Origin: Clostridiales bacterium 1_7_47FAA
GTDB taxonomy: Bacteria > Bacillota > Clostridia > Lachnospirales > Lachnospiraceae
Reading direction: 5' to 3'
Assembly: GCA_000155435.1 (NCBI GenBank)
Contig: DS990261.1
Location: forward strand, 398,243-462,242
Length of the DNA: 64,000 bases
A model generated the notes under the pieces. The model had not been told where the DNA came from. It did no database searches and worked only from the letters and a program-made list of their open reading frames with translations. Shown here one piece after another: positions 1 through 64,000 of the stretch. The translations under genes were made by a program, and so were the position numbers. Each line of letters begins with the position of its first letter. Position 1 is the first letter of the stretch.

Positions 1-957
1 GAGTGGTTAGATAACATTAAGGGAATTTTGATTTTGGCGGTTGTTTTTGGACATCTGATTGGTGGCAAAACATCGCAGGAGCATAATATATATGGAATCC
101 TGCATTATCTGATTTATAGTGTCCATATGCCAATGTTCATTTTGATTTCCGGGTATCTGAGTAAGAAAAAGTGGACATACAAGAAGATGTTGCGAAATTA
201 TATCTTGCCATATATCATCTTTGATTTGCTGTGGGTAGTGTACTCGCTGATTCGTGGAACTGTTTCAGCAGCTGAATTGAACGTATTAGTTCCGACTTAC
301 GTCTATTGGTATATTCTGTGCTTATGCCTAATGAGGATTGTTGCCTTTACCACAGTCTTGAATAAGATATTTCTACCAATCAGTGTTGTACTAACAATCA
401 TATCACCGCTGATTGGAAAAGATATATGGCTGGTGCTTTCGTTAGGAAGAGTGGCACTGCTGTATCCGATGTTCTATCTTGGAAGAAGCTATTTGAAGGA
501 ATTTGTAAGCAAGGCTCGTGAGAAAAAGATTACCATGGTAATTCTGATGAGTGCTTGTATATGCGGAGAACTGCTCTTGTTGCGGAACCACATAACAGAC
601 ATTACATGGGCTTCACACGACTATCCGCTTAACATGACGGAGTGTCTGCTCAAGTATGTATTTATGTTCTTCGTTGTGGGTGTATTCACAGGACTTGTAG
701 CACTTGTGCCAAATCGGAAAATTTTTTTGACAAAGTGGGGAAGAAATTCTCTGTTGGTGTATCTGATTCATTCGTTTGTCATAGATGTTTTAAAGGTTGT
801 GTTTGGAAAAATAAATGTGGAATGGAATACGCCGTTTTGTTTTGCTGCAGTCTTGACTGCAGTGATTATCACGGAGTTTTTGTCAAATGAAAGGCTAAAA
901 AAGTTATACGACGTCATGATGTTAAAAATATACATAATATTCAATTTAAGCGAATGA
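1..957 (+). CDS. Acyltransferase family 3 membrane protein (5'-truncated by window edge)
   Basis: The reading frame is open from base 1 (codons E-W-L-D-N-I-K-G precede the first internal start at 28), so the true start lies outside the window. The visible protein is a chain of about nine hydrophobic helices with the FGHL histidine near the N-terminus and a late R-N-S-L-L-V-Y-L-I-H motif, as in acyltransferase-3/OafA-type integral membrane enzymes that O-acylate surface glycans. It is followed after 17 bases by a CMP-sugar synthetase gene and a flippase, so it probably decorates a capsule or exopolysaccharide repeat unit. Base composition is AT-richer than the rest of the window, as usual for glycan loci. 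The acyl group and acceptor cannot be read from sequence. Confidence 0.8.
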   Translation, partial: EWLDNIKGILILAVVFGHLIGGKTSQEHNIYGILHYLIYSVHMPMFILISGYLSKKKWTYKKMLRNYILPYIIFDLLWVVYSLIRGTVSAAELNVLVPTYVYWYILCLCLMRIVAFTTVLNKIFLPISVVLTIISPLIGKDIWLVLSLGRVALLYPMFYLGRSYLKEFVSKAREKKITMVILMSACICGELLLLRNHITDITWASHDYPLNMTECLLKYVFMFFVVGVFTGLVALVPNRKIFLTKWGRNSLLVYLIHSFVIDVLKVVFGKINVEWNTPFCFAAVLTAVIITEFLSNERLKKLYDVMMLKIYIIFNLSE

Positions 958-974
958 GTTAGTGGAGGTAGAGT

Positions 975-2204
975 ATGAATGTTGCTTTTATTCCGGTGAG
1001 AGGCGGAAGTAAATCTATCCCTCTTAAAAATATAAAAGCGATGTGCGGGAAACCGCTAGTGTACTGGACAGTGAAAGCTGCATGTCAGTGCAAGTATATT
1101 GATGTTGTCTATGTAGCTACGGACAGCGACAAGATTAAAGAGACTGTGGAGTCCTTTAAGAATGGAGACGAAGCAGCTGTCTTTAACAAAGCACAGGTCA
1201 TTGGTAGGAGTGCCGAATCCGCATCGGACACTGCATCTACAGAATTTGTTATGCTGGAGTTTGCGGATAAGTATGACTTTGACAATATTGTGCTTGTACA
1301 AGCTACATCTCCGATGCTGACGGCAGCGGATCTCGATGGTGGATTTGAACTCTTTAACAGTGAAGGAACGGATACTGTTCTATCCGTAGTTCGACAGTAT
1401 AGATTCCTGTGGAATAAGGATGGGAACGGGAATGCTTCTCCGAGCAACTATGATGTTTTCCATCGTCCCCGTAGACAGGAGTTTAGTGGCTATTTGATGG
1501 AAAACGGCGCTTTTTATATCTCGCCTAAAGCGGATTTGATTAAATCTCAAAATCGTGTATCCGGCAACATCAAGGCATATGAAATGTGCGAAGACAGTGC
1601 GTTTGAGATAGATGAACCTAGTGACTGGATTATTATTGAGGCTCTCATGCGCAAGAACGGGATGGTGGACGAGAAAAAGACCGACATGGAGACAGAGAAA
1701 ATTGCAATCAATATCAAGAAATCCATTCCTCAAATCAAGATGTTCCTCACTGATTGTGATGGTTGCCTGACCGATGGCGGGATGTACTATTCCGAAAACG
1801 GGGATGAACTCAAGAAGTTTAATACCAGAGATGGCATGGGCTTTGCGATTCTCCGTTCCAAGGGCATTATAACAGGCTTGGTGACCAGCGAAGATCGAGA
1901 GCTAAATCGCCGTCGTGTGGAAAAACTGAAGCTGGATGTGTTGATTCAGGGATGCAAGGACAAAGTGACAGTAGTGCGGGAATTGTCAGAAAAATACAAT
2001 ATACCGGTAGAAAATATTGCTTATGTCGGGGATGATATCAATGACTTGGGAGTTATTGATATGGTGGGTCTCGGTTGTTGTCCTGCCGATGCCATGCCAA
2101 AAGTAAAATTGGTAGCGGATTATGTTACGGATGCTAAAGGTGGCGAAGGTGTCATAAGAGAGGTTGTTGAGAAAATTTGTGCAAAGAAAGTTGATAGTAT
2201 ATGA
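975..2204 (+). CDS. N-acylneuraminate cytidylyltransferase fused to HAD phosphatase
   Basis: Residues 1 to about 225 are a CMP-sialic-acid-synthetase-type nucleotidyltransferase (N-terminal I-P-V-R-G-G-S-K-S-I-P-L-K-N loop; L-V-Q-A-T-S-P near residue 105). Residues from about 250 to the end are a KdsC-like HAD phosphatase with the D-C-D-G-C-L-T-D nucleophile motif, a central V-T-S-E motif and the late G-D-D-I-N-D. The two halves would dephosphorylate a nonulosonic acid 9-phosphate and then activate the acid with CTP, supplying CMP-sialate, CMP-Kdn or a relative. The start has a GGAGG ribosome site; the stop overlaps the flippase start by four bases, so they are translationally coupled. The exact sugar is not determined, and no condensing synthase (NeuB) is visible here. 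Confidence 0.85.
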   Translation: MNVAFIPVRGGSKSIPLKNIKAMCGKPLVYWTVKAACQCKYIDVVYVATDSDKIKETVESFKNGDEAAVFNKAQVIGRSAESASDTASTEFVMLEFADKYDFDNIVLVQATSPMLTAADLDGGFELFNSEGTDTVLSVVRQYRFLWNKDGNGNASPSNYDVFHRPRRQEFSGYLMENGAFYISPKADLIKSQNRVSGNIKAYEMCEDSAFEIDEPSDWIIIEALMRKNGMVDEKKTDMETEKIAINIKKSIPQIKMFLTDCDGCLTDGGMYYSENGDELKKFNTRDGMGFAILRSKGIITGLVTSEDRELNRRRVEKLKLDVLIQGCKDKVTVVRELSEKYNIPVENIAYVGDDINDLGVIDMVGLGCCPADAMPKVKLVADYVTDAKGGEGVIREVVEKICAKKVDSI

Positions 2205-3628
2205 ACAGGAATGATTCCCCGCAATCTGGTAATCTGGCCTTAAAATCCGGTGCATGGTATGTTGCTTCATCCATAATGGTAAAAGCGGTCTCGATTATTA
2301 CGACACCTATTTTCACGAGACTGCTATCCAAGATGGAATACGGAGCAGTAGCAACATTTACTTCTTGGTATTCGCTGCTTGCGGTTTTCTGCACCTTAAA
2401 TCTTACCTATAGTATCGGAAGGGCGAAGCTCGATATGAGAGGAGACCTGGGCAACTATATTGGCTCTATGCAGCTGCTTTCAGGGCTTGTTTCTTTCGCT
2501 ATTTTGGCGGTATCTGTTATTTTTATAAATCCAGTTTCATCATTTTTGGAACTGAGCAAGTCGGCTACAATACTTCTTGTGGTATACCTGTTTTTCGGTT
2601 CATCCATCTCTTTTTACCAAAATGGCTTTCGGTACCGATATAAATATAAACAGAATATTGCAGTAGCCTGGTATACGGCACTGGCAACGGTTTTCTTTTC
2701 ATTGTTGTTTGTGCTCTCGCACGATACCAATCGAGACGAGTGGAGGATGTTGGGCATAACTCTTCCAACGGTTTTGTTATCAAGTTCATTCTGGATTCAC
2801 GCCATTAGGCATAAAAGACTGGTTTACAACAAGGAGTATTGGAGATACGGTTTAGCATTGTCTTTGCCGTTAATTCTTCACACTCTTTCGCTTAATTTGC
2901 TGTCTCAGTCTGACAGAATTTTTATATCGAAAATTTGCGGAACTGAAGATACGGCGCTGTATAGCCTGGTATATAATTATTCTTTGCTCCTTTCCATAGT
3001 GATGAATGCTATAGCTGACGGCTGGCTTCCATGGTTTCATGACAACTATTTTGCGGGAAATAATGAGATGATTAAGAAGAGTTCCAAGAAACTGGTAGTG
3101 TTAGGTTGTTATATCGGTCTTGGATGCATTGCAGTTGCACCAGAGGCTATTGCAGTACTGGGAGGAAAAGACTATTTGCCAGGACTTCCCTGTGTGCTGC
3201 CGATTGTTTTGGGCGTTGTGTGCCAGTATATCTATACACACTACGTCAACATCGAGATGCACCTAAAGAAAACAAAATATGTTTCAGAAGGAACGATATT
3301 CGCGACAGTCTTAAATCTGATTTTGAACGCGATTTTCATACCAATGTTCGGATTCGTAGTCGCAGCGTATACAACCCTTGTAAGCTATCTTGCCTTGATG
3401 ATAGTACATTTTGTAATTACGAGAAAGAAACTCGGAGTCAAGTTGTATGATGATGCATTTATGTTTGGAATCATGATTGGCACCTCCGCTGTTGGATTTA
3501 TCGTGACCCTTGTCTATGATTACATGGCGATAAGATATGGCTTGACTGCGATTGGATTTGTAACATTCTTGGTTTACTTTAGAGAATATATAAAACAAGC
3601 CATTGATAAGGCGAAAGCAGGAAACTGA
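2201..3628 (+). CDS. Oligosaccharide flippase (Wzx-like, MOP superfamily)
   Basis: 475 residues with 12-14 predicted membrane segments and the N-terminal L-K-S-G-A-W-Y-V-A-S-S-I and T-P-I-F-T-R-L-L motifs of polysaccharide-transport flippases (Wzx/RfbX, PF01943 type). It would move lipid-linked repeat units across the membrane. Its ATG overlaps the stop of the CMP-sugar synthetase gene by four bases, marking one operon. It is the last intact glycan gene before the insertion-sequence debris, so the polymerase and glycosyltransferases must lie upstream of the window or have been lost. Confidence 0.87.
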   Translation: MNRNDSPQSGNLALKSGAWYVASSIMVKAVSIITTPIFTRLLSKMEYGAVATFTSWYSLLAVFCTLNLTYSIGRAKLDMRGDLGNYIGSMQLLSGLVSFAILAVSVIFINPVSSFLELSKSATILLVVYLFFGSSISFYQNGFRYRYKYKQNIAVAWYTALATVFFSLLFVLSHDTNRDEWRMLGITLPTVLLSSSFWIHAIRHKRLVYNKEYWRYGLALSLPLILHTLSLNLLSQSDRIFISKICGTEDTALYSLVYNYSLLLSIVMNAIADGWLPWFHDNYFAGNNEMIKKSSKKLVVLGCYIGLGCIAVAPEAIAVLGGKDYLPGLPCVLPIVLGVVCQYIYTHYVNIEMHLKKTKYVSEGTIFATVLNLILNAIFIPMFGFVVAAYTTLVSYLALMIVHFVITRKKLGVKLYDDAFMFGIMIGTSAVGFIVTLVYDYMAIRYGLTAIGFVTFLVYFREYIKQAIDKAKAGN

Positions 3629-3632
3629 TATA

Positions 3633-3716
3633 ATGATGATTATTACGGAGACATCAGGGGGTGATAGATACTCTGTTGCAGATTCCGTGTCAGAGAAGTC
3701 GAGGAGGGAGAATTGA
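3633..3716 (+). CDS. 27-residue reading frame overlapping the next small gene
   Basis: A short frame (MMIITETSGG...) begins five bases after the flippase stop. Its TGA overlaps the ATG at 3716 in a TGATG junction. It has no recognisable domain. It may be a remnant of a glycan-locus gene or an untranslated spacer; the junction with the following frame is the only positive sign. Confidence 0.25.
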   Translation: MMIITETSGGDRYSVADSVSEKSRREN

Positions 3717-3895
3717 TGATAACGATAATTGTTATTTTTTTGCTACTGCTGTATTTTGCGGTTATTACTTTGAACCAATGTCAGTTAGTTAAGCAAGACC
3801 TGTCAGAGGATCCCTGCCATAAATTAACCATGTGTTGGGATGATACAGGGATTTTGCCTGTTGTCAGAAGTTGTATGAATGGATATTTAGTATAA
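3716..3895 (+). CDS. Small membrane peptide or gene remnant before IS debris
   Basis: About 59 residues. A good GAGGAGGG ribosome site precedes the ATG at 3716 (a TTG at 3713 is also in frame). The first 20 residues are one hydrophobic helix (MITIIVIFLLLLYFAVITL), then a polar tail with two cysteines. The ORF stops about 90 bases before the ISLre2 leader hairpin. I do not recognise the family. It could be a true small membrane protein at the end of the glycan operon or the N-terminus of a longer gene truncated when the mobile elements arrived. Confidence 0.35.
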   Translation: MITIIVIFLLLLYFAVITLNQCQLVKQDLSEDPCHKLTMCWDDTGILPVVRSCMNGYLV

Positions 3896-3986
3896 TGAGG
3901 AGTTTTTGGGTATAGTAAACTTAGCGTAACATTACATTCGGGTAATTAGTTGATGGTAAATTATGTAAACTAATAAAAACAAAAAA

Positions 3987-4053
3987 AGAAAGCACCGCTT
4001 TGTGGTATGATTGGATTTGCGAAAAACGATTACAACAAAGGAAGGTGCTTTCT
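3987..4053 (+). promoter_or_regulatory. Inverted repeat sequestering the transposase ribosome site
   Basis: AGAAAGCACC at 3987-3996 is perfectly complementary to GGTGCTTTCT at 4044-4053, immediately before the ATG at 4054. The right arm includes part of the purine-rich ribosome site, so a transcript read in from outside would fold and hide the start, a common insertion-sequence safeguard. Confidence 0.6.
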
Positions 4054-4578
4054 ATGTATCACAGTATACTAAATTTTATCGAAAATGACATCAAGGAAAT
4101 TGAAAATCTTGTAGCGGCTATGCTAAAAGGGGAAAAAGAGCCCCATGACCTGTCACAGGATATCCATGACCGGATGCTGGGGCTCGGGAGCAGGCTGATT
4201 GCGGAGCTATATGAAAAAATAGATGATGAGATTAGGGAAAGCCTGATACGAAAGAAAAAATGGAACATTGAACAGCGCAACGAACCTAAGGAGCTGCTGG
4301 ATTTCATGGGGCCTGTCCGGTTCCGCCGGACTGGCTACAGGGATAAGGAATCCGGAAAATACGTTTACCTCCTGGACAAAATCCTGGGGCTGGAAGGGCA
4401 TCGGAGGATCACGCCTGGAGCGGCAGCATGCATCCTGGAGGAGGCGGTACAGACCAGCTACGCGAAGGGAGGCCGGACCCTGTCCCTTATGGGACAGGTC
4501 AGCAAACAAATAGATTGCATATCTGCCTCAAAAAATGGTATACTGTTAGCGGCAGTTCCGCTTTACACGAAACGGTAG
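4054..4578 (+). pseudogene. ISLre2-family (UPF0236) transposase, truncated
   Basis: The first 150 or so residues match the N-terminus of ISLre2/UPF0236 transposases: an acidic leader, then M-G-P-V-R-F-R-R-T-G-Y-R-D, Y-L-L-D-K-I-L-G-L and the A-A-C-I-L-E-E-A-V-Q-T-S-Y-A-K-G-G block. Family resemblance stops around base 4513 (after V-S-K-Q), and the last 20 codons read through into the neighbouring IS4-family element. Intact members have about 450-480 residues, so the catalytic part is gone. The start at 4054 follows the leader hairpin. The element was evidently interrupted by, or deleted together with, the IS4-like element to its right. Confidence 0.75.
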
Positions 4579-5889
4579 GTGAAACTGGCAGGTGATTGGA
4601 ACCGAAGCTGGCGGGCATAGGTTCTGTCTGGCCTGATTGGCAGTATATAACGGCTAATCAGGCCATTTACATTTCCGAGCCCCATATGGTCTGAAAGGAA
4701 TGCAAAGCATATTTTTATCGCTATGGACAGATTGACCTGATACTCCCATTTCACCCTTCCCTTTTTATGGGAACCTCCATGGTTATTATGGTACAAAAGT
4801 TATACAGGGTCATTCGGCAGAGAATCTCGAATTCAATATATTTCGGGGACCCGGAATGAAAGTTTTCGGTTCCGATTGTATGCTTCAGGTCACGGAAAGA
4901 AGTTTCCTGGCCCCACAGGAGATGGTAAATGTGCTTAATCTGTTCTAATGAAAACTCATCTGCTGGAAGATTGGTAATGATGTTCTCATAACCCCCTTCT
5001 GCTATCTGAAAACGGACCACACGCAGCTGCATGCGGTATTCGGGACGGCTGTCTGTGATAAGGTCGAAAGGAACTGCTTTACATATATAGCGGTATAAGG
5101 GTTCTGATTCCGGATGCAGCCTTTTTCCTGGCATTTGACCGGGTAAGGATAACGTCCGCCCACCTGTCCAGCCGATCTGGCAGGCTGTCAGCCGCAAGAA
5201 GTCGCTTTATGTTGACATCCTTGGCGCGTATGGCAAAGAACCCCCCTTTCTCAAATGCATTGGCGAAGACGTTATAGCTGGCAAAGCTCCTGTCAGCCAC
5301 GAAGATAGGGAAGTAGCCATAAAGGTAGCGGTCTATAAGCTGACAGAGAGCAGCGAATTCGTTTTTGAGCCTGCCTGGCTGAATAACCGCATCCAGATAC
5401 CTCTTGGAAAGCAGGTCATACAGAGAAATCGTGCGGGCGAGTTGATGAGTATTCCGATGCAACTGAGCACTTTTTTTAATCTGCCGCTTGCGGGATGGAA
5501 GGTAGAAGGGGCCTGGGAATTGCGGGCAATGTTAAATTCACAACCATCCGCGGCAATAAGGGAATACTTCCCCATAAGCCCCTTTACCGGGAAACGGAGA
5601 TTAAACTGCCAAAGGATGTGCTGGAAAGTTTCCGGAAGGAACTTTGCCTGCTACTGGATGAAGGCGGAAGCAATGGGGATTTCGTCGGGTAGGAAATAAA
5701 AATATTTCAGCAGTTCATGGCTGATGCAGCCGCTTCCCATGCAGAGGAATAAATGAATCATCTGTACAACCCCAGTTTCCGGTCACGTGTAAAATCCTTT
5801 CCAGGGTTTTTGACAAAGCGGTCAGTGTTACAAGCCATGGCGTCCACGATTGTCCAGAGGGCGGACTTGACCTTATGCGGGAATGACAT
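4563..5889 (-). pseudogene. IS4-family transposase, multiply frameshifted
   Basis: Read on the minus strand, fragments in successive frames reconstruct one IS4-type transposase: start at 5889 behind a GGAGGT site, with H-K-V-K-S-A-L-W and V-K-N-P-G-K-D-F-T-R-D-R-K-L; then H-E-L-L-K-Y-F with an in-frame TAG after S-A-F-I-Q (near 5655); A-A-D-G-C-E-F-N; V-A-D-R-S-F-A-S-Y-N-V-F; N-L-P-A-D-E-F; and the Y-x2-[R]-x3-E-x6-K signature. In that signature the arginine is leucine (Y-H-L-L-W-G-Q-E...K), probably another inactivating change. At least four frame changes and one stop separate the pieces, so the gene is dead. Ends of the element were not resolved as clear terminal repeats. Confidence 0.8.
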
Positions 5890-5902
5890 ATATAGGTACC
5901 TC

Positions 5903-5940
5903 CTTGAAATTGAAATGATTGTTCTGTTTTCAATTTCAAG
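5903..5940. repeat. 13-bp inverted repeat upstream of IS4-family transposase
   Basis: CTTGAAATTGAAA (5903-5915) and its exact complement (5928-5940) form a hairpin just upstream, on the minus strand, of the transposase start. Together with the next hairpin it would impede read-through transcription from outside. Confidence 0.6.
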
Positions 5941-5987
5941 GGCCGCTCTCGCTACCTTTAAAAATACAATCAGTAGCGAGAGCGGCC
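5941..5987. repeat. 15-bp GC-rich inverted repeat, 17-base loop
   Basis: GGCCGCTCTCGCTAC (5941-5955) is perfectly complementary to 5973-5987. It abuts the preceding hairpin without a gap. It lies at the outer end of the IS4-family element and could act as a transcription block protecting the element or its host. Confidence 0.6.
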
Positions 5988-6257
5988 ACACATTTGTGGC
6001 TCTGTGTCGCCCCCTTTTCTGAAATTTGAGTTAGACCATAGGATGAGATTTTTTCAATTGGCTTAACTAAATGACATTGATTACGGAATAATTCGTAAAT
6101 CCAGTATACATCCAATTTAAGCGGTGGCTCTCAACAGCGGAATGTCTCCATGTGACTAATGGCTCTCAGGAGGCAGAATACTCATCATCAAACCCGGCAA
6201 GGTCAGCGTTGGGGTTAACAAGCTGTTACTCTAATGCCTCGGTCATACCTGAAAGCT
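5988..6257. other. Intergenic stretch between IS remnant and polysaccharide kinase
   Basis: About 270 bases with no supported gene or RNA. It probably contains the outer end of the IS4-family element and degraded sequence behind the kinase gene. Confidence 0.4.
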
Positions 6258-6926
6258 TCATCCAACAAGGAATTCACAATGCTTCCCCCTAAATCCTCTC
6301 CCATAGGAATACGCCTTCCTCCCCACCCCATATTTCAAAGCATTTTGTATTATCCCCATTTTACAATTCAACACGCCGCCTGTCACGGCAATCCCGGACT
6401 TCCTTAAGAAATCCAGCGATTCTTCCACGGCGCTGCGCAACACCCAATCCTGCCGCACCACCAGAAGCACCCCGTCCATAAGGCCACGCATCTGCTGCAC
6501 ATCAGACAGGATGCCGACCGGAGGGGTGTCAATCAGTATGTAGTTATAGGTATCTGTCATGGCGCGGATTGCCGGGAAGACCTGGTTGTCTGCCTGGAAA
6601 ATGTCCTCTTGAGCGAATCCCTGGATGGTATAAATCCCATTATACATCCGTTCTACCTGCTGCCTTAGATGAGGTCCTGCACGGGGGTCCGCGCGTTCAT
6701 CACCGTCCTTGGGTTTGTGCTTTCTGGCCAGTTGATAGAGTACACCTTTTTTGAAGTCAGAATCCAGCAGTAGTACCTTATATCCCAGTTCTGTCAGTTG
6801 AAGGGCCAGGTTGTAGGCAACGGTTGATTTTCCTTCCCCAGGGACGCTGGAGGTGACGGCAATTACCTTCTGGCTCTCTTTTTCCGTCAGGTAATGGAAT
6901 ACCGCGGACATACGTCCATATGACAC
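6258..6926 (-). CDS. Bacterial tyrosine-kinase (CpsD/Wzc C-terminal) domain
   Basis: Contains Walker A (S-S-V-P-G-E-G-K-S-T), Walker A' (V-L-L-L-D-S-D-F) and Walker B (Y-I-L-I-D-T-P-P) motifs of BY-kinases that autophosphorylate and control capsule polymerisation. It has no membrane anchor of its own; the Wzz-type activator is the preceding gene on the same strand in the other frame. The kinase frame is open from just after a TGA at 6989 and joins the Wzz frame by a -1 shift at 6977-6983, so a fused Wzc-like protein could arise. A GTG at 6926 or ATG at 6911 could serve as independent starts, with only a weak AGGAA site. The stretch after K-H-K-P-K-D-G-D is unlike usual kinases, and the C-terminal tyrosine cluster is short, so the gene may be decaying. 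Confidence 0.75.
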   Translation of the reverse strand: MSYGRMSAVFHYLTEKESQKVIAVTSSVPGEGKSTVAYNLALQLTELGYKVLLLDSDFKKGVLYQLARKHKPKDGDERADPRAGPHLRQQVERMYNGIYTIQGFAQEDIFQADNQVFPAIRAMTDTYNYILIDTPPVGILSDVQQMRGLMDGVLLVVRQDWVLRSAVEESLDFLRKSGIAVTGGVLNCKMGIIQNALKYGVGRKAYSYGRGFRGKHCEFLVG

Positions 6927-7678
6927 CTGGTATTCCTGCGGTAGATTTTTATTGTCCAGATATCCGCCGCCGGCTTCTTTTTTGAATCAATCCATGGAAT
7001 CTCTCCGATGATATCAAGATTAAGGGCTTCCAGTGAGCTGTTATTCCGGATTTTCGGAACGAACAGGTAGTATGTGGTCCCCAGTATACAACCAAGAAGC
7101 AGTCCGGTAGCCATTCCAATCATGATATTGGGGAAAGATGCTGACGGCACACCCTTGGCCTGTCCCGCGGTGTCGATGACGTTTACGGAACCGATATCCA
7201 TTACCTCCAGCATGACTTCTGGAAGCACCTCTATCAGATGGTTCAGTATGCTGATGGCCTGCTGTGGATTTTTCCAGTTTAGGGTAAGCCACAAAAAGGC
7301 TGTGTCATCCTCCATGGTGACTGTAATCCCCTGTTTTAATTCCTCAAGGGAAATCTCATTGTATTCATCCCTATCCAGAACCAATTCCAGCACATGGTTA
7401 CTGGTTGCCAGAAGCTGTACTGTTTTTGCAAGATTCCTGGCGAGCTGGATATCTTCATTTTTAGGGACAGATGTCCCGTTCTGGTAGACATTATTGATAT
7501 TCCTGGCGTTTACTATCATGGAAGCCCTGGTTTCGTAAGAGGTTCCCTGGCCTAAGGATAGCGCGGCGCCTGCCAGGATGCCCAGGACCATAAGGAATAA
7601 GACAATCCAGCGCAGGTCCCAGATTGAACGGATCAGGTCGGGAATATAGATTTCGATTTCATCATTTGTTTTCGGCAT
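6887..7678 (-). CDS. Wzz/CpsC-type chain-length determinant protein
   Basis: 263 residues with a first membrane helix (W-I-V-L-F-L-M-V-L-G-I-L-A-G-A-A-L) at about 24-44, an extracytoplasmic helical domain, and a second helix at about 185-210 (I-M-I-G-M-A-T-G-L-L-L-G-C-I-L-G-T-T-Y-Y-L-F-V-P), the Wzz/PCP architecture. Start: ATG at 7678 with GAGGTG upstream. It controls polysaccharide chain length and activates the tyrosine kinase. After E-I-P-W-I-D-S-K-K-K the frame continues only about 27 unrelated codons, whereas the -1 frame continues into the kinase. The change of frame lies at a perfect slippery heptamer (6977-6983). Confidence 0.82.
   Translation of the reverse strand: MPKTNDEIEIYIPDLIRSIWDLRWIVLFLMVLGILAGAALSLGQGTSYETRASMIVNARNINNVYQNGTSVPKNEDIQLARNLAKTVQLLATSNHVLELVLDRDEYNEISLEELKQGITVTMEDDTAFLWLTLNWKNPQQAISILNHLIEVLPEVMLEVMDIGSVNVIDTAGQAKGVPSASFPNIMIGMATGLLLGCILGTTYYLFVPKIRNNSSLEALNLDIIGEIPWIDSKKKPAADIWTIKIYRRNTRCHMDVCPRYSIT
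6977..6983 (-). other. A AAA AAG slippery heptamer at Wzz/kinase frame change
   Basis: On the minus strand the Wzz codons here read TCA-AAA-AAG, so the heptamer A-AAA-AAG sits in the exact zero-frame register used by dnaX-type -1 frameshifting. After a -1 slip the next codon is GAA and the ribosome enters the kinase frame directly. A GGAGAG stretch lies about 17 bases upstream. The alternative is loss of one A from a 7-A run. Confidence 0.5.
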
Positions 7679-7836
7679 TAAGGCACCTCATGCATTATTT
7701 TTTCTGCTTTGGCGGGAAATATCCCCTTCCCTACATTTTACCAGAAAACAGAAAAGCATCAACCATACTTGACATATCTGAATCCGGGAACTATAGTAAG
7801 AAAAAGACAAAATCAGATTACCGATAGGAGCTGCCA

Positions 7837-8349
7837 TTGAATCTTTTATCCCAACAGACATGGGAATACATCCTGACAGACATTTTAATAGAACTGAGGT
7901 TCCTGCCCATGGCCCTTGCTGCGGGTGCTTTTATAGGCTGTTTTCTGCTGGTTTTCTTCAGAAGAAAGAAAAGGGCCGTTTTCTGTATTCTTTGTATCAT
8001 TTATTTTATTATGCTGTTTATTATAACTATTTTTGAGCGTGAGCCGGGTTCCAGGACAGGAATCAGCCTGACCTTGTTTGAAACCATGGGAAGTCCCAGA
8101 GCCAATGCTTATGTAATTGAGAATATCATCCTGTTCATCCCCTTCGGTTTTTTTGCCATGGGAATATGGAAGCGCAAGGACCGTCTGCCCGCCTGTATTT
8201 TTGCAGGTTTTTGCCTCAGCCTTGCAATTGAGACAATCCAGCTGCTGACGGAACGCGGACATTTTCAGGTAGATGATATTCTCATGAATACTATAGGCGC
8301 AGGTATTGGGGTGCTTATGGCATTGATACGGTTCCGCTGCCGAAGATGA
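7837..8349 (+). CDS. VanZ-family membrane protein
   Basis: 170 residues, four to five membrane helices, with VanZ-family signatures E-N-I-I-L-F-I-P-F-G-F (about 95-105) and the E-T-I-Q-L...F-Q-V-D-D-I-L-M-N-T-I-G-A-G-I-G block near the C-terminus. Members are related to the teicoplanin-resistance accessory protein VanZ, but chromosomal copies have no proven role. The start is TTG at 7837, with AGGAG ending six bases upstream; no in-frame ATG precedes it. It diverges from the Wzz gene. Confidence 0.82.
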   Translation: MNLLSQQTWEYILTDILIELRFLPMALAAGAFIGCFLLVFFRRKKRAVFCILCIIYFIMLFIITIFEREPGSRTGISLTLFETMGSPRANAYVIENIILFIPFGFFAMGIWKRKDRLPACIFAGFCLSLAIETIQLLTERGHFQVDDILMNTIGAGIGVLMALIRFRCRR

Positions 8350-8390
8350 AGCGTCTGAAGCAGCTTTATCCGCCATATTGGTCCGGATAA

Positions 8391-8579
8391 TCAGGGGGAC
8401 ACGCGCTTCCCATCTTTCCTGTCCCGGGGTTCCCCATGCTTTTCCTTATATTGCCGGAGATATTCCATCTGCTGTTCGTCATCAGCTTCACGGTCATATG
8501 GAGTTGTATTACAGGCGCAGCAATATAAGGCAAATGCAATAAAAAGCAGAAGCAATATTATAATAATCAGCCAGGACAT
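8391..8579 (-). CDS. Small single-helix membrane protein
   Basis: 62 residues: an N-terminal membrane helix (M-S-W-L-I-I-I-I-L-L-L-L-F-I-A-F-A-L-Y-C-C), then a strongly charged cytoplasmic tail rich in D, E, R and K. GGGGG precedes the ATG at a plausible spacing. Helix plus charged tail is typical of small Clostridia membrane proteins of unknown role. It lies convergent to the VanZ-like gene. Confidence 0.5.
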   Translation of the reverse strand: MSWLIIIILLLLFIAFALYCCACNTTPYDREADDEQQMEYLRQYKEKHGEPRDRKDGKRVSP

Positions 8580-8827
8580 ATAACCCCCATTTCCAGTAGA
8601 TAAACATAAAATAGCTGCAGTATACTATAATCTATCCATATTCTATGAAGCTATGCGTATCCCGTAAAGTAATTAATCATACAGGCTTTATTGACGGTTG
8701 CAGCAGACTTGTATATCAAGTATCTGATGGACAGACGGAGATTATCCAATGCTGGGGACAACAATCAGAGGGCGTGAAACCTCCCCCTGCTCTCTATGGC
8801 TTATAAACAATTCCTAGCATTTCCCCA

Positions 8828-10060
8828 TCACTTCTCATCACAAACCTGGAAAATATAGAACTTCAGATAATAACTCTCATCCGCCGCCCAAAGAATCGGA
8901 TGGTCGCTGGCCTGGGTCCGGTATTCCACCTGACGCAGCCGTTTATGGACATTTCCCGCGGCTTCCCGGATGGTCTTTGTGAACAGCTCCGGGTCCATGA
9001 AATGGGAACAGGAGCAGGTGGCCAGGTAGCCGCCGTCCTTTACCAGCTTCATGCCGCGAAGGTTGATTTCACGGTATCCCTTTACTGCGTTCTTGATGGA
9101 ATTCCTGGACTTTGTAAATGCAGGGGGATCCAGGATTACCACATCAAATTTCTGTCCCTCCTGTTCCAGTCTTGGCAGCAGGTCGAACACATCCGCGCAT
9201 TCAAAATGCACCCTGTCACCAATCCCGCTGAGCTGTGCGTTCTCACTGGCCTGATCCACGGCCAGCTGGGAAGCGTCCACTCCGAGCACATCCTTAGAAC
9301 CTGCCAGTCCAGCGTTCAGTGCAAAGGAACCCGTGTGGGTGAAGCAGTCCAGTACCTTGTCCGGCAGGATGTGCCTGCACAGGTTCTGCACAGCCAGGCG
9401 GTTATACTTCTGGTCCAGGAAGAACCCTGTCTTCTGGCCGTCCTCCACATCCACCATGTAGCGGACGCCATTTTCCACAATCTCCACCTTGGTGTCAAAT
9501 GGTTCACCGATAAATCCTTTGTACCGCTCCATGCCTTCCTGGAGGCGTACCTTGGCATCGCTTCTCTCATATACGCCGCGGATGGTTATGCCGTCCTCGG
9601 ACAGCACTTTTTTGAGCATTTCCACAATTACGGGTTTCAGCCGGTCAATACCCAGTGCCAGTGATTCCACAACCAGCACATCCGAGAATTTGTCAATGAC
9701 AATGCCGGGAAGGAAGTCGGCTTCGCCAAATATGATCCGGCAGCTGGATGTGTCCACGGTGGCCTTCCTGTATTCCCACGCATTCCTCACCCGCATTTCA
9801 AGAAAGGCGTCGTCTATGACCGCGCCCTTTTTTCTGGACAGCATGCGCACCGTCAGCTTGGAGTTGGTATTAATGAAACCCTGTCCAAGGAAGAAACCGT
9901 CAAAGTCTTCCACGGATACAAGTTCCCCATTCTGGAAATCCCCTGTAATGGTATCAATTTCATTGTCGTAAATCCATGCCCCGCCAGCCTTTAAGGTGCG
10001 TCCCTGGCCTTTTTTTATGCGAACCGTGGCTGTTATTGTATATAGATTTTTAGATTCCAT
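8828..10060 (-). CDS. rlmI: Class I rRNA (cytosine-C5)-methyltransferase, RlmI-like
   Basis: 410 residues: an N-terminal PUA-like domain (A-T-V-R-I-K-K-G-Q-G-R...G-A-W-I-Y), a central domain, and a Rossmann SAM methyltransferase with V-L-D-C-F-T-H-T-G-S-F-A (motif I, about 240), D-V-V-I-L-D-P-P-A-F (motif IV) and the C-S-C-S-H-F catalytic cysteine block, as in the RlmI/RlmK-like family that makes 5-methylcytosine in 23S rRNA. Full length for the family. CAGGAG precedes the ATG at 10060. The gene stands alone, with over 200 bases on each side. The target position is inferred from E. coli RlmI. Confidence 0.85.
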   Translation of the reverse strand: MESKNLYTITATVRIKKGQGRTLKAGGAWIYDNEIDTITGDFQNGELVSVEDFDGFFLGQGFINTNSKLTVRMLSRKKGAVIDDAFLEMRVRNAWEYRKATVDTSSCRIIFGEADFLPGIVIDKFSDVLVVESLALGIDRLKPVIVEMLKKVLSEDGITIRGVYERSDAKVRLQEGMERYKGFIGEPFDTKVEIVENGVRYMVDVEDGQKTGFFLDQKYNRLAVQNLCRHILPDKVLDCFTHTGSFALNAGLAGSKDVLGVDASQLAVDQASENAQLSGIGDRVHFECADVFDLLPRLEQEGQKFDVVILDPPAFTKSRNSIKNAVKGYREINLRGMKLVKDGGYLATCSCSHFMDPELFTKTIREAAGNVHKRLRQVEYRTQASDHPILWAADESYYLKFYIFQVCDEK

Positions 10061-10297
10061 GAAATACTCCTGTCATAAATGAATTTTACACGTTTACCAT
10101 CATATCATAACATGGAAGAAAATTCATCCGGATTTTTCTGCTGAACTTGTTTTCCTAAAATGAACTTGCTTTGACAATTTTTCGTCTGAACTTGCCCTGA
10201 CATTACTGCCTGGTATTACTGCCTGGTGTTACCGGATGCTGAAAATGCTCCGGCATTACTGTCTGTCATCCTCCGGTACCCGTCTGATAGATATCCG

Positions 10298-10888
10298 TCA
10301 GGCATAAGGGTCAATCTCCAGGACCCCAATCCCCTGTGTGATAATCTGTTCCGTCAGCCTGGCCATCTGCATGGGCGTTTCCTTAAGCCCTGTCTGCAGC
10401 CAATACTGGACAATTCCCACGCAGCCGGACACGATAAAGGAAAAGAAGGCGTCAAATGCAGCCGCATTGCCGGAGCGGAAGACCTCCATCCAGTCCTTCA
10501 GGCATTTTTCTCGGATTAGCTGCTTCAGGCGGTTCACAAAGTTCAAATCGCCGTTTTCGCCCAGCAGGATTTCAATCAGGTCTGCATTTTCATATACCAG
10601 GGTGTAGATTTCATTGAAAATAACGGCTGGCCTCTGTTTCAGATCCACGGCATCGTGCTTTAATACCAGCTGGTTAAATTCATCCTGAAGCTCGGTTTCA
10701 GTCTTTTCCAGAAGGTCGAACACATCCTTATAATGAAGATAGAACGTGCCCCGGTTCAGATCAGCCATGTCTGTCAGTTCCCGGACCGTAATTTCCTGGA
10801 CCTTTTTTTCCTTTAATAATGAAATGAGACATTCCCGCAGCTGTCTTCTGGTTTTCCGGACCCTCCGGTCCATGGATTCTGTACTCAT
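10298..10888 (-). CDS. TetR-family transcriptional regulator
   Basis: 196 residues with an N-terminal TetR helix-turn-helix (R-R-Q-L-R-E-C-L-I-S-L-L-K-E-K-K-V-Q-E-I-T-V-R-E-L-T-D-M-A... then L-N-R-G-T-F-Y-L-H-Y-K-D) and a helical ligand domain resembling the DhaS/TetR_C_8 group. A perfect AAAGGAGG site precedes the ATG. It diverges from the wall-binding protein/MMPL operon across a 310-base AT-rich promoter region with repeated 13-bp motifs, so it is the likely repressor of that operon and of itself. Confidence 0.85.
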   Translation of the reverse strand: MSTESMDRRVRKTRRQLRECLISLLKEKKVQEITVRELTDMADLNRGTFYLHYKDVFDLLEKTETELQDEFNQLVLKHDAVDLKQRPAVIFNEIYTLVYENADLIEILLGENGDLNFVNRLKQLIREKCLKDWMEVFRSGNAAAFDAFFSFIVSGCVGIVQYWLQTGLKETPMQMARLTEQIITQGIGVLEIDPYA

Positions 10889-10987
10889 GATTTTATCCTC
10901 CTTTAGTGTACAGGGATAGGGAGCACTTGGCTCCCTGGAGTTTACATATTTTTAACAAATTTTTCCTGAACAAAAAATGAAATAGTG

Positions 10988-11087
10988 TTTATTAATGAGC
11001 AAAAACCTGAAAATTAATCATTGTATTTTTGCCATAACTTAGTATAATCCATTATAGTCAATTAATAAACAAATGTCAATTAATAAA
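10988..11087. promoter_or_regulatory. Repeated AT-rich motif, candidate TetR operators
   Basis: GTCAATTAATAAA occurs twice as a direct repeat (11057-11069 and 11075-11087, 18-bp period). A closely matching inverted copy, TTTATTAATGA, lies at 10988-10998. The copies sit between the divergent TetR and exporter genes, and the two direct copies end just before the -35 of the rightward promoter. Confidence 0.45.
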
Positions 11088-11094
11088 ATGGAAG

Positions 11095-11122
11095 TTGCTT
11101 ATTGAAACAAAAGACGTATAAT
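11095..11122 (+). promoter_or_regulatory. Sigma-A-type promoter of the MMPL operon
   Basis: TTGCTT (11095-11100), a 16-base spacer and TATAAT (11117-11122). It lies about 75 bases before the wall-binding protein start. Confidence 0.55.
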
Positions 11123-11198
11123 AGAATTATATAGATTAACACAGGATTTTCCAGATTCCAGCTTGTCTGGATTATGGTTTGAGGGGGGAAATGACAGG

Positions 11199-12101
11199 AT
11201 GTACTACAAAAAATGTTATGGGAAATGCTTTTTGCTCCTGCTGTCAGCCGCAGTGTTCGGTATATATCCGGGATTGGGAGTGGTTTGTGCGGGGGCAGAG
11301 GAGAACATATCCGCAGCCCAACCCAACCTCCCCCATTCCATGGTTCCCGGATGGAACCAATCAGGGGAAGACTGGTACTGGATGGATTCCGGTAATACCT
11401 TACATAAAGGATGGCTGCAGACAGGCGGCCGTACCTACTACCTGGATGAAGACGGCGTCATGGTCCGCGGCTGGCGGGAAGTGGATGGGGAGTGGTACTA
11501 TTTCCATGAGGATGGCGGCATGAACCTGGGCGAGCTGGTCCTGGACAACGGGGTCTATGGATTCTCCAGGAGCGGGGCCCTGGAATCCGCTCAGTGGGTG
11601 GAGAATTCAGGTGGAGGCGCTTATGATGCAGGCTGCTATGACGAGGAAACCCAGTCGCTTTTTGATGACCTGAATGAGGAGAAAAAGGAACGTTATTTTG
11701 ATGAACATCCTGACCGGGAAGAGGAATACGACGGGGATATGCACCGGGTGTATGACCGCTACGCAGGCTTTAAGATGGATATGAACCTGAACAAGGCAGC
11801 CGCCCACCGGCTTCACGCAGCCATGGCAGGCGGTTATATGGATGATAAGATACCTGGTGAGGGGACGGTGAATGATTATCTGGCCACGGTTCCCTACCGT
11901 AAGAACGCTACGTGCCTGGAACTTTATATCAGGAACTGTAAGGACGGGACGGAGGCATTTTCCAAGGTGATGGCAAAGACAGGGGACCGGTACGACGGGA
12001 AGGGTGACAGGAAATACGCCCTGGAGTATTACCGCAGCCTGGGCATGGCACACGCGGAAAAGGACGGGGCGCATTATTTCATGATAATACTGATGCGGTG
12101 A
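11199..12101 (+). CDS. Secreted cell-wall-binding-repeat protein with CAP-like domain
   Basis: 300 residues. A signal peptide (Y-G-K-C-F-L-L-L-L-S-A-A-V-F-G...V-C-A-G-A) is followed by about three choline-binding-type repeats (G-W-L-Q-T-G-G-R-T-Y-Y-L-D-E-D-G and relatives, about 50-120), a charged linker, and a C-terminal region (L-N-K-A-A-A-H-R-L-H-A...H-A-E-K-D-G-A-H-Y-F-M-I-I-L) resembling a divergent CAP/SCP domain. The ATG at 11199 has GAGGGGGG eight bases upstream; the in-frame TTG at 11163 lies before that ribosome site. The gene ends 17 bases before the MMPL gene, so the product probably works at the wall with that exporter. The CAP assignment is tentative. Confidence 0.7.
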   Translation: MYYKKCYGKCFLLLLSAAVFGIYPGLGVVCAGAEENISAAQPNLPHSMVPGWNQSGEDWYWMDSGNTLHKGWLQTGGRTYYLDEDGVMVRGWREVDGEWYYFHEDGGMNLGELVLDNGVYGFSRSGALESAQWVENSGGGAYDAGCYDEETQSLFDDLNEEKKERYFDEHPDREEEYDGDMHRVYDRYAGFKMDMNLNKAAAHRLHAAMAGGYMDDKIPGEGTVNDYLATVPYRKNATCLELYIRNCKDGTEAFSKVMAKTGDRYDGKGDRKYALEYYRSLGMAHAEKDGAHYFMIILMR

Positions 12102-12118
12102 TGTAAGGAGCATGGAAC

Positions 12119-14389
12119 ATGGGACAGAAACTGTTTGACAGGATTAAGAACAGAATACACAGGGTTAAGGGACAGGAGGCAGCCGGAACAGTATCGCCGG
12201 CCGCCCGTCTGGCCGGTTTCATCATACATAAAAAGGGATGGATTGAAAGCGTATTTGTGGCGGGGTGTATTTTCTCCCTGATAGCCATGCTTTTTGTGAA
12301 CGTGAACTATGATTTGACGGAGTATCTTCCGGAAACAGCCCAGTCCTGTATCGGCCTGGACCAGATGGAGGCGGAGTTCGGATATCCCGGCACGGCCAGG
12401 CTGATGATTAAGGATGTAAGCCTGTACGAGGCAAAGCAGTATAAGGATAAGCTGGAGGCCGTGGACGGCGTGGACCAGATCCTGTGGTGCGACAGCACGG
12501 TTAATATCTATGCAGGAGAGGATTTCATCAACCAGAAGGACATTGAGGATTACTACAAGGACGGCTGCGCTGTCATGGACATAACCTTTGACGAAGGGGA
12601 TACGGCCAAGAAGACTTCCCAAGCCATCGACGAGATGAAGGCCATCACCGGGGATAAGGGTTATTATGTGGGTATGGCGGTCCAGAACAAGTCCCTGACG
12701 GAAAATGTGGAAAGCGAGATGAACCTGATCCTTACCGTGTCGGTCATCATGATTTTTGCTGTGCTGTGCCTTACCACCACGGCCTGGTCAGAGCCTTTCC
12801 TGTTCCTTTTGGTCATGGGCGTGGCTATCCTGCTCAACAGGGGGACCAATATTTTCATAGGCACTGTTTCGTTCCTGACCAACAACGTGGCAATGGTGCT
12901 GCAGCTGGCAACGTCCATGGACTATTCCATATTCCTGCTGGATGCATTTTCCAGGGAAAGGCAGAAAGGGCTGCCGGAAGAAACAGCCATGGTCAATGCC
13001 ATCGAGGCTGCCATCAATTCGATTTTTGCCAGCAGCCTGACAACCGTGGTGGGCTTCCTGGCCCTGGTGTCCATGAAGTTTACCATCGGGTTCGACATGG
13101 GCCTGGTGCTGGCAAAGGGAATCATTTTCAGCCTGATTACCGTGGTATTCTTCATGCCGGCCATGATCCTCAAGTTCACGAAGTGGAATGACAGGACCAG
13201 GCACCGCCTCTTCCTTCCAAGCTTCCGGAAGTTCAGCGAATGGGTGTACCGGGTGCGGTATGCTTCCCTTATCATCATGGTCCTCCTTACGCCCCCGGCG
13301 TACGTGGCCCAGGGAATGAATGATTTCCTGTATGGCAACAGCGCGGTTGGCGCCAGCGAAGGAACCCAGGTGTATGCGGATGACCAGGAGATATCCAGGA
13401 TGTTTGGCCGGAGCAACATGCTCCTGGCTTTGTACCCCAACACATCACCGGTGCTGGAAAAGGAAATGTCCGATGAAATCGAGGATCTGCCCTATGTGAA
13501 GAGTGTGATGTCCATGGCCAACACACTTCCCCAGGGAATACCGGAGGAATTCCTGCCCTATTCCATTACAAGCGAACTTCATACCGGCAGTTCGTGCAGG
13601 ATGCTGGTGTATATAAGGACAAAAACAGAAAGCGACCAGGCTTTCAGGTGTACCCAGGAAATTGAGGATATCATAAAGCGTTATTATCCGGAGGATTCCT
13701 ATCTGGTGGGTGAGACACCGTCCACCCAGGATATCAAGACCACCATTACCTCGGATAATTCAAGGGTAAATATGCTGTCACTGTTAGGCGTGTTCCTGGT
13801 TGTGATGTTCAGCTTCCGTTCATTTATCATACCTGTGATTGTCATGGTGCCCATTGAGGTGGCGATTTTCCTGAATATGGCGATGCCGTATCTGCAGGGG
13901 GACACCATGGTGTTCATGGGATATATCATAGTCAGCAGCATACAGCTGGGAGCCACGGTGGATTATTCCATCCTGCTGACCAACAATTATGTGTCTGCCC
14001 GTAAGAACCTTCCTAAGAAGGAGGCGTGTATTGAAGCCCTGATGCTGTCCTGCCCGTCCATATTCACATCGGGCACCATCATCATCCTGGCCGGATATAT
14101 CATTCATTTTATATCCACCACGGCTGCAATCGGGGATTTGGGGCATTTAATCGGAAGGGGCGGTCTGTTCAGCGTAATCCTGGTGCTGACCGTGCTGCCT
14201 GCCCTGTTAGTGCTCTTTGACCGTATCATCACCAGCAATGAATGGGACCGTCTGCAAAAATATCTGAAGAGACGGCATGAGAAGCGCAAGGCCCTGTTAA
14301 AGGCCGGATTGGGAACCATTGTCAATAAGGTGTCCATGGGAAACAGAAATAAGAACATACCAGCGGAGGTGGATAGTGATGAGGTATAA
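12119..14389 (+). CDS. MMPL/RND-superfamily exporter
   Basis: 756 residues arranged as two repeats, each with one leading membrane helix, a large extracellular domain and five further helices, as in MMPL/HpnN/YdfJ-type RND transporters. The first leading helix is at about 45-62 and the first cluster at about 200-360, where V-A-M-V-L-Q-L-A-T-S-M-D-Y-S-I-F-L-L-D-A-F carries the D-Y proton-relay pair. The second half has L-G-A-T-V-D-Y-S-I-L-L-T-N-N-Y. Both D-Y-S motifs are intact, so the pump should be active. AAGGAG precedes the ATG. It overlaps the next gene by 11 bases. Substrate unknown; lipids, peptides or drugs are usual for the family. Confidence 0.9.
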   Translation: MGQKLFDRIKNRIHRVKGQEAAGTVSPAARLAGFIIHKKGWIESVFVAGCIFSLIAMLFVNVNYDLTEYLPETAQSCIGLDQMEAEFGYPGTARLMIKDVSLYEAKQYKDKLEAVDGVDQILWCDSTVNIYAGEDFINQKDIEDYYKDGCAVMDITFDEGDTAKKTSQAIDEMKAITGDKGYYVGMAVQNKSLTENVESEMNLILTVSVIMIFAVLCLTTTAWSEPFLFLLVMGVAILLNRGTNIFIGTVSFLTNNVAMVLQLATSMDYSIFLLDAFSRERQKGLPEETAMVNAIEAAINSIFASSLTTVVGFLALVSMKFTIGFDMGLVLAKGIIFSLITVVFFMPAMILKFTKWNDRTRHRLFLPSFRKFSEWVYRVRYASLIIMVLLTPPAYVAQGMNDFLYGNSAVGASEGTQVYADDQEISRMFGRSNMLLALYPNTSPVLEKEMSDEIEDLPYVKSVMSMANTLPQGIPEEFLPYSITSELHTGSSCRMLVYIRTKTESDQAFRCTQEIEDIIKRYYPEDSYLVGETPSTQDIKTTITSDNSRVNMLSLLGVFLVVMFSFRSFIIPVIVMVPIEVAIFLNMAMPYLQGDTMVFMGYIIVSSIQLGATVDYSILLTNNYVSARKNLPKKEACIEALMLSCPSIFTSGTIIILAGYIIHFISTTAAIGDLGHLIGRGGLFSVILVLTVLPALLVLFDRIITSNEWDRLQKYLKRRHEKRKALLKAGLGTIVNKVSMGNRNKNIPAEVDSDEV

Positions 14390-17312
14390 ATATAAAAGAA
14401 TCATGACAGCCGGCCTGGCCGCGGTCATGCTTTGCACCAATGCAGGCGGAGCCGTGCCGGTATATGGCGCAGAGGCGGCTGTGGATGTGGATGAGACCAT
14501 GTATATCAACCTGGATTATTACGGAAGGCCTGACAAGATAAATGTGGTCAAGGGCTTGAGCCTTAACGGCAGGACGGAATTTACGGACTACGGTACCTAT
14601 CTGGACGTTACCAATATGTCCAACCAGGCAACCCCGGATTTGGGGGAGGGAACCGTTACCTGGAACTTTCCGCAGGCCCAGAAGGAGCGTTTCTATTACA
14701 AATGCGCCATTGATAAAAGCCAGATAACCCTGCCCTGGGATTTTGATGTGTCCTATAAGCTTAACGGTGTCCCCACGGACGGTGATAAGCTGGCTGGGGC
14801 GTCCGGCCTGGTGGAGATTAACATCAAGGCAGAGCCTAATGACAATGCAAGGGAGTATTACCGCAACAACATGATGCTTATGGTAGCTGTGCCCGTGGAC
14901 ATGGGGAAATGCTACAGTGTGGAAGCAGAAGGTTCCCAGACCCAGAATCTTGGAGAGACAACAGCCGTTGTGTTCACGGCCCTTCCCGGTGAGGATGGGG
15001 ACTACACGGTGCGCATCGGCACGGACAGCTTTGAGACCATTGGGGTCATCATGGCCATGATGCCGGGCACGGTGGAGGATTTGGAACATATCAAGGATTT
15101 AAAGGAAGCAAAGGATACATGGCAGGATGCAGGGGATGAGCTTTACGACAGCCTGGAGCAGATGGCCAAATCCGTGGAAGGCATGCGCCAGGGCGTGGGC
15201 CAGGTGCGCGGGAGCCTGGATTCAGCGGAGAGCGCAAGGCAGAAATGGAGCAGTTCCAAGGACAGTATCCTGGCGGGGAATGACCAGACACTGGCCTCCC
15301 TGACCTCTGTGTCACAGCAGCTGGAAACCATGATACCCCATCTTCAGACCGCCAAGGAGTCGGCAGAAGTAATCCATAAAAGCATGGGCGATATTGTGAA
15401 TACCATGGGGGAAATGCAGGACCCCTTAAGGAAACTGCACACCAGGCTCAATAACATCAAGAGCAGTGCGGAAGGGATTTCCGGAAATATCCCGGAGCTT
15501 ATGGAACTGATGCAGCAGCTTATTGCCCTGGACGCCCAGCTGCAGGCAAGTGAACAGGTTTATGTAACAGGAATTGCAACTGCTGGTTCGGGAATCAGCC
15601 TTCTGGATGAGGAAGAACTGGAAGAACAGGCAAGCCGCTCCCATAGGAACAACGGTGGGACCGGGAACGGACAGACCGCCTCAGGCGGAACGGATGCCGC
15701 CGGAACGGACGGCGCCAAAGATGAGGGCAATAAAGTCGGCCAGGGTACGGATGGAGCCGGGAACCCGGATGATAAGACTGGTAATGGGAACAGCCAGGGA
15801 AGTGAAGGAACCACGGATGGGAGCGCTGGCCAGGGTGGCGGAACCACGGACGGGAGCGCTGGCCAGGGAAGCGGAACTACGGATGGGAAAGACAGTCAGG
15901 GAAGTGGAACCACGGGTGGAACCGCTGGCCAGGGAAGCGGGACTACCGATGGAAAAGGTGATCAGGGAAGCGGAACCACGGACGGTAACGCTGGCCAGGG
16001 AAACGGGACTACCGATGGGAAAGGTGACCAGGGAAGCGGAACCACGGATGGTAACGCTGGCCAGGGAAGCGGGACTACCGATGGGAAAGGTGACCAGGGA
16101 AGCGGAACCACGGACGTTAACGCTGGCCAGGGAAGCGGGACTACCGATGGAAAAGATAACCAGGCAAGCGGAACTACGGACGGTAACGCTGGCCAGAGTG
16201 GCGGGACTACCGATGGAAAGAATAACCAGAGCGGCGGAACCACGGACGGTAAGGATAACCCAAGCAGTGGAGCTACAGGCGGTAACGCTGGCCAGGCCAG
16301 CAGTTCTACCGATGGGAAAGATAACCAGGCAAGTGTAACCACGGATGCTAAAGACAATCAGGCTGGCGGAACCACGGTAGGAAAGTCCGGCCAGGCAAGT
16401 GGAAGCCGGAGTAATAGAAGCGCCAGCGCTAACGCCAATGCCAACGCCAGCACCAATGCCAACGCCAGCAATAACGCCAACGCCAATGCTGGCACCATCA
16501 CAGTAACAGCGCTTTCCAGCGCTTCCAAATCAGGAAAAACCGCGGCCATTGAAAAACACAATGTACCCCTGGTAAGCGCCCCCGAGGTTCCGGTGGATAT
16601 GCAGACGCTGATGGAACTGTTAGCAGGCAGGCAGTCCATGCTGACGGATATATCCAAAAAGAGCAGTGAGCTTTCCGGCCTCATGTCCAACCTCATGGAT
16701 GATACTTCGGACTCTGCCAAATACAGTGCGGAAATCGTGGATAACCTGGATATCCTCATCGAGGACCTGACCGCGCTCCACGATTCCCTGGACGCCTATT
16801 ATCCCGATTTACAGGACGCCCTGGACGATTCCAAGGAACTGGTGAGCCGGACAACACAAGCGCTTAACAACGGCATCAGCACCATGACCATTGTCCAGAA
16901 CACCTTAAAGGACAGCAGCGATGACTTTGACGCGGCTGCGCGTGAGAGCCTGCGGGGCAGCATGGAGCTTTTAGACAAGAGCCTGAGCATATTTGACAGC
17001 ACGACCGCCATGCGCCAGGCCGGACGCACCATGAAGGATACCATTGACAATGAACTGGACAAATTCGACACGGATAACCGGTTCCTGTTCATGGATCCAT
17101 CCGCGGAACGGGTTTCATTTACCTCGGATAAGAACCGGCCGCCAAAGACGCTGCAGATAGTCCTGCGGACCGATGAAATCAGTGTGGATGACGACGAGGC
17201 CAAGACCGCGGACGCAGAGGTGGCAAAGGCAAAAGAAAGCCCGCTGCGCAGGATGTGGAACGTACTGGTACAGATGTGGAAGGCGATGGTAAGCATTTTC
17301 AAAAACAGGTAG
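14379..17312 (+). CDS. Large secreted coiled-coil protein with 18 11-residue repeats
   Basis: 977 residues. A signal peptide (M-T-A-G-L-A-A-V-M-L-C-T-N-A-G-G-A, cleavage near G-A-E) leads a beta-rich domain to about residue 230, then helical coiled-coil segments (about 240-400), a low-complexity linker (about 420-705), a second coiled-coil region (about 740-920) and a basic-aromatic amphipathic C-terminus (L-R-R-M-W-N-V-L-V-Q-M-W-K). The linker has about 18 tandem copies of G-S-G-T-T-D-G-x-x-x-Q, then an A-N-A-N-A-N-A-S tract. The ATG at 14379 has GGAGGT upstream and overlaps the MMPL gene, so the two are coupled; it may be an extracytoplasmic partner or periplasmic-like adaptor of that exporter. 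No known domain was recognised. Confidence 0.7.
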   Translation: MRYKYKRIMTAGLAAVMLCTNAGGAVPVYGAEAAVDVDETMYINLDYYGRPDKINVVKGLSLNGRTEFTDYGTYLDVTNMSNQATPDLGEGTVTWNFPQAQKERFYYKCAIDKSQITLPWDFDVSYKLNGVPTDGDKLAGASGLVEINIKAEPNDNAREYYRNNMMLMVAVPVDMGKCYSVEAEGSQTQNLGETTAVVFTALPGEDGDYTVRIGTDSFETIGVIMAMMPGTVEDLEHIKDLKEAKDTWQDAGDELYDSLEQMAKSVEGMRQGVGQVRGSLDSAESARQKWSSSKDSILAGNDQTLASLTSVSQQLETMIPHLQTAKESAEVIHKSMGDIVNTMGEMQDPLRKLHTRLNNIKSSAEGISGNIPELMELMQQLIALDAQLQASEQVYVTGIATAGSGISLLDEEELEEQASRSHRNNGGTGNGQTASGGTDAAGTDGAKDEGNKVGQGTDGAGNPDDKTGNGNSQGSEGTTDGSAGQGGGTTDGSAGQGSGTTDGKDSQGSGTTGGTAGQGSGTTDGKGDQGSGTTDGNAGQGNGTTDGKGDQGSGTTDGNAGQGSGTTDGKGDQGSGTTDVNAGQGSGTTDGKDNQASGTTDGNAGQSGGTTDGKNNQSGGTTDGKDNPSSGATGGNAGQASSSTDGKDNQASVTTDAKDNQAGGTTVGKSGQASGSRSNRSASANANANASTNANASNNANANAGTITVTALSSASKSGKTAAIEKHNVPLVSAPEVPVDMQTLMELLAGRQSMLTDISKKSSELSGLMSNLMDDTSDSAKYSAEIVDNLDILIEDLTALHDSLDAYYPDLQDALDDSKELVSRTTQALNNGISTMTIVQNTLKDSSDDFDAAARESLRGSMELLDKSLSIFDSTTAMRQAGRTMKDTIDNELDKFDTDNRFLFMDPSAERVSFTSDKNRPPKTLQIVLRTDEISVDDDEAKTADAEVAKAKESPLRRMWNVLVQMWKAMVSIFKNR
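15798..16394 (+). repeat. 33-bp coding tandem repeat, about 18 copies
   Basis: Each 33-bp unit encodes an 11-residue repeat of the form G-S-G-T-T-D-G-K-G-D-Q or G-S-G-T-T-D-G-N-A-G-Q. The two types alternate in the middle, giving a 66-bp higher-order period. Central copies are nearly identical at DNA level while outer copies have diverged, the pattern expected from recent expansion by slippage or unequal exchange. Confidence 0.85.
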
Positions 17313-17364
17313 CAGGTGCAGGGGATTTCTAGTATAATGGTATCCAAAGGGGGGAGGGGATACC

Positions 17365-17931
17365 GTGGCTGAGATGAACAAACAGGAAAAAACCAGATAT
17401 AAGCTGGCAGCCTCCATGAAGGAATGCATGAAGTCAGCTCCCGTGGATAAGATTACGGTCAAGGAGATTGTGGAGGGCTGCGGCGTTACCCGGCAGACAT
17501 TTTACAGGAATTTCCTGGATAAATATGACCTGATAAACTGGTATTTTGATAAGCTGGTGCTTCAGTCCTTTGAACAGATAGGGATGGGGCACACGGTGGG
17601 CGAAAGCCTGACACAGAAGTTTGAATTCATAGTCAATGAAAAGGTGTTTTTCACGGAAGCGTTCCGCTCAGACGACAGGAATTCATTAAAAGAGCACGAT
17701 TTTGAACTGATTCTCCAGTTCTATACAGACCTTCTGGCGAGGAAGGACAGCAGGGCTCTGGACCAGGAGCTGCATTTCCTTTTGGAAATGTATTGCCAGG
17801 GTTCGGTTTACATGACGGTAAAATGGGTCCTGGGAGGCATGAAGGATTCTCCCCGGGCCATGTCCGCCAAACTGGTGGATGCCATGCCGCCCAAGCTGGC
17901 AAATGTGTTTGACCGTTTAAAACTGCTGTGA
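17365..17931 (+). CDS. TetR-family regulator (DhaS/TetR_C_8-like)
   Basis: 188 residues. The N-terminal helix-turn-helix (I-T-V-K-E-I-V-E-G-C-G-V-T-R-Q-T-F-Y-R-N-F-L-D-K-Y-D-L) and C-terminal helices ending in L-G-G-M-K-D-S-P resemble the TetR_C_8 group of Firmicutes. The GTG at 17365 follows GGGGAGGGG; an ATG lies nine bases further on. It is the last gene of the MMPL cluster, starts 52 bases after the repeat protein and ends at a clear terminator. Having a second TetR besides the divergent one suggests two inputs controlling the exporter. Confidence 0.82.
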   Translation: MAEMNKQEKTRYKLAASMKECMKSAPVDKITVKEIVEGCGVTRQTFYRNFLDKYDLINWYFDKLVLQSFEQIGMGHTVGESLTQKFEFIVNEKVFFTEAFRSDDRNSLKEHDFELILQFYTDLLARKDSRALDQELHFLLEMYCQGSVYMTVKWVLGGMKDSPRAMSAKLVDAMPPKLANVFDRLKLL

Positions 17932-18031
17932 TTTTGGCGCGTGCCGGAATCATGGAAAAGCGTAAACCGGTCAATGAAGCAGACTGGTAATAGTACACAA
18001 TGAAAATAGTAAAGCTGCACAAAAACAGAGA

Positions 18032-18069
18032 AAAAGTGACAGACAGAGATGTTTGTCACTTTTATTTTT
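18032..18069 (+). terminator. Rho-independent terminator after tetR
   Basis: AAAAGTGACA (18032-18041) pairs with TGTCACTTTT (18054-18063), followed by ATTTTT. It ends the MMPL cluster before fucO. Confidence 0.8.
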
Positions 18070-18159
18070 CCACTGCCGTTGTTATAATATTAACAAATGA
18101 AACAGGCAATTGCGGCGGAACATTCCGGACGCATTTTATAAGAGAAGGAGAGGTAAATC

Positions 18160-19308
18160 ATGGCAAACAGAATTGTATTAAATGAGACATCCTATCACGG
18201 CGCAGGCGCAATCGCAGAGATTGCCAATGAGGCAAAGGCAAGGGGATTCAAGAAGGCATTTGTCTGCTCTGACCCGGACCTGATTAAGTTTAACGTAACC
18301 AGCAAGGTGACAAAGGTATTGGAGGACGCAGGCCTTGCCTATGAGATTTATTCCAATATCAAACCCAATCCTACCATTGAGAACGTACAGACAGGCGTTG
18401 CTGCATTTAAGGCTTCCGGGGCTGATTATATCATTGCCATCGGCGGAGGCTCCTCCATGGATACATCCAAGGCCATCGGCGTCATCATTACCAACCCTGA
18501 ATTCGAGGATGTGAGAAGCCTGGAGGGCGTTGCACCTACCAAGAACCCATGTGTTCCAATCATTGCAGTTCCAACCACAGCCGGAACCGCGGCAGAGGTT
18601 ACCATCAACTACGTAATCACGGATGTTGAGAAAAAGCGTAAATTCGTATGTGTGGATACACATGATATCCCCGTTGTTGCGGTGGTGGATCCGGAAATGA
18701 TGTCCTCCATGCCAAAGGGACTGACCGCGGCAACCGGTATGGATGCGCTGACCCACGCAATCGAGGGCTACACCACCAAGGGAGCCTGGGAAATGACGGA
18801 TATGTTCAACTTAAAGGCAATTGAGGTCATTGCCCGCAGCCTGCGCGATGCTGTAGAGAACAAGCCTGAGGGCAGGGAAGGTATGGCCCTTGGACAGTAC
18901 CTTACCGGCATGGGATTTTCCAACTGTGGTCTGGGAATCGTCCATTCCATGGCCCATGGACTGGGGGCATTATATGATACTCCTCATGGCGTTGCCAATG
19001 CAATCATCCTTCCGACTGTCATGGAATACAATGCGCCGTGCACAGGAACCAAGTTCAGGGATATTGCCATTGCAATGGGCGTTGAAGGCGTGGAGGACAT
19101 GAGCCAGGACGAGTACCGCAAGGCAGCCGTGGATGCAGTGAAGAAGCTGTCCGCAGATGTGGGCATCCCTGCTGATTTAAAGGAAATCCTTAAGCCGGAG
19201 GACGTGGACTTCCTGTCCCAGTCAGCCATGGATGACGCATGCCGTCCGGGCAATCCAAAGGATCCGACCCTGGAGGACATCAAGAACCTGTATCTGTCAC
19301 TGATGTAA
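18160..19308 (+). CDS. fucO: Lactaldehyde reductase (iron-containing alcohol dehydrogenase)
   Basis: 382 residues, a group III iron-dependent alcohol dehydrogenase very close to E. coli FucO along its length (opening M-A-N-R-I-V-L-N-E-T; I-A-I-G-G-G-S-S-M-D-T-S-K-A-I-G; T-T-A-G-T-A-A-E-V-T-I-N-Y-V-I-T-D). Metal ligands are present: Asp and His in M-D-A-L-T-H-A-I-E-G-Y, and His in V-H-S-M-A-H-G-L-G-A-L-Y-D-T-P-H-G. It interconverts lactaldehyde and 1,2-propanediol with NAD(H), the anaerobic outlet of fucose and rhamnose fermentation. AGGAGAGG precedes the ATG. It is a single-gene unit with terminators on both sides; no fucose isomerase or kinase is adjacent. Confidence 0.87.
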   Translation: MANRIVLNETSYHGAGAIAEIANEAKARGFKKAFVCSDPDLIKFNVTSKVTKVLEDAGLAYEIYSNIKPNPTIENVQTGVAAFKASGADYIIAIGGGSSMDTSKAIGVIITNPEFEDVRSLEGVAPTKNPCVPIIAVPTTAGTAAEVTINYVITDVEKKRKFVCVDTHDIPVVAVVDPEMMSSMPKGLTAATGMDALTHAIEGYTTKGAWEMTDMFNLKAIEVIARSLRDAVENKPEGREGMALGQYLTGMGFSNCGLGIVHSMAHGLGALYDTPHGVANAIILPTVMEYNAPCTGTKFRDIAIAMGVEGVEDMSQDEYRKAAVDAVKKLSADVGIPADLKEILKPEDVDFLSQSAMDDACRPGNPKDPTLEDIKNLYLSLM

Positions 19309-19385
19309 TACCCGGACAAGGACCGGGGATTTGGAAGCCCCATATGGGGATAAGTATCAGGATAACGGATAAGACAAGTTAGATG

Positions 19386-19430
19386 ATAAAGCGGATATGT
19401 CGCCGGCAGGGCGCTGTATCCGCTTTATTT
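19386..19430 (+). terminator. Rho-independent terminator after fucO
   Basis: ATAAAGCGGATA (19386-19397) pairs perfectly with TATCCGCTTTAT (19417-19428), followed by TT. Confidence 0.7.
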
Positions 19431-19543
19431 GGATATGCTGGTCCGGGAAGGATAAATTGTATTTAACCATGAAAAATGTACATGGTAACTTCCACGTCCA
19501 TGTGATACAATCTATAAAACAATCTAAATATCTGGAGGCATAT

Positions 19544-20338
19544 ATGGCATTTAAAATTACAGTTTTAAACAGAGATAATGAGATGAAGGCGTCCATGGAG
19601 GGGGCCTCACAGGCAGTCCTGGCCTGGAAAGGGGAGTATGAGGAAGGGGACAGGATTGAATTTTGCCTGCCTGAGAAGAACCGCTTTTATATTGTGCGTG
19701 TAGACGATACAATGGATGAATCCTATATCTATGCAACGGAGGATGTATTGGCCTATGACATACCATTTGCAGAAAAAAAGACATCCTATAATCCGAAATC
19801 CTTTACAGGGGAACGTCATTACCTGACCATCCGGTATGCTGCTGACTATGAGATTAGAGCTTACAAAAACCTGGCAAAGAATGTGATGGACCAGCACGGG
19901 GAACATGGATATTATCCCCATGCCTATGCGAACGTGGAAACCAGGGGAGAAGCCGTGTTCGCTGCCCGCAACGCCATTGACGGCGTGACGGCTAACCTGT
20001 CCCATGGAAAATGGCCTTATGAGTCATGGGGAATCAACCAGCAGGATGATGCACAGATGACGCTGGACTTCGGACGTCCGGTGGATTTTGATAAGATTGT
20101 ACTTTATACAAGGGCGGATTTCCCCCATGATAACTGGTGGGAAAGCGTGACCTTCACATTCTCTGATGGGACGGAGGAGACTGTCAGCCTGGAGAAGAGC
20201 GTGGAGCCGCATGTCATTCCCTTGAAGCGGCAGGGGATTTCCTGGCTTAGCTTTGGTCGGCTTATAAAGGCAGATGACCCGTCACCGTTTCCGGCATTGA
20301 CACAGATTGAGGTGTATGGGGTGGAGATGGGTGGCTGA
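19544..20338 (+). CDS. Discoidin-like carbohydrate-binding-fold protein
   Basis: 264 residues, no signal peptide. The N-terminal half is a small beta domain (M-A-F-K-I-T-V-L-N-R-D-N-E...). The C-terminal half (about 125-260) resembles a galactose-binding/F5-8 type C fold: A-A-R-N-A-I-D-G, W-G-I-N-Q-Q-D-D-A-Q-M-T-L-D-F-G-R-P-V-D-F-D-K-I-V-L-Y-T-R, F-P-H-D-N-W-W-E-S-V-T-F-T-F-S-D-G-T. GGAGG precedes the ATG at 19544; upstream in-frame codons fall inside the fucO terminator. Family members are cytoplasmic or non-classically exported and uncharacterised. The sugar-binding role is inferred from fold only. Confidence 0.65.
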   Translation: MAFKITVLNRDNEMKASMEGASQAVLAWKGEYEEGDRIEFCLPEKNRFYIVRVDDTMDESYIYATEDVLAYDIPFAEKKTSYNPKSFTGERHYLTIRYAADYEIRAYKNLAKNVMDQHGEHGYYPHAYANVETRGEAVFAARNAIDGVTANLSHGKWPYESWGINQQDDAQMTLDFGRPVDFDKIVLYTRADFPHDNWWESVTFTFSDGTEETVSLEKSVEPHVIPLKRQGISWLSFGRLIKADDPSPFPALTQIEVYGVEMGG

Positions 20339-20677
20339 CGGATGGGGCGGTGAGTGCTGCGACCGCCCCGCCACTGGGACAAGGCCCGCCCTGGCCCGCT
20401 CCGCAGACTGGGGATTCCGGGCGCGATGTGTGTCAAACACGCATCCGGAAAGAAAGATTGGATTTCCGGCTCGGATGGTTTCTTGATGGCGACATGTGTT
20501 GTGTGCTTTTGGGGCGGGCTTGACCAGTGATGGGTCAAGAGATAGGTAAGCCTGATTTTTGTATGGACTTTGGCTTTGGCGTTCTTTGGGTTCTGGCTAG
20601 GTTAAGCTGGTCAGATTTAAGCTGGTCAGGTTTAAACTGTTTCAGGTTAAATCAGATAAGGTTAAATCAGATAAGAT
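20339..20677. other. Non-coding stretch with short tandem repeats
   Basis: 339 bases without a supported gene. GGGGCGGT (20344-20351) and ACCGCCCC (20362-20369) form a hairpin just after the discoidin-like gene. Near 20600-20680 two short tandem duplications occur: AAGCTGGTCAGATTT/AAGCTGGTCAGGTTT, then two copies of GGTTAAATCAGATAA. Nothing else was seen. Confidence 0.5.
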
Positions 20678-21781
20678 TCAGATGCTGTCATCCAACCAGG
20701 CCTGTCCTGGGGCCAGGTCTTTTGTGAAAATCCTTCCTTTGTCGCGGTCGTATTTGGCCTGATGGTATTTGAAGAGCATCTGGCCGTCCGGCATTGGGCC
20801 TAGTATTTCGATTTTTCCTGTTACATGGGACATGGCGTAGCGGATGCATTTGCCCTGGCCGTTTTGCAGGTGCTTGGCGGCTTCTACGATTTCGTAGCCT
20901 TGCTTCAGGGGGAGCTGGAACTGGTTTTTGACTCCGGATACGGGGCGGCACTGGAAGATGTAATAGGGAATCACGCCGCAGCGTGTCAGGTCTTTTAACA
21001 GAAGCCCCAGGGTCTGGCTGTTGTCGTTTACTCCCTTTAGCAGGACGGTCTGGTTTTTGACAACGATTCCTGAGTCCAGCAGGGCCTTTATGGCTTTTCT
21101 GGCTTCATGGGTTATTTCATTTGGATGGTTAAACTGGGTAACCACATAGATCTGCTTTTTCTGTGTATAGGTTTTGAGAAGAGCCAGAAGTTCAGGGTCA
21201 TCATAGATTCTCATGGGAAGGACCACAGGGGTGCGGGTGCCGAACCGTATCAGGTCCAGGTGGGGGATGGAACAGAATTGTTCCAGATACCGTCTGATGA
21301 CCTGATTGCTGTTTAGGAATGCATCGCCGCCGGAGATGAGGATGTTGCTGATCTCGCTGTGCTGGCTTACATAGGCAGCCATTTCCTCTATGTTGTCAGC
21401 GGTTTCATCATCGGAGATGCCTACCAGACGTTTCCGGAAACAATGCCTGCAGTACATGGCGCAGCGGTGGGTGGAAAGTATGAGCGCTGTCTGGCTGTAT
21501 TTGTGCTGTAAGCCGGATATGACCGTGTTGTCTGCTTCCCCGCTGGTATCAAAGTCCCCGCTTAAGTCTGTTTCCTCAATGGATGGTATGCACATCCGGA
21601 ACACCGGGTCTGTAAATGGGTTGTCCCAGTTGATTAGGGACAGGTAGTACCGCGTGACCGTCATGGGGAACTGGCTGAGTATCCTGTCAAGATGTTCTAC
21701 CTGGGAATCCGTCAGGTCCATGTACTCCCTCAGTTCACTGGCTTTTGTAATATTGGTTCTCACTTCTTCTTTCCAATTCAT
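20678..21781 (-). CDS. KamA-family radical SAM protein (lysine 2,3-aminomutase-like)
   Basis: 367 residues. The radical-SAM cluster C-A-M-Y-C-R-H-C-F-R-K-R (near residue 106) and L-I-S-G-G-D-A-F (SAM binding) match lysine 2,3-aminomutase, and P-Y-Y-I-F-Q-C-R-P-V-S-G matches the PLP/substrate barrel segment. At 367 residues it is shorter than true lysine or glutamate aminomutases (about 410-460) and closer in size to EpmB-like members. No epmA, epmC, kamDE or beta-lysine acetyltransferase gene is near, so substrate is open: lysine, glutamate, or the EF-P-modifying activity. It is single, with its ATG at 21781. Confidence 0.75.
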   Translation of the reverse strand: MNWKEEVRTNITKASELREYMDLTDSQVEHLDRILSQFPMTVTRYYLSLINWDNPFTDPVFRMCIPSIEETDLSGDFDTSGEADNTVISGLQHKYSQTALILSTHRCAMYCRHCFRKRLVGISDDETADNIEEMAAYVSQHSEISNILISGGDAFLNSNQVIRRYLEQFCSIPHLDLIRFGTRTPVVLPMRIYDDPELLALLKTYTQKKQIYVVTQFNHPNEITHEARKAIKALLDSGIVVKNQTVLLKGVNDNSQTLGLLLKDLTRCGVIPYYIFQCRPVSGVKNQFQLPLKQGYEIVEAAKHLQNGQGKCIRYAMSHVTGKIEILGPMPDGQMLFKYHQAKYDRDKGRIFTKDLAPGQAWLDDSI

Positions 21782-21925
21782 GTAATCATCCCCTTCATTA
21801 TTTAGTTCACATAAAATTATAACAGATGGAGAAACACCCTCCTATGAATAAAATATAAAGAAAGTATAAACTTTTATAAAAAAGTATAAAGTGATTTGGA
21901 TTTCATTTCCATTCATGGAAATGGA

Positions 21926-21964
21926 AAGCGCCACACACAGCCTGGATGGCTGCATGTGGCGCTT
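21926..21964 (-). terminator. Hairpin terminator after deoC
   Basis: AAGCGCCACAC... (21926-21943) pairs with ...GTGGCGCTT (21948-21964) with one mismatch and a 4-base loop. It lies about 20 bases past the deoC stop on the minus strand and is followed there by a short T/C-rich tail. Confidence 0.65.
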
Positions 21965-21983
21965 AAAAAGGGGATATATAGCT

Positions 21984-22619
21984 TTACAGCAGGACAATAC
22001 CGTTCCCGGCACCAATCCGGTCTGCTCCGGCTTCCACCAGTTCTTTTGCAAATTCCGGTGTGCGGATGCCGCCGCTGGCCTTTACCTGGAGTCTGTCGCC
22101 TACTGTCCTGCGCATGAGTCTTATGTCCTCGAGGGTGGCTCCTCCAGTGGAAAATCCGGTGGAGGTCTTTACGAAGGCAGCGCCTGCTTCCTCGGACAGC
22201 TGGCAGGCCTTTACCTTCTCCTCGTCTGTCAGAAGGCATGTCTCTATGATTACTTTTACGATGGCGGGCTTGGACGCCTCAACCACTGCCTTGATGTCAT
22301 CCCTTACAAAATCCCAGTTCTTATCTTTGACAGCGCCGATATTGATGACCATGTCGACTTCGTGGGCGCCGGCCTTCACGGATTGCGCGGCCTCGTATGC
22401 CTTGGCCGTGGTGAGCATGGCTCCCAGGGGGAAACCTACCACACAGCAGGTCTTGACATCGGAACCCTTTAACAGGGACGATACCAAGGGAACATGACAG
22501 CTGTTGACGCATACGGAGGCAAAGCCGTGTTCCCGGGCTTCCCCGCAGTAGCGTGTGATGGTTTCGGTCGTGGCGTCAGCCTTCAGCATGGTGTGGTCAA
22601 TCATTTTTGCAATTTCCAT
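21984..22619 (-). CDS. deoC: Deoxyribose-phosphate aldolase
   Basis: 211 residues. Matches class I DERA: I-D-H-T-M-L-K near the start, D-M-V-I-N-I-G-A (catalytic Asp), V-K-T-S-T-G-F (Schiff-base lysine) and K-A-S-G-G-I-R-T. It cleaves 2-deoxyribose-5-phosphate to glyceraldehyde-3-phosphate and acetaldehyde. The ATG at 22619 has GGAGAG upstream; the longer in-frame extension to 22823 crosses AT-rich promoter DNA and is rejected. It diverges from the lacI-ribokinase operon, and a LacI-type operator lies in its upstream region, so it belongs to the same pentose regulon. Confidence 0.9.
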   Translation of the reverse strand: MEIAKMIDHTMLKADATTETITRYCGEAREHGFASVCVNSCHVPLVSSLLKGSDVKTCCVVGFPLGAMLTTAKAYEAAQSVKAGAHEVDMVINIGAVKDKNWDFVRDDIKAVVEASKPAIVKVIIETCLLTDEEKVKACQLSEEAGAAFVKTSTGFSTGGATLEDIRLMRRTVGDRLQVKASGGIRTPEFAKELVEAGADRIGAGNGIVLL

Positions 22620-22695
22620 TATTTTCTCTCCTTTTTTTACAGCAGAGCCGATTTTTGATATTAAAAGCATAGCACAAACCATAAATATTTTCAAG

Positions 22696-22709
22696 TGAAA
22701 TCGGTTACA
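22696..22709. promoter_or_regulatory. LacI-family operator on the deoC side
   Basis: TGAAATCGGTTACA matches, at 12 of 14 positions, the operator in the lacI promoter and has the central CG of LacI/CcpA-type sites. It lies about 75 bases upstream of the deoC start. Confidence 0.6.
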
Positions 22710-22816
22710 CGAATTGTGAAATGAAAAGTAGTAAAATATGATGTGATAATTGCACAAAATAGTGTAAATAATTTTGAAAAATGATGTAATTTGCACAATA
22801 AAAATATAAATTAATG

Positions 22817-22872
22817 TTGACAAGGGGGAGAAAATATGCTATTTTAAAATTGTAATGATGAAAGCGGTTTCA
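22817..22872 (+). promoter_or_regulatory. lacI promoter with overlapping operator
   Basis: TTGACA (22817-22822), 17-base spacer and TATTTT (22840-22845) are followed by the palindromic TGAAAGCGGTTTCA (22859-22872), which would overlap the transcription start. It fits autoregulation by the LacI protein or catabolite control by CcpA. Confidence 0.65.
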
Positions 22873-22900
22873 AAAAAGATTGGATGTATGGGAAGAGTGT

Positions 22901-23953
22901 ATGAACATATATGATATTGCCAAAGAGGCAGGCGTTTCCCCGGCCACCGTTTCCAGGGTCCTGAACAACCACAGGAACGTGAAGGAGGAGACAAGGAATA
23001 AGATATTGGAAGTCATCAAGGGTAAGAATTACTCCCCCAACATGGTGGCGCGCAACCTGAGCGTGGGGATATCCAGGAACATCGCGTTTATGGTCCCGGA
23101 TATTGAGAATCCGTTTTTCAGCAAGATCCTTCATGGGATATCCGACAAGGCCATGGATAATGATTACAACGTGTTCATGTTCGGTACGGCGGAGAATACG
23201 CAGCGGGAACACAAGATACTGGATTCCCTGAAGATTGAGATGATAAAGGGCCTGATCATAATCCCTGTGTCGGAGTGCGACCAGGAGACTGCTTTAAGGC
23301 TGGAAGAGTTTGAGGCCCAGGGGGTTCCGGTGGTGCTCATTGACCGGGATATCAGGAACGGAAGGTTTGACGGGGTGTTTTCCGAGGACGCGGAGGGCGC
23401 TGCCGGGGCAGTGGAGTGCCTGATACAGGAAGGCCACAGGAAGATAGCCATCATCACAGGCCCAAGCACCTCCAGGCCGGGCCATGAGCGCCTGAAGGGA
23501 TATAAGAAAGCGCTGGAGAATCACGGGATACCTGTCAACAAGGATTACATCATATGCGGCAACTTCATGGAAGAGGATTCTTACAAGGCCATGATGAAGC
23601 TTCTGGACATGGATGACCCGCCCACGGCAGTATTTTCATCGAATAACATGACCACCCTGGGATGCTTAAGATGCCTGAAGGAACGCCGCCTTAAGCTGGG
23701 CAGGGACATATCGGTGGTGGGATTTGACGACATCAAGGAACTGGAATACACGGACACACATCTGACTGCCGTTACAAGACCCGTCTATGAGATGGGATGC
23801 GAGGCCATGAGGATTCTGGAGAGAAGGTTCCAGGACGGAGAGGAGATGATGGGGGAAAAGCTGATCATACAGAGGAATCTGGTAAAGACGGGCCTGATTA
23901 AGCGCGGCTCAGAAAAACATAAAGAATTTCAGGAGGAGAAACAGGATGAGTAA
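22901..23953 (+). CDS. LacI-family transcriptional regulator of pentose operon
   Basis: 350 residues. N-terminal helix-turn-helix and hinge (I-Y-D-I-A-K-E-A-G-V-S-P-A-T-V-S-R-V-L-N-N-H) are followed by a periplasmic-binding-type sensor domain (I-A-F-M-V-P-D-I-E-N-P-F-F; F-S-S-N-N-M-T-T-L-G; V-V-G-F-D-D-I). The start is ATG at 22901; an in-frame TTG at 22880 lies at the operator edge and is unlikely. Its end overlaps the ribokinase start by eight bases. First gene of the operon, it probably senses the pentose or its phosphate and controls both directions. Confidence 0.9.
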   Translation: MNIYDIAKEAGVSPATVSRVLNNHRNVKEETRNKILEVIKGKNYSPNMVARNLSVGISRNIAFMVPDIENPFFSKILHGISDKAMDNDYNVFMFGTAENTQREHKILDSLKIEMIKGLIIIPVSECDQETALRLEEFEAQGVPVVLIDRDIRNGRFDGVFSEDAEGAAGAVECLIQEGHRKIAIITGPSTSRPGHERLKGYKKALENHGIPVNKDYIICGNFMEEDSYKAMMKLLDMDDPPTAVFSSNNMTTLGCLRCLKERRLKLGRDISVVGFDDIKELEYTDTHLTAVTRPVYEMGCEAMRILERRFQDGEEMMGEKLIIQRNLVKTGLIKRGSEKHKEFQEEKQDE

Positions 23954-24866
23954 GGTTGCTGTATTTGGCAGTTTTGTAGTTGACCTGATGGCGAGAAGCC
24001 CGCACCTTCCGGTACCGGGGGAGACGGTGAAGGGTTCCATGTTCAAGATGGGGCCAGGGGGAAAGGGATTTAACCAGTGCGTTGCCGCACACAAGGCAGG
24101 GGCAGATGTGATCATGATGACAAAGCTTGGAAGGGACAGCTTTGCCAATGTTGCACTTGATACCATGACAGAACTGGGGATGGACAAGGACCACATCTTT
24201 TTCTCAGATGACAAGGAGACAGGAATTGCCCTGATCCTGGTGGACGAGAACACCAGCCAGAATGAGATCATCATTGTACCGGGCGCCTGCAATACCATTA
24301 CCAGGGAGGAGATTGACAGTATTGAATCCATTATTAAGGAATCCGAGTATGTCCTCCTTCAATTGGAAGTGAACCAGGATGCCAATGAGATGGTGGTGGA
24401 CATGGCGGCCCGCTATGGATGTAAGGTGATTGTGAACACGGCACCGTATTCCGCCATAACGGATGAGTTCCTGTCCAAGGTTTACATGGTGACGCCCAAC
24501 GAGGTGGAGGCAGAGGAACTGACCGGTATCCCGGTATCGGATCTGGAGTCCGCCAGGAAGGCGGCAGGGTTCTTCTATGACAAGGGTGTGAAGAAGGTCA
24601 TCATAACCCTTGGATCAAGGGGGGTATTTGTTTCATCGGACGGCAGGGAAGAGATTGTGCCCGCATTTAAGGTGGATGCCGTTGATACTACCGGGGCAGG
24701 GGACGCCTTTAACGGAGGCCTCCTGGCAGCCCTTGCGGAGGGGAAGGATATATGGGAAGCAGTGCGGTTTGCCAATGGACTTGCTGCGTTGTCGGTCCAG
24801 AAGCTGGGGACCACCCCGTCCATGCCGGTGCGTGAGGACATAGATGCATTTTTAGAGAGAAACTAA
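23946..24866 (+). CDS. rbsK: Ribokinase-type PfkB sugar kinase
   Basis: 306 residues, PfkB family. M-G-P-G-G-K-G-F-N-Q (about 36-45) is the sugar-binding signature, and D-T-T-G-A-G-D-A-F-N-G-G (247-258) carries the catalytic Asp253. Phosphorylates ribose, or possibly 2-deoxyribose given the deoC gene sharing operators with this operon. Its ATG overlaps the end of lacI and has AGGAG upstream. The symbol reflects the family; deoxyribokinase cannot be excluded by sequence reading alone. Confidence 0.82.
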   Translation: MSKVAVFGSFVVDLMARSPHLPVPGETVKGSMFKMGPGGKGFNQCVAAHKAGADVIMMTKLGRDSFANVALDTMTELGMDKDHIFFSDDKETGIALILVDENTSQNEIIIVPGACNTITREEIDSIESIIKESEYVLLQLEVNQDANEMVVDMAARYGCKVIVNTAPYSAITDEFLSKVYMVTPNEVEAEELTGIPVSDLESARKAAGFFYDKGVKKVIITLGSRGVFVSSDGREEIVPAFKVDAVDTTGAGDAFNGGLLAALAEGKDIWEAVRFANGLAALSVQKLGTTPSMPVREDIDAFLERN

Positions 24867-24913
24867 GCGCCTGGGAAACAGACGCTGAGTGACAGAATGA
24901 GGAGGAAATGAAT

Positions 24914-25357
24914 ATGTTAAAAGGTATACCTACAAGAATCAGTTCAGACCTGTTAAAAGCCCTGGCCGACATGGGCCATGGGGATTTACTCATCATCGCG
25001 GATGATTTTTATCCGCCCATCACCAAGACCCCGGGCGGGGTCAGCATACAGGCCAAGGGCAACAGCGCCGCGGATATGATTGAGGACATCTTAAAGCTGA
25101 TGCCTCTGGATGTGGATTACTGCGAATATCCGGTGGAATACATGATTCCTGACAAGGACTCCGGCATTTCCATGGACAGGCCAAAGGTGTGGGACGATGC
25201 AATTGATGCAGTGGTTAAGAACGGGTATGCGCCGAAGATTGTGGGGGAGATTGAGCGCAGTAAGTTTTATGAGAAGGCCGGCCGGGCTTATGTGACCGTG
25301 TGCACCAGCGAACGCCAGCCTTACGGATGCTTTATCTTGCAGAAGGGTGTCATGTAA
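24914..25357 (+). CDS. RbsD/FucU-family sugar mutarotase
   Basis: 147 residues. Matches RbsD/FucU mutarotases, closer to FucU in layout: opening I-S-S-D-L-L-K-A-L-A-D-M-G-H-G-D with the conserved His, and closing F-Y-E-K-A-G-R-A-Y-V-T-V-C-T-S-E-R-Q-P-Y-G-C-F-I-L-Q-K-G. It speeds anomer exchange of the imported sugar before phosphorylation. The ATG at 24914 is eight bases past AGGAGG; the ATG at 24908 would leave only two. Lies between ribokinase and the binding protein in one operon. Confidence 0.82.
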   Translation: MLKGIPTRISSDLLKALADMGHGDLLIIADDFYPPITKTPGGVSIQAKGNSAADMIEDILKLMPLDVDYCEYPVEYMIPDKDSGISMDRPKVWDDAIDAVVKNGYAPKIVGEIERSKFYEKAGRAYVTVCTSERQPYGCFILQKGVM

Positions 25358-25412
25358 TGTAACCAATGATTGTTGGGGAACAGTCGTTTATTTAGAGAAG
25401 GAGGATTAACTT

Positions 25413-26549
25413 ATGAAGAAAGGTTTAGCAAAGAAAGCAACATCAGTCCTGCTGGCATCAGCCATGGTATTATCGCTGGCTGCATGCGGAGGCAAGAAGG
25501 CGGACGCACCGGCATCCACCGCTGCACCGGCTGCCCAGGACACCAAGGCAGAGGCTAAGGCGGAAGATACCAAGGCCCCGGAATCAGCAGAAGGCAAGAC
25601 CTACAGCATCATTTACCTGACGCCGTCCACCGCGTCCCAGTTCTGGACCTATGTGGGCATTGGGATTGAGAACGCCATGAAGGACATGGAGGAGAAGGAA
25701 GGGGTTAAGATTGAATTCTCCACCGTGGGACCGGCTGAGGAAAGCCAGACAGAGGACTATGTAACTGCATTTGAACAGTGTATTGCCAAGAAACCGGACG
25801 CAATCGTCACAGCCACCCTTGCAATCGACGCAACGGTCCCGAAGGCAAAGGAAGCAACCCAGAACGGGATCGTGCTGAACTTTGTCAACTGCGGCCTTGG
25901 GGTTGGGGACGACGGCGCCCATGAGGAGGATTACAACCAGTTCTATTACTGCTCCAATGACACCATCGGCGAGATGGCTGCCCAGGCATTCCTGGATGCA
26001 ATGGATACCAAGGGGATGGACAAGACCAAGGGAACCATCGGCATCAACATGAACGTTGAGAACGAGGCGTTGAACCACCGTATCCAGAGCTTCCGCGACT
26101 ACATGGCAGCCAATGCCCCCGAACTTACCCTGACCGATACATATTACAACGGCAACGTGGTGGAGACATCACAGGCCAATGCTGAGAATATCATTTCCAC
26201 CTTTGGTTCAGAACTGATTGGTATGTATTCCGGCAACAACATCACCGGCGACGGCGTGTGCCTGGCAGTACAGGCAGCCGGAATCGGCGACAAGATTGTT
26301 TCCGTTGCAGTTGACTCAGATGACACTGAGATTGCTGCTCTTGGAAATGGTTCCCTGGATGCAATCATTGTCCAGGATGCCTACGCACAGGGCTACAAGT
26401 GCATGGAGAATGCCATTCAGACGTTAATTAACGGGTCAAATCCAGAGTCCGCCAAACAGGTGAACTGTCCTCCTGTTGTCATCACAAGTGCCAACATGAA
26501 TGATAAGGATATGCAGGATCTCCTTGATCCGACACGTCTCAAAAAGTAA
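25413..26549 (+). CDS. Sugar ABC transporter substrate-binding lipoprotein
   Basis: 378 residues. Lipoprotein signal with lipobox L-A-A-C (Cys25), an Ala/Lys-rich linker to about residue 60, then a periplasmic-binding-protein type I domain (T-Y-S-I-I-Y-L-T-P-S-T-A-S-Q-F-W ... V-S-V-A-V-D-S-D-D). Binds the pentose outside the membrane and delivers it to the RbsAC-like complex encoded next. AGAAGGAGG precedes the ATG. A hairpin between it and the ATPase gene would let the binding protein be made in excess. Confidence 0.88.
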   Translation: MKKGLAKKATSVLLASAMVLSLAACGGKKADAPASTAAPAAQDTKAEAKAEDTKAPESAEGKTYSIIYLTPSTASQFWTYVGIGIENAMKDMEEKEGVKIEFSTVGPAEESQTEDYVTAFEQCIAKKPDAIVTATLAIDATVPKAKEATQNGIVLNFVNCGLGVGDDGAHEEDYNQFYYCSNDTIGEMAAQAFLDAMDTKGMDKTKGTIGINMNVENEALNHRIQSFRDYMAANAPELTLTDTYYNGNVVETSQANAENIISTFGSELIGMYSGNNITGDGVCLAVQAAGIGDKIVSVAVDSDDTEIAALGNGSLDAIIVQDAYAQGYKCMENAIQTLINGSNPESAKQVNCPPVVITSANMNDKDMQDLLDPTRLKK

Positions 26550-26571
26550 TCCATGGGTTTCAGTTACTGTT

Positions 26572-26604
26572 AAAAGGAGGCTGTTTTAGGACTGCCTCCT
26601 TTTT
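26572..26604 (+). terminator. Intercistronic hairpin between binding protein and ATPase genes
   Basis: AAAAGGAGGC (26572-26581) pairs perfectly with GCCTCCTTTT (26594-26603), followed by T and A. Placed inside the operon, it should act as a partial terminator or mRNA-end stabiliser favouring the binding protein. Confidence 0.7.
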
Positions 26605-26622
26605 ATAAAAGGGGATAAGTCA

Positions 26623-28131
26623 ATGCAGGATACGATTTTAAAGATTGAACATATCAGTAAGTTTTATCCCGGCGTGACGGCACTGAATGATGTCAGCTTC
26701 GAGATAAAAAAAGGCGAGGTCCGTGCACTGGTAGGCGAGAACGGAGCCGGAAAGTCCACCCTGATTAAATGTATCATGGGGGTGGAGAAGCCGGACGAGG
26801 GCCAGATTTCCATGCACTACAACGACCAGTGGATTGTGAATACAAATGCTCTGGAAGCCCAGAGCCATGGCGTTTACGCCAATTACCAGCATGTCAATAT
26901 CGCGCCTGACCTGAGCATTGCCGAGAACTATTACCTGGGCCGGCAGCCCCGCACAAAGCTGGGGGCTGTTGACTGGAGGAAAATGGCGGATGACAGCAAG
27001 AAGATTATTGACAAATTTGAGATGAACGTGGACCCCAGGGACAAGATCAGGAAGCTGCCCATTGCCATGCAGGCCATGGTGACCATCAGCAAGATTTCTG
27101 TCAATGACGACATACGGATTGTAATCTTTGACGAGCCCACGGCATTGCTTGAGAATGAAAAAGTGGAGGTGCTGTTCCGCTTCATCAAGGAGTTAAAGGA
27201 AAATGGCGTCAGTATCATCTATATTTCCCACCGTCTGGAGGAAATCATGGATATCTGCGACAGCGTGACCGTACTCAAGGATGGCACCTATGTGGATACA
27301 AAACCAATCGGCCAGGTCACCAAGGATTCCCTCATACGGATGATGGTCGGACGGGAAATGTCCGATATCTATAATATCAAACGCCAGGAGCCGGGGGAGG
27401 AAGTCCTGAGGGTGGAGGATTTCAGCGACAGCAGCCATTTTAAGGACATTAATTTTACCGTGCATAAAGGCGAGATACTGGGCTTTGTGGGCCTGGTGGG
27501 AGCCGGGCGCAGTGAGATCATGCGGGCGCTTTGCGGCGTGGAACGCAGGCTTACCGGCAATGTGTACGTCAAGGGACAGAAGGTGATTATCAAGAATCCC
27601 AGCGACGCCATGCAGCATGGAATCTGCTTTTTGACCGAGGACAGGCGCGCGGACGGACTGGCCCTCCAGCTGCCGATTAAGACGAACATCAACATGAACT
27701 CTTACGATATGATTAGCAGCCGGGGAATCATTTCCCTTAAAAAGGAGCAGGAGAGGGCGGAGGATTTCTCCAAACGTGTCAATGTAAAGACGCCCAATGT
27801 CATGCAGCTGGTGGGCAACCTTTCCGGCGGCAACCAGCAGAAAGTGGTAATCGCCAAGCTGCTCTGCCGCGACCCGGATGTGCTGATCTTCGATGAGCCG
27901 ACCGTGGGCGTGGACGTGGGCGCCAAGGAAGAAATCTATAAGCTGATGGAAAAGCTGACCGAACAGGGCAGGAGCATCATCCTTATCTCTTCCTACCTGC
28001 CGGAGGTCATGGGACTGGCGGACCGCCTCATTGTCATGGCCCAGGGAAGGATTACCGGGGAGTTTAATAAAGAAGAATTGTTGACCTTGAGAGAAGAGGA
28101 TGTCCTGCGCAGGGCGTCTGTGGAAGGTTAG
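26623..28131 (+). CDS. Sugar ABC transporter, duplicated ATP-binding subunit
   Basis: 502 residues with two ABC cassettes, as in RbsA/MglA. First Walker A G-E-N-G-A-G-K-S-T at 38-46 and Walker B I-V-I-F-D-E-P-T near 170; the first signature motif is degenerate (L-P-I-A-M-Q-A-M-V). In the second cassette the Walker A is the degenerate G-L-V-G-A-G-R-S-E, while L-S-G-G-N-Q-Q-K-V (402-410) and L-I-F-D-E-P-T are intact. This asymmetry is normal for the family. Powers uptake with the permease that follows 16 bases later. Confidence 0.9.
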   Translation: MQDTILKIEHISKFYPGVTALNDVSFEIKKGEVRALVGENGAGKSTLIKCIMGVEKPDEGQISMHYNDQWIVNTNALEAQSHGVYANYQHVNIAPDLSIAENYYLGRQPRTKLGAVDWRKMADDSKKIIDKFEMNVDPRDKIRKLPIAMQAMVTISKISVNDDIRIVIFDEPTALLENEKVEVLFRFIKELKENGVSIIYISHRLEEIMDICDSVTVLKDGTYVDTKPIGQVTKDSLIRMMVGREMSDIYNIKRQEPGEEVLRVEDFSDSSHFKDINFTVHKGEILGFVGLVGAGRSEIMRALCGVERRLTGNVYVKGQKVIIKNPSDAMQHGICFLTEDRRADGLALQLPIKTNINMNSYDMISSRGIISLKKEQERAEDFSKRVNVKTPNVMQLVGNLSGGNQQKVVIAKLLCRDPDVLIFDEPTVGVDVGAKEEIYKLMEKLTEQGRSIILISSYLPEVMGLADRLIVMAQGRITGEFNKEELLTLREEDVLRRASVEG

Positions 28132-28147
28132 TCATAGGAGGAATAGT

Positions 28148-29122
28148 ATGGGCAAGTCAAAGGTTGGAAAGGGCAGTTCGCTTACCAGTGTATTCCAGCA
28201 GACGGAATTTACGCTGGGAGTCATCATTGTGGCTTTATTTGTAATAACGTCTGTTTGTACGGATAATTTCTTTAGTGTTTACAATATAACAAACCTGATG
28301 AAGCAGTGTGCCATCATCGGCGTCCTGGCAGTGGCCCAGACCATGATCATCACCACCGGAGGGATTGATATCAGCGGCGGCGCCATCACGGGCCTTTCCT
28401 GTATGGTCCTGGCGCTGCTCCAGCGCGACACGGGCATGAACTTCTACCTGACGCTGCTGATAGCTGTCATGTTTGCCATTGCTGCTGGTTTTGCCAACGG
28501 CATCATTGTCTATGATTTCAAGGTTCCCCCCATGATTGCAACCCTGGGTATGTCCACCATCATCCGGGGTATCATCAAGATCATCAGCAAGGCCCTGACG
28601 GTCAGCGGCCTGGACGAGAGGATCCTCAACATGGGCAACAACAGCTTCTTCGGACTGCTGCCCGCCCTGGCCATCATCTGGGCGGTAGTGGCCCTGGTGG
28701 TGTTCCTGATCCTCCGCTACACGGTATTCGGAAGGAACCTGTATGTCATCGGAAGCGGCGTGGAGGTTGCCAAGCTGAGCGGTATCAAGGTCAGGAAAAT
28801 GTTCTATTCCGTCTACGCCTTTGCAGGACTGCTCTACGGCATAGCAGGCATCATGCTGGCCGCCCGTGTACAGAGCGCCCTTCCCACCGGAGGCGAGGGC
28901 TACGACATGAACGCCATTGCTGCAGCCGTAATCGGCGGCGCATCCCTTTCAGGCGGACGCGGGGCTGTCAGCGGGACCCTTCTTGGAACCATCCTGATGG
29001 TGCTCATTAACAACGCCGGCGTGCAGTTCGGGTTGAATACCCATGTGCTGGAGATTACCAGCGGCGTGCTGATCGTGTTCGCGGTCACCATGGATATGGT
29101 GAAGAACAGGAAGAAGGCATAG
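28148..29122 (+). CDS. Sugar ABC transporter permease (RbsC-like)
   Basis: 324 residues with 8-10 hydrophobic helices and the RbsC/XylH-type motifs G-I-D-I-S-G-G-A-I-T-G-L and V-I-G-G-A-S-L-S-G-G-R-G. Forms the membrane channel of the pentose importer. The ATG at 28148 has AGGAGG seven bases upstream; the in-frame start at 28100 lies inside the ATPase gene. Last gene of the ABC set. Confidence 0.88.
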   Translation: MGKSKVGKGSSLTSVFQQTEFTLGVIIVALFVITSVCTDNFFSVYNITNLMKQCAIIGVLAVAQTMIITTGGIDISGGAITGLSCMVLALLQRDTGMNFYLTLLIAVMFAIAAGFANGIIVYDFKVPPMIATLGMSTIIRGIIKIISKALTVSGLDERILNMGNNSFFGLLPALAIIWAVVALVVFLILRYTVFGRNLYVIGSGVEVAKLSGIKVRKMFYSVYAFAGLLYGIAGIMLAARVQSALPTGGEGYDMNAIAAAVIGGASLSGGRGAVSGTLLGTILMVLINNAGVQFGLNTHVLEITSGVLIVFAVTMDMVKNRKKA

Positions 29123-29183
29123 GACGGCGGTATGGAAGGCTGCATAGGACAGCAGCATGGGAGGCCGCATAGGACGGCGGTAT
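29117..29183 (+). repeat. 17-bp direct repeat at permease end
   Basis: GCATAGGACGGCGGTAT occurs at 29117-29133 (across the permease stop) and at 29167-29183, with a degenerate copy between them. The 260-base gap it sits in holds no gene. Confidence 0.6.
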
Positions 29184-29386
29184 AGGACGGCAGATGGTTG
29201 GTGCGGTTATGGACTGGGGCAGTTTCCAGACATGGCCGCACCTGTTTTTTATGGAAAAGCAGATGGAAAAGGATTGACGTCCGGCTCCGGGCAAAGTATA
29301 GTAGGAGATATTTGGATATGGAGCGGACAGGCAGGACATGCGCAGGACGCCCCATAGGATTTACAGCAAGCCGGAGGAGGACATGC

Positions 29387-30586
29387 ATGTCTTTAAGCAG
29401 CAATTACAATTGTACCCTGAAAGCCAGCTACACAGGCTATGTGGTACAGGCCATTGTCAATAATTTTGCGCCCCTGTTATTCCTTACGTTCCAGGGCGCG
29501 TTCGGGATATCCCTGGGGAGGATTACCCTGTTAGTGACCGTGAATTTTGGGATTCAGCTGCTGGTAGACCTTCTGTCCGCCAGGTTTGTGGACCGTATCG
29601 GCTACCGCACCTGTATTGTTGCGGCCCATATCTTTGCGGCTGCGGGATTGGCGGGACTGGCCTTTATCCCGGACCTGGTGCCCGGGCATTTTGCGGGCCT
29701 TGTGGTGTGCGTGTGCCTGTATGCAATCGGGGGAGGGATAATCGAGGTGCTGATCAGCCCCATCGTGGAGGCGTGCCCTACCGGTAAGAAGGATGCGGCC
29801 ATGAGCCTTCTGCACTCCTTTTACTGCTGGGGGGCGGTTGCGGTGGTGCTTGGCTCCACCCTGTTCTTTACCGTGGCAGGAGTGGGAAACTGGCGGATCC
29901 TGGCGCTTTTGTGGGCACTGGTCCCTGCTGTCAATGCGCTGGTTTTTGCCAGGGTTCCGATTCTTTCATTGGTGGAGGACGGTGATGGGATGGGAATCCG
30001 GGAACTGGCGGGAAACCGGGTGTTCTGGCTGTTTGCATTTATCTTTGTCTGCGCAGGTGCTTCGGAACAGGCCATGAGCCAGTGGGCTTCCGCCTTTGCG
30101 GAGTCAGGGCTTAAGGTATCCAAAACCATGGGGGACCTGGCCGGTCCCTGTATGTTTTCCGTGCTTATGGGATTATCCAGGGCGTTGTATGCCAGATACA
30201 GCGAGAAGATCCAGCTGCCTGTTTTTATGACCATCAGCGCCCTGCTGTGCGTGTTCAGCTATCTGCTGGCCGCCTATGGGCCTGACCCGGCCCTGGCGCT
30301 TTTGGGCTGCAGTCTGTGCGGGCTTTCCGTGGGAATCCTGTGGCCGGGCGCATTTTCCCTTGCATCGGCCAGCTGTCCCAGGGGAGGCACTGCCATGTTC
30401 GCGCTTCTGGCCCTGGCAGGCGACTTGGGATGCTCTGCCGGTCCCACGCTGGTGGGTCTGGTGTCAGGGGCGGCAGAGGGCGGCATGAAAGCCGGACTGG
30501 CTGTGGCTGCCTGGATCCCGGCTGTGCTGGTATTGGGGCTGCTCCGTGTCATGCGTGGGGGACGAAAAAAGGAATATAATCAATAA
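29387..30586 (+). CDS. MFS transporter, fucose-permease-like
   Basis: 399 residues, 12 membrane helices, with the MFS A-motif-like D-R-I-G-Y-R-T after helix 2 and the I-G-G-G-I-I-E-V-L-I-S-P-I-V-E-A block of the FucP/FGHS-like group. AGGAGG lies six bases before ATG 29387. It follows the ABC permease on the same strand after a 264-base gap with repeats, so it may have its own promoter. Salmonella deoxyribose use pairs an MFS permease with a deoxyribokinase, so this may be a second, low-affinity route for the same sugar; the substrate is inferred. Confidence 0.8.
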   Translation: MSLSSNYNCTLKASYTGYVVQAIVNNFAPLLFLTFQGAFGISLGRITLLVTVNFGIQLLVDLLSARFVDRIGYRTCIVAAHIFAAAGLAGLAFIPDLVPGHFAGLVVCVCLYAIGGGIIEVLISPIVEACPTGKKDAAMSLLHSFYCWGAVAVVLGSTLFFTVAGVGNWRILALLWALVPAVNALVFARVPILSLVEDGDGMGIRELAGNRVFWLFAFIFVCAGASEQAMSQWASAFAESGLKVSKTMGDLAGPCMFSVLMGLSRALYARYSEKIQLPVFMTISALLCVFSYLLAAYGPDPALALLGCSLCGLSVGILWPGAFSLASASCPRGGTAMFALLALAGDLGCSAGPTLVGLVSGAAEGGMKAGLAVAAWIPAVLVLGLLRVMRGGRKKEYNQ

Positions 30587-30649
30587 TTGGATAATATGGG
30601 GAGGGGATTTTCAAGGTAATTTGTAAATAACTGTATGCTTCCATAAAAT

Positions 30650-30677
30650 TTTACACATACTTTACATAGACTTTACA
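30650..30677 (+). promoter_or_regulatory. PhoP-type triple TTTACA repeat
   Basis: TTTACA starts at 30650, 30661 and 30672, an exact 11-bp period with 5-bp spacers, as in Gram-positive PhoP boxes. It lies 20 bases upstream of the -35 of the promoter serving a Na/Pi cotransporter gene. Confidence 0.7.
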
Positions 30678-30696
30678 TTGGGGGCGGGAAGCCATA

Positions 30697-30725
30697 TTGA
30701 CGATATATGAAATATCCCGTATAAT
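30697..30725 (+). promoter_or_regulatory. Promoter of the Na/Pi cotransporter gene
   Basis: TTGACG (30697-30702), 17-base spacer and TATAAT (30720-30725). Transcription would start near 30732 and leave an untranslated leader of about 240 bases. Confidence 0.7.
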
Positions 30726-30744
30726 GAGTATGTGTTAAGAATAA

Positions 30745-30886
30745 GTAAAGATTTGATAAACAACAGGAAAAGAGGCTACAGATTATCATGAAATCCGCCC
30801 ACCTGAATGGACGCCGCAACTGTGCGATATAGAAGGCATGACCTGCGATCTTTTAACCGAAGATGGCGGGCCCTGCCTTATTTTTG
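30745..30886 (+). ncRNA. Candidate divergent cobalamin riboswitch in nptA leader
   Basis: The leader contains, in the order of cobalamin riboswitch cores, A-T-G-A-A-A-T-C-C (30788-30796), G-G-A-C-G-C-C-G-C-A-A-C-T-G-T-G (30809-30824; compare the B12-box context) and G-A-A-G-G-C-A-T-G-A-C-C-T-G-C (30832-30846). A closing stem AAAGAT (30747-30752) / ATCTTT (30848-30853) fits. The 3' strand of that stem can instead pair in ATCTT...AAGAT followed by a GC-rich segment and TTATTTTT, a possible switch. The motifs are imperfect (no clean GGGAA), so this is a hypothesis read by eye. Confidence 0.45.
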
Positions 30887-30973
30887 CGCCATTTTTACCT
30901 GGGCATTCCGGTGTTATCCATATAATGATAATGTAGGAGCTTTCCTATCCTCTTAAACAAAAGGAGAAAACAC

Positions 30974-32641
30974 ATGGGAGTAGAATTGGTATTAAGCCTG
31001 CTTGGAGGTCTGGCGCTGTTCATGTACGGCATGCAGATGATGAGCAGTAATCTGGAGGCGGTGGCCGGCAACCGGATGAAACAGATATTGGAACGTCTCA
31101 CAGCCAACCGCTTTTTGGGTGTGCTGGTGGGAGCGGGGATAACGGCTTTGATCCAGTCCTCATCGGCAACCACGGTCATGACGGTGGGGTTTGTTAATTC
31201 AGGCCTGATGACGCTTAAGCAGGCTGTCTGGATCATCATGGGCGCCAATGTGGGTACCACCATTACCGGACAGCTGATTGCCCTGGACATCGGGGCCCTT
31301 GCGCCGCTGATTGCATTTGTGGGCGTCATGCTCCTGATTTTCATGAAGAACAAAAAGGTCCAGCATGTGGGCGGCATCATTGCAGGTATCGGCGTGCTGT
31401 TCATCGGAATGGGGATGATGAGCGATGCCATGGTCCCGCTCCGGGATTCCCAGACATTCATCCATATGGTAACCAAGTTCTCCAATCCCATCCTGGGAAT
31501 CCTGGTAGGCGCTGTGTTCACGGCGGTAATCCAGTCCTCCTCAGCTTCCGTCGGCATCCTCCAGGCGCTGGCCATGGGAGGGGTGATTGATATCCACAGC
31601 GCGGTGTTCGTGCTCTTCGGACAGAACATCGGTACCTGTATCACGGCTCTTTTGGCAAGCGTGGGAACGAGCAGGAATGCCAAGAGGACAACGGTCATCC
31701 ATCTGATGTTTAATGTGATTGGAACCACGCTGTTTGTGATTCTGTGCATCCTTACGCCGTTTACGGATTTCGTGGCAGGCCTGACCCCGGGCAACCCGGT
31801 GGCGCAGATTGCCAATGTCCATACGATATTCAATGTAAGCACCACGCTGATCCTGCTGCCCTTCGGCACCCTGCTGGAGCGGATTGCCATTGCAATCCTT
31901 CCTGACAGGCAGGTTCCTGTGAAGGATGCGGACCGGTGGTTCGAGGACCTTATGGCTTCCAAACATCATCTGGGCGTGTCTACCATTGCAATTAACCAGA
32001 TTCATGATGAGATTACCCTTATGATGGATGTGGCTGCCAGGAATGTATCGGAAAGCTTCATGGCGGTTGCCAACGGGACTGGCAAGGAGGGAATCCAGGG
32101 GATTGAGGAGAGGGAAGAAGAGATTGACCTTAGCAATGTAAGGATTTCCAAGAAAATATCCAAAATCCTGGTACTGGACCAGACGCCAAAGGATGTGGAT
32201 ACCTTAAACCGTATGTATTCCATTCTGGGAAATATCGAGCGGATTGGGGACCACGCCATGAACCTGGCTGAGTACGCGGAAACCATAGAGCAGAAGAGCC
32301 TGGCATTCTCCGGTTATGCCAAAAAGGAGTTCCAGGTTATGGAAGAAACCTGCCGGGAGGGCATGGAGCTTCTGCGCATGGCTGCACAGGGGAATCCGGA
32401 ATTTAAACTGTCGACGGCTGAGGAGATTGAACAGCGCATTGACGATATCACCCTGAAGTTCCGCCAGAACCAGATTGACCGTATGAGGGACGGGAACTGC
32501 AATGTGGAATCCTCCATCCTGTATTCGGAAATGCTGACGGATTATGAAAGGATCGGGGACCATATGCTGAACATTGCCCAGGCCTATGCTGCCATTGAAT
32601 GGTCCGGGGACAGGGGACAGACAGCGGCGGCGATTGCTTAA
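30974..32641 (+). CDS. Na/Pi-cotransporter family protein with PhoU domain
   Basis: 555 residues. The membrane half (about 1-330) has the duplicated Na/Pi-cotransporter signature: Q-S-S-S-A-T-T-V-M near 56 and Q-S-S-S-A-S-V-G-I near 180, each followed by a G-A-N-V-G-T-T / G-Q-N-I-G-T-C motif. The C-terminal 200 residues are PhoU-like helices (I-G-N-I-E-R-I-G-D-H-A-M-N-L-A; Y-E-R-I-G-D-H-M-L-N-I-A). Full length for the NptA/YjbB group; it moves phosphate with sodium. AAGGAG precedes the ATG. The upstream PhoP-type repeat argues for phosphate-starvation control. Confidence 0.9.
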   Translation: MGVELVLSLLGGLALFMYGMQMMSSNLEAVAGNRMKQILERLTANRFLGVLVGAGITALIQSSSATTVMTVGFVNSGLMTLKQAVWIIMGANVGTTITGQLIALDIGALAPLIAFVGVMLLIFMKNKKVQHVGGIIAGIGVLFIGMGMMSDAMVPLRDSQTFIHMVTKFSNPILGILVGAVFTAVIQSSSASVGILQALAMGGVIDIHSAVFVLFGQNIGTCITALLASVGTSRNAKRTTVIHLMFNVIGTTLFVILCILTPFTDFVAGLTPGNPVAQIANVHTIFNVSTTLILLPFGTLLERIAIAILPDRQVPVKDADRWFEDLMASKHHLGVSTIAINQIHDEITLMMDVAARNVSESFMAVANGTGKEGIQGIEEREEEIDLSNVRISKKISKILVLDQTPKDVDTLNRMYSILGNIERIGDHAMNLAEYAETIEQKSLAFSGYAKKEFQVMEETCREGMELLRMAAQGNPEFKLSTAEEIEQRIDDITLKFRQNQIDRMRDGNCNVESSILYSEMLTDYERIGDHMLNIAQAYAAIEWSGDRGQTAAAIA

Positions 32642-32670
32642 GGACATGGCTGCATGGCATGTCCGGAATA

Positions 32671-32716
32671 AAAAGAACGGCTTTCAGGAAAATAGATTCC
32701 TGAAAGCCGTTCTTTT
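32671..32716. terminator. Bidirectional 20-bp hairpin terminator
   Basis: AAAAGAACGGCTTTCAGGAA (32671-32690) is perfectly complementary to 32697-32716, with a six-base loop and T runs on both strands. It separates the Na/Pi gene from the convergent TRIC-like gene. Confidence 0.9.
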
Positions 32717-32756
32717 ATGGGTGTGCGCCCGGCGGCGCACGTTTCTAACCGGAAAC

Positions 32757-33422
32757 TCACGGCTGCTTCTTTGTTGCGGTAGGAAGGTTCCAGCAGTACC
32801 TGGTGGCCAGCATTCGTATCAGGATGACCAGCAGCGCGCTTATGATCATGGACGCATCCCCTGTGATCCAGTCAGCCAGGAACACATAACACAAGGCCCC
32901 TGCAATGGATGCGCTGGCATACACATGCTTGCGCAGGATATAGGGGGTCTGGCCCGCCATGATATCCCTGAGTACACCGCCCCCGACCCCAGTAAGCACG
33001 CCCAGGAAAACGGACAGGAAATGATAGTCCCCATATCCTGCCAGCACGGCTGTATCGATTCCTGTAACCGTAAATGCCGCCAGCCCCACGGCGTCAAAAA
33101 TGTTCATCATTTTCTCATAGGAGGCAATGTAACGGCTCTCCAGTATCCTCTGGTTCAGCCTTACGACGATGAACAGTGCAAGGACGGTTATGAAAGCAGC
33201 CATCACATAGACCGGGTTCATGAAAAGGCCGGGCGGGACATTGCCCAGTATGATATCCCTGAGCATACCGCCTCCCACCGCGGTGGTGACGCCAAGGACC
33301 ACGACGCCTAACAGATCCAGCTGCTGCTTGATGGCCACCATGGCGCCGGAGGAGGCAAAGGCAACGGTTCCTATTACCTCGATAATGAAAAAGATTGATA
33401 CATGAAATTCCATAAGATTCAT
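32757..33422 (-). CDS. Trimeric intracellular cation channel-like (UPF0126) protein
   Basis: 221 residues with seven hydrophobic helices in two pseudo-repeats, each bearing the family motif G-G-G-M-L-R-D-I-I-L-G-N-V-P-P (about 50-64) and G-G-G-V-L-R-D-I-M-A-G-Q-T-P (about 138-151). Prokaryotic UPF0126/YadS-YicG proteins share the TRIC channel fold; transport of glycine or monovalent cations has been proposed for relatives. Full length. Single gene between a strong terminator and asnA. Confidence 0.87.
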   Translation of the reverse strand: MNLMEFHVSIFFIIEVIGTVAFASSGAMVAIKQQLDLLGVVVLGVTTAVGGGMLRDIILGNVPPGLFMNPVYVMAAFITVLALFIVVRLNQRILESRYIASYEKMMNIFDAVGLAAFTVTGIDTAVLAGYGDYHFLSVFLGVLTGVGGGVLRDIMAGQTPYILRKHVYASASIAGALCYVFLADWITGDASMIISALLVILIRMLATRYCWNLPTATKKQP

Positions 33423-33462
33423 TCTATCCTTCGTACTGTTTATTGAATACAGCAGGAAAATC

Positions 33463-34470
33463 CTATAACAGGAAAATGTTGTGCTGTCTGCACATTTCCC
33501 TCATATCTTTTGGCCAGATACTGGCCTGTACCTCGCCGATATGGGCGCGGTCCAGTAAAAGCATGCACAGGCGTGACTGTCCGATTCCGCCGCCGATGGT
33601 GTAGGGCAGTTCGCCGTTTAAGAGCATCTTATGGTAGGGAAGGCTTCTGCGCTCTTCGCATCCGGCCTTTTTAAGCTGTTCCTCCAGGGCTTTCTCATCC
33701 ACGCGGATTCCCATGCTGGAAATCTCCAGGGCGCAGTTTAAGTGTTCAAACCAGAACAGGATATCACCGTTCAGGCTCCAGTCATCATAGTCAGGCGCCC
33801 GCCCGTCATGGGGCATACCGCCCGCAAGCCTGTCGCCGATCTGCATCAGGAACACACATCCATGCTCCTTTGTGATCAGGTTCTCCCTCTCCTTGGGAGT
33901 GCTGTCAGGATACAGATCCTCCAGCTCCTGGGTGGTGATGAAGAAAATGTCCTTGGGAAGGTGCTTTACCGCTTCCGGATATTTGTACCACACCTCGTGC
34001 TGCATGTGCTTGATGATTTTGAATATCTCACGGACCGTGTCCATCAGGGTATCCAGGTTCCTCTGTTCCTTTGTAATCACACGTTCCCAGTCCCACTGGT
34101 CCACATAGCAGGAGTGCAGGTTATCCAGCTCCTCATCCCTGCGGATTGCGTTCATGTTGGTGTAAAGGCCTTCGCCGGGTTTAAAGCCGTACTCCTTAAG
34201 GGCCATACGTTTCCACTTGGCGAGGGAGTGGACAACCTCCAGGGTCTCGCCGGGAAGACCCAGCATATCAAAGTCCACGGGCCTCTCCGTGCCGTTCAGG
34301 TTATCGTTAAGACCGCTGCTGCGCTCCACAAACAGGGGGGCGGAAATCCTCTCCAGGTGCATTTCCCGTCCCATCTCTTTCTGGAACGTGTCACGTATGT
34401 ATTTGATTGCGTCCTGTGTCTCCCGGATGGTAAGCCGGGGGTCATAGTTTTCAGGTAAAATCAGTTCCAT
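33463..34470 (-). CDS. asnA: Aspartate--ammonia ligase
   Basis: 335 residues. Matches AsnA, an aminoacyl-tRNA-synthetase-like enzyme making asparagine from aspartate, ammonia and ATP in the cytoplasm. Characteristic segments: [24 protein letters not shown] (about 43-65), [11 protein letters not shown] and the closing [14 protein letters not shown]. Typical length. GGAGG precedes the ATG. No amino-acid-specific T-box was recognised in the short upstream region. Confidence 0.93.
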
Positions 34471-34555
34471 CTAAATGATCCTCCAATTATCGATTTACAT
34501 ATGTTTCTTATGGTATCATTAATGGGAAAAAGGTGCAAGGGCTAAAAATAAAAAA

Positions 34556-34768
34556 CTATTCAAATAAATCCATGAGTTTTTTGCGCATTTTCCTGCGCCG
34601 CTCCCCGGTGCCTTCCTTATCAATGGAAAAGATGCCATCCGTCTCATTGATCATATCCCCTTCCTTTACGGCTTCCGGCAGCTGTTCCAGCGGAATGGAT
34701 ACCATTGCCTTCTGCTCGTTTTCACATATGGCCAGACCTTCCTCCAGCCGGTCGATGATGTATTTCAT
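34556..34768 (-). CDS. DUF3006-like small protein
   Basis: 70 residues from ATG 34768, which has CAGGAGG eight bases upstream; a longer frame to 34786 begins before that site. The sequence opens Y-I-I-D-R-L-E-E-G-L-A-I-C-E-N-E and has the small beta-barrel pattern of DUF3006 proteins, ending in a lysine/arginine-rich tail. It starts 28 bases after the MBL lipoprotein gene, a pairing seen often in Clostridia, where DUF3006 and ComEC-like MBL proteins travel together. Function unknown. Confidence 0.7.
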   Translation of the reverse strand: MKYIIDRLEEGLAICENEQKAMVSIPLEQLPEAVKEGDMINETDGIFSIDKEGTGERRRKMRKKLMDLFE

Positions 34769-34796
34769 GTAAACCTCCTGTTGCATGTTGGGCTGA

Positions 34797-35879
34797 TTAT
34801 GGGTTGCATTGTTTGCAGGGCGCGTATCCCTGGCTGATAAGCCCGTCCCTTGTGCCGGTATATTCCTTCCGGTTCCTGTCCTGGATCTGTTCCGAAGAGG
34901 GGCAGCCGGGCAGGTGGAATTTCATGGTGTTGGTATTGAGTATATAAGTGGACTGCTGGGCCGGGGAAGGCTGGGCGCCGGCGTCCTTCTGTGTGCCGGG
35001 AACATTCCAGGTGATGTGGGTCCCGTCGCTGGATGCGGTGATGGTGCCGTCCTCATCCGTGCGGAATATCCGGCATCCCGCCTTCTCCAGTTTTTCCATG
35101 GTTTCTTTATGGGGATGTCCGTAGGAATTATCCTTTCCGCACTGGATTACCACGTAGGAGGGCGATACCGCCTTCAGGAAGGTGTTGCTGGTGGAGGTGC
35201 TGCTTCCGTGATGGCCTGCCTTCAGCACATCTGCCTTCAGGGTCATGCCGCTGTCCAGCATGTCGGACTCGGCCTGGGATTCAGCGTCCCCGCACATGAG
35301 GAAGCTGTTGCTGCCATAGGTGAGCCGGATTCCCACGGACCAGTTGTTTAAATCATTTCCATAATCCTTTACCGGTGCGACAATGGTGAAGGATGCGTTC
35401 CCAAGGCCATAGGTGTCACCGGGAACCGGTTTGGTGATTTTAAGCCCCTTGTTGGAGACTGCGTTCAGCACATCCTCGAAGGTGCGTGTGGTGTGCTCCA
35501 CCGGAGGAAGGATGACCTTGCCCACGGTGAACTCCTCAATGACCTTATCCAGCCCCCCTATGTGGTCAGAGTGGGGATGGGTGCCGATGACATAATCAAG
35601 GGTGGTGACCCCGGCCTGCTTCAGATAGGAAACAACGGTGTCCGCCTGGTCATTTTCACCTGCGTCAATCAGCATGTAATGTCCGTCAGATTCCGCCAGT
35701 ATACTGTCACCCTGGCCCACGTCAATATAGTGCACCGTCAGATCCTGTCCCGTCCCGCCTGCCTGTGTGGCCGGAGGGACCGCGGATGGGGACGGGGAGG
35801 AGGAACAGCCGCCTGCCAGCACGGCAATCATCATAAGCATGCTAATTATCAATAATCGGATATGGTTGTGTCGGGTCAT
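34797..35879 (-). CDS. ComEC/Rec2-like metallo-beta-lactamase lipoprotein
   Basis: 360 residues. Lipoprotein signal with Cys25 (L-A-G-G-C), a serine/proline linker, then a metallo-beta-lactamase domain: V-G-Q-G-D-S-I-L, the metal motif T-H-P-H-S-D-H-I-G-G-L-D, C-G-D-A and K-A-G-H-H-G-S. This is the soluble ComEC C-terminal domain type, here anchored outside the cell, possibly a secreted nuclease or phosphodiesterase. A C-terminal segment (Y-I-L-N-T-N-T-M-K-F-H-L-P-G-C...C-K-Q-C) looks like a small Ada-type metal-binding module. Middle gene of a thioesterase-MBL-DUF3006 operon. Confidence 0.83.
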   Translation of the reverse strand: MTRHNHIRLLIISMLMMIAVLAGGCSSSPSPSAVPPATQAGGTGQDLTVHYIDVGQGDSILAESDGHYMLIDAGENDQADTVVSYLKQAGVTTLDYVIGTHPHSDHIGGLDKVIEEFTVGKVILPPVEHTTRTFEDVLNAVSNKGLKITKPVPGDTYGLGNASFTIVAPVKDYGNDLNNWSVGIRLTYGSNSFLMCGDAESQAESDMLDSGMTLKADVLKAGHHGSSTSTSNTFLKAVSPSYVVIQCGKDNSYGHPHKETMEKLEKAGCRIFRTDEDGTITASSDGTHITWNVPGTQKDAGAQPSPAQQSTYILNTNTMKFHLPGCPSSEQIQDRNRKEYTGTRDGLISQGYAPCKQCNP

Positions 35880-35904
35880 TTTAATGTCAGCCTTTCTGTC
35901 GGTT

Positions 35905-36327
35905 TTATTTCAATTGTTCCATGGCCTGGATGAAAGCCTCATCCCACTGGGGATGGATTCTTTTTAAGGATATAGGCCGCCCTTCCCTGTTTAAGAAGCA
36001 GTGGCTGCTTTCACCGGATGCCATCAGCTTGCCGCTTGCCGCGTCCCGCATTTCATATTCCAGGGTCATGCGGATTGCGTTGTAAGCTTTGATGCTGACC
36101 CTGATGCGGATGCGGTCATCAAAATGCACCATGTTCCTGTACTGGCAGCGGACTTCCAGGACCGGGCTCATGATTCCGGCATGTTCCATGGCACGGTATC
36201 CGCATCCCATCTGTTCCATCATGTCAATCCTGGCTTCCTCCATCCAGCGGATGAAGTTGGAATGATGGACGCATCCCATCTGGTCTGTTTCGTAATATTG
36301 GGCATGATGCTCATATTCTTTTATCAT
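35905..36327 (-). CDS. Acyl-CoA thioesterase (4HBT/YbgC-like hotdog)
   Basis: 140 residues, a single hotdog domain. The opening H-A-Q-Y-Y-E-T-D-Q-M-G-C-V-H-H-S-N-F-I-R-W matches the 4-hydroxybenzoyl-CoA thioesterase/YbgC active-site block, with the catalytic Asp in E-T-D. Hydrolyses acyl-CoA thioesters; chain preference unknown. Promoter-proximal gene of a three-gene minus-strand operon, 25 bases before the MBL lipoprotein. Confidence 0.85.
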   Translation of the reverse strand: MIKEYEHHAQYYETDQMGCVHHSNFIRWMEEARIDMMEQMGCGYRAMEHAGIMSPVLEVRCQYRNMVHFDDRIRIRVSIKAYNAIRMTLEYEMRDAASGKLMASGESSHCFLNREGRPISLKRIHPQWDEAFIQAMEQLK

Positions 36328-36633
36328 TCTTACCTCCTGGTCTTGTGGTATCTTACGCGCGGCCGGCCCTTGCGGCGGCTGTGCGGCTGTACGGGCAGCG
36401 TGGCGCAGTTATTGGTACCTCATTGCGCAACACTCCCTAGTATATCGCAGGCAGCATAATTCGTAAAGTCCCTGAAATACCGGAAATCATGACAGCGCAG
36501 ATGCAAAAAACATGGAATGGATTTGAAATACGCTGTATATTTTTGGATAAGCCTACATATACTGGTAATAAATGGGCCTACAGAATGAACCCATGGCCTT
36601 AAAAATAAAATCAGAGAAAAGGAGCATATTGCT
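36328..36633. other. Divergent intergenic region
   Basis: About 306 bases between the thioesterase gene and a small coiled-coil gene. It is GC-rich at the left and AT-rich at the right, as expected for promoters in both directions, but I could not define convincing -35/-10 pairs, operators or RNA structure. Confidence 0.3.
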
Positions 36634-36879
36634 ATGGCACGGGGAGTAAGGAAAACACCGATTGAAAAACTGCAGGGGGAGCTTGCTGAGGTGCGGGCAT
36701 CCATTGCACAGTATGAGAGCTGTCTGGAGACAATGAGGGAAAAGGAAGGTTATCTGGAAGAACAGATTCAATTGGAAGAGTTTAAGGTTGTCAACGAAAT
36801 GCTGCGTGAACGTGATATGACCATGGAAGACTTAAAGGAAATGCTGTCATCCGGGACAGAGGACAGCCTGAGCGCCTGA
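36634..36879 (+). CDS. Small coiled-coil protein of unknown function
   Basis: 81 residues, no signal or membrane segment. A basic start (M-A-R-G-V-R-K-T-P-I-E-K-L) is followed by one long charged helix with heptad spacing of leucines (about 12-70) and an acidic end. AAAAGGAG lies at good distance from the ATG. Size and shape recall small DNA- or envelope-associated coiled-coil proteins, but I do not recognise a family. Confidence 0.6.
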   Translation: MARGVRKTPIEKLQGELAEVRASIAQYESCLETMREKEGYLEEQIQLEEFKVVNEMLRERDMTMEDLKEMLSSGTEDSLSA

Positions 36880-36944
36880 CATGGTATACAGCCCGGGATT
36901 TTTGTGATAAAATAAATAAAAAATCTCAAGTGGAGGTACAAAAG

Positions 36945-37967
36945 ATGGTGGAAGTGACTCTGGGAAGCACTGGCATTACTGTGAATAAGAATGGTTTCGG
37001 CGCCCTTCCTATCCAGCGTATATCGGATGAGGACGCCGTATATCTGGTGAGAAAGGCATATGAGGGAGGAATCACATTTTTTGATACGGCCCGGTGCTAT
37101 ACGGACAGTGAGAAGAAAGTGGGGATGGCGCTGGAAGGAATCCGGGACAAGGTATTTATAGCCACCAAGACCATGGCGGATACCGTGGAGGATTTCTGGA
37201 AGGATTTAGGGACTTCCCTGGAAAATCTCAGGACAGACTATATAGATTTATATCAGTTCCACAATCCGTCCTTCTGTCCAAAGCCAGGCGATGGGACCGG
37301 GCTTTATGAGGCAATCCTGGAGGCCAAGGCCCAGGGGAAGGTGAGGCATATCGGCATCACGAACCACAGGCTGGCTGTTGCCAATGAAGCCATTGATTCC
37401 GGGCTTTATGAGACCCTGCAGTTCCCGTTCTGTTATCTGGCAACGGATAAGGATTTGGAGCTGGTAAGCAGATGTAAGGATGCCAATATGGGATTCATTG
37501 CAATGAAAGCCTTATCCGGCGGCCTGATTAATAATTCCCGGGCAGCCTATGTATATCTGGCACAGTTTGACAATGTACTTCCCATCTGGGGGGTCCAGAG
37601 GGAGAAGGAACTGGACGAGTTCTTATCCTATGTCCAGAATCCTCCGGTGATGACAAAGGAGCTGGAGGAGCTGATTGCCCGCGACAGGGAGCAGCTTCAG
37701 GGCGAATTCTGCCGCGGCTGCGGATACTGCATGCCGTGTCCGGTAGGGATTGACATCTGTAACAGCGCCAGGATGTCCCTGATGATCCGACGCGCCCCGT
37801 CCCAGGCCCAGCTTACCCCTGAGGCCCAGGCGCAGATGAAGCTGATTGAGCAGTGCCTCCACTGCGGACAGTGTAAGGGGAAATGTCCATACGGGCTGGA
37901 TACGCCGTCTTTGCTTGAGAAGAATCTGAAGGATTATCTGGAGATATTGGACGGGAAGGAGTATTAG
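36945..37967 (+). CDS. Aldo/keto reductase with C-terminal 4Fe-4S domain
   Basis: 340 residues. Aldo/keto reductase barrel with the tetrad residues in F-F-D-T-A-R-C-Y (Asp, Tyr), A-T-K-T (Lys) and L-Y-Q-F-H-N (His). After about residue 250 comes a ferredoxin-like tail: C-R-G-C-G-Y-C-M-P-C-P and C-L-H-C-G-Q-C-K-G-K-C-P, enough cysteines for two 4Fe-4S clusters. This architecture (COG1453 type) is common in anaerobes; the clusters suggest electrons from ferredoxin. ATG 36945 follows GGAGG; the GTG at 36930 overlaps that site. Substrate unknown. Confidence 0.85.
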   Translation: MVEVTLGSTGITVNKNGFGALPIQRISDEDAVYLVRKAYEGGITFFDTARCYTDSEKKVGMALEGIRDKVFIATKTMADTVEDFWKDLGTSLENLRTDYIDLYQFHNPSFCPKPGDGTGLYEAILEAKAQGKVRHIGITNHRLAVANEAIDSGLYETLQFPFCYLATDKDLELVSRCKDANMGFIAMKALSGGLINNSRAAYVYLAQFDNVLPIWGVQREKELDEFLSYVQNPPVMTKELEELIARDREQLQGEFCRGCGYCMPCPVGIDICNSARMSLMIRRAPSQAQLTPEAQAQMKLIEQCLHCGQCKGKCPYGLDTPSLLEKNLKDYLEILDGKEY

Positions 37968-38108
37968 TATGTGTCCGTGAGGGAATGGACCTTACGGATC
38001 ATGTAGGGAAAATGTCCTTCGGACAGGCCATGGGGCCGGGAACGTGGAAGATGATTGAAGATGGAAGAAAATGATGTACATGGGTCCGGCTTCCAAGATA
38101 AAATAAGG

Positions 38109-38155
38109 GCAGGGGCTGCGCGGTATTTTAATCATACCTCGCGCCCCTGCTTTTT
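38109..38155. terminator. Hairpin terminator between convergent genes
   Basis: GCAGGGGC-TGCG-CGGTA (from 38109) pairs with TACC-TCGC-GCCCCTGC (to 38150), followed by TTTTTA. It serves the aldo/keto reductase gene and, on the other strand, the COG3044 ATPase. Confidence 0.75.
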
Positions 38156-38164
38156 ATCCTTCAT

Positions 38165-40120
38165 TTATCCTCTGTAACGGTTGATGCATGCAAATATCTC
38201 CTGAACCCTGGGCATACAGAGTCCCATGGCTGCATAGGAGGAATCGCTGAGTGCACTCAGGCCGCCCTTTGCCACTTCCTTCTGCACGAGCGCAACCGTG
38301 TCAGCAACCGTATAGCGTTCCAGAAGCTGGTGCTCTACGCAGTACCGGAGTATCTGGGCAAGCGTGTTGGTCTGCTCCGGGTCGATGAGCTGTTCCACAA
38401 AACGCAGGTCCACCGGTGACTTGCCTACCTGAAGGGAGTCCTTTCCGTAGACCTTTACCTTGATGCGTTCGTCACGTCCGCCGGAGTCAGACGGACCGTG
38501 TCCGCGCTGCCCGCCCCGGCCGTAGGAGGAACCGCCCCGGCCCCGGCCGTAAGAAGAACCGCCCTGGCCGTAAGAAGAACCGTCCTGGCCGTAAGAAGAA
38601 CCGCCCCGACCGTAAGAAGAATCGCCCCGACCGTAAGAAGAATCGCCCCGGCCGTAAGAAGAACCGCCCTGGCCATAGGAGGAATCACCCCGGCTGTAAG
38701 AAGAACCGTCCCGTCCGGTTGATTCGCTGCGGGCTGCATTTCCATTGTTCCCTGTAAAAAGCTTCCGGCCTTTCTGGGGAATGGAGAATCCGGGGGCGCG
38801 GGTTATGGGTTCTGTTCCATAGGACGCGCAGAATGCCTTTGTCCTGTCTGTGATGTCATATGGTTCATAGCAGTCCATCTGAAGGATGGTGTCCGCAATA
38901 TAGAAATAGGCGCCGGAGCTGCCCGCAACCATGACCGTGGATATGCCGGACTTTTCGTACAGATCCCTGGCCCGCTCAATGAACGGGGTGATAGGCTCCT
39001 TGGAACGGCTGATGATCTTCTGCATCAGGTCATCCCGCACCATGAAGTTGGTGGCGGAGGTATCCTCATCAATCAGGAAGACACGGCTGCCTGCCTCCAT
39101 GCCCTCAATTACGGCAGCTGCCTGGGACGTGCTTCCGCTGGCATCCTCGGTGGAGAAGCACCGCGTGTCCTTTTTGTTGGGCAGGTCATTGATGAACAGG
39201 GAAATATCCGTGTTGCGGATGCTGCGCCCATCCTCGGCCCGCAGTTTCATGGCAGTGCTGTCCGTGATTACATATTCCCGTCCATCCCCGGCAATGTGGT
39301 TGTAAACCCCGGATTCCAGGGCCTTGAGCAATGTGGATTTGCCGTGATAGCCGCCGCCCACAATGAGGGTGATGCCGCGTTTCAGCCCCATACCTGTAAT
39401 GGCGCCGTGATGGGGAAGGTTCAGTTCCACCCGCATGGACTGGGGGGATACAAAGGGGACGCTTCCCTTCATGGGCCTGCTGGAAATCCCGCTTTCCCTG
39501 GGCAGGATGGCCTCATCGGCCACAAAGGATACCAGGTCCAGCCGCCCAAGTTCCTCACGGATGAACTGCTGGTCCTCGGCCAGGTCAATCACGGATTTTA
39601 CCTCACCGGGCCTGCGGTTCTTAAAGTAAAGTACGCTTTTAGCACATCTGGGAAGGAAGTCAAAGAGAATCTTAATAAGCTCCCCTGAATTAATGGTCCT
39701 TCCATTGGCCGGGAAACCGCATTCAAAGCGGACGGTTATTCCTTTGGCATTGCACTCACAGGCAGTGCGGCTTAACACCTCGGGGCCGGGATGGCTGGTG
39801 GTGATGAGCCCGCTTTTACCGGAACCCTTTGCCTTAAAATTGTATTTTGCAATCTCCTGGTAGAACTGCCTTACCAGATAATCCTCAAGGGCTGTCTGCT
39901 TCCAGGGCGTATCAAAGTAATCTGCCGGATATCCCGCCTTCTGATGGGGTATGAAGACGCTGAGCTTGGAAGGTGAGGCAAAGGGGTCCCCCTGCACATG
40001 GTCAATGGTCAGGACATAATCGCTGAAATCGTAGGATCCCCTGGCGTCCTTGTAGGCCGGATAGCTTCTCCGGTCGATGGACTCTAAAAGCTTTCTTAAA
40101 TCTGGCGCTGATTTCGTCAT
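38165..40120 (-). CDS. ABC-class ATPase (COG3044) with glycine/tyrosine-rich repeats
   Basis: 651 residues. It opens with L-R-K-L-L-E-S-I-D-R-R-S-Y-P-A-Y-K-D-A-R-G and carries a P-loop (I-V-G-G-G-Y-H-G-K-S-T-L-L-K-A-L-E, near 250), a signature-like region and F-L-I-D-E-D-T-S-A-T-N-F-M (Walker B), matching the 'predicted ATPase of the ABC class' family of unknown function. Between about 465 and 540 a low-complexity insert has some nine copies of S-S-Y-G-R-G-D or variants. Members are about 560-570 residues without such an insert. ATG 40120 lies behind GAGGTG. Soluble; nucleic-acid binding through the RG-rich insert is plausible but unproven. Confidence 0.82.
   Translation of the reverse strand: MTKSAPDLRKLLESIDRRSYPAYKDARGSYDFSDYVLTIDHVQGDPFASPSKLSVFIPHQKAGYPADYFDTPWKQTALEDYLVRQFYQEIAKYNFKAKGSGKSGLITTSHPGPEVLSRTACECNAKGITVRFECGFPANGRTINSGELIKILFDFLPRCAKSVLYFKNRRPGEVKSVIDLAEDQQFIREELGRLDLVSFVADEAILPRESGISSRPMKGSVPFVSPQSMRVELNLPHHGAITGMGLKRGITLIVGGGYHGKSTLLKALESGVYNHIAGDGREYVITDSTAMKLRAEDGRSIRNTDISLFINDLPNKKDTRCFSTEDASGSTSQAAAVIEGMEAGSRVFLIDEDTSATNFMVRDDLMQKIISRSKEPITPFIERARDLYEKSGISTVMVAGSSGAYFYIADTILQMDCYEPYDITDRTKAFCASYGTEPITRAPGFSIPQKGRKLFTGNNGNAARSESTGRDGSSYSRGDSSYGQGGSSYGRGDSSYGRGDSSYGRGGSSYGQDGSSYGQGGSSYGRGRGGSSYGRGGQRGHGPSDSGGRDERIKVKVYGKDSLQVGKSPVDLRFVEQLIDPEQTNTLAQILRYCVEHQLLERYTVADTVALVQKEVAKGGLSALSDSSYAAMGLCMPRVQEIFACINRYRG
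38505..38715 (-). repeat. 21-bp coding repeat in COG3044 ATPase gene
   Basis: About nine to ten tandem copies of a 21-bp unit (plus-strand core GGCCGTAAGAAGAACCGCCC) encode S-S-Y-G-[RQ]-G-[DG]. Adjacent copies differ at one or two bases. Confidence 0.8.
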
Positions 40121-40313
40121 TTATAATCACCTCTTGGTCCGCAGGGACATGGCTGTGCCTGCGGCCGCTTTCTTATTTTTAATCTGTTTTTAATCCATTA
40201 TATTTTAATGCACCGAACAGGAAAATGCAACCGGATGTATGGATTTGTCAGCTTAATCTGCTAGCATGATTTTTCAGGATTCGTAGCTGTATCTGCTTCC
40301 ACATTCACCGGCG

Positions 40314-40342
40314 TTGAACAATACCCCTGTTTATGGTATGAT
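40314..40342 (+). promoter_or_regulatory. Promoter of the Sir2-like gene
   Basis: TTGAAC (40314-40319), 17-base spacer and TATGAT (40337-40342). It excludes the longest frame start at 40314 and supports translation from 40380 or 40383. Confidence 0.6.
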
Positions 40343-40379
40343 GGTTTGCATAAAAAGCAGGAAAGAAAGTGAAGCACTT

Positions 40380-41054
40380 ATGATGGAAGAAATAAAAAAG
40401 CAGCTGACAGATGCCCTTACGGGCGCTGAAAAAGTATTGATTGGAATCGGCGGTGAGTGGAAACTCAGGGAGGACGGCAGGGACATAAGGGAGCGGAGCC
40501 TTGGTGACAGCGCCCAGGCCGGGCTGAAGGAAGCGTATGATTCCTTATACGCCCTTGTAAAGGACAAGGATTACCATGTGGTTACCACCCTGACGGACGG
40601 AGCCATCTATGAAACGGATTTCAATCCGGGCCGGGTGGTGGCGCCCTGCGGCAACATCCACTGGCGCCAGTGTTCCAATGCCTGTACCAAGGACATATGG
40701 GAGGAAGGGGAAATCCCGGACGATGTCTGTCCTCATTGCGGCGCGCCGCTTACCGGCAATACCCTGGATTCAGGCAATTATATAGAGGAGGGGTACCTGC
40801 CCCGCTGGGAAGCTTACAAGAAATGGCAGACAGGCACATTGAACCGTGCCCTTGTGATCCTGGAACTGGGAGAAGGGTTTGGGACCCCGACGGTCATGAG
40901 ATGGCCATTTGAAAAGATTGCATTTTTTAACCAGAAGTCCCTGTTTTTCAGGATTCATGAAAGCTTTTACCAGATACCCAGGGAAGCCCAGGAACGTGCA
41001 TATGGAATCCACTGCAATTCCGTGGATTTCATCCGGGATTTAGCAGGAATTTAA
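40380..41054 (+). CDS. Sir2-like (DHS-fold) protein, atypical
   Basis: 224 residues. L-I-G-I-G-G-E-W sits where sirtuins have the GAGxS loop. C-G-N-I-H-W-R-Q-C-S-N-A-C and C-P-H-C-G-A-P-L resemble the sirtuin zinc ribbon, and the tail L-G-E-G-F-G-T-P-T-V-M-R-W-P-F-E-K-I-A resembles the C-terminal NAD-fold segment. The canonical G-I-P-x-F-R and catalytic H-G are changed, so deacetylase activity is doubtful; an NAD- or ADP-ribose-binding role is possible. Two adjacent ATGs (40380, 40383) follow a weak GGAAAG site. Confidence 0.6.
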   Translation: MMEEIKKQLTDALTGAEKVLIGIGGEWKLREDGRDIRERSLGDSAQAGLKEAYDSLYALVKDKDYHVVTTLTDGAIYETDFNPGRVVAPCGNIHWRQCSNACTKDIWEEGEIPDDVCPHCGAPLTGNTLDSGNYIEEGYLPRWEAYKKWQTGTLNRALVILELGEGFGTPTVMRWPFEKIAFFNQKSLFFRIHESFYQIPREAQERAYGIHCNSVDFIRDLAGI

Positions 41055-41062
41055 AAAACATA

Positions 41063-41091
41063 TTGCCTTTATTACGTTACCATGCTAAAAT
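41063..41091 (+). promoter_or_regulatory. hisH promoter
   Basis: TTGCCT (41063-41068), 17-base spacer, TAAAAT (41086-41091), with TGC immediately before the -10. Confidence 0.5.
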
Positions 41092-41119
41092 GTTAAATCA
41101 TAGGAGCGAGGTTAAAAAT

Positions 41120-41725
41120 ATGATTGCCATAATTGATTATGACGCAGGCAACCTGCGCAGCGTAGAAAAAGCACTGATATCCCTGGGAGAATCACCGGTC
41201 ATCACAAGGGATGGGAAGACCATACTGGATGCGGACAAGGTCATCCTGCCTGGAGTGGGGTCCTTTGGCGATGCCATGGGCCGCCTGCGCCAGTATGGCC
41301 TGGTGGATGTGATTCATGACACGGTGGAAAAGGGAACCCCCTTTTTAGGAATCTGCCTGGGACTGCAGCTGTTGTTCGGAAGCAGTGAGGAGAGTCCGGG
41401 AGTAGAAGGACTTGATATCCTTCCTGGCCGCATCCTTAAGATACCGGACTGCCCGGGGCTTAAGATTCCCCATATGGGATGGAATTCCCTGGACATAAAG
41501 CCGGAAGCCAGGCTGTTTAAGGGGATTGGGAATGGGGCGTATGTATATTTTGTACATTCCTATTATCTGAAGGCGGAGGATGAAGCCATTGTGGCGGCTT
41601 CCACGGAATACAGCACCCATATACACGCGGCGGTTGAGCGGGATAATGTGTTCGCCTGCCAGTTCCACCCGGAAAAAAGCAGCCAGGTGGGGCTTACCAT
41701 ATTAAAAAATTTCATCGAACTGTAG
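41120..41725 (+). CDS. hisH: Imidazole glycerol phosphate synthase, glutaminase subunit
   Basis: 201 residues, normal length. Class I glutamine amidotransferase with nucleophile Cys in L-G-I-C-L-G-L-Q-L-L-F and the His/Glu pair in C-Q-F-H-P-E-K-S. It supplies ammonia to HisF in histidine biosynthesis, step 5. ATG 41120 starts I-A-I-I-D-Y-D-A-G-N-L; the upstream in-frame ATG region is promoter. hisF follows nine bases after the stop. The remaining his genes are not in the window. Confidence 0.93.
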   Translation: MIAIIDYDAGNLRSVEKALISLGESPVITRDGKTILDADKVILPGVGSFGDAMGRLRQYGLVDVIHDTVEKGTPFLGICLGLQLLFGSSEESPGVEGLDILPGRILKIPDCPGLKIPHMGWNSLDIKPEARLFKGIGNGAYVYFVHSYYLKAEDEAIVAASTEYSTHIHAAVERDNVFACQFHPEKSSQVGLTILKNFIEL

Positions 41726-41734
41726 GAGAGTGCT

Positions 41735-42496
41735 ATGTTTACAAAGAGAATAATCCCATGCCTGGATGTGAATGAAGGGCGTGTTGTAAAGGGCGTGAAT
41801 TTTGTGAACCTGCGGGACGCAGGGGACCCGGTGGAGATAGGCGCCGCCTACGATAAGGCCGGTGCGGACGAGCTGGTATTCCTGGACATCACTGCTTCCT
41901 CGGACAACCGGAATACGGTGGTGGACATGGTGCGCAAGGTGGCGGAAACCGTGTTCATCCCCTTTACTGTCGGCGGAGGCATCCGCACGGTGGAAGATTT
42001 CCGCATGCTTTTGCGGGAAGGCGCTGATAAGATTTCCATTAATTCCTCAGCCATTGATAACCCGCGGCTTATCAGTGATGCGGCGGATAAGTTCGGGCGG
42101 CAGTGCGTGGTGGTGGCCATTGATGCCAGGCGCAGGCCGGACGGGTCAGGATGGAACATCTTCAAGCACGGGGGCCGTGTGGATGTGGGCATTGACGCCG
42201 TGGAGTGGGCCATGAAGGCCGACCGGATGGGTGCAGGGGAGATCCTTCTCACCAGCATGGACTGCGATGGGACCAAAGCCGGGTATGATAACGAGTTGAC
42301 TTCACTGATTGCGGAAAATGTCTCGGTTCCGGTCATTGCATCGGGCGGTGCAGGCACAAAGGAACATTTCCATGAAGCCCTGACAAAGGGGAAGGCGGAC
42401 GCAGCCCTTGCGGCGTCCCTGTTCCATTATAAGGAATTGGAGATAAGGGATCTTAAGGAATATCTGGCCGGGAAGGGGATACCGGTCCGGCTGTAA
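41735..42496 (+). CDS. hisF: Imidazole glycerol phosphate synthase, cyclase subunit
   Basis: 253 residues, full-length TIM barrel opening [19 protein letters not shown]. Catalytic aspartates lie in the C-L-D-V (Asp11 equivalent) and S-M-D-C-D-G-T (Asp130 equivalent region); phosphate loops are F-T-V-G-G-G-I-R and I-A-S-G-G-A-G. With HisH it makes imidazole glycerol phosphate and AICAR. AGGAG precedes the ATG. Confidence 0.94.
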
Positions 42497-42510
42497 GGCG
42501 GGTTTGGATT

Positions 42511-42549
42511 ACAGGGCGGCGGCGCCTGGCAATGGTGCCGCCGCCCTGT
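42511..42549 (+). terminator. Strong GC-rich hairpin after hisF
   Basis: ACAGGGCGGCGGCGCC (42511-42526) pairs with GGTGCCGCCGCCCTGT (42534-42549) with one G-T pair and a 7-base loop. No U tract follows, so it may pause or stabilise rather than terminate fully. Confidence 0.5.
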
Positions 42550-42561
42550 CCGTGCTTTTGC

Positions 42562-42635
42562 CTGAAACCATATTACGGTTCTGAAACCATATTTCCGTCT
42601 TAAAACCATATTTCCGTCCGGAAACCGTATTTTCG
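42562..42635 (+). repeat. Tandem repeat of about 20 bp before ung
   Basis: Four consecutive units, CTGAAACCATATTACGGTT, CTGAAACCATATTTCCGTCT, TAAAACCATATTTCCGTCCG and GAAACCGTATTTTCG, between hisF and the ung promoter. Confidence 0.75.
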
Positions 42636-42667
42636 TTTTTCTTTGACAAATATTTTGTATATATCCG

Positions 42668-42696
42668 TTGTTTCCTTTGTATTCCTATGCTAAAAT
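42668..42696 (+). promoter_or_regulatory. ung promoter
   Basis: TTGTTT (42668-42673), 17-base spacer and TAAAAT (42691-42696) with upstream TGC. The start site would fall near 42703, excluding the ATG at 42687. Confidence 0.5.
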
Positions 42697-42740
42697 ATGA
42701 AAATATGGATAAACATGTAGAAGAAAAGGAGATGCAGGAG

Positions 42741-43415
42741 ATGGCCGCGATATCCAATGACTGGCTGCAGCCCTTAAGTGGCGAGTTTAAGAAAGCATAT
42801 TATAAAAAGCTGTATCAGACCGTAAAACACGAATATGAGACAAGGAAGATATTCCCGGCGCCGGATGATATATTCAATGCATTTGCATTTACGCCTCTGG
42901 CGGATGTAAAGGTGGTCATCCTGGGGCAGGACCCTTATCACAATGACGGACAGGCCCACGGCCTGTGTTTTTCCGTAAAGCCGGATGTGGAGGTCCCGCC
43001 GTCCCTGGTGAATATATATCAGGAGCTTCACGACGACCTGGGGTGTTACATCCCCAATAACGGATATCTGAAGAAGTGGTCGGACCAGGGCGTCATGCTC
43101 CTTAACACCGTACTGACCGTGCGTGCCCACCAGGCCAATTCGCACCATGATATTGGGTGGGAGCAGTTTACGGACGCCGCCATCCGGATCCTCAATGAGC
43201 AGGACCGTCCCATGGTATTCATCCTGTGGGGAAGGCCGGCCCAGTCCAAGAAACCCATGCTGACCAATCCAAAGCATATGATACTGGAAGCGCCTCATCC
43301 AAGTCCGTTATCCGCGTTCAGGGGATTTTTCGGCAGCAGGCCTTTTAGCAGGACCAATGCATTTCTTGAGGAACATGGTCTGGCGCCGGTGGACTGGCAG
43401 ATTGAGAATATATAA
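42741..43415 (+). CDS. ung: Uracil-DNA glycosylase
   Basis: 224 residues from ATG 42741, the usual family length and opening (A-A-I-S-N-D-W); AAAGGAG lies nine bases upstream. In-frame ATGs at 42705 and 42732 are less well placed. Family 1 motifs are intact: G-Q-D-P-Y-H-N-D-G-Q-A-H-G-L-C-F-S (catalytic Asp), L-L-N-T-V-L-T-V and H-P-S-P-L-S-A-F-R-G-F-F-G (catalytic His). Removes uracil from DNA to start base-excision repair. Confidence 0.93.
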   Translation: MAAISNDWLQPLSGEFKKAYYKKLYQTVKHEYETRKIFPAPDDIFNAFAFTPLADVKVVILGQDPYHNDGQAHGLCFSVKPDVEVPPSLVNIYQELHDDLGCYIPNNGYLKKWSDQGVMLLNTVLTVRAHQANSHHDIGWEQFTDAAIRILNEQDRPMVFILWGRPAQSKKPMLTNPKHMILEAPHPSPLSAFRGFFGSRPFSRTNAFLEEHGLAPVDWQIENI

Positions 43416-43526
43416 AACAGGTATAGTGACGCATAAGATTACATAAAATGTACAGCATACAGCCTTGGCATCCATGTAAGGGGCATGATGCGGGAATTAC
43501 AGGCAAAGATGCGGTAAGGAGAATTT

Positions 43527-44369
43527 ATGACTTTAGTTGAAGTGTTGAAGATAATTGTATTGGGAATCGTGGAGGGATTCACGGAATGGCTGCCCATAAG
43601 CAGTACCGGGCATATGATACTGGTGGATGAGATCATCAAGCTGAACCAGCCGGATGCGTTTAAGGACGTGTTCCTGGTGGTCATCCAGCTGGGGGCAATC
43701 CTGGCAGTGGTGGTCATGTATTTCCATAAACTGAATCCTTTCAGCCCCAGTAAGAGCAGCAGGCAGAAGGATGCGACCTGGTCCCTGTGGATTAAGATTG
43801 TCATTGCCTGCATCCCTGCAGCCGTCCTGGGACTTTTGCTGGATGACTGGATGGAAGCCCATCTCTTTAATGCGTATGTGGTGTCTGCAGCCCTGATTAT
43901 ATATGGTGTGCTTTTCATTGTCCTGGAGAACAGCAGCGTGTGCGCCAATCCGAGTATTAACAAGGTTGGGCAGATTTCTGCAAAGACAGCGTTCTTTATC
44001 GGCATGGTCCAGCTTCTGGCCCTGATTCCGGGAACCTCCCGTTCCGGTTCCACCATCCTGGGAGCCATGGTGCTGGGGTGTTCCAGGGGAGCTGCCGCGG
44101 AGTTTTCATTTTTCCTTGGAATCCCGGTCATGTTTGGAGCAAGCCTCTTAAAGCTGGTAAAATATTTCATGGCTGGCAACGTGTTCTCAGGCCCGCAGGT
44201 GTTTTACACAATCCTGGGCATGCTTATAGCGTTCGTGGTATCCATCTATTCCATCCAGTTCCTGATGAGCTATGTGCGCAAGCATGACTTCAAGTTCTTT
44301 GGTTATTACAGGATTATATTGGGAGTGATTGTGCTGGCTTATTTTGGGATTACGGCGCTGGCCAGCTAG
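43527..44369 (+). CDS. uppP: Undecaprenyl-diphosphatase (UppP/BacA)
   Basis: 280 residues, eight membrane helices. Active-site motifs: E-G-F-T-E-W-L-P-I-S-S-T-G-H-M (about 13-27) and I-P-G-T-S-R-S-G-S-T-I (about 170-180). Dephosphorylates undecaprenyl diphosphate to recycle the lipid carrier for wall and glycan synthesis; extra copies raise bacitracin tolerance. AAGGAG precedes the ATG. A terminator follows. Confidence 0.93.
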   Translation: MTLVEVLKIIVLGIVEGFTEWLPISSTGHMILVDEIIKLNQPDAFKDVFLVVIQLGAILAVVVMYFHKLNPFSPSKSSRQKDATWSLWIKIVIACIPAAVLGLLLDDWMEAHLFNAYVVSAALIIYGVLFIVLENSSVCANPSINKVGQISAKTAFFIGMVQLLALIPGTSRSGSTILGAMVLGCSRGAAAEFSFFLGIPVMFGASLLKLVKYFMAGNVFSGPQVFYTILGMLIAFVVSIYSIQFLMSYVRKHDFKFFGYYRIILGVIVLAYFGITALAS

Positions 44370-44424
44370 GGTGTGTTTATTCTATTCAGACATTGGTTTG
44401 ATACGGTTATACTGAAACCTTTTG

Positions 44425-44454
44425 TACCGTCCTGGAAACAGGGCGGTATTTTTT
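44425..44454 (+). terminator. Terminator after uppP
   Basis: TACCGTCCTG (44425-44434), GAAA loop, CAGGGCGGTA (44439-44448), then TTTTTT. It isolates the following ATPase/HNH unit. Confidence 0.85.
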
Positions 44455-44574
44455 GTTGTGCGTGCCATGGCCGCCCTCCAACGGCAGAACAGTGGATGGA
44501 TGACCTGGGCGGTAATAATTGACGGCATAAGATAAGGAATGCTATACTGGGAAGGAAAGAGGGAGGGGTTGGAA

Positions 44575-47358
44575 ATGTCTGTTATCGATAGGATAAAAAT
44601 CATCATAGAATCAAGAAAAACTAATTTACGGATAGGTTACGCCATATCACAAAATACTTTGGTTGAGAACGAAGACCAACTCTGCCGGTTATTATGCCGC
44701 ATATTTGACGAAGAACAAAAAGAAATTGATAAAGAGCATCAGAAACCGTTTGTGACAGATGACTATGAAAAAGGTATCATGTCCTTTGCCATAGATTTGG
44801 ACCAGGCATTATTCCGGAATCAGGGGGAAATAGCGTCTGCTAAAACATACAGAACGCTTTATACCAGAAGGCACATGGCCTATGCCTTTTTTCACAATCT
44901 GGATAACTTAGAAGACGGAGAAACAGTGTATATGCAAAACGTCCCAGAGCTGGTTCATACTGCCTTTCCGGCTTTGATAAAGTTTTATCGGAATTTTATA
45001 GGGAAGTTTGCTGATAATGAAGAGGCAATCCGGTTAATGTGCAGGTTTTACCCCAAAGGAAACATACCCAAGCTTTCCGGGGACAGGACGGCAGAGGCGC
45101 TTTTTACGCATATCCGGCATGCGGGTTCTTTGAAGGACCGTGGATATGCTTATCATGGGATTGAGATGATTAAGAAATACATCCGCAATGTTCCAGTGGC
45201 GGTTCTGGATAATGTCCTGAAACAGTATCGTATGTATGGAATTATTAATGATACGGTTTACCGCCATCAGATTCATGCGATTATAACAACGTCTTCGTTA
45301 TCCGATGCTAGACAGAAAGAGTATAAATTCTGGTATCTGGACTCCCTGATTCTTGTAGATATCCTGAATAAAACCTTATATAAGAAGCTGCAGTCGGAAA
45401 CGGAAGACGTGGAAAGGGCATTTCTTGGGGATATAAACCTGGATACGGATTCTCTGGAGGTCTTTGAAAATCCACGGGGATATTGGGGGAATGGCGGGAT
45501 TGGAAACCGGTCATTTTATCTGAATGATATTTTGGAGTATACCATCTCTTTATATAAAGGTAATGTGACTGTATTAAATAAGAACGCTCATGTCAAGGAA
45601 GATTTTCCTTTTGACATTGGAGACTGGCGGTTGGATGGCTACTACGGACGGCAGGAGGAACAGAAACTTTACGGAGTTGTTCATGGCAGTTCGGGGGAGA
45701 AAATCAATTATAGGCAGATGATGTTTTCGCTGCTTTACCTAAACCGATATCACGGGATGGAAGAACAGCAGATTGATTTTGACCATCGGTATCATTACGA
45801 TATCCGGAGAAAAAAATTACAGTTAAGCCAGGAGAAGGGGAGACGGATCCATCATTTTTATGGAAAGGCCGTGTCCTCCCTTTCCTGCATTGTGGGAAAG
45901 AACGGAAGTGGCAAATCAAGCACCGTGGATTTCCTGAGGGGAACATTCCTAAGGCTGTTAAAGCTGATGGAGGAAACCGATATCATATTGGAGGATGGCT
46001 TCATTCAGAAAGATGCGGTCCGGGATTATCATATCTTAGAGGAGGATACGGAGTTCCTGGTGGTGTTCCGCCTGGATGATGACGCATATTATGTGACAAA
46101 TATAGACGGACTTAGGGTGGATCAGGCCATACCTTTAAAACCTTTTAATAGGGGAATCATCAGAAGCTTCAATGAAATCAGCAAGCTGTTCTATTTCTCC
46201 GGTTTGTTGAAGAATGATTTAGAACCTTTTGCGGACACGGCGCAAAGAGGGGATGGGAAGAACGGCGGCAAGCAGGAACAGGCAGTGATGTTGGATGACT
46301 TTAAGCAGTATGATTACTCTGAAATGGAAAGCTTTACGGAGAAAATCACGTGCTGGAAGGAAGGGATGGCAGGGGATGAGGATTATATCAATAAGGAGTT
46401 ATGTTACCAGTTTACCTTTCTGAAATGCATGGGACAGGATAGGGTGAACCGTCTGCTGGATTTAAAGGCAGATAAGGTATTCCATGTGAGGAGGGTGATG
46501 TCAGAAGATAAAAATGAGGCAGAAGAACAGTTTACCCTGGGTCAGATTGAAAATAACCATGAAAAGGTCAAAAGCCTGCTGGAAAAGTTTGTACATTATC
46601 CGGATGCAAAGATAGAATATTTCTCATCCGGGGAGTATGCAAAATTTGCATTTCTGGCAAGGCTGTTCTGGATGCTTGAAGGCCGTCAGTATGAGAAAAC
46701 GTTTTATGAGGAATTGGTGGGTAAGAATATCTTTGGCAGTGAGGAAACGCTGCTGCCGGGGGAGACGGCTATGATTTTTATTGACGAAGGGGAGGTTTAC
46801 TATCACCCGGAGTGGCAGAGATGTTATATTGATACGCTTTTAAACATGATAAATGAAAAATTAAACCAGGAGCGGGTACAGATTGTGATTACAACCAACT
46901 CTCCTTTTATCCTGTCAGATGTATTAAGGGAAGACGTGGTTTATCTTTCAGGGGAAGAGGAGACAGCCGCGGAAATGCGGGAAAAGGAAATCACATTTGG
47001 ACAGAATATCCACCGTCTGCTTCGCAGGAATTTCTTTATGGAAGCTACGATTGGGGAATATGCGAAGACAATGATCCAGGAAATGATAGGCGTTCTGCAG
47101 GGCGGGAGGAAGCGTAAGGCGGCAAGGATGGAAGATATCCGCACATTTTTGCACCAGTACTATTCCGAACTAGAGGACGGGGAGGAATGTGAGGCCATAC
47201 AGGGATTGATTGACCAGATAGGAGAACCTGTTTATAGGGATAATCTGGAAAAACTTGTAAGCATATATAAGGCAGAAGATAAGGAATGGCAGATAAATGA
47301 GATGCAAAAGGAAATCCGGCAGTTGGAGGAAAGGATACAAAGGCTGAAGCATGATTAA
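44575..47358 (+). CDS. Large ABC-type AAA ATPase of a Septu-like defence pair
   Basis: 927 residues. The first about 430 residues are a charged, largely helical region without recognised family. Then comes an ABC/RecF-type ATPase: Walker A G-K-N-G-S-G-K-S-S (441-449), signature-like F-S-S-G-E-Y-A-K-F (683-690), Walker B M-I-F-I-D-E-G-E (733-740) and switch T-T-N-S-P-F (773-778), where Asn replaces the usual His. A terminal coiled coil (about 890-927) follows. ATG 44575 follows GGGAGGGG. The HNH gene overlaps by eight bases. ATPase + HNH is the PtuA-PtuB plan of Septu, but PtuA is usually far shorter, so this is a distant or large variant. AT-richer than its neighbours; probably acquired. Confidence 0.72.
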   Translation: MSVIDRIKIIIESRKTNLRIGYAISQNTLVENEDQLCRLLCRIFDEEQKEIDKEHQKPFVTDDYEKGIMSFAIDLDQALFRNQGEIASAKTYRTLYTRRHMAYAFFHNLDNLEDGETVYMQNVPELVHTAFPALIKFYRNFIGKFADNEEAIRLMCRFYPKGNIPKLSGDRTAEALFTHIRHAGSLKDRGYAYHGIEMIKKYIRNVPVAVLDNVLKQYRMYGIINDTVYRHQIHAIITTSSLSDARQKEYKFWYLDSLILVDILNKTLYKKLQSETEDVERAFLGDINLDTDSLEVFENPRGYWGNGGIGNRSFYLNDILEYTISLYKGNVTVLNKNAHVKEDFPFDIGDWRLDGYYGRQEEQKLYGVVHGSSGEKINYRQMMFSLLYLNRYHGMEEQQIDFDHRYHYDIRRKKLQLSQEKGRRIHHFYGKAVSSLSCIVGKNGSGKSSTVDFLRGTFLRLLKLMEETDIILEDGFIQKDAVRDYHILEEDTEFLVVFRLDDDAYYVTNIDGLRVDQAIPLKPFNRGIIRSFNEISKLFYFSGLLKNDLEPFADTAQRGDGKNGGKQEQAVMLDDFKQYDYSEMESFTEKITCWKEGMAGDEDYINKELCYQFTFLKCMGQDRVNRLLDLKADKVFHVRRVMSEDKNEAEEQFTLGQIENNHEKVKSLLEKFVHYPDAKIEYFSSGEYAKFAFLARLFWMLEGRQYEKTFYEELVGKNIFGSEETLLPGETAMIFIDEGEVYYHPEWQRCYIDTLLNMINEKLNQERVQIVITTNSPFILSDVLREDVVYLSGEEETAAEMREKEITFGQNIHRLLRRNFFMEATIGEYAKTMIQEMIGVLQGGRKRKAARMEDIRTFLHQYYSELEDGEECEAIQGLIDQIGEPVYRDNLEKLVSIYKAEDKEWQINEMQKEIRQLEERIQRLKHD

Positions 47359-48322
47359 GATTCATACATATTCAAATGGATTCCAGGAGGAATATTTTGA
47401 GGCAGTACGAAAGAACGTCGGCATAGGGGACATGAAAGCAGTTGCAGCCAGCAGCAAAAAGTTCCTGCCTCTGGATTTTTTCACTGCAAAGGATGCAGAG
47501 GGCCGGTTCAGGGAATTGATTTTGGCCCCTTATAAAAAGCTGAAGGAGGCTGAGCAGTATATAAGGAAAAATAAAATGGCGGAAATGGAGGCAGAATGCC
47601 GTGACAATCATTCACCCCATAAGCCGCAATTAACGGATTTATATTATAGGTTATACAAAGCCTTTCGTGATGTGGCGAAGTCTGAGAAGGACGGGAAGTC
47701 GCTGCGGGTCAGGCTGGTAGGGAACACCGGATTGACGGTATGTCCGTATTGCAACAGGGATTATATTAATGCAAGGGCACGGAATGCATCCGGGGCGCAG
47801 CTGGACCATTTTTTCAGCCGCTCAAAGTATCCGGTTTTTGCAGTAAGCCTTTACAATCTGGTTCCGGCCTGCGGGAACTGCAACCGTATTAAAAGCGGAG
47901 GCAGCAAAGCGTTCGCCTCTCCCTTTGATGAGGAAATTAATTTTAACCAGGAAGTGAGATTTTCATACGAATCCCAAGATGACGGGTACATCGTCAATAT
48001 TGAGACAGACAATGAACGCATGAAAAATAACCTTGAGCATATGAAAATCCGGGAGGCTTATGCAATTCATGAGCGCGATATTAAGATGATAATAGAGAAA
48101 CAAATGGAATATTCCAAAAGCCAGATAGAAGAATTTCAGAAAATGTTTAAGGAGTTAAATGATTCGGGAAAAATCTATATAACAGAAGACGACGTGAAAA
48201 GGGCTGTTTTTGGACCGCCAATCAGCGAGGAAGATATGAAAACCCGTTCATTGGCTAAAATGTACCATGATATTTATGATAAATTGGGGATATACCCTGT
48301 TACAGCCCGGTCAGACAGCTGA
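47351..48322 (+). CDS. HNH endonuclease (PtuB-like effector)
   Basis: 323 residues. A zinc-supported HNH core: C-P-Y-C (131-134), L-D-H-F-F-S-R-S-K-Y-P (Asp152-His153), Y-N-L-V-P-A-C (Asn169) and C-G-N-C-N-R-I-K-S (Cys174/177). This C-x2-C ... DH ... N ... C-x2-C-N-x2-K order is that of PtuB/McrA-like DNA nucleases. Helical segments of about 120 residues flank it. Its ATG lies inside the ATPase stop (ATGATTAA), so the two are co-translated and probably form a complex in which ATP state licenses cutting. All expected catalytic residues are present. Confidence 0.78.
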   Translation: MIKIHTYSNGFQEEYFEAVRKNVGIGDMKAVAASSKKFLPLDFFTAKDAEGRFRELILAPYKKLKEAEQYIRKNKMAEMEAECRDNHSPHKPQLTDLYYRLYKAFRDVAKSEKDGKSLRVRLVGNTGLTVCPYCNRDYINARARNASGAQLDHFFSRSKYPVFAVSLYNLVPACGNCNRIKSGGSKAFASPFDEEINFNQEVRFSYESQDDGYIVNIETDNERMKNNLEHMKIREAYAIHERDIKMIIEKQMEYSKSQIEEFQKMFKELNDSGKIYITEDDVKRAVFGPPISEEDMKTRSLAKMYHDIYDKLGIYPVTARSDS

Positions 48323-48422
48323 GCCGCAAAAAAACAAGGTAAAGCACGGCTGTCCTTTGTAATGCGGCTGTTTAGGATTCCTGGAAGCAGAGAGGTACTG
48401 GAAATAAAAAGCATTTGTCATT

Positions 48423-48436
48423 TTGTACAAAATTAA
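48423..48436. promoter_or_regulatory. Shared 14-bp motif, copy 1 (upstream of transaldolase gene)
   Basis: TTGTACAAAATTAA, with palindromic core TTGTACAA, about 50 bases upstream of the sulfoglycolysis promoter. An identical copy precedes the symporter gene at 51062. Candidate binding site of the cluster's ROK regulator. Confidence 0.4.
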
Positions 48437-48486
48437 TTAAATGAATTAAACAATATGACGAAACGTAAAATTTTCCATAAATCCCA

Positions 48487-48515
48487 TTGACATTTAGTTA
48501 TTTTGACTATATTAT
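48487..48515 (+). promoter_or_regulatory. Promoter of the sulfoglycolysis operon
   Basis: TTGACA (48487-48492), 17-base spacer, TATTAT (48510-48515). Between it and the first gene is the perfect palindrome TTGATTAATCAA (48585-48596), a second operator candidate. The rest of the 318-base intergenic region is AT-rich with no gene. Confidence 0.6.
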
Positions 48516-48640
48516 TGAGTTACAAACTTGTGGTAAGCGGATAAGTACACAAACTCTCATAGGCCCAATCCCTTGCTGCAATAATTGATTAATCAAATTA
48601 ACAAATTAAACAAGAGTCAAAACAAGGAGGATGTAAGATT

Positions 48641-49327
48641 ATGAAGTATTTCTTAGACAGTGCAAAGCTTGATGAGATCCAGTTAGCCTACAACACATTT
48701 GGTATTGACGGTGTTACCACCAACCCAAGGCATATCATGCTCAGCGGGAAACCGTTCCTCACAGCCATCCAGGGCATTGCGGACTGGATTAAGTCCGAAG
48801 GACTGGACGGATATGAGCGTTTCCCGGTCTCCGTTGAGATCAATCCCCATCTGGACGAGGCGGAGGCAATGCTGGCAGAGGCCAGGAAGATTGCATCCAT
48901 CAGCCCTAACTTCGTAATCAAGATCCCGGCAACCGAGGCAGGCGTCACGGCAGCCAGGAAGCTGGAGGCAGAGGGAATCAGGACCAATGTGACCCTGGTA
49001 TTTTCACCGGCCCAGGCCATCCTCCCGGCAAAGAACCATTCACTGTTCGTATCCCCGTTCATTGGCTGGAAGGAAGCCAACGGAGAGGACTGTAAGACAT
49101 ATATCCAGAATATTGTGGACATTTACAAGAACTACGGATTCTACGGAAAGACCCAGATCATCTGCGCCGCAATCCGGACACCAAAGCAGATTGTGGACTG
49201 CGCCGTGGCCGGGGCGGATATCATAACAACCGGACTGGCCGTGTATCAGGATACCATGAAGCATGCCTATACCAACCAGGGAATCGGCACCTTCATTGAT
49301 GCATGGGATCATACGATTACAGAATAA
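48641..49327 (+). CDS. Sulfofructose transaldolase (TalC/Fsa-like)
   Basis: 228 residues, small transaldolase barrel. The Schiff-base lysine is Lys94 in V-I-K-I-P-A-T-E-A-G. The N-terminal T-T-N-P-S of fructose-6-phosphate aldolases reads T-T-N-P-R-H here (26-31): a basic residue where a ligand group binds. Context (sulfoquinovosidase, sulfonate exporter, YihU-like reductase) points to the sulfoglycolytic transaldolase (SftT type), which moves the three-carbon ketone piece of sulfofructose to glyceraldehyde-3-phosphate, giving fructose-6-phosphate and sulfolactaldehyde. AAGGAGG precedes the ATG. If context is ignored, the fallback is a generic transaldolase. Confidence 0.78.
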   Translation: MKYFLDSAKLDEIQLAYNTFGIDGVTTNPRHIMLSGKPFLTAIQGIADWIKSEGLDGYERFPVSVEINPHLDEAEAMLAEARKIASISPNFVIKIPATEAGVTAARKLEAEGIRTNVTLVFSPAQAILPAKNHSLFVSPFIGWKEANGEDCKTYIQNIVDIYKNYGFYGKTQIICAAIRTPKQIVDCAVAGADIITTGLAVYQDTMKHAYTNQGIGTFIDAWDHTITE

Positions 49328-49343
49328 AAGGAGCAGGACAGAT

Positions 49344-50198
49344 ATGAAGATAGGGTTTATCGGACTGGGAATCATGGGTGAGTCCATGAGTGAGAATATT
49401 GTAAAGAAACACAATGACACGGTGTACGTATTTGACTTTGTAAAGGAAAAGACGGATCTGCTGGCATCCAAGGGAGCCGTGGCCTGCAGTGATTCCGTGG
49501 AACTGGCAAGGAATTCGGACGTAATCATTTCCATGGTGCCAAAGTCAGAGCATTCAAGGTCTGTGTACATGGGAATCCTGGATGTGCTGGATTCCACCAA
49601 GACCTGTATCGACATGAGCACCATCGACCCAAGCGTATCCGTGGAGATTGCCGGGATGGTGAAAAAGACTGGCGCCGGATTCATCGACGCACCGGTTGTC
49701 AAATCAAAACCCGCCGCCGTCGCGGGTAAGCTGGGAATCTATGTGGGCGGAGACAAGGAGACATACGAGGCCATGCGTCCCATCCTCCTTTACATGGGGG
49801 AGAATGTAAAGCATATGGGAGAGAACGGCAAAGGACTTGTGATGAAAATCTGCCACAACGCCCTGGTTTCCCAGATTCAGAACGGTGTCAATGAAACCAT
49901 CAGCCTGGCGGGAAGGAACGGGATTTCCGTCATGGATTACGCGGAGGCCATTTCCTACGGCGGAGGCCAGAATTTCTATCTGGATTCCAAGAAGGGTGTG
50001 ATAGAAAAAGAGGACTATACCACTGCATTTTCCGTGGAAAACATGGCCAAGGACGTGAATATCTGCATGAAGCTGGCAGAGGAATCCGGACTTTCCATGC
50101 CGGGTGAACAGGCGGCTGGCCAGGTTTATGAAAAGGCCCTGGAACAGGGATATGGGAAAGAGGATTTTTGTGCTACTATAAAGGTAGTGAGAGGCTGA
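49344..50198 (+). CDS. Probable 3-sulfolactaldehyde reductase (3-HIBDH family)
   Basis: 284 residues. Beta-hydroxyacid dehydrogenase: N-terminal NAD fold G-F-I-G-L-G-I-M-G-E-S-M, substrate motif D-A-P-V-V-K-S-K-P-A, and catalytic Lys in G-L-V-M-K-I-C-H-N-A-L. Same family as E. coli YihU, which reduces sulfolactaldehyde to dihydroxypropanesulfonate with NADH. The family glycine-serine loop D-x-P-V-S-G is altered to D-A-P-V-V-K-S-K, hinting at a changed anion pocket. ATG 49344 is 17 bases after the transaldolase stop, with AAGGAG. Reduction would rebalance NADH in an anaerobe; oxidation to sulfolactate is less likely for this family. Confidence 0.7.
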   Translation: MKIGFIGLGIMGESMSENIVKKHNDTVYVFDFVKEKTDLLASKGAVACSDSVELARNSDVIISMVPKSEHSRSVYMGILDVLDSTKTCIDMSTIDPSVSVEIAGMVKKTGAGFIDAPVVKSKPAAVAGKLGIYVGGDKETYEAMRPILLYMGENVKHMGENGKGLVMKICHNALVSQIQNGVNETISLAGRNGISVMDYAEAISYGGGQNFYLDSKKGVIEKEDYTTAFSVENMAKDVNICMKLAEESGLSMPGEQAAGQVYEKALEQGYGKEDFCATIKVVRG

Positions 50199-50225
50199 TC
50201 CGGAGAGAGGAAGGAAAGACGGAAC

Positions 50226-50903
50226 ATGGATAATATAATGATGGAACGCCTGAACCAGGTCAACGGCATTCCGGTCCGCCCTGTGGACTCCAAAGAGTTT
50301 GAGACATATGGCCGGATTATAACGGGCTATGATTTTTCTGACCTGATATCCTATATGGAGACAAAGTCAGACATCCCGGAGAACGGCAATATCTATCTGC
50401 CATCGGTTCCCGGGATGGAGGAGGCGCCTGTGACGGCCCGTCTGCGGGACGGTTTCTACGGCGGCATGGACATCCAGGTGGGATATTGCAACGGCAGGAA
50501 CACTACATACAACGGATTTGAGTATCACAAGGGAAGCGAGATCAACATTGCAGTGACGGATTTCATGCTGGTGCTGGGGCATACATGGGAGATAAAGGAC
50601 AACACATACAGGGTGGAGGACGCCAGCGTGTTTTTTGTGGAAAAGGGGACAGCCATTGAGATGTACCAGACCACGCTTCACTTATCCCCCTGCCGTGTGA
50701 CGGACCAGGGATTTAAGGATATCGTGGTTCTTCCAAAGGGAACCAACACGCCATTAAAGAACCGGACGGCTCCGGCCACGGACGAGGAAAAGCTGCTTCT
50801 GCAATGTAATAAATGGGTCATTGCCCATCCTGACCGGGAACCCTTAATCCGGCAGGGCGCATTCCCGGGGCTTCTGGGAGAGAACAGGGAGCTTAGGTAT
50901 TAA
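50226..50903 (+). CDS. DUF4867-family protein of the sulfoglycolysis cluster
   Basis: 225 residues, soluble, beta-rich and cupin-like (Y-N-G-F-E-Y-H-K-G-S-E-I-N-I-A; D-F-M-L-V-L-G-H; V-F-F-V-E-K-G-T-A-I-E-M-Y-Q-T-T-L-H-L-S-P), with His/Glu positions that could bind a metal. It resembles the DUF4867 family, which I recall as a companion of transaldolase-type sulfoglycolysis genes. Role unproven: mutarotase, lactone/isomerase step or regulator of flux. It sits between the reductase and the symporter, 27 bases after the reductase. Confidence 0.72.
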   Translation: MDNIMMERLNQVNGIPVRPVDSKEFETYGRIITGYDFSDLISYMETKSDIPENGNIYLPSVPGMEEAPVTARLRDGFYGGMDIQVGYCNGRNTTYNGFEYHKGSEINIAVTDFMLVLGHTWEIKDNTYRVEDASVFFVEKGTAIEMYQTTLHLSPCRVTDQGFKDIVVLPKGTNTPLKNRTAPATDEEKLLLQCNKWVIAHPDREPLIRQGAFPGLLGENRELRY

Positions 50904-51061
50904 ATCAGGCTTTAGGATTATATTGAAACAATAAAACACCGCCCAGGTCCAACTTGTATCCTGGCAGATGGGGCTGGACCCGGGCGGCGTACAGTTGAGG
51001 CACGTGTACCATCAACGCATATCAATGGTATCACAACGGCCCGGCTGAGTATACAGGTAAA

Positions 51062-51075
51062 TTGTACAAAATTAA
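51062..51075. promoter_or_regulatory. Shared 14-bp motif, copy 2 (upstream of symporter gene)
   Basis: TTGTACAAAATTAA, identical to 48423-48436, 17 bases before the symporter ATG. The 190-base gap also holds a GC-rich imperfect hairpin (about 50940-50990), so the symporter may start a second transcription unit under the same regulator. Confidence 0.4.
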
Positions 51076-51092
51076 AAAACGGGGGAATATTT

Positions 51093-52871
51093 ATGGAACA
51101 TTTAATGTTTACATTAGTGACGTTCATTCTTTTTACGGCCCTGGTGGGTGTGATATCTGCAAAGATAGTAAAGGGCGGGGATGACCAGAAGACGGCAAAG
51201 GGATATTTCCTTGCGGGAAGCGGTCTGGGCGGTACCTTCATCGCCGGTTCCATGCTGCTGACCAATCTTTCGGCCGAGAACCTGGTAGGGCTTTCGGGCC
51301 AGTCTTACGCAGCCAACATGTCGGGAATGGCATGGGAGGCAACGGCTGTGATTGCAACCATTGTCATGGCCTTTGTATTCCTTCCGCTGTATCTGAGGAA
51401 AGGCTACACCACGCTTCCTGAGTTCATGGAAGAGCGTTACGGCATCTTTGTGCGCAGGATGGTTTCCTTGTTTTTCCTGGTAGGATACCTGCTCATAGGC
51501 ATTCCTGTCTGTCTGTACGCGGGGGCCATCGGTTTTAACCAGATATTTGACCTGTCGAGTATTTTCGGCATCAGTTCCCAGACAGCGCTTACCATCCTGA
51601 TTGTATTGGTTGGCATTATCGGCGCGCTGTATGCTGTACTCGGAGGTCTGAAAGCAGTTGCCGTATCCGATACGATCAACGGCGTCCTGCTGGTAGGCGG
51701 TTCCCTTTTAGTGGTAATATTCGGATTCATCGCAGTAGGCAATGCCAAGGCGGACGGCGGTTTTGCTGCGGGCGTAAACTATGTGCTGGATAACAATTAT
51801 ATGCAGTTAAATGCCATTGGCGGCAAGAATGACCCGGTGCCCTTTGCATGTATTTTCACCGGCATGGTCCTGGCAAACCTGTTTTACTGGGGCACCAACC
51901 AGGTGCTGATCCAGAGGGCGCTTGGCGCAAAGAACCTGAAGGAAGGGCAGAAGGGCGTATTGATTTCCGGTTTCCTGAAAATGATGGTTCCCATGCTTCT
52001 GGTGCTTCCGGGCGTCATCGCTGCCGCGCTGGTTGGGACCGGTCTGGAGAGCAAGGATTTCGCATATCCCACATTGGTTGCCAGATCCCTTCCGTGGCCC
52101 GTGGTAGGATTGTTCTGCGCCGCGCTGTTCGGTTCCGTCATCTCCACTTATAACTCCTTCCTGAATGCGGCTTCCACCGTATTCATGGTAGATATTTATA
52201 AACCGATTTTCAACCCCGGATTGTCGGATGAGAAAACAGTGGTTTATGCAAAAAGGATTGGCTGGGGCTTTGCAGCATTCGCAATCTGCTTTACCCCGTT
52301 CCTTCAGGTCCTGAGCACTGGCCTTTATGACTTCGGGCGCAGCTTTACCGGATTTTACAACATCCCCATCATTACCCTGGTCTTAATCGGTATGTTCAGT
52401 AAAAAGGGTTCATCCCTGGGCGCGGTTGCGGCATCCATATGGCATGTATTCTTTTATTCAGGCTATAAGTTCTGGTTCAAATACATTGACATGCCTTTTA
52501 CCAATGCGGTCCTGGGTATCAACTATATGCATATTTACGCGATTTCGTTCGTCATCATGCTGGTCATCATTTTCGTATGTGCCAAGATACAGCCCAATGA
52601 CAAGATATTTGACAACAGCACTCAGAAGAATGCCAGCTATGACATGACGCCGTGGGTACATAAAAATGCAGTTGCCATCTGGCTGGTTTCCTTCCTGGTA
52701 TATGAGTATTTCCTGTTCTCACCCGCCGGCTTTGCCACACCGGACAGGAACATGGGCCTGATCGGCGGCGTGACCCTGGCTCTTGCGGCTGAGACCGTAA
52801 TCCTCTATCTGATGGAGAAAAAAAAACGGGTAAGCGCAAACGCGTGCCAGACAGTGAATGCGGAAAGATAG
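51093..52871 (+). CDS. Sodium:solute symporter (SSS/SLC5), candidate sulfoquinovose importer
   Basis: 592 residues, about 14 membrane helices. SSS landmarks: F-L-A-G-S-G-L-G-G-T-F-I-A-G-S-M-L-L-T-N-L-S-A-E-N (helix 1 sodium/sugar region, about 33-57), R-K-G-Y-T-T-L-P-E-F-M-E-E-R-Y-G, and Y-A-V-L-G-G-L-K-A-V-A-V-S-D (the SSS signature). It resembles SglT-type sugar symporters. Lying between DUF4867 and the sulfoquinovosidase, it is the only importer in the cluster and so the likely entry route for sulfoquinovose or its glycerol glycoside. E. coli uses a different family (YihO) for this. Confidence 0.82.
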   Translation: MEHLMFTLVTFILFTALVGVISAKIVKGGDDQKTAKGYFLAGSGLGGTFIAGSMLLTNLSAENLVGLSGQSYAANMSGMAWEATAVIATIVMAFVFLPLYLRKGYTTLPEFMEERYGIFVRRMVSLFFLVGYLLIGIPVCLYAGAIGFNQIFDLSSIFGISSQTALTILIVLVGIIGALYAVLGGLKAVAVSDTINGVLLVGGSLLVVIFGFIAVGNAKADGGFAAGVNYVLDNNYMQLNAIGGKNDPVPFACIFTGMVLANLFYWGTNQVLIQRALGAKNLKEGQKGVLISGFLKMMVPMLLVLPGVIAAALVGTGLESKDFAYPTLVARSLPWPVVGLFCAALFGSVISTYNSFLNAASTVFMVDIYKPIFNPGLSDEKTVVYAKRIGWGFAAFAICFTPFLQVLSTGLYDFGRSFTGFYNIPIITLVLIGMFSKKGSSLGAVAASIWHVFFYSGYKFWFKYIDMPFTNAVLGINYMHIYAISFVIMLVIIFVCAKIQPNDKIFDNSTQKNASYDMTPWVHKNAVAIWLVSFLVYEYFLFSPAGFATPDRNMGLIGGVTLALAAETVILYLMEKKKRVSANACQTVNAER

Positions 52872-52991
52872 GAAAATGATTTAAATCTCCCGCAAAGTGG
52901 GACGCACAGCTGGCGGAAGACAATTTACAGACACGCCCTGGCACCGCCGGAGGGCGCTGGATGCTATCAATTACAGGCAAGGAGGTTTCAT

Positions 52992-55013
52992 ATGGAGTTT
53001 ATTCGTAAGGAAATGGACTGGGAGTTAAATGCAAACGGCCGCAGCATACTGGAATGCAAAGGCAGCAAGCCCATGATTTACGTTGGATACGGGGAAGAAT
53101 CCGTGGATATGTACAGGGGAAATTTTAAGATTGAGGACTATGTGGTGGAACGGCGTCCTTTACATGTGACCGGGATTACAGAAGGGCCGGAGGGCATTTC
53201 CATGGACATGGAAGGGCAGCTTACGCTTACGGTCAGGGTTGAGGGAGAGTGCGCGCTCCTCTCCTTTACCCAGGTGGATCCGCGCATCAACCGGTTCTGG
53301 TTCCGGGTGGAGGCGGATGAGGAAGAGTGCTGTTACGGCTGCGGCGAGCAGATGTCGTATTTTAACCTGAGGGGAAGGCATTTCCCTTTGTGGACCTCTG
53401 AACCGGGGGTGGGAAGGGATAAGACCACCTATGTGACCTGGCGCTCCGATGTGGAGAATAAGGCGGGAGGGGATTATTATAACACCAACTATCCGGAACC
53501 CACCTATGTCTCTTCCAGGCATTACTATCTCCATGTGGATTCCACTGCCTATGCTGATTTTGATTTCAGGAACAGGGAGTTCCATGAGCTGCAGATATGG
53601 GAAGTGCCTGCATCCATCCGCATAGAGGCAGCCCCCACCTTCGTGGAACTGCTGGAAAAGCTGACAGCATTCCTCGGGCGCCAGCCCGAACTTCCTGAAT
53701 GGGTATACAACGGCCTGATCATCGGCGTACAGGGAGGCAATGAACGCTCCTTCGGACTTCTTGACAGGACCCTGGAAAAAGGAATCAAGGTGTCCGGCCT
53801 GTGGTGCCAGGACTGGTGCGGCAAACGTGTCACGTCCTTCGGAAAACGTCTTCAGTGGGACTGGCAGTACCATAAGGAAATGTACCCGAACCTGCCAAAG
53901 CGCATTGAGGAGCTTCACGCCAGGGGCATCCGGTTCCTTGGCTATATCAATCCCTATCTGGTCAATGACGGCGTCCTTTATGAAGAGGGGAAGGCAAAGG
54001 GCTACTTTGCCACCAAGGGGGATGGAAGCGATTACCTGGTGGATTTCGGCGAGTTTTACTGCGGCGTGGTGGACCTGACCAACCCGGACGCATATGAGTG
54101 GTTTAAGGACGAAGTGATTAAGAAGCACAGCCTGGACATCGGCATTGACGGCTGGATGGCTGATTTTGGGGAGTATCTCCCAACGGATGACTTAAGGCTT
54201 TACAGCGGTAAATCCCCCATGATGGAACACAACCGCTGGCCGGCCCTCTGGGCAAAATGCAACTACGATGCGGTAAAGGAAGAGGGCAGGCTGGGAGAGG
54301 TTGTATACTTCATGCGCGCCGGCGGAACCGGCAGCCAGAAGTACTGTACCCTTTTATGGGCAGGGGACCAGTCCGTGGACTTCACCATCCATGACGGCCT
54401 GGCAACGGTAATCTGCGCGGCCCTAAGCGCGGGCATGACCGGATGCGGACTGAGCCACAGTGATATCGGCGGCTATACCTCCCTGTTTGACAATACCAGG
54501 ACAAAGGAACTGTTCTTAAGATGGTCCGAGATGGCCATGTTCACGCCGGTGATGCGCACCCATGAGGGGAACCGGCCGGACACGAATTTCCAGTACTATG
54601 AGGATGAGGACTGTATGGAGCAGCTGGCAAGACTGGTGGATATCTACACCATGCTGTCCCCGTACATGAAGGTCCTGGTTAAGGAAAATGCCGAAAAGGG
54701 CATCCCGGTGCAGCGACCGCTGTTCCTTCACTATGAGGAGGATGGGAAGGCATATGGCATCCAGTATGAATACCTGCTGGGACGTGACCTTCTGGTGGCC
54801 CCGGTCTACCTTGAGGCCAGGGAAGACTGGGATGTGTATCTTCCGGAAGGCGAATGGGTCCACTTGTGGACAGGGGATGTGTATCAGGGCGGTGATGTGA
54901 ACGTGGAAGCGCCTCTGGGCTACACCCCGGCATTTTACCTGAAGGATTCATCGTACGCGCCTTTGTTTGAGGAAATCCGCAGGAAATATGGGACAGCGGC
55001 GTCCAGGGATTAA
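52992..55013 (+). CDS. yihQ: Sulfoquinovosidase (GH31, YihQ-like)
   Basis: 673 residues, near the length of E. coli YihQ and alignable along most of it by eye. Nucleophile Asp391 in W-M-A-D-F-G-E-Y-L-P; acid/base Asp459 in L-W-A-G-D-Q-S-V-D. The sulfonate-recognising residues known from YihQ (Arg301, Trp304, Tyr508) are present as Arg286 and Trp289 in G-K-R-L-Q-W and Tyr495 in S-D-I-G-G-Y. It hydrolyses sulfoquinovosyl glycerol and sulfolipid-derived glycosides to sulfoquinovose. No signal peptide, so it acts in the cytoplasm after uptake. AAGGAGG precedes the ATG. The residue match makes an ordinary alpha-glucosidase unlikely. Confidence 0.88.
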   Translation: MEFIRKEMDWELNANGRSILECKGSKPMIYVGYGEESVDMYRGNFKIEDYVVERRPLHVTGITEGPEGISMDMEGQLTLTVRVEGECALLSFTQVDPRINRFWFRVEADEEECCYGCGEQMSYFNLRGRHFPLWTSEPGVGRDKTTYVTWRSDVENKAGGDYYNTNYPEPTYVSSRHYYLHVDSTAYADFDFRNREFHELQIWEVPASIRIEAAPTFVELLEKLTAFLGRQPELPEWVYNGLIIGVQGGNERSFGLLDRTLEKGIKVSGLWCQDWCGKRVTSFGKRLQWDWQYHKEMYPNLPKRIEELHARGIRFLGYINPYLVNDGVLYEEGKAKGYFATKGDGSDYLVDFGEFYCGVVDLTNPDAYEWFKDEVIKKHSLDIGIDGWMADFGEYLPTDDLRLYSGKSPMMEHNRWPALWAKCNYDAVKEEGRLGEVVYFMRAGGTGSQKYCTLLWAGDQSVDFTIHDGLATVICAALSAGMTGCGLSHSDIGGYTSLFDNTRTKELFLRWSEMAMFTPVMRTHEGNRPDTNFQYYEDEDCMEQLARLVDIYTMLSPYMKVLVKENAEKGIPVQRPLFLHYEEDGKAYGIQYEYLLGRDLLVAPVYLEAREDWDVYLPEGEWVHLWTGDVYQGGDVNVEAPLGYTPAFYLKDSSYAPLFEEIRRKYGTAASRD

Positions 55014-55016
55014 GGT

Positions 55017-55877
55017 GTGGATATGAGATACGCAGCATTTTTCCTTGTCATATTATTGTCCAACATCATCCAGGGAATCACAGGCTTTGCAGGGACCATC
55101 CTTGCAATGCCTCCCAGCCTGATGCTGGTAGGGTATAATACAGCCAAGCCGGTGCTTAACGTGCTGGGCCTGCTGTCCGGGATATACGTGTTTGCCGGGC
55201 ACAGGAAGCATGTGTGCTGGGGCGAGCTTAAGAAAATCGTGGCCGTGATGGCAGTTGGGATTGTGGGAGGCATTTTCCTGAAAGGCTTTTTTGCGGGAAG
55301 GGAGAGGATGCTCTACGCTTTGCTGGGACTGTTTGTTGTCTGTCTGTCCGTTCAGGGGCTGTGGAAGCTTCGGATGGAAAGGCAGGAGGAGGCAAAGGGC
55401 CAGGCTGGAGGGCCGGATGCGGCAGGCGGGCAAGGAACGGAAGGGCTGCGGCCAGGTGGGGCTAAAGCCGTGGAGCCGCAGGCAGCAGGAACATTCAGGG
55501 AATCATCGGCCCAGGGATCTAAAACCACCCCGGCCCTGTACCTTCTTCTTGGCCTGGCCGGGATTGTCCATGGTATTTTCGTATCGGGCGGCCCCCTGTT
55601 AATCGGCTACCTGACCAGACGGATCCAGGATAAGGTCAGCTTCAGGGCCACCATTTCCACGGTGTGGGTGGTGCTCAACACCATCATCATGCTGGATGAT
55701 ATCCGTTCAGGGTTATGGAACCCGGAGCTGGTAAAGATACAGGTGGTTTCCATTCCCTTCCTGTTGGCTGGCATGGCGGTTGGAAGCCATCTTTATGCGA
55801 AGATGAGCCAGCGCCTGTTCATGCTGATTACATATGTACTTTTGTTTCTATCGGGAATTTCCCTGTTAATAAAGTAA
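55017..55877 (+). CDS. TauE/SafE-family sulfonate exporter
   Basis: 286 residues in two four-helix halves with the TauE motifs Q-G-I-T-G-F-A-G-T (about 21-29) and G-I-V-H-G-I-F-V-S-G-G-P-L-L-I-G-Y (about 182-198). A hydrophilic Gly/Ala-rich linker of about 55 residues (120-175) splits the halves and is longer than usual. It starts three bases after the sulfoquinovosidase stop. In sulfoglycolysis clusters this family exports the C3 sulfonate end product (dihydroxypropanesulfonate or sulfolactate); sulfite is the alternative. Confidence 0.82.
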   Translation: MDMRYAAFFLVILLSNIIQGITGFAGTILAMPPSLMLVGYNTAKPVLNVLGLLSGIYVFAGHRKHVCWGELKKIVAVMAVGIVGGIFLKGFFAGRERMLYALLGLFVVCLSVQGLWKLRMERQEEAKGQAGGPDAAGGQGTEGLRPGGAKAVEPQAAGTFRESSAQGSKTTPALYLLLGLAGIVHGIFVSGGPLLIGYLTRRIQDKVSFRATISTVWVVLNTIIMLDDIRSGLWNPELVKIQVVSIPFLLAGMAVGSHLYAKMSQRLFMLITYVLLFLSGISLLIK

Positions 55878-55892
55878 AGGAGATATAAAAAC

Positions 55893-57230
55893 ATGAAATA
55901 CCAAGTTGCATACATACCGATTGGAGTACCTACCTTTCATCTGGAAAGCGCCCAGGTGGAATTTGATAAATCCGTGGGCCTGATTTCCTCCCTCACAGAG
56001 GACGGCGTTTACCCGGATAAAATGCTTCTGTCCATGGATGACCTGTGCGCCTTTCTGGATACAATCAATCCTGGTCTTATCATCCTGCAGAACATCACCT
56101 TTGCCAATGCGGCCTTTGCAAGCGAGGTGCTTAAACGCTTCACCTGCCCTGTGCTGCTGTGGACCCTGAGGGAGCCGGTGATTGACGGCGGGCGCCTGAG
56201 GCTGAATTCCCTGACCGGGGCATTCTCAGCGGGCAATGCCCTGCGTGCGTTCAGGGACGGCGAATTTGAATATGTCTTCGGTTCGCCGGAAGAAGATGAG
56301 GTGGCTGGCGCTGTTAAGGCAGCCATTGGCGCAGCCAGGATAAAGCACCAGATGCGGGAGCTGAAAATGGCTTCCATCGGCCATACGCCCCAGGGCTTTG
56401 GGTTCGGAAGGGCGCTGGATTCCGAGCTTATGCGCGCCTTTGGGGTGACCCTGGAATCCATTGAAGCCAGGGAACTGATTGACAAGGCAAAGTCATTTAC
56501 GGATGAGGAATGCGCTCCCTGCCTGGAGGAGGCAAAAGCCATGATGGTGGGGCTGGAGGGTACACCGGAGAAGAACGTGAAGGATTTTGCCAGACTATAT
56601 AAGGCTTACAAGGATTATGTGGCTGGGAACCATATCGGGGCCTTATCTTCCAGGTGCTGGCCGGACTTCTTTACATCCTTTGGGACCCCGGTATGTTCCG
56701 TGCTGGCCATGCTCAATGCGTCGGGGATTGCCGCAAGCTGCGAATCCGACGTATACGGGGCATTGTCCATGTACATCGGGACACAGCTGACCGGCAATGC
56801 CGCATTTTTCGGGGACCCTGTGTCCATGGATGAAAAGGAAGGGACCATTACCTTCTGGCACTGCGGAATGGCGGCCTGCACCCTGGCAAGAAAGGATACC
56901 GGGGCACAGGTGGGCGTACACCCCAACCGCAAGATTGGCCCGGTCATGGATTTTGGATGCCGGGCATGTGAGAAAGTGACCATTTTCCGGGTGGGCCGTA
57001 AGGCGGACGGCAGCTTCCGGTTCTTCATCGCCTCCGGCGAGGCCCTGGACCGTCCAAAACAGTTCTGCGGGACTTCCGTGGTGGTGAAGACAGAACATGA
57101 TGCCAAGGATATCATAGTGAAGAGTGTTAAGAGTGGCTGGGAACCGCATTTTGTGGTGATTTACGGGGATGCGGCCCAGGAACTTACCATGCTGGCGCAT
57201 ATGATGGGGATGGAGGCCTGTGTATATTAG
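55893..57230 (+). CDS. L-fucose-isomerase-like protein, candidate sulfoquinovose isomerase
   Basis: 445 residues, soluble. Layout follows the FucI/AraA superfamily: two Rossmann-like N-terminal domains (Y-I-P-I-G-V-P-T-F; L-I-I-L-Q-N-I-T-F; V-L-L-W-T-L-R-E-P-V) and a C-terminal metal/substrate domain (C-W-P-D-F; A-A-S-C-E-S-D-V-Y-G-A; F-W-H-C-G-M-A-A; H-P-N-R-K-I-G-P-V-M-D-F-G). Glu in C-E-S-D and His in W-H-C-G are plausible metal ligands. In this context it is the best candidate for converting sulfoquinovose to sulfofructose, since no YihS homologue is present. AAGGAG precedes the ATG, 15 bases after tauE. Confidence 0.75.
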   Translation: MKYQVAYIPIGVPTFHLESAQVEFDKSVGLISSLTEDGVYPDKMLLSMDDLCAFLDTINPGLIILQNITFANAAFASEVLKRFTCPVLLWTLREPVIDGGRLRLNSLTGAFSAGNALRAFRDGEFEYVFGSPEEDEVAGAVKAAIGAARIKHQMRELKMASIGHTPQGFGFGRALDSELMRAFGVTLESIEARELIDKAKSFTDEECAPCLEEAKAMMVGLEGTPEKNVKDFARLYKAYKDYVAGNHIGALSSRCWPDFFTSFGTPVCSVLAMLNASGIAASCESDVYGALSMYIGTQLTGNAAFFGDPVSMDEKEGTITFWHCGMAACTLARKDTGAQVGVHPNRKIGPVMDFGCRACEKVTIFRVGRKADGSFRFFIASGEALDRPKQFCGTSVVVKTEHDAKDIIVKSVKSGWEPHFVVIYGDAAQELTMLAHMMGMEACVY

Positions 57231-57302
57231 GGCGTGTTTGAAAATTGCTTTCCGCCGGCTGTGCTTTGCCTGGTATTGCTTTGCCCGGTATCCAAGTTTT
57301 CC

Positions 57303-57331
57303 TTGATTTTAAATGTGTTTACGCCTATACT
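57303..57331 (+). promoter_or_regulatory. Promoter of the ROK regulator gene
   Basis: TTGATT (57303-57308), 17-base spacer and TATACT (57326-57331). It lies between the isomerase and regulator genes, so the regulator can be transcribed separately. Confidence 0.6.
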
Positions 57332-57391
57332 GATATGAGATGTGATTTACAATATCCCGGTGGACCGGGAAATGAGATGGAGGGAGAAGTT

Positions 57392-58597
57392 ATGGGCTAT
57401 ACGGGTATTAACCTTGAAAATGTAAAAGTGAGTAACCGCAGCGCCATATTGAAACTTCTCAATGACCATGGCGCCATGTCCAGAAAGGACATAGCCCTGG
57501 AACTGGGCCTGACCCCGGCCACGGTTACCCTGATCTGCACCCAGCTGCTCTCTGCCGGAATCCTTGTGGAAAAGGGGGAGATGGAAGAGGAGAAGCGGGC
57601 AGGCAGGAAAAAGGTATCCATTGATATTAATTATCAGTATAAATACGTGCTTTCCGTGAGCATAGAAGCCCCTGAAACCTGTATATCCATCAGCGACCTG
57701 AAGGGCAGGCTGATTGCAGGCAGGAAGCTGAAGACAGACGGCGCCCTGGAGCCGCAGGTATTCTTAAAGCAGGTGGCGGATGAGGGCAAGTCCCTTATGT
57801 GGGAACAGGGAATATCAAAGGAATCGGTTCTCGGCGCGGGCATATCCCTTCCCGGCCCCGTGAAACGGGATACAGGAGTCAGCCTTCATGCTTACCGTAT
57901 ATGGAATGAGGCGGTGCCGGTTGGGGAGTATATGAAGATGTACCTGGACCTTCCCGTGGTGGTGGAAAATAACGTAAAGGCATTTGCCGAGGGGGAACTG
58001 ATATACGGTACAGGCAAAAATCAGGAAAACCTTCTGTTCATCAAATGGGGGCCGGGTGTCGGTTCTGCCATCATCATACAGAATAAGATATATGACAGCC
58101 AGAATTCCAAGACCGCGGAAATCGGCCACTATATCGTGGAGCCGGGCGGGCTTCCCTGCCGCTGCGGCAGACGGGGCTGCCTGGAGACCCATGTGGCCAC
58201 CCATGCCATGGCCGAGCGTGTGAGGCGGGCCTGCACAAAGGAGTCCATGCCCGGACTCTATGCATTCGTGGACGGGGATGTGGAAAAGATTGAAGTCAGG
58301 AACATGGAACAGTGGATAGAGATAGAAGACCCGGGACTTCAGAAAATCATTGATGATATTGTGGAGCGGCTGGCCAGGACCGTGGTGAACACCATCACCC
58401 TGCTGGCCCCGGATAAGGTCATCATCTATGGGTTCATGTTTGAAATGGACCATATCCAGAAACGGTTCCTGGACTTCTGTACGTATTATGATTCCCTGTA
58501 TGACGGGGATTATATCCTGAAATCCGGGCTTAGTGACCGCATTGGATACATCGGGCCTCTGGCAATTGTTGTGAATGAAATGTTCCTGGGGATGTAA
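57392..58597 (+). CDS. ROK-family transcriptional regulator of sulfoglycolysis
   Basis: 401 residues. Winged helix-turn-helix at the N-terminus (N-R-S-A-I-L-K-L-L-N-D-H-G-A-M-S-R-K-D-I-A-L-E-L-G-L-T-P-A-T-V) followed by a ROK sugar-binding domain with the zinc motif C-R-C-G-R-R-G-C-L-E (about 258-267) and V-V-E-N-N-V-K-A-F-A-E-G-E. NagC/XylR type: sugar binding should release it from operators. ATG 57392 is six bases past GGAGGG; earlier in-frame starts precede the promoter. It closes the cluster, and the repeated TTGTACAAAATTAA motif is its candidate target. Confidence 0.85.
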   Translation: MGYTGINLENVKVSNRSAILKLLNDHGAMSRKDIALELGLTPATVTLICTQLLSAGILVEKGEMEEEKRAGRKKVSIDINYQYKYVLSVSIEAPETCISISDLKGRLIAGRKLKTDGALEPQVFLKQVADEGKSLMWEQGISKESVLGAGISLPGPVKRDTGVSLHAYRIWNEAVPVGEYMKMYLDLPVVVENNVKAFAEGELIYGTGKNQENLLFIKWGPGVGSAIIIQNKIYDSQNSKTAEIGHYIVEPGGLPCRCGRRGCLETHVATHAMAERVRRACTKESMPGLYAFVDGDVEKIEVRNMEQWIEIEDPGLQKIIDDIVERLARTVVNTITLLAPDKVIIYGFMFEMDHIQKRFLDFCTYYDSLYDGDYILKSGLSDRIGYIGPLAIVVNEMFLGM

Positions 58598-58619
58598 GCC
58601 CCATTGGATTAAGAGGAAT

Positions 58620-58668
58620 AAGGGAGTCCGGATCAAGTGATGATTCATCACATGATCCAGGCTCCCTT
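58620..58668. terminator. Convergent hairpin terminator
   Basis: AAGGGAG...GGATCA-GTGATGA pairs with TCATCAC-TGATCC...CTCCCTT across 58620-58668 with small bulges, separating the ROK gene from the opposing DAHP synthase gene. Confidence 0.7.
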
Positions 58669-58678
58669 ATATGTTTTC

Positions 58679-59710
58679 TTAATCCAGGTTATCTGCAATC
58701 TCATACAGCAGCCGCTCTGAATCTTCCCATCCCAGACATGGGTCCGTGATGGACTGGCCGTAGCAGTGCTGGCCGATCTTCTGGCTGCCGGGTTCGATGT
58801 AGCTCTCAATCATAAGGCCCTTTACCAGCTGTTTGATATCGCCGGAATGACGGCGGCTGTGAAGGACTTCCTTTGCAATCCTTATCTGCTCCTTATACTG
58901 CTTGTTGGAGTTGGCGTGGTTGGTATCCACGATGCAGGCCGGGTTCTTCAAATCACGCTTGGCGTATAGGTCAAAGAGCAGTTTTAAATCCTCATAGTGA
59001 TAGTTGGGGATGCATTGTCCCCTTTTGTTCACCGCTCCCCTGAGGATGGTGTGGGTGAGGGGGTTGCCGGGGCACTGTACCTCGCTGGCCCGGAAGATGA
59101 AGTCATGGGGGAGCTGGGCAGCCACAACGGAGTTCAGCATGACAGTCAGGTCGCCGCTGGTGGGGTTCTTCATGCCCACAGGCACATCGCAGCCGCTGGC
59201 CACCAGGCGGTGGAACTGGTTCTCCACGGAACGTGCGCCCACGGCAACATAGGACATCATGTCGGAGAGATAGTTCAGGTTCTCAGGATAAAGCATCTCA
59301 TCCGCAGTGGGGAAGCCTGTTTCGCGCAGGACCCTCATGTGCATGTGGCGGATGGCCAGTATGCCCTCGAACATATCCGGTTTTTTCTCCGGGTCAGGCT
59401 GGTGTACCATTCCCATATAGCCTTCGCCCGTGGTCCTGGGCTTGTTGGTGTACACCCTGGGTATGATGATGAGCTTGTCCTTTGTCTGTTCCTGGACCTT
59501 TACAAGACGGCTGGTGTAATCACATACAGCCTCTTCGTTATCAGCAGAACAGGGGCCGATGATTACAACAAACTTATGGCTTTCCCCGGTAAATACTTCC
59601 CTGATTTCCTCGTCCCGCCTGCGTTTGATTTCTGCCAGTTCAGGAGCCAGCGGAAACTGTTCCCGTATCTCTGCCGGTGAAGGCAGCTTGTTGATAAATG
59701 TGAATCCCAT
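58679..59710 (-). CDS. aroF: 3-deoxy-7-phosphoheptulonate synthase (class I)
   Basis: 343 residues, typical of AroF/AroG/AroH-type DAHP synthases. Motifs: I-I-G-P-C-S-A-D-N (about 50-58), K-P-R-T-T-G-E-G-Y-M-G-M (phosphoenolpyruvate site), K-N-P-T-S-G-D and D-T-N-H-A-N-S-N-K (metal ligands). Condenses phosphoenolpyruvate and erythrose-4-phosphate, the first step of aromatic amino acid synthesis; the isozyme letter is not certain. GGAGG precedes the ATG. A promoter on the minus strand reads TTTACG (59828-59833 complement), 17 bases, TATAAT (59805-59810 complement), with a GC-rich hairpin in the leader. Confidence 0.9.
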   Translation of the reverse strand: MGFTFINKLPSPAEIREQFPLAPELAEIKRRRDEEIREVFTGESHKFVVIIGPCSADNEEAVCDYTSRLVKVQEQTKDKLIIIPRVYTNKPRTTGEGYMGMVHQPDPEKKPDMFEGILAIRHMHMRVLRETGFPTADEMLYPENLNYLSDMMSYVAVGARSVENQFHRLVASGCDVPVGMKNPTSGDLTVMLNSVVAAQLPHDFIFRASEVQCPGNPLTHTILRGAVNKRGQCIPNYHYEDLKLLFDLYAKRDLKNPACIVDTNHANSNKQYKEQIRIAKEVLHSRRHSGDIKQLVKGLMIESYIEPGSQKIGQHCYGQSITDPCLGWEDSERLLYEIADNLD

Positions 59711-59804
59711 ATCTTATGTCCTCCCATGTATAAATACCGCGCCCGGTAAAGGGCGGCCTTTGGTGTCCGCCTGTTCCGGGTGCACGGATGTATTTCAATG
59801 CTTC

Positions 59805-59882
59805 ATTATAGTATAGAAACCGGGATTCGTAAAGGGTTAATACCACGAAAATGTTGACAATCCGGGCATTTATAAGTATAAA
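59805..59882. promoter_or_regulatory. Divergent promoters of aroF and EamA genes
   Basis: Leftward: TTTACG/TATAAT on the minus strand (59833-59805, 17-base spacer). Rightward: TTGACA (59854-59859), 17-base spacer, TATAAA (59877-59882). The -35 elements are only 20 bases apart, so one regulator could control both. Confidence 0.6.
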
Positions 59883-59913
59883 TAGAGCATGACAGGATAG
59901 GAGTACGGGGAAT

Positions 59914-60858
59914 ATGAAGACACAGGACAGACAGACATTGGGTACCATGATGGCATTGGTGGGAGGCACCTGCTGGGGCTTTTCCGGGTGCTGCGGCCAG
60001 TTTTTATTTGAACAGAAGGAAGTGCAGGCGCCGTGGCTGGTCACGGTGCGCCTCTTCTTTGCGGGAATGATCCTCATCATGATTGGGTTCAGATTGAATG
60101 GAAGACGGAACCTGGACATATTTAAGCGCAGACGGGATGCAGTCCACCTGCTGCTGTTTGCTGTTTTCGGTATCACATTTTGCCAGTTTACATATTTCAT
60201 GGCTATCCAGGCATCCAATGCAGGCACTGCAACCGTGCTTCAGTACCTGTCGCCTGTGCTGATCCTGATGGTGGTGTGCATCAGGGGAAAAAGGCTTCCC
60301 AGGGGCCTGGAGCTTGGGGCAATCGGACTTTCACTGTTGGGGACATTTGTCATTGGCACCCATGGGGACATCCATTCCTTCCACATTACGGGGGAAGCCC
60401 TGTTCTGGGGGCTTCTGGCAGCTGTCAGCGCCATGATTTATACCATGATACCGGGCGGGCTGATCCTCAGGTATGACATCTACCAGGTGCTGGGCTTTGG
60501 GATGTTTATCGGCGGCATTGTGATGGGGATATCCGTGCGTCCGTGGACCTATCAGCCTGTCTGGGACGCGGGCACGGCAGGCGCCCTTGGCGGGGTTATC
60601 GTGGTGGGGACCGCGCTGGCCTTTGGCCTGTATCTTCAGGGTGTGAGTATGATCGGGCCTTTGAAGGGAAGCGTCATGGGCAGCGTGGAGCCTATATCGG
60701 CAGTCATTATTTCCGTGTTCTGGCTTAAGACATCCTTTACCCCGGCTGATTTTGCCGGGTTTGCCCTGATCCTGGGCGCTGTGTTTGTCCTGACATTTGC
60801 CCAGAGACCGGGGCCGGACGGCGTGAGGATGGATGAAACGCAGGATAGCGGTGGATAA
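59914..60858 (+). CDS. EamA-family (DMT) transporter
   Basis: 314 residues, ten membrane helices in two EamA repeats (G-G-T-C-W-G-F-S-G-C-C-G-Q-F near the start; P-L-K-G-S-V-M-G-S-V-E-P-I-S-A-V-I-I-S-V-F-W in the second). The second-repeat E-P-I-S-A motif is typical of DMT exporters of amino acids and related metabolites. Divergent promoters with DAHP synthase hint at aromatic amino acids or precursors as substrate; this is inference. A 32-bp tandem duplication runs across its stop codon. Confidence 0.83.
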   Translation: MKTQDRQTLGTMMALVGGTCWGFSGCCGQFLFEQKEVQAPWLVTVRLFFAGMILIMIGFRLNGRRNLDIFKRRRDAVHLLLFAVFGITFCQFTYFMAIQASNAGTATVLQYLSPVLILMVVCIRGKRLPRGLELGAIGLSLLGTFVIGTHGDIHSFHITGEALFWGLLAAVSAMIYTMIPGGLILRYDIYQVLGFGMFIGGIVMGISVRPWTYQPVWDAGTAGALGGVIVVGTALAFGLYLQGVSMIGPLKGSVMGSVEPISAVIISVFWLKTSFTPADFAGFALILGAVFVLTFAQRPGPDGVRMDETQDSGG

Positions 60859-60904
60859 TGGCGGATGATCCGCAGGATAGCGGTGGATAATGGCGGATGA
60901 TTTG
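60841..60904 (+). repeat. 32-bp tandem duplication over the EamA stop codon
   Basis: Two nearly identical 32-bp units (60841-60872 and 60873-60904) starting CAGGATAGCGGTGGATAATG, differing only at their ends, followed by a degenerate third start. The EamA stop lies in the first copy. Confidence 0.8.
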
Positions 60905-60947
60905 CAGGATAACGAAGGATAAACCCCGGATAAAAGCAGACAGGGGG

Positions 60948-60976
60948 TTGACAAAACAGCCGGACCTGTCTATAAT
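60948..60976 (+). promoter_or_regulatory. tyrS promoter
   Basis: Consensus TTGACA (60948-60953), 17-base spacer, TATAAT (60971-60976). Transcription would start near 60983 at the head of the T-box leader. Confidence 0.8.
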
Positions 60977-60982
60977 GGGGAT

Positions 60983-61290
60983 AATTTCATGAATTGGCTA
61001 TGACGGGAACAAGTAATGATCTGCAAAAGCATACAGAAAGCAGCCGGGTGATGAGAGGCGCATGGAAAGCAGGTCACGAATACATCTTAGAGCTTCACAC
61101 CCAACGGCGGATGCCCAGTAGGCTGTGACGGGTCCTGCACACGTTATCGTGCTAGGGTATTCAGGAGAGGCATGCGCTCCAGTACCCGAAGAGGCGGGCA
61201 GCGCGAGCTGTCTGTGAACATCAGGTGGTAACACGGAGTCCAGGCTTCGTCCTTTTGAATGGGACGGGCCTTTTTTTGTTATCCGGGCCG
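60983..61290 (+). promoter_or_regulatory. T-box leader of tyrS (tyrosine-specific)
   Basis: About 300-base structured leader. TAC at 61081-61083 sits in the specifier position (tyrosine codon). The T-box is the variant CAGGTGGTAACACGGAG around 61222-61238; its TGGT pairs with the ACCA end of uncharged tRNA-Tyr. The terminator AGGCTTCGTCC...GGGACGGGCCT plus TTTTTTT (61242-61277) ends the leader. Uncharged tRNA-Tyr would favour the antiterminator and raise tyrS expression. Confidence 0.88.
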
Positions 61291-61385
61291 TGGACACCGG
61301 CTGATAGAAAAACGTAAGAATCAAGCCCTTGCATGAAACAGGAAATATGATAAAATATTTAGAGTAGGAAGAGGAGAGAACAACC

Positions 61386-62612
61386 ATGCAGATTTACGAA
61401 GAATTAGTTGCCAGGGGATTAATTGCCCAGGTGACGAATGAAGAAGAGATTAAGAAGATGGTCAATGAAGGAAAAGCTGTTTTCTATATTGGCTTCGATC
61501 CTACGGCTGACAGTCTTCATGTAGGGCATTTCATGGCGCTGTGCCTGATGAAGCGCCTTCAGATGGCAGGCAATAAGCCCATTGCCCTCATTGGCGGAGG
61601 CACAGGTATGGTAGGTGACCCTTCAGGCCGTTCCGACATGCGTACCATGATGACACCGGAGATCATCCAGCATAACTGTGACTGCTTCAAGAAGCAGATG
61701 AGCCGCTTCATTGATTTTTCCGAAGGCAAGGCCATGATGGTCAACAACGCCGAATGGCTGATGGGATTAAATTATATTGATTTCCTCAGGGAAGTAGGAC
61801 CTCACTTCTCTGTGAATAACATGCTGAGGGCAGAGTGCTATAAGCAGAGGATGGAGAAGGGCTTAAGCTTTTTGGAGTTCAACTACATGATCATGCAGAG
61901 CTACGATTTCTATGAGCTGTTTTTGCGCTACGGCTGCAACATGCAGTTCGGCGGGGATGACCAGTGGAGCAACATGCTGGGCGGCACAGAGTTAATCCGC
62001 CGTAAGCTGGGCAAGGACGCCCATGCCATGACCATTACCCTGTTACTGAATTCCGAGGGCAAGAAGATGGGCAAGACACAGTCCGGCGCAGTGTGGCTGG
62101 ATCCCAACAAGACCACTCCCTTTGAGTTCTACCAGTACTGGAGGAACGTGGCGGACGCGGATGTGCTTAAGTGCCTGCGCATGCTGACATTCCTTCCGAT
62201 TGAACAGATTGACGAGATGGATCAGTGGGAAGGCAGCCAGCTTAACCAGGCCAAGGAGATCCTTGCATTTGAACTGACCAAGCTGGTCCATGGCGAGGAA
62301 GAGGCAGCGAAGGCACAGGAAGGCGCCAGGGCGCTGTTTGCCGCTGGAGGCAGCACTGCCAATATGCCTACATTTGAGCTTTCAGAGGAAGATTTTGTGG
62401 ATGGTTCCATTGATATCCTGGGCGTGCTTCAGAAGTCCGGACTCTGCGCTTCCCGTTCCGAGGCAAGAAGGAATGTGGAACAGGGCGGCGTATCCGTGGA
62501 TGGCAGCCAGGTAAAGGATATCAAGGCAGCGTTTGCAAAAGACCAGTTTGCAGGAGATGGCATGGTATTTAAGCGGGGCAAGAAGAATTTCATGAAGGTT
62601 GTTGTCAGATAA
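61386..62612 (+). CDS. tyrS: Tyrosine--tRNA ligase
   Basis: 408 residues, TyrRS. Class I signatures H-V-G-H (D-S-L-H-V-G-H-F-M-A-L) and K-M-G-K-T (L-L-N-S-E-G-K-K-M-G-K-T), tyrosine pocket G-G-D-D-Q-W-S-N, and a C-terminal S4 RNA-binding domain (C-A-S-R-S-E-A-R-R-N-V-E-Q-G-G-V-S-V-D-G). It charges tRNA-Tyr in the cytoplasm. Regulated by the T-box leader directly upstream. Confidence 0.95.
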   Translation: MQIYEELVARGLIAQVTNEEEIKKMVNEGKAVFYIGFDPTADSLHVGHFMALCLMKRLQMAGNKPIALIGGGTGMVGDPSGRSDMRTMMTPEIIQHNCDCFKKQMSRFIDFSEGKAMMVNNAEWLMGLNYIDFLREVGPHFSVNNMLRAECYKQRMEKGLSFLEFNYMIMQSYDFYELFLRYGCNMQFGGDDQWSNMLGGTELIRRKLGKDAHAMTITLLLNSEGKKMGKTQSGAVWLDPNKTTPFEFYQYWRNVADADVLKCLRMLTFLPIEQIDEMDQWEGSQLNQAKEILAFELTKLVHGEEEAAKAQEGARALFAAGGSTANMPTFELSEEDFVDGSIDILGVLQKSGLCASRSEARRNVEQGGVSVDGSQVKDIKAAFAKDQFAGDGMVFKRGKKNFMKVVVR

Positions 62613-62651
62613 CAACCCTGCGGAGTCAGAAGATTGAGAGGAGGGTACCGG

Positions 62652-63395
62652 ATGAGGATGATCAGACCGGTCCGGCAGCTGGGAGCCATTGTATTTGCAG
62701 CTGTCCTGAGTATAGGTTCTGTGTTTGTATCAGAAGCCGCCGCCATAACACCTGATGTACCTGTGACCATGCATATGGATCTTAACAGCAGGAAGACTTC
62801 CATATATGATGGTTACTCGTCCTATGTGCTCGGCTACAGGGCTTCGGAAGAGGATACATTTACAGTAACAAAAGACAAGAACGACATCAATCTGGATGAC
62901 GTGACAATGAATTATTATCTAATCACCTATGACGGTGAGACCCAGAAGTATCTGGAATGCACGGTTACAGGCCTTAAGGAAGGGACCCATTATCCCATTG
63001 TGCGTCCTGAGACAGTGGAGCGGGAGAAGAATGCAGGCAATCTCTATGATACGCTGGACCGCTGCTACGTGGTGGAGTTCCGTTACAGGGATGCCAGGAC
63101 AAACCTGTATTTTTCCGTATTGCCGGAGAGCGGCATGAATGAATACCGCAATATCCTTCTGGGTAAGTGGATAAAAGAAAGCAAGGGCTGGAAGTACGAA
63201 TACCAGGGAGAGAATCTTACATCCTGGGCATTGATTAACGACAACTGGTACTATTTCGGCACGGATGGCTATATGAAGACGGGATGGCAGGAATACAAGG
63301 ACGACTGGTATTACCTGAACCCGGATAACGGTGTGATGCGCGTGGATTGTACCATTGACGGATACCAGCTGGACAGGAGCGGGAAGCGGGTTTAA
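62652..63395 (+). CDS. Secreted protein with cell-wall-binding repeats
   Basis: 247 residues. Signal peptide (L-G-A-I-V-F-A-A-V-L-S-I-G-S-V-F-V-S-E-A-A-A), a beta-rich domain of about 130 residues unlike known families (V-T-M-H-M-D-L-N-S-R-K-T-S-I-Y-D-G; E-D-T-F-T-V-T-K), then about three choline-binding-type repeats (W-A-L-I-N-D-N-W-Y-Y-F-G-T-D-G-Y-M-K-T-G-W; D-D-W-Y-Y-L-N-P-D-N-G-V-M). ATG 62652 follows GAGGAGGG. Likely attached to wall polymers; role unknown. It lies 40 bases after tyrS and may share its transcript. Confidence 0.72.
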   Translation: MRMIRPVRQLGAIVFAAVLSIGSVFVSEAAAITPDVPVTMHMDLNSRKTSIYDGYSSYVLGYRASEEDTFTVTKDKNDINLDDVTMNYYLITYDGETQKYLECTVTGLKEGTHYPIVRPETVEREKNAGNLYDTLDRCYVVEFRYRDARTNLYFSVLPESGMNEYRNILLGKWIKESKGWKYEYQGENLTSWALINDNWYYFGTDGYMKTGWQEYKDDWYYLNPDNGVMRVDCTIDGYQLDRSGKRV

Positions 63396-63472
63396 GGCCC
63401 GGCCGGATGCCTGCCGGCTGTGTGGATGGAGCGCCTGGGGCGTGTTTCTGAGGCGCGGGCCATGATGAAGTA

Positions 63473-63523
63473 AAAGACAGGGACGGATGTCCTGCTTGGA
63501 TGCAGGAATCCGCCCCTGTCTTT
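63473..63523. terminator. Convergent terminator near right end
   Basis: AAAGACAGGGACGGAT (from 63473) pairs with ATCCGCCCCTGTCTTT (63508-63523) with one mismatch, between the wall-binding protein gene and the opposing FtsW/RodA-like gene. Confidence 0.8.
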
Positions 63524-63557
63524 GTTTGGTGGATGTAACGTTGTTTGCTGGATGCAC

Positions 63558-64000
63558 CTATGCTTCTGCTTCCCTTAACTCCAGTATTCCTTCATCCACC
63601 ACCCGGTCAAATCGGTAGGCCGAATAAATCATTCCCAATAGCAGCATGTTGGCCATGATGCTCATCCGTCCCTCTGAAATCAGGGGCAGGTTGGAGAACG
63701 AGGCATACTGGTATCCAAGATTCCCAAGGAGGTACAGGACTCCCTGCCACAGCAGGCACTGACCGCAGCAGAATGCAAGGGAGGAAGCCAGTTTCCCGCG
63801 TATCCTGGTGATGCAGGTAAAAAGGAGAAGATAGAAAAGGGCCACGGCCCCAATCAGCGCCAGTCCGGGCAGCCAGCCGTATAAAAGGATACATACGGCG
63901 ATGATATAGTTGTTGTAATAGTGCTGTGGGAGGATATCCCGGAGGGTTACATTTTCCGCGCTGTAGTGGATGTACCGGGGCGCGCTTCCCGGTTCCCACT
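63558..64000 (-). CDS. FtsW/RodA/SpoVE-family protein, C-terminal part (cut by window edge)
   Basis: The minus-strand frame is open from base 64000 to the stop at 63558, giving about 147 C-terminal residues with four hydrophobic helices. The motif S-N-L-P-L-I-S-E-G-R-M-S-I-M-A-N-M-L-L-L-G-M-I-Y-S-A-Y-R corresponds to the conserved L-P-F-[IV]-S-x-G-G-[ST]-S block near the end of SEDS peptidoglycan polymerases. Here the usual G-G is G-R and the next Ser is Met, so it is a divergent member. The GTG at 63845 is an internal codon, not a start. Elongation, division or sporulation role cannot be assigned. Confidence 0.75.
   Translation of the reverse strand, partial: WEPGSAPRYIHYSAENVTLRDILPQHYYNNYIIAVCILLYGWLPGLALIGAVALFYLLLFTCITRIRGKLASSLAFCCGQCLLWQGVLYLLGNLGYQYASFSNLPLISEGRMSIMANMLLLGMIYSAYRFDRVVDEGILELREAEA

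Follow-up and report, generated by a model that had tools for sequence, protein, structure and literature searches.

Published accounts describe sulfoglycolysis of the transaldolase type (sulfo-TAL or sulfo-SFT) in Eubacterium rectale, Clostridium symbiosum and Enterocloster clostridioformis. Accordingly, the statement in a preliminary description of the locus studied here that this pathway type is known in Firmicutes holds. C. symbiosum and C. clostridioforme are reported to ferment sulfoquinovose (SQ) (PMC11489063, PMC12890257, PMC12330013), as is E. rectale, and an E. citroniae ASV was reported to be enriched in human faecal microcosms at 10 mM SQ. The sulfo-TAL pathway of Bacillus megaterium / aryabhattai is described with the same transaldolase, isomerase and DUF4867 protein as the locus studied here, but oxidises sulfolactaldehyde to sulfolactate (PMC11489063, PMC12890257), whereas our locus carries a predicted reductase. 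For sulfo-TAL bacteria, the accounts consulted name SQ importers (SftA, SqvU) as no more than likely; on regulation they offer a candidate repressor in Faecalicatena and mention CsqR.

In this study, we analysed a window of 64,000 nucleotides from Clostridiales bacterium 1_7_47FAA. As the preliminary description had claimed, eight consecutive genes occupy positions 48641-58597 on the plus strand, in the order transaldolase, reductase-like dehydrogenase, DUF4867 protein (SftX), SSS symporter, GH31 glycosidase, TauE, SftI-type isomerase and ROK regulator, and Pfam matches agree with the family proposed for each of them. A syntenic locus of the same genus, that of [Clostridium] citroniae WAL-17108 (L003), has the same eight-gene order, including the symporter, at 71-94% protein identity; the gap preceding the symporter is conserved too, and sequence divergence is the only difference that we saw. 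The loci of C. clostridioforme (L009) and C. symbiosum (L010) share the core gene order, TauE, ROK and a pair of operator-like repeats with the window, but carry TctC-/TctA-like genes, named from a Pfam run on the L004 copies, between TauE and sftI in place of the SSS symporter. E. rectale (SftT, SftI, SftR, SftG, SftX, SftE), compared on core enzymes, has these in common with the window, whose cluster includes the SSS symporter and TauE. Since the same gene order recurs in other genomes, a chance assembly of the cluster is untenable. The order of the genes, the families to which they belong, the residues of the active sites, the synteny and the operator-like repeats can be read directly from the DNA. 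Transaldolase-type sulfoglycolysis, as proposed earlier, appears by far the best reading of the cluster, in agreement with its closest solved relatives, the intact glycosidase triad and the shared core gene order. We consider it highly probable that these genes form an inducible sulfo-TAL (sulfo-SFT) operon that leads from the uptake of SQ or SQ-glycerol to exported dihydroxypropanesulfonate (DHPS) under repression by the ROK protein.

The predicted 6-deoxy-6-sulfofructose transaldolase (SftT/SqvA; 48641..49327, plus strand, like all eight genes) matches Pfam TAL_FSA. When it was compared with a characterised enzyme, as had been advised, BmSF-TAL (8bc3) was the best solved match (E 7.2e-82), with Lys94 aligned to Lys89. 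The predicted sulfoquinovosidase (SftG/YihQ-type GH31; 52992..55013) is 53% identical to E. coli YihQ over 662 aligned residues. In this alignment the Arg/Trp/Tyr triad on which the first assignment relied stayed in place: Arg286, Trp289 and Tyr495 correspond to YihQ Arg301, Trp304 and Tyr508, and Asp391 and Asp459 to YihQ Asp405 and Asp472. The closest solved glycosidase, SftG of E. rectale (6pnr), has the same triad and Asp residues. We take the Arg, Trp and Tyr residues to be sulfonate-binding and the two Asp residues to be catalytic.

The predicted sulfoquinovose isomerase (SftI/SqvD, FucI-like; 55893..57230; PF02952) matches the NCBIfam model NF048012, 'sulfoquinovose isomerase', over its full length at 422.9 bits, under the cut-off of 700; the transaldolase and the reductase also score under their NCBIfam cut-offs. 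SftI is 67-88% identical to the copies in loci carrying the transaldolase core, and the sequence search for a solved relative returned none (best E 0.85). The DUF4867 cupin (SftX/SqvB; 50226..50903; PF16161, 257.6 bits) has the B. megaterium DUF4867 protein as its closest solved relative (9gyy, E 7.5e-72), and Glu99, His101, Glu105 and His152 align to the ligands of a 2His-2Glu metal site. DUF4867 proteins are usual but not essential accessory proteins in the sulfo-TAL pathway. Isomerisation had been attributed to the FucI-like protein and/or the DUF4867 protein; the published assignment credits the FucI-like protein, and that account gives no detected activity for DUF4867 (PMC11968277).

The predicted 3-sulfolactaldehyde reductase (SftR/YihU-like; 49344..50198) was assigned by a superfamily match, its substrate being suggested by the context. 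Its start most likely lies at 49344 and not at 49263, because an AAGGAG precedes the former and several relatives start there. The protein is 28% identical to YihU; Lys171 and Lys240 of YihU have counterparts in its Lys168 and Lys236, but it departs from YihU at Arg123 (Lys120), Asn174 (His171) and Ser178 (Val175), and it scores 150.5 bits against PRK15461, whose cut-off is 348. A TauE/SafE family protein (55017..55877; PF01925), a predicted DHPS exporter, starts at a GTG, with an in-frame ATG at 55023, and is found at the same position in many, but not all, syntenic loci. The eight-gene cluster itself contains neither HpfG, the DHPS dehydratase of the extended sulfo-TAL pathway (HpfGHD), nor HpfH. 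In the 107-contig draft genome we found four PFL-like matches, three of them only 23-34% identical to the HpfG of a comparison locus (L005) and the fourth weak and partial (27.9 bits). Based on the composition of the cluster and the distance of these matches, DHPS is the likely end product. Of note, hpfGHD was reported in one E. aldenensis MAG, so the end product can vary inside the genus.

That a common catabolic operon, for alpha-glucosides or of the fucose type, could have been mistaken for sulfoglycolysis is suggested by the bare family names, which are alpha-glucosidase, transaldolase, oxidoreductase and fucose isomerase, and by the reductase, whose best solved matches are 3-hydroxyisobutyrate dehydrogenases, with YihU (6sm7) at E 7.1e-29. 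We regard this as extremely improbable given the sulfonate triad intact on alignment, the sulfoglycolytic best solved matches of the transaldolase, the glycosidase and the DUF4867 protein, and the presence of a TauE gene. A Pfam scan covering the cluster's eight proteins and two encoded upstream revealed no sulfo-TK transketolase (SqwGH). The same chemistry might act on another 6-sulfo sugar such as sulfofucose, with SQ being secondary, as other hexoses could be accepted by a FucI-like isomerase and an SSS importer, and sulfofucose catabolism is reported in a Paracoccus (PMC12421959). Against this stand the match of the glycosidase to E. rectale SftG (1229 bits over 661 residues), reported to be a demonstrated SQase (PMC11968277), and the growth on SQ reported for species sharing the core gene order, which leave the option very improbable.

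The transporter sets this locus apart from C. clostridioforme and C. symbiosum. The SSS (SGLT-like) sodium symporter (51093..52871; PF00474), a predicted importer of SQ or SQ-glycerol, has vSGLT and hSGLT1 among its solved relatives and belongs to the same sequence family as E. coli YidK. At the vSGLT sugar site, Glu82, Asn262, Tyr265, Trp266 and Lys296 are kept, whereas Gln69 is replaced by Asn63 and the sugar-binding Gln428 by Arg416, a position occupied by Lys408 in YidK. Arg416 is invariant within the symporter clade. It is not exclusive to sulfo loci: a 46-47% identical protein from another branch of the phylum (L093) also has Arg. This relative would favour the view that the SSS gene serves another substrate and that SQ enters through an unlinked transporter, as its genome has no YihQ-type gene at E <= 1e-100 and no sulfo gene was recognised beside the symporter. 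Yet symporters at least 80% identical to ours occur in four of 299 family genomes (its own included; the next best is 43% identical), and in all four a GH31 gene adjoins. In one genome (G066) the SSS and GH31 genes travel together on a contig apart from that of the transaldolase. Furthermore, this symporter is present in five of 30 related loci and TctCBA in nine, none having both, and SSS and TctA never share a locus (0/30). We therefore consider another substrate rather unlikely. When a core-protein tree was built from the window and 19 chosen loci, those with the symporter formed two groups; the test did not reject a tree that unites them (with L007; AU p = 0.186), and so we make no claim of repeated gains.

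The symporter gene is preceded by a conserved and apparently non-coding gap of 189 nt (50904..51092, plus strand). It is 80% identical to its C. citroniae counterpart, as compared to 52, 56 and 64% at the fourfold sites of three genes, and folding places a hairpin with a CUGGCA apical loop at about 50939-50987. In five relatives, this gap also has a hairpin, which contains a 17-mer that is invariant among them; the window has no match to this 17-mer. The exact 17-mer occurs in four of 397 family genomes, twice in sulfo loci and twice elsewhere without an enclosing stem, and when one mismatch was allowed, 39 places were listed vs. 40 for the control; these counts reject it as a general element. 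Rfam matched nothing in 50904-51092, and gave one sub-threshold match, outside the gap, on the loci of four relatives. The gap is single-copy in the genome, which rejects a repeat, and the start-to-stop frames common to the window and C. citroniae are only very short, which rejects a peptide gene. One frame without a start is open in both, with about half of the changes synonymous as judged by eye. Tentatively, the symporter could be a dedicated SQ or SQ-glycerol importer that senses the sulfonate via Arg416 and is interchangeable with TctCBA, GPH or ABC systems, the uptake and hydrolysis half being separately controlled by an undescribed RNA hairpin in this gap; we hold this combined proposal to be possible rather than probable.

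Upstream of sftT, a promoter-like TTGACA-17-TATTAT (48487..48515, plus strand; 11/12) lies between two palindromes of the form TTRATTAA-N5-TTAAYYAA, at 48433..48453 and, shortly before the gene, at 48585..48605, each agreeing at 15 of 16 specified positions. C. citroniae has the same promoter hexamers at the same spacing; promoter-like sites as a class are unenriched (15 observed vs. 11.5 expected, sd 4.1). The palindromes are probably operators of the ROK protein. Searching the genome with up to two mismatches yielded 23 matches vs. 32 for a reversed control pattern, so only palindromes with at most one mismatch are meaningful, and a wider regulon was rejected. At this stringency there are three places, two of them upstream of sftT; the third precedes a frame that by eye looks ABC-ATPase-like, and no sulfo gene was recognised nearby. 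Profile matches identify a winged helix and a ROK domain in the regulator (57392..58597), which probably starts at 57392, behind a GGAGG, instead of at the TTG at 57245. A promoter-like sequence at 57303-57331 (plus strand) is possibly the gene's own promoter, and Rfam gave two sub-threshold matches at 58372-58429.

The course that follows is inferred as regards every substrate, which way the transporters work, where in the cell hydrolysis takes place, what acts as inducer, and DHPS as the final product. The symporter would bring in sulfoquinovose or its glyceryl glycoside together with Na+, and the sulfoquinovosidase would release SQ. DUF4867 may assist ring opening or mutarotation, and SftI would convert SQ into sulfofructose. 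SftT would then transfer three carbons of sulfofructose to glyceraldehyde-3-phosphate, yielding sulfolactaldehyde and fructose-6-phosphate, which enters glycolysis. Reduction of sulfolactaldehyde with NADH would give DHPS, leaving the cell via TauE. The ROK protein would repress at the promoter-flanking palindromes until it senses the sulfosugar or an intermediate.

The gene set and its symporter had been put forward as worth describing. Because earlier publications already cover the pathway for this genus, this applies to the sodium-type importer and the two candidate control sequences, which are the fresh points. Very likely, the eight-gene cluster enables uptake and fermentation of the sulfosugar of green plants by a gut bacterium, along a known route. 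Green vegetables are reported to be rich in SQ, and DHPS from such gut bacteria to feed hydrogen-sulfide producers (PMC8397734). The operator pair and the hairpin offer concrete targets for studying sulfo-TAL regulation, and the presence in this genus of a complete cluster that includes a distinct sodium symporter informs which bacteria may compete for SQ, and how.

The preliminary description had assigned eight consecutive plus-strand genes (48641-58597) to a sulfoglycolysis cluster of the transaldolase type. Our analysis confirms the cluster and supports this reading: all eight open frames were found, and all eight proteins match in Pfam the families that had been named, while the DUF4867 and TauE proteins have no match in an NCBIfam search. 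Intergenic gaps span 3-27 bases, with three exceptions: 189 bases precede the symporter gene, 120 the glycosidase gene and 161 the likely start of the ROK gene at 57392. Most starts have a purine-rich, ribosome-site-like stretch just upstream, and the reductase probably starts at 49344.

When aligned with E. coli YihQ (53% identity over 662 residues), the glycosidase keeps the proposed sulfonate triad, Arg286, Trp289 and Tyr495 corresponding to YihQ Arg301, Trp304 and Tyr508. Similarly, Gln273 aligns with Gln288, and Asp391/Asp459 with Asp405/Asp472. In YihQ, the Arg, Trp and Tyr bind the sulfonate and the two Asp are catalytic. The best solved match of the glycosidase is the E. rectale enzyme 6PNR (1229 bits), whose sulfonate-recognition residues are described as conserved (PMC11968277). 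The transaldolase best matches BmSF-TAL among solved structures, and its Lys94 aligns at Lys89, the Schiff-base lysine of that enzyme (PMC12890257). The DUF4867 protein retains Glu99, His101, Glu105 and His152, which agrees with 9GYY from B. megaterium, whose metal site is 2His-2Glu. Isomerisation had been assigned to the FucI-like protein, the DUF4867 protein or both; on published grounds we keep the former and drop the latter, because sulfoquinovose (SQ) ring opening was proposed for DUF4867 (PMC9594981) whereas the available portion of a later article reports that mutarotation by SftX was not found (PMC11968277). The FucI-like protein, SftI, has no solved relative by sequence search. The reductase shares 28% identity with YihU, keeping Lys168 and Lys236 with other positions changed, and its best solved matches are 3-hydroxyisobutyrate dehydrogenases; its substrate is therefore assigned from context.

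The pathway (sulfo-TAL or sulfo-SFT) is known from B. megaterium, B. aryabhattai, E. rectale, C. symbiosum and E. gilvus (PMC12890257, PMC11968277, PMC11489063, PMC9594981), and its expression by C. aldenense, C. clostridioforme and others has been reported in metatranscriptomes (PMC8397734). Moreover, a pure culture of E. clostridioformis YL32 converts SQ to dihydroxypropanesulfonate (DHPS), the pathway is encoded in MAGs of E. aldenensis, one of which has hpfGHD, and an ASV of E. citroniae increased in human faecal microcosms with 10 mM SQ (PMC12330013). Scanning genome contigs with the glycosidase, which detects only copies sharing short peptides with the query, returned 54 loci, the best being L003 of [Clostridium] citroniae (87%). 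The transaldolase occurs in 3 of 17 genomes of the genus and 20 of 299 in the family sample (E <= 1e-60); hence, the pathway is patchy.

Regarding the fate of DHPS, matches to HpfG and HpfH that exceed the cut-off are encoded at the related locus L005, and relatives of these genes (71-79%) lie near the cluster of L013. The draft genome of our strain has four PFL-like matches, three of them 23-34% identical to the L005 HpfG and the fourth weak and partial. Because these matches are only distant or partial, DHPS is the predicted end product. Glycerol dehydrogenase-like and dihydroxyacetone kinase genes, which may handle free dihydroxyacetone, lie within the sulfo clusters of L005 (12748-15670), L007, L011, L012, L013 and L042; the window's cluster has neither. 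Just upstream of the operon, 44539-48322 looks like a two-gene phage-defence system, in which a gene for a 939-aa AAA ATPase precedes one for a 323-aa HNH-like protein (HNH by eye). This pair best matches the PADLOC candidates PDC-M62A/B, more weakly PtuA/PtuB, and has a GC of about 0.43-0.46.

Two of the three transaldolase genomes of the genus carry the symporter, the second being that of L003; the third (L009, C. clostridioforme, genome G695) has TctCBA in its place. We compared transporters at 30 loci, each with a transaldolase gene above 50% identity, having excluded beforehand twelve locus ids that repeat the window or a contig or genome stretch under another id; dropping L091 for L016 on the same contig cost one transaldolase locus. 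The symporter was found at 5 loci, TctA at 9 and both together at none; a GPH protein (69% or more to that of L079) occurs at 2, and 5 encode an ABC binding protein at least 56% identical to that of L028. None of the four reached 50% at the other 9, among which L045 ends soon after its TauE gene. Since E. coli YihO, annotated as a putative SQ transporter, belongs to the GPH class, the GPH, TctCBA, ABC and SSS transporters may occupy the same slot. Seven loci (L074, L079 and L082-L086) combine a transaldolase with a different GH31, 41-45% identical, in which Gln (FGYQVMWNW) replaces the sulfonate-binding Arg; at two of these loci a GPH transporter (69% or more) is also present. Substrate recognition may differ there.

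The symporter itself is rare. Only 4 of 299 family genomes, our strain included, encode it at 80% or more (next best, 43%), and three of these copies stand near the transaldolase. The fourth, in genome G066, immediately precedes a 75% identical glycosidase on a contig other than the transaldolase's (pair at L073 8622-12434), with no other sulfo gene seen in 13.7 kb; on another G066 contig (L074), a transaldolase cluster includes the other GH31 together with a GPH transporter. In the 398-genome phylum sample, matches at E <= 1e-110 were only the strain's own genome and one 47% protein, from a genome in which no YihQ-type gene reaches E <= 1e-100. Solved relatives place the symporter as SGLT-like. 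Of the vSGLT galactose residues Q69, E88, N260, K294 and Q428 (PMC8037263, PMC4270436), the E, N and K positions are retained, position 294 being Ala in chain 2xq2 and Lys in 3dh4, and Q69 and Q428 become Asn63 and Arg416. Every one of the ten rows with at least 79% identity, from 7 distinct genomes, has Arg416; the nine rows at 36-46%, four from one genome, have Q, N or D in eight and Arg in one (L093). Arg416 may meet the sulfonate. E. coli YidK (L108 3402-5117) has Lys408 at this position, hinting at an anionic substrate, and yidK adjoins the putative sulfatase/phosphatase gene yidJ.

Upstream of the operon, palindromes TTRATTAA-N5-TTAAYYAA at 48433 and 48585 flank a promoter-like TTGACA-17-TATTAT. 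We surveyed 15 upstream regions, from the window and 14 loci whose transaldolase is at least 77% identical; the survey did not extend to three loci at 56-61% or to a further locus set. At least two palindromes (13 of 16 positions or better) occur in 12 regions and one in the other 3, against 0-6 of 200 shuffles per region that reached two or more, a count that is not independent because the consensus was drawn from the same related sequences. Genome-wide, the palindrome with at most one mismatch occurs at three places, two of them being the sites above; once two mismatches are allowed, its reversed control is at least as common. The third place (L106 5963, contig C104 709462-709482) is a gap before a frame named by eye as ABC-ATPase-like. 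The ROK protein likely acts as a repressor at both palindromes.

The 189-nt gap before the symporter (50904-51092) is single copy in the genome, and Rfam gives no match for it. The window and L003 share 80% identity across it, with 126 of 142 columns identical towards its end, against 52%, 56% and 64% at fourfold sites in three genes, 68% in the 260 bases upstream of sftT, operators inside, and 22% and 55% in two other gaps. A cropped stretch forms a hairpin whose loop reads CUGGCA (z -2.8; L003 -2.2); the fold of the whole gap is unremarkable (z -1.4). In relatives, the gap that follows the DUF4867 gene holds a hairpin (L005 8025-8222, L007 about 9825-9883, L013 8064-8209, L042 4975-5216 and L044 7912-8134), with the exact 17-mer AAATACTGGACATATTT invariant in all five, enclosed by stems that are complementary and differ in sequence between loci (z -3.7 to -6.3, these hairpin values being inflated because the stretches were cropped to hairpins). 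Longer stretches gave z -6.0 (L005), -7.0 (L013), -5.0 (L042) and -1.2 (L044); the minimum-energy structures for L013 and L044 do not pair the 17-mer into its own small stem. L007 has the hairpin and no symporter, and the 17-mer, allowing up to one mismatch, is absent from G066. The two hairpin types may or may not be homologous.

A literature search for sulfoquinovose with symporter returned no sulfoglycolysis title, and one for sulfoglycolysis with 'SSS family' no paper; most subscription papers, supplements and figures lay outside its scope, and published figures may already draw the locus. Altogether, to an already known pathway this cluster adds features not met in the pathway literature covered: a predicted importer of the SSS class and two candidate elements of control.
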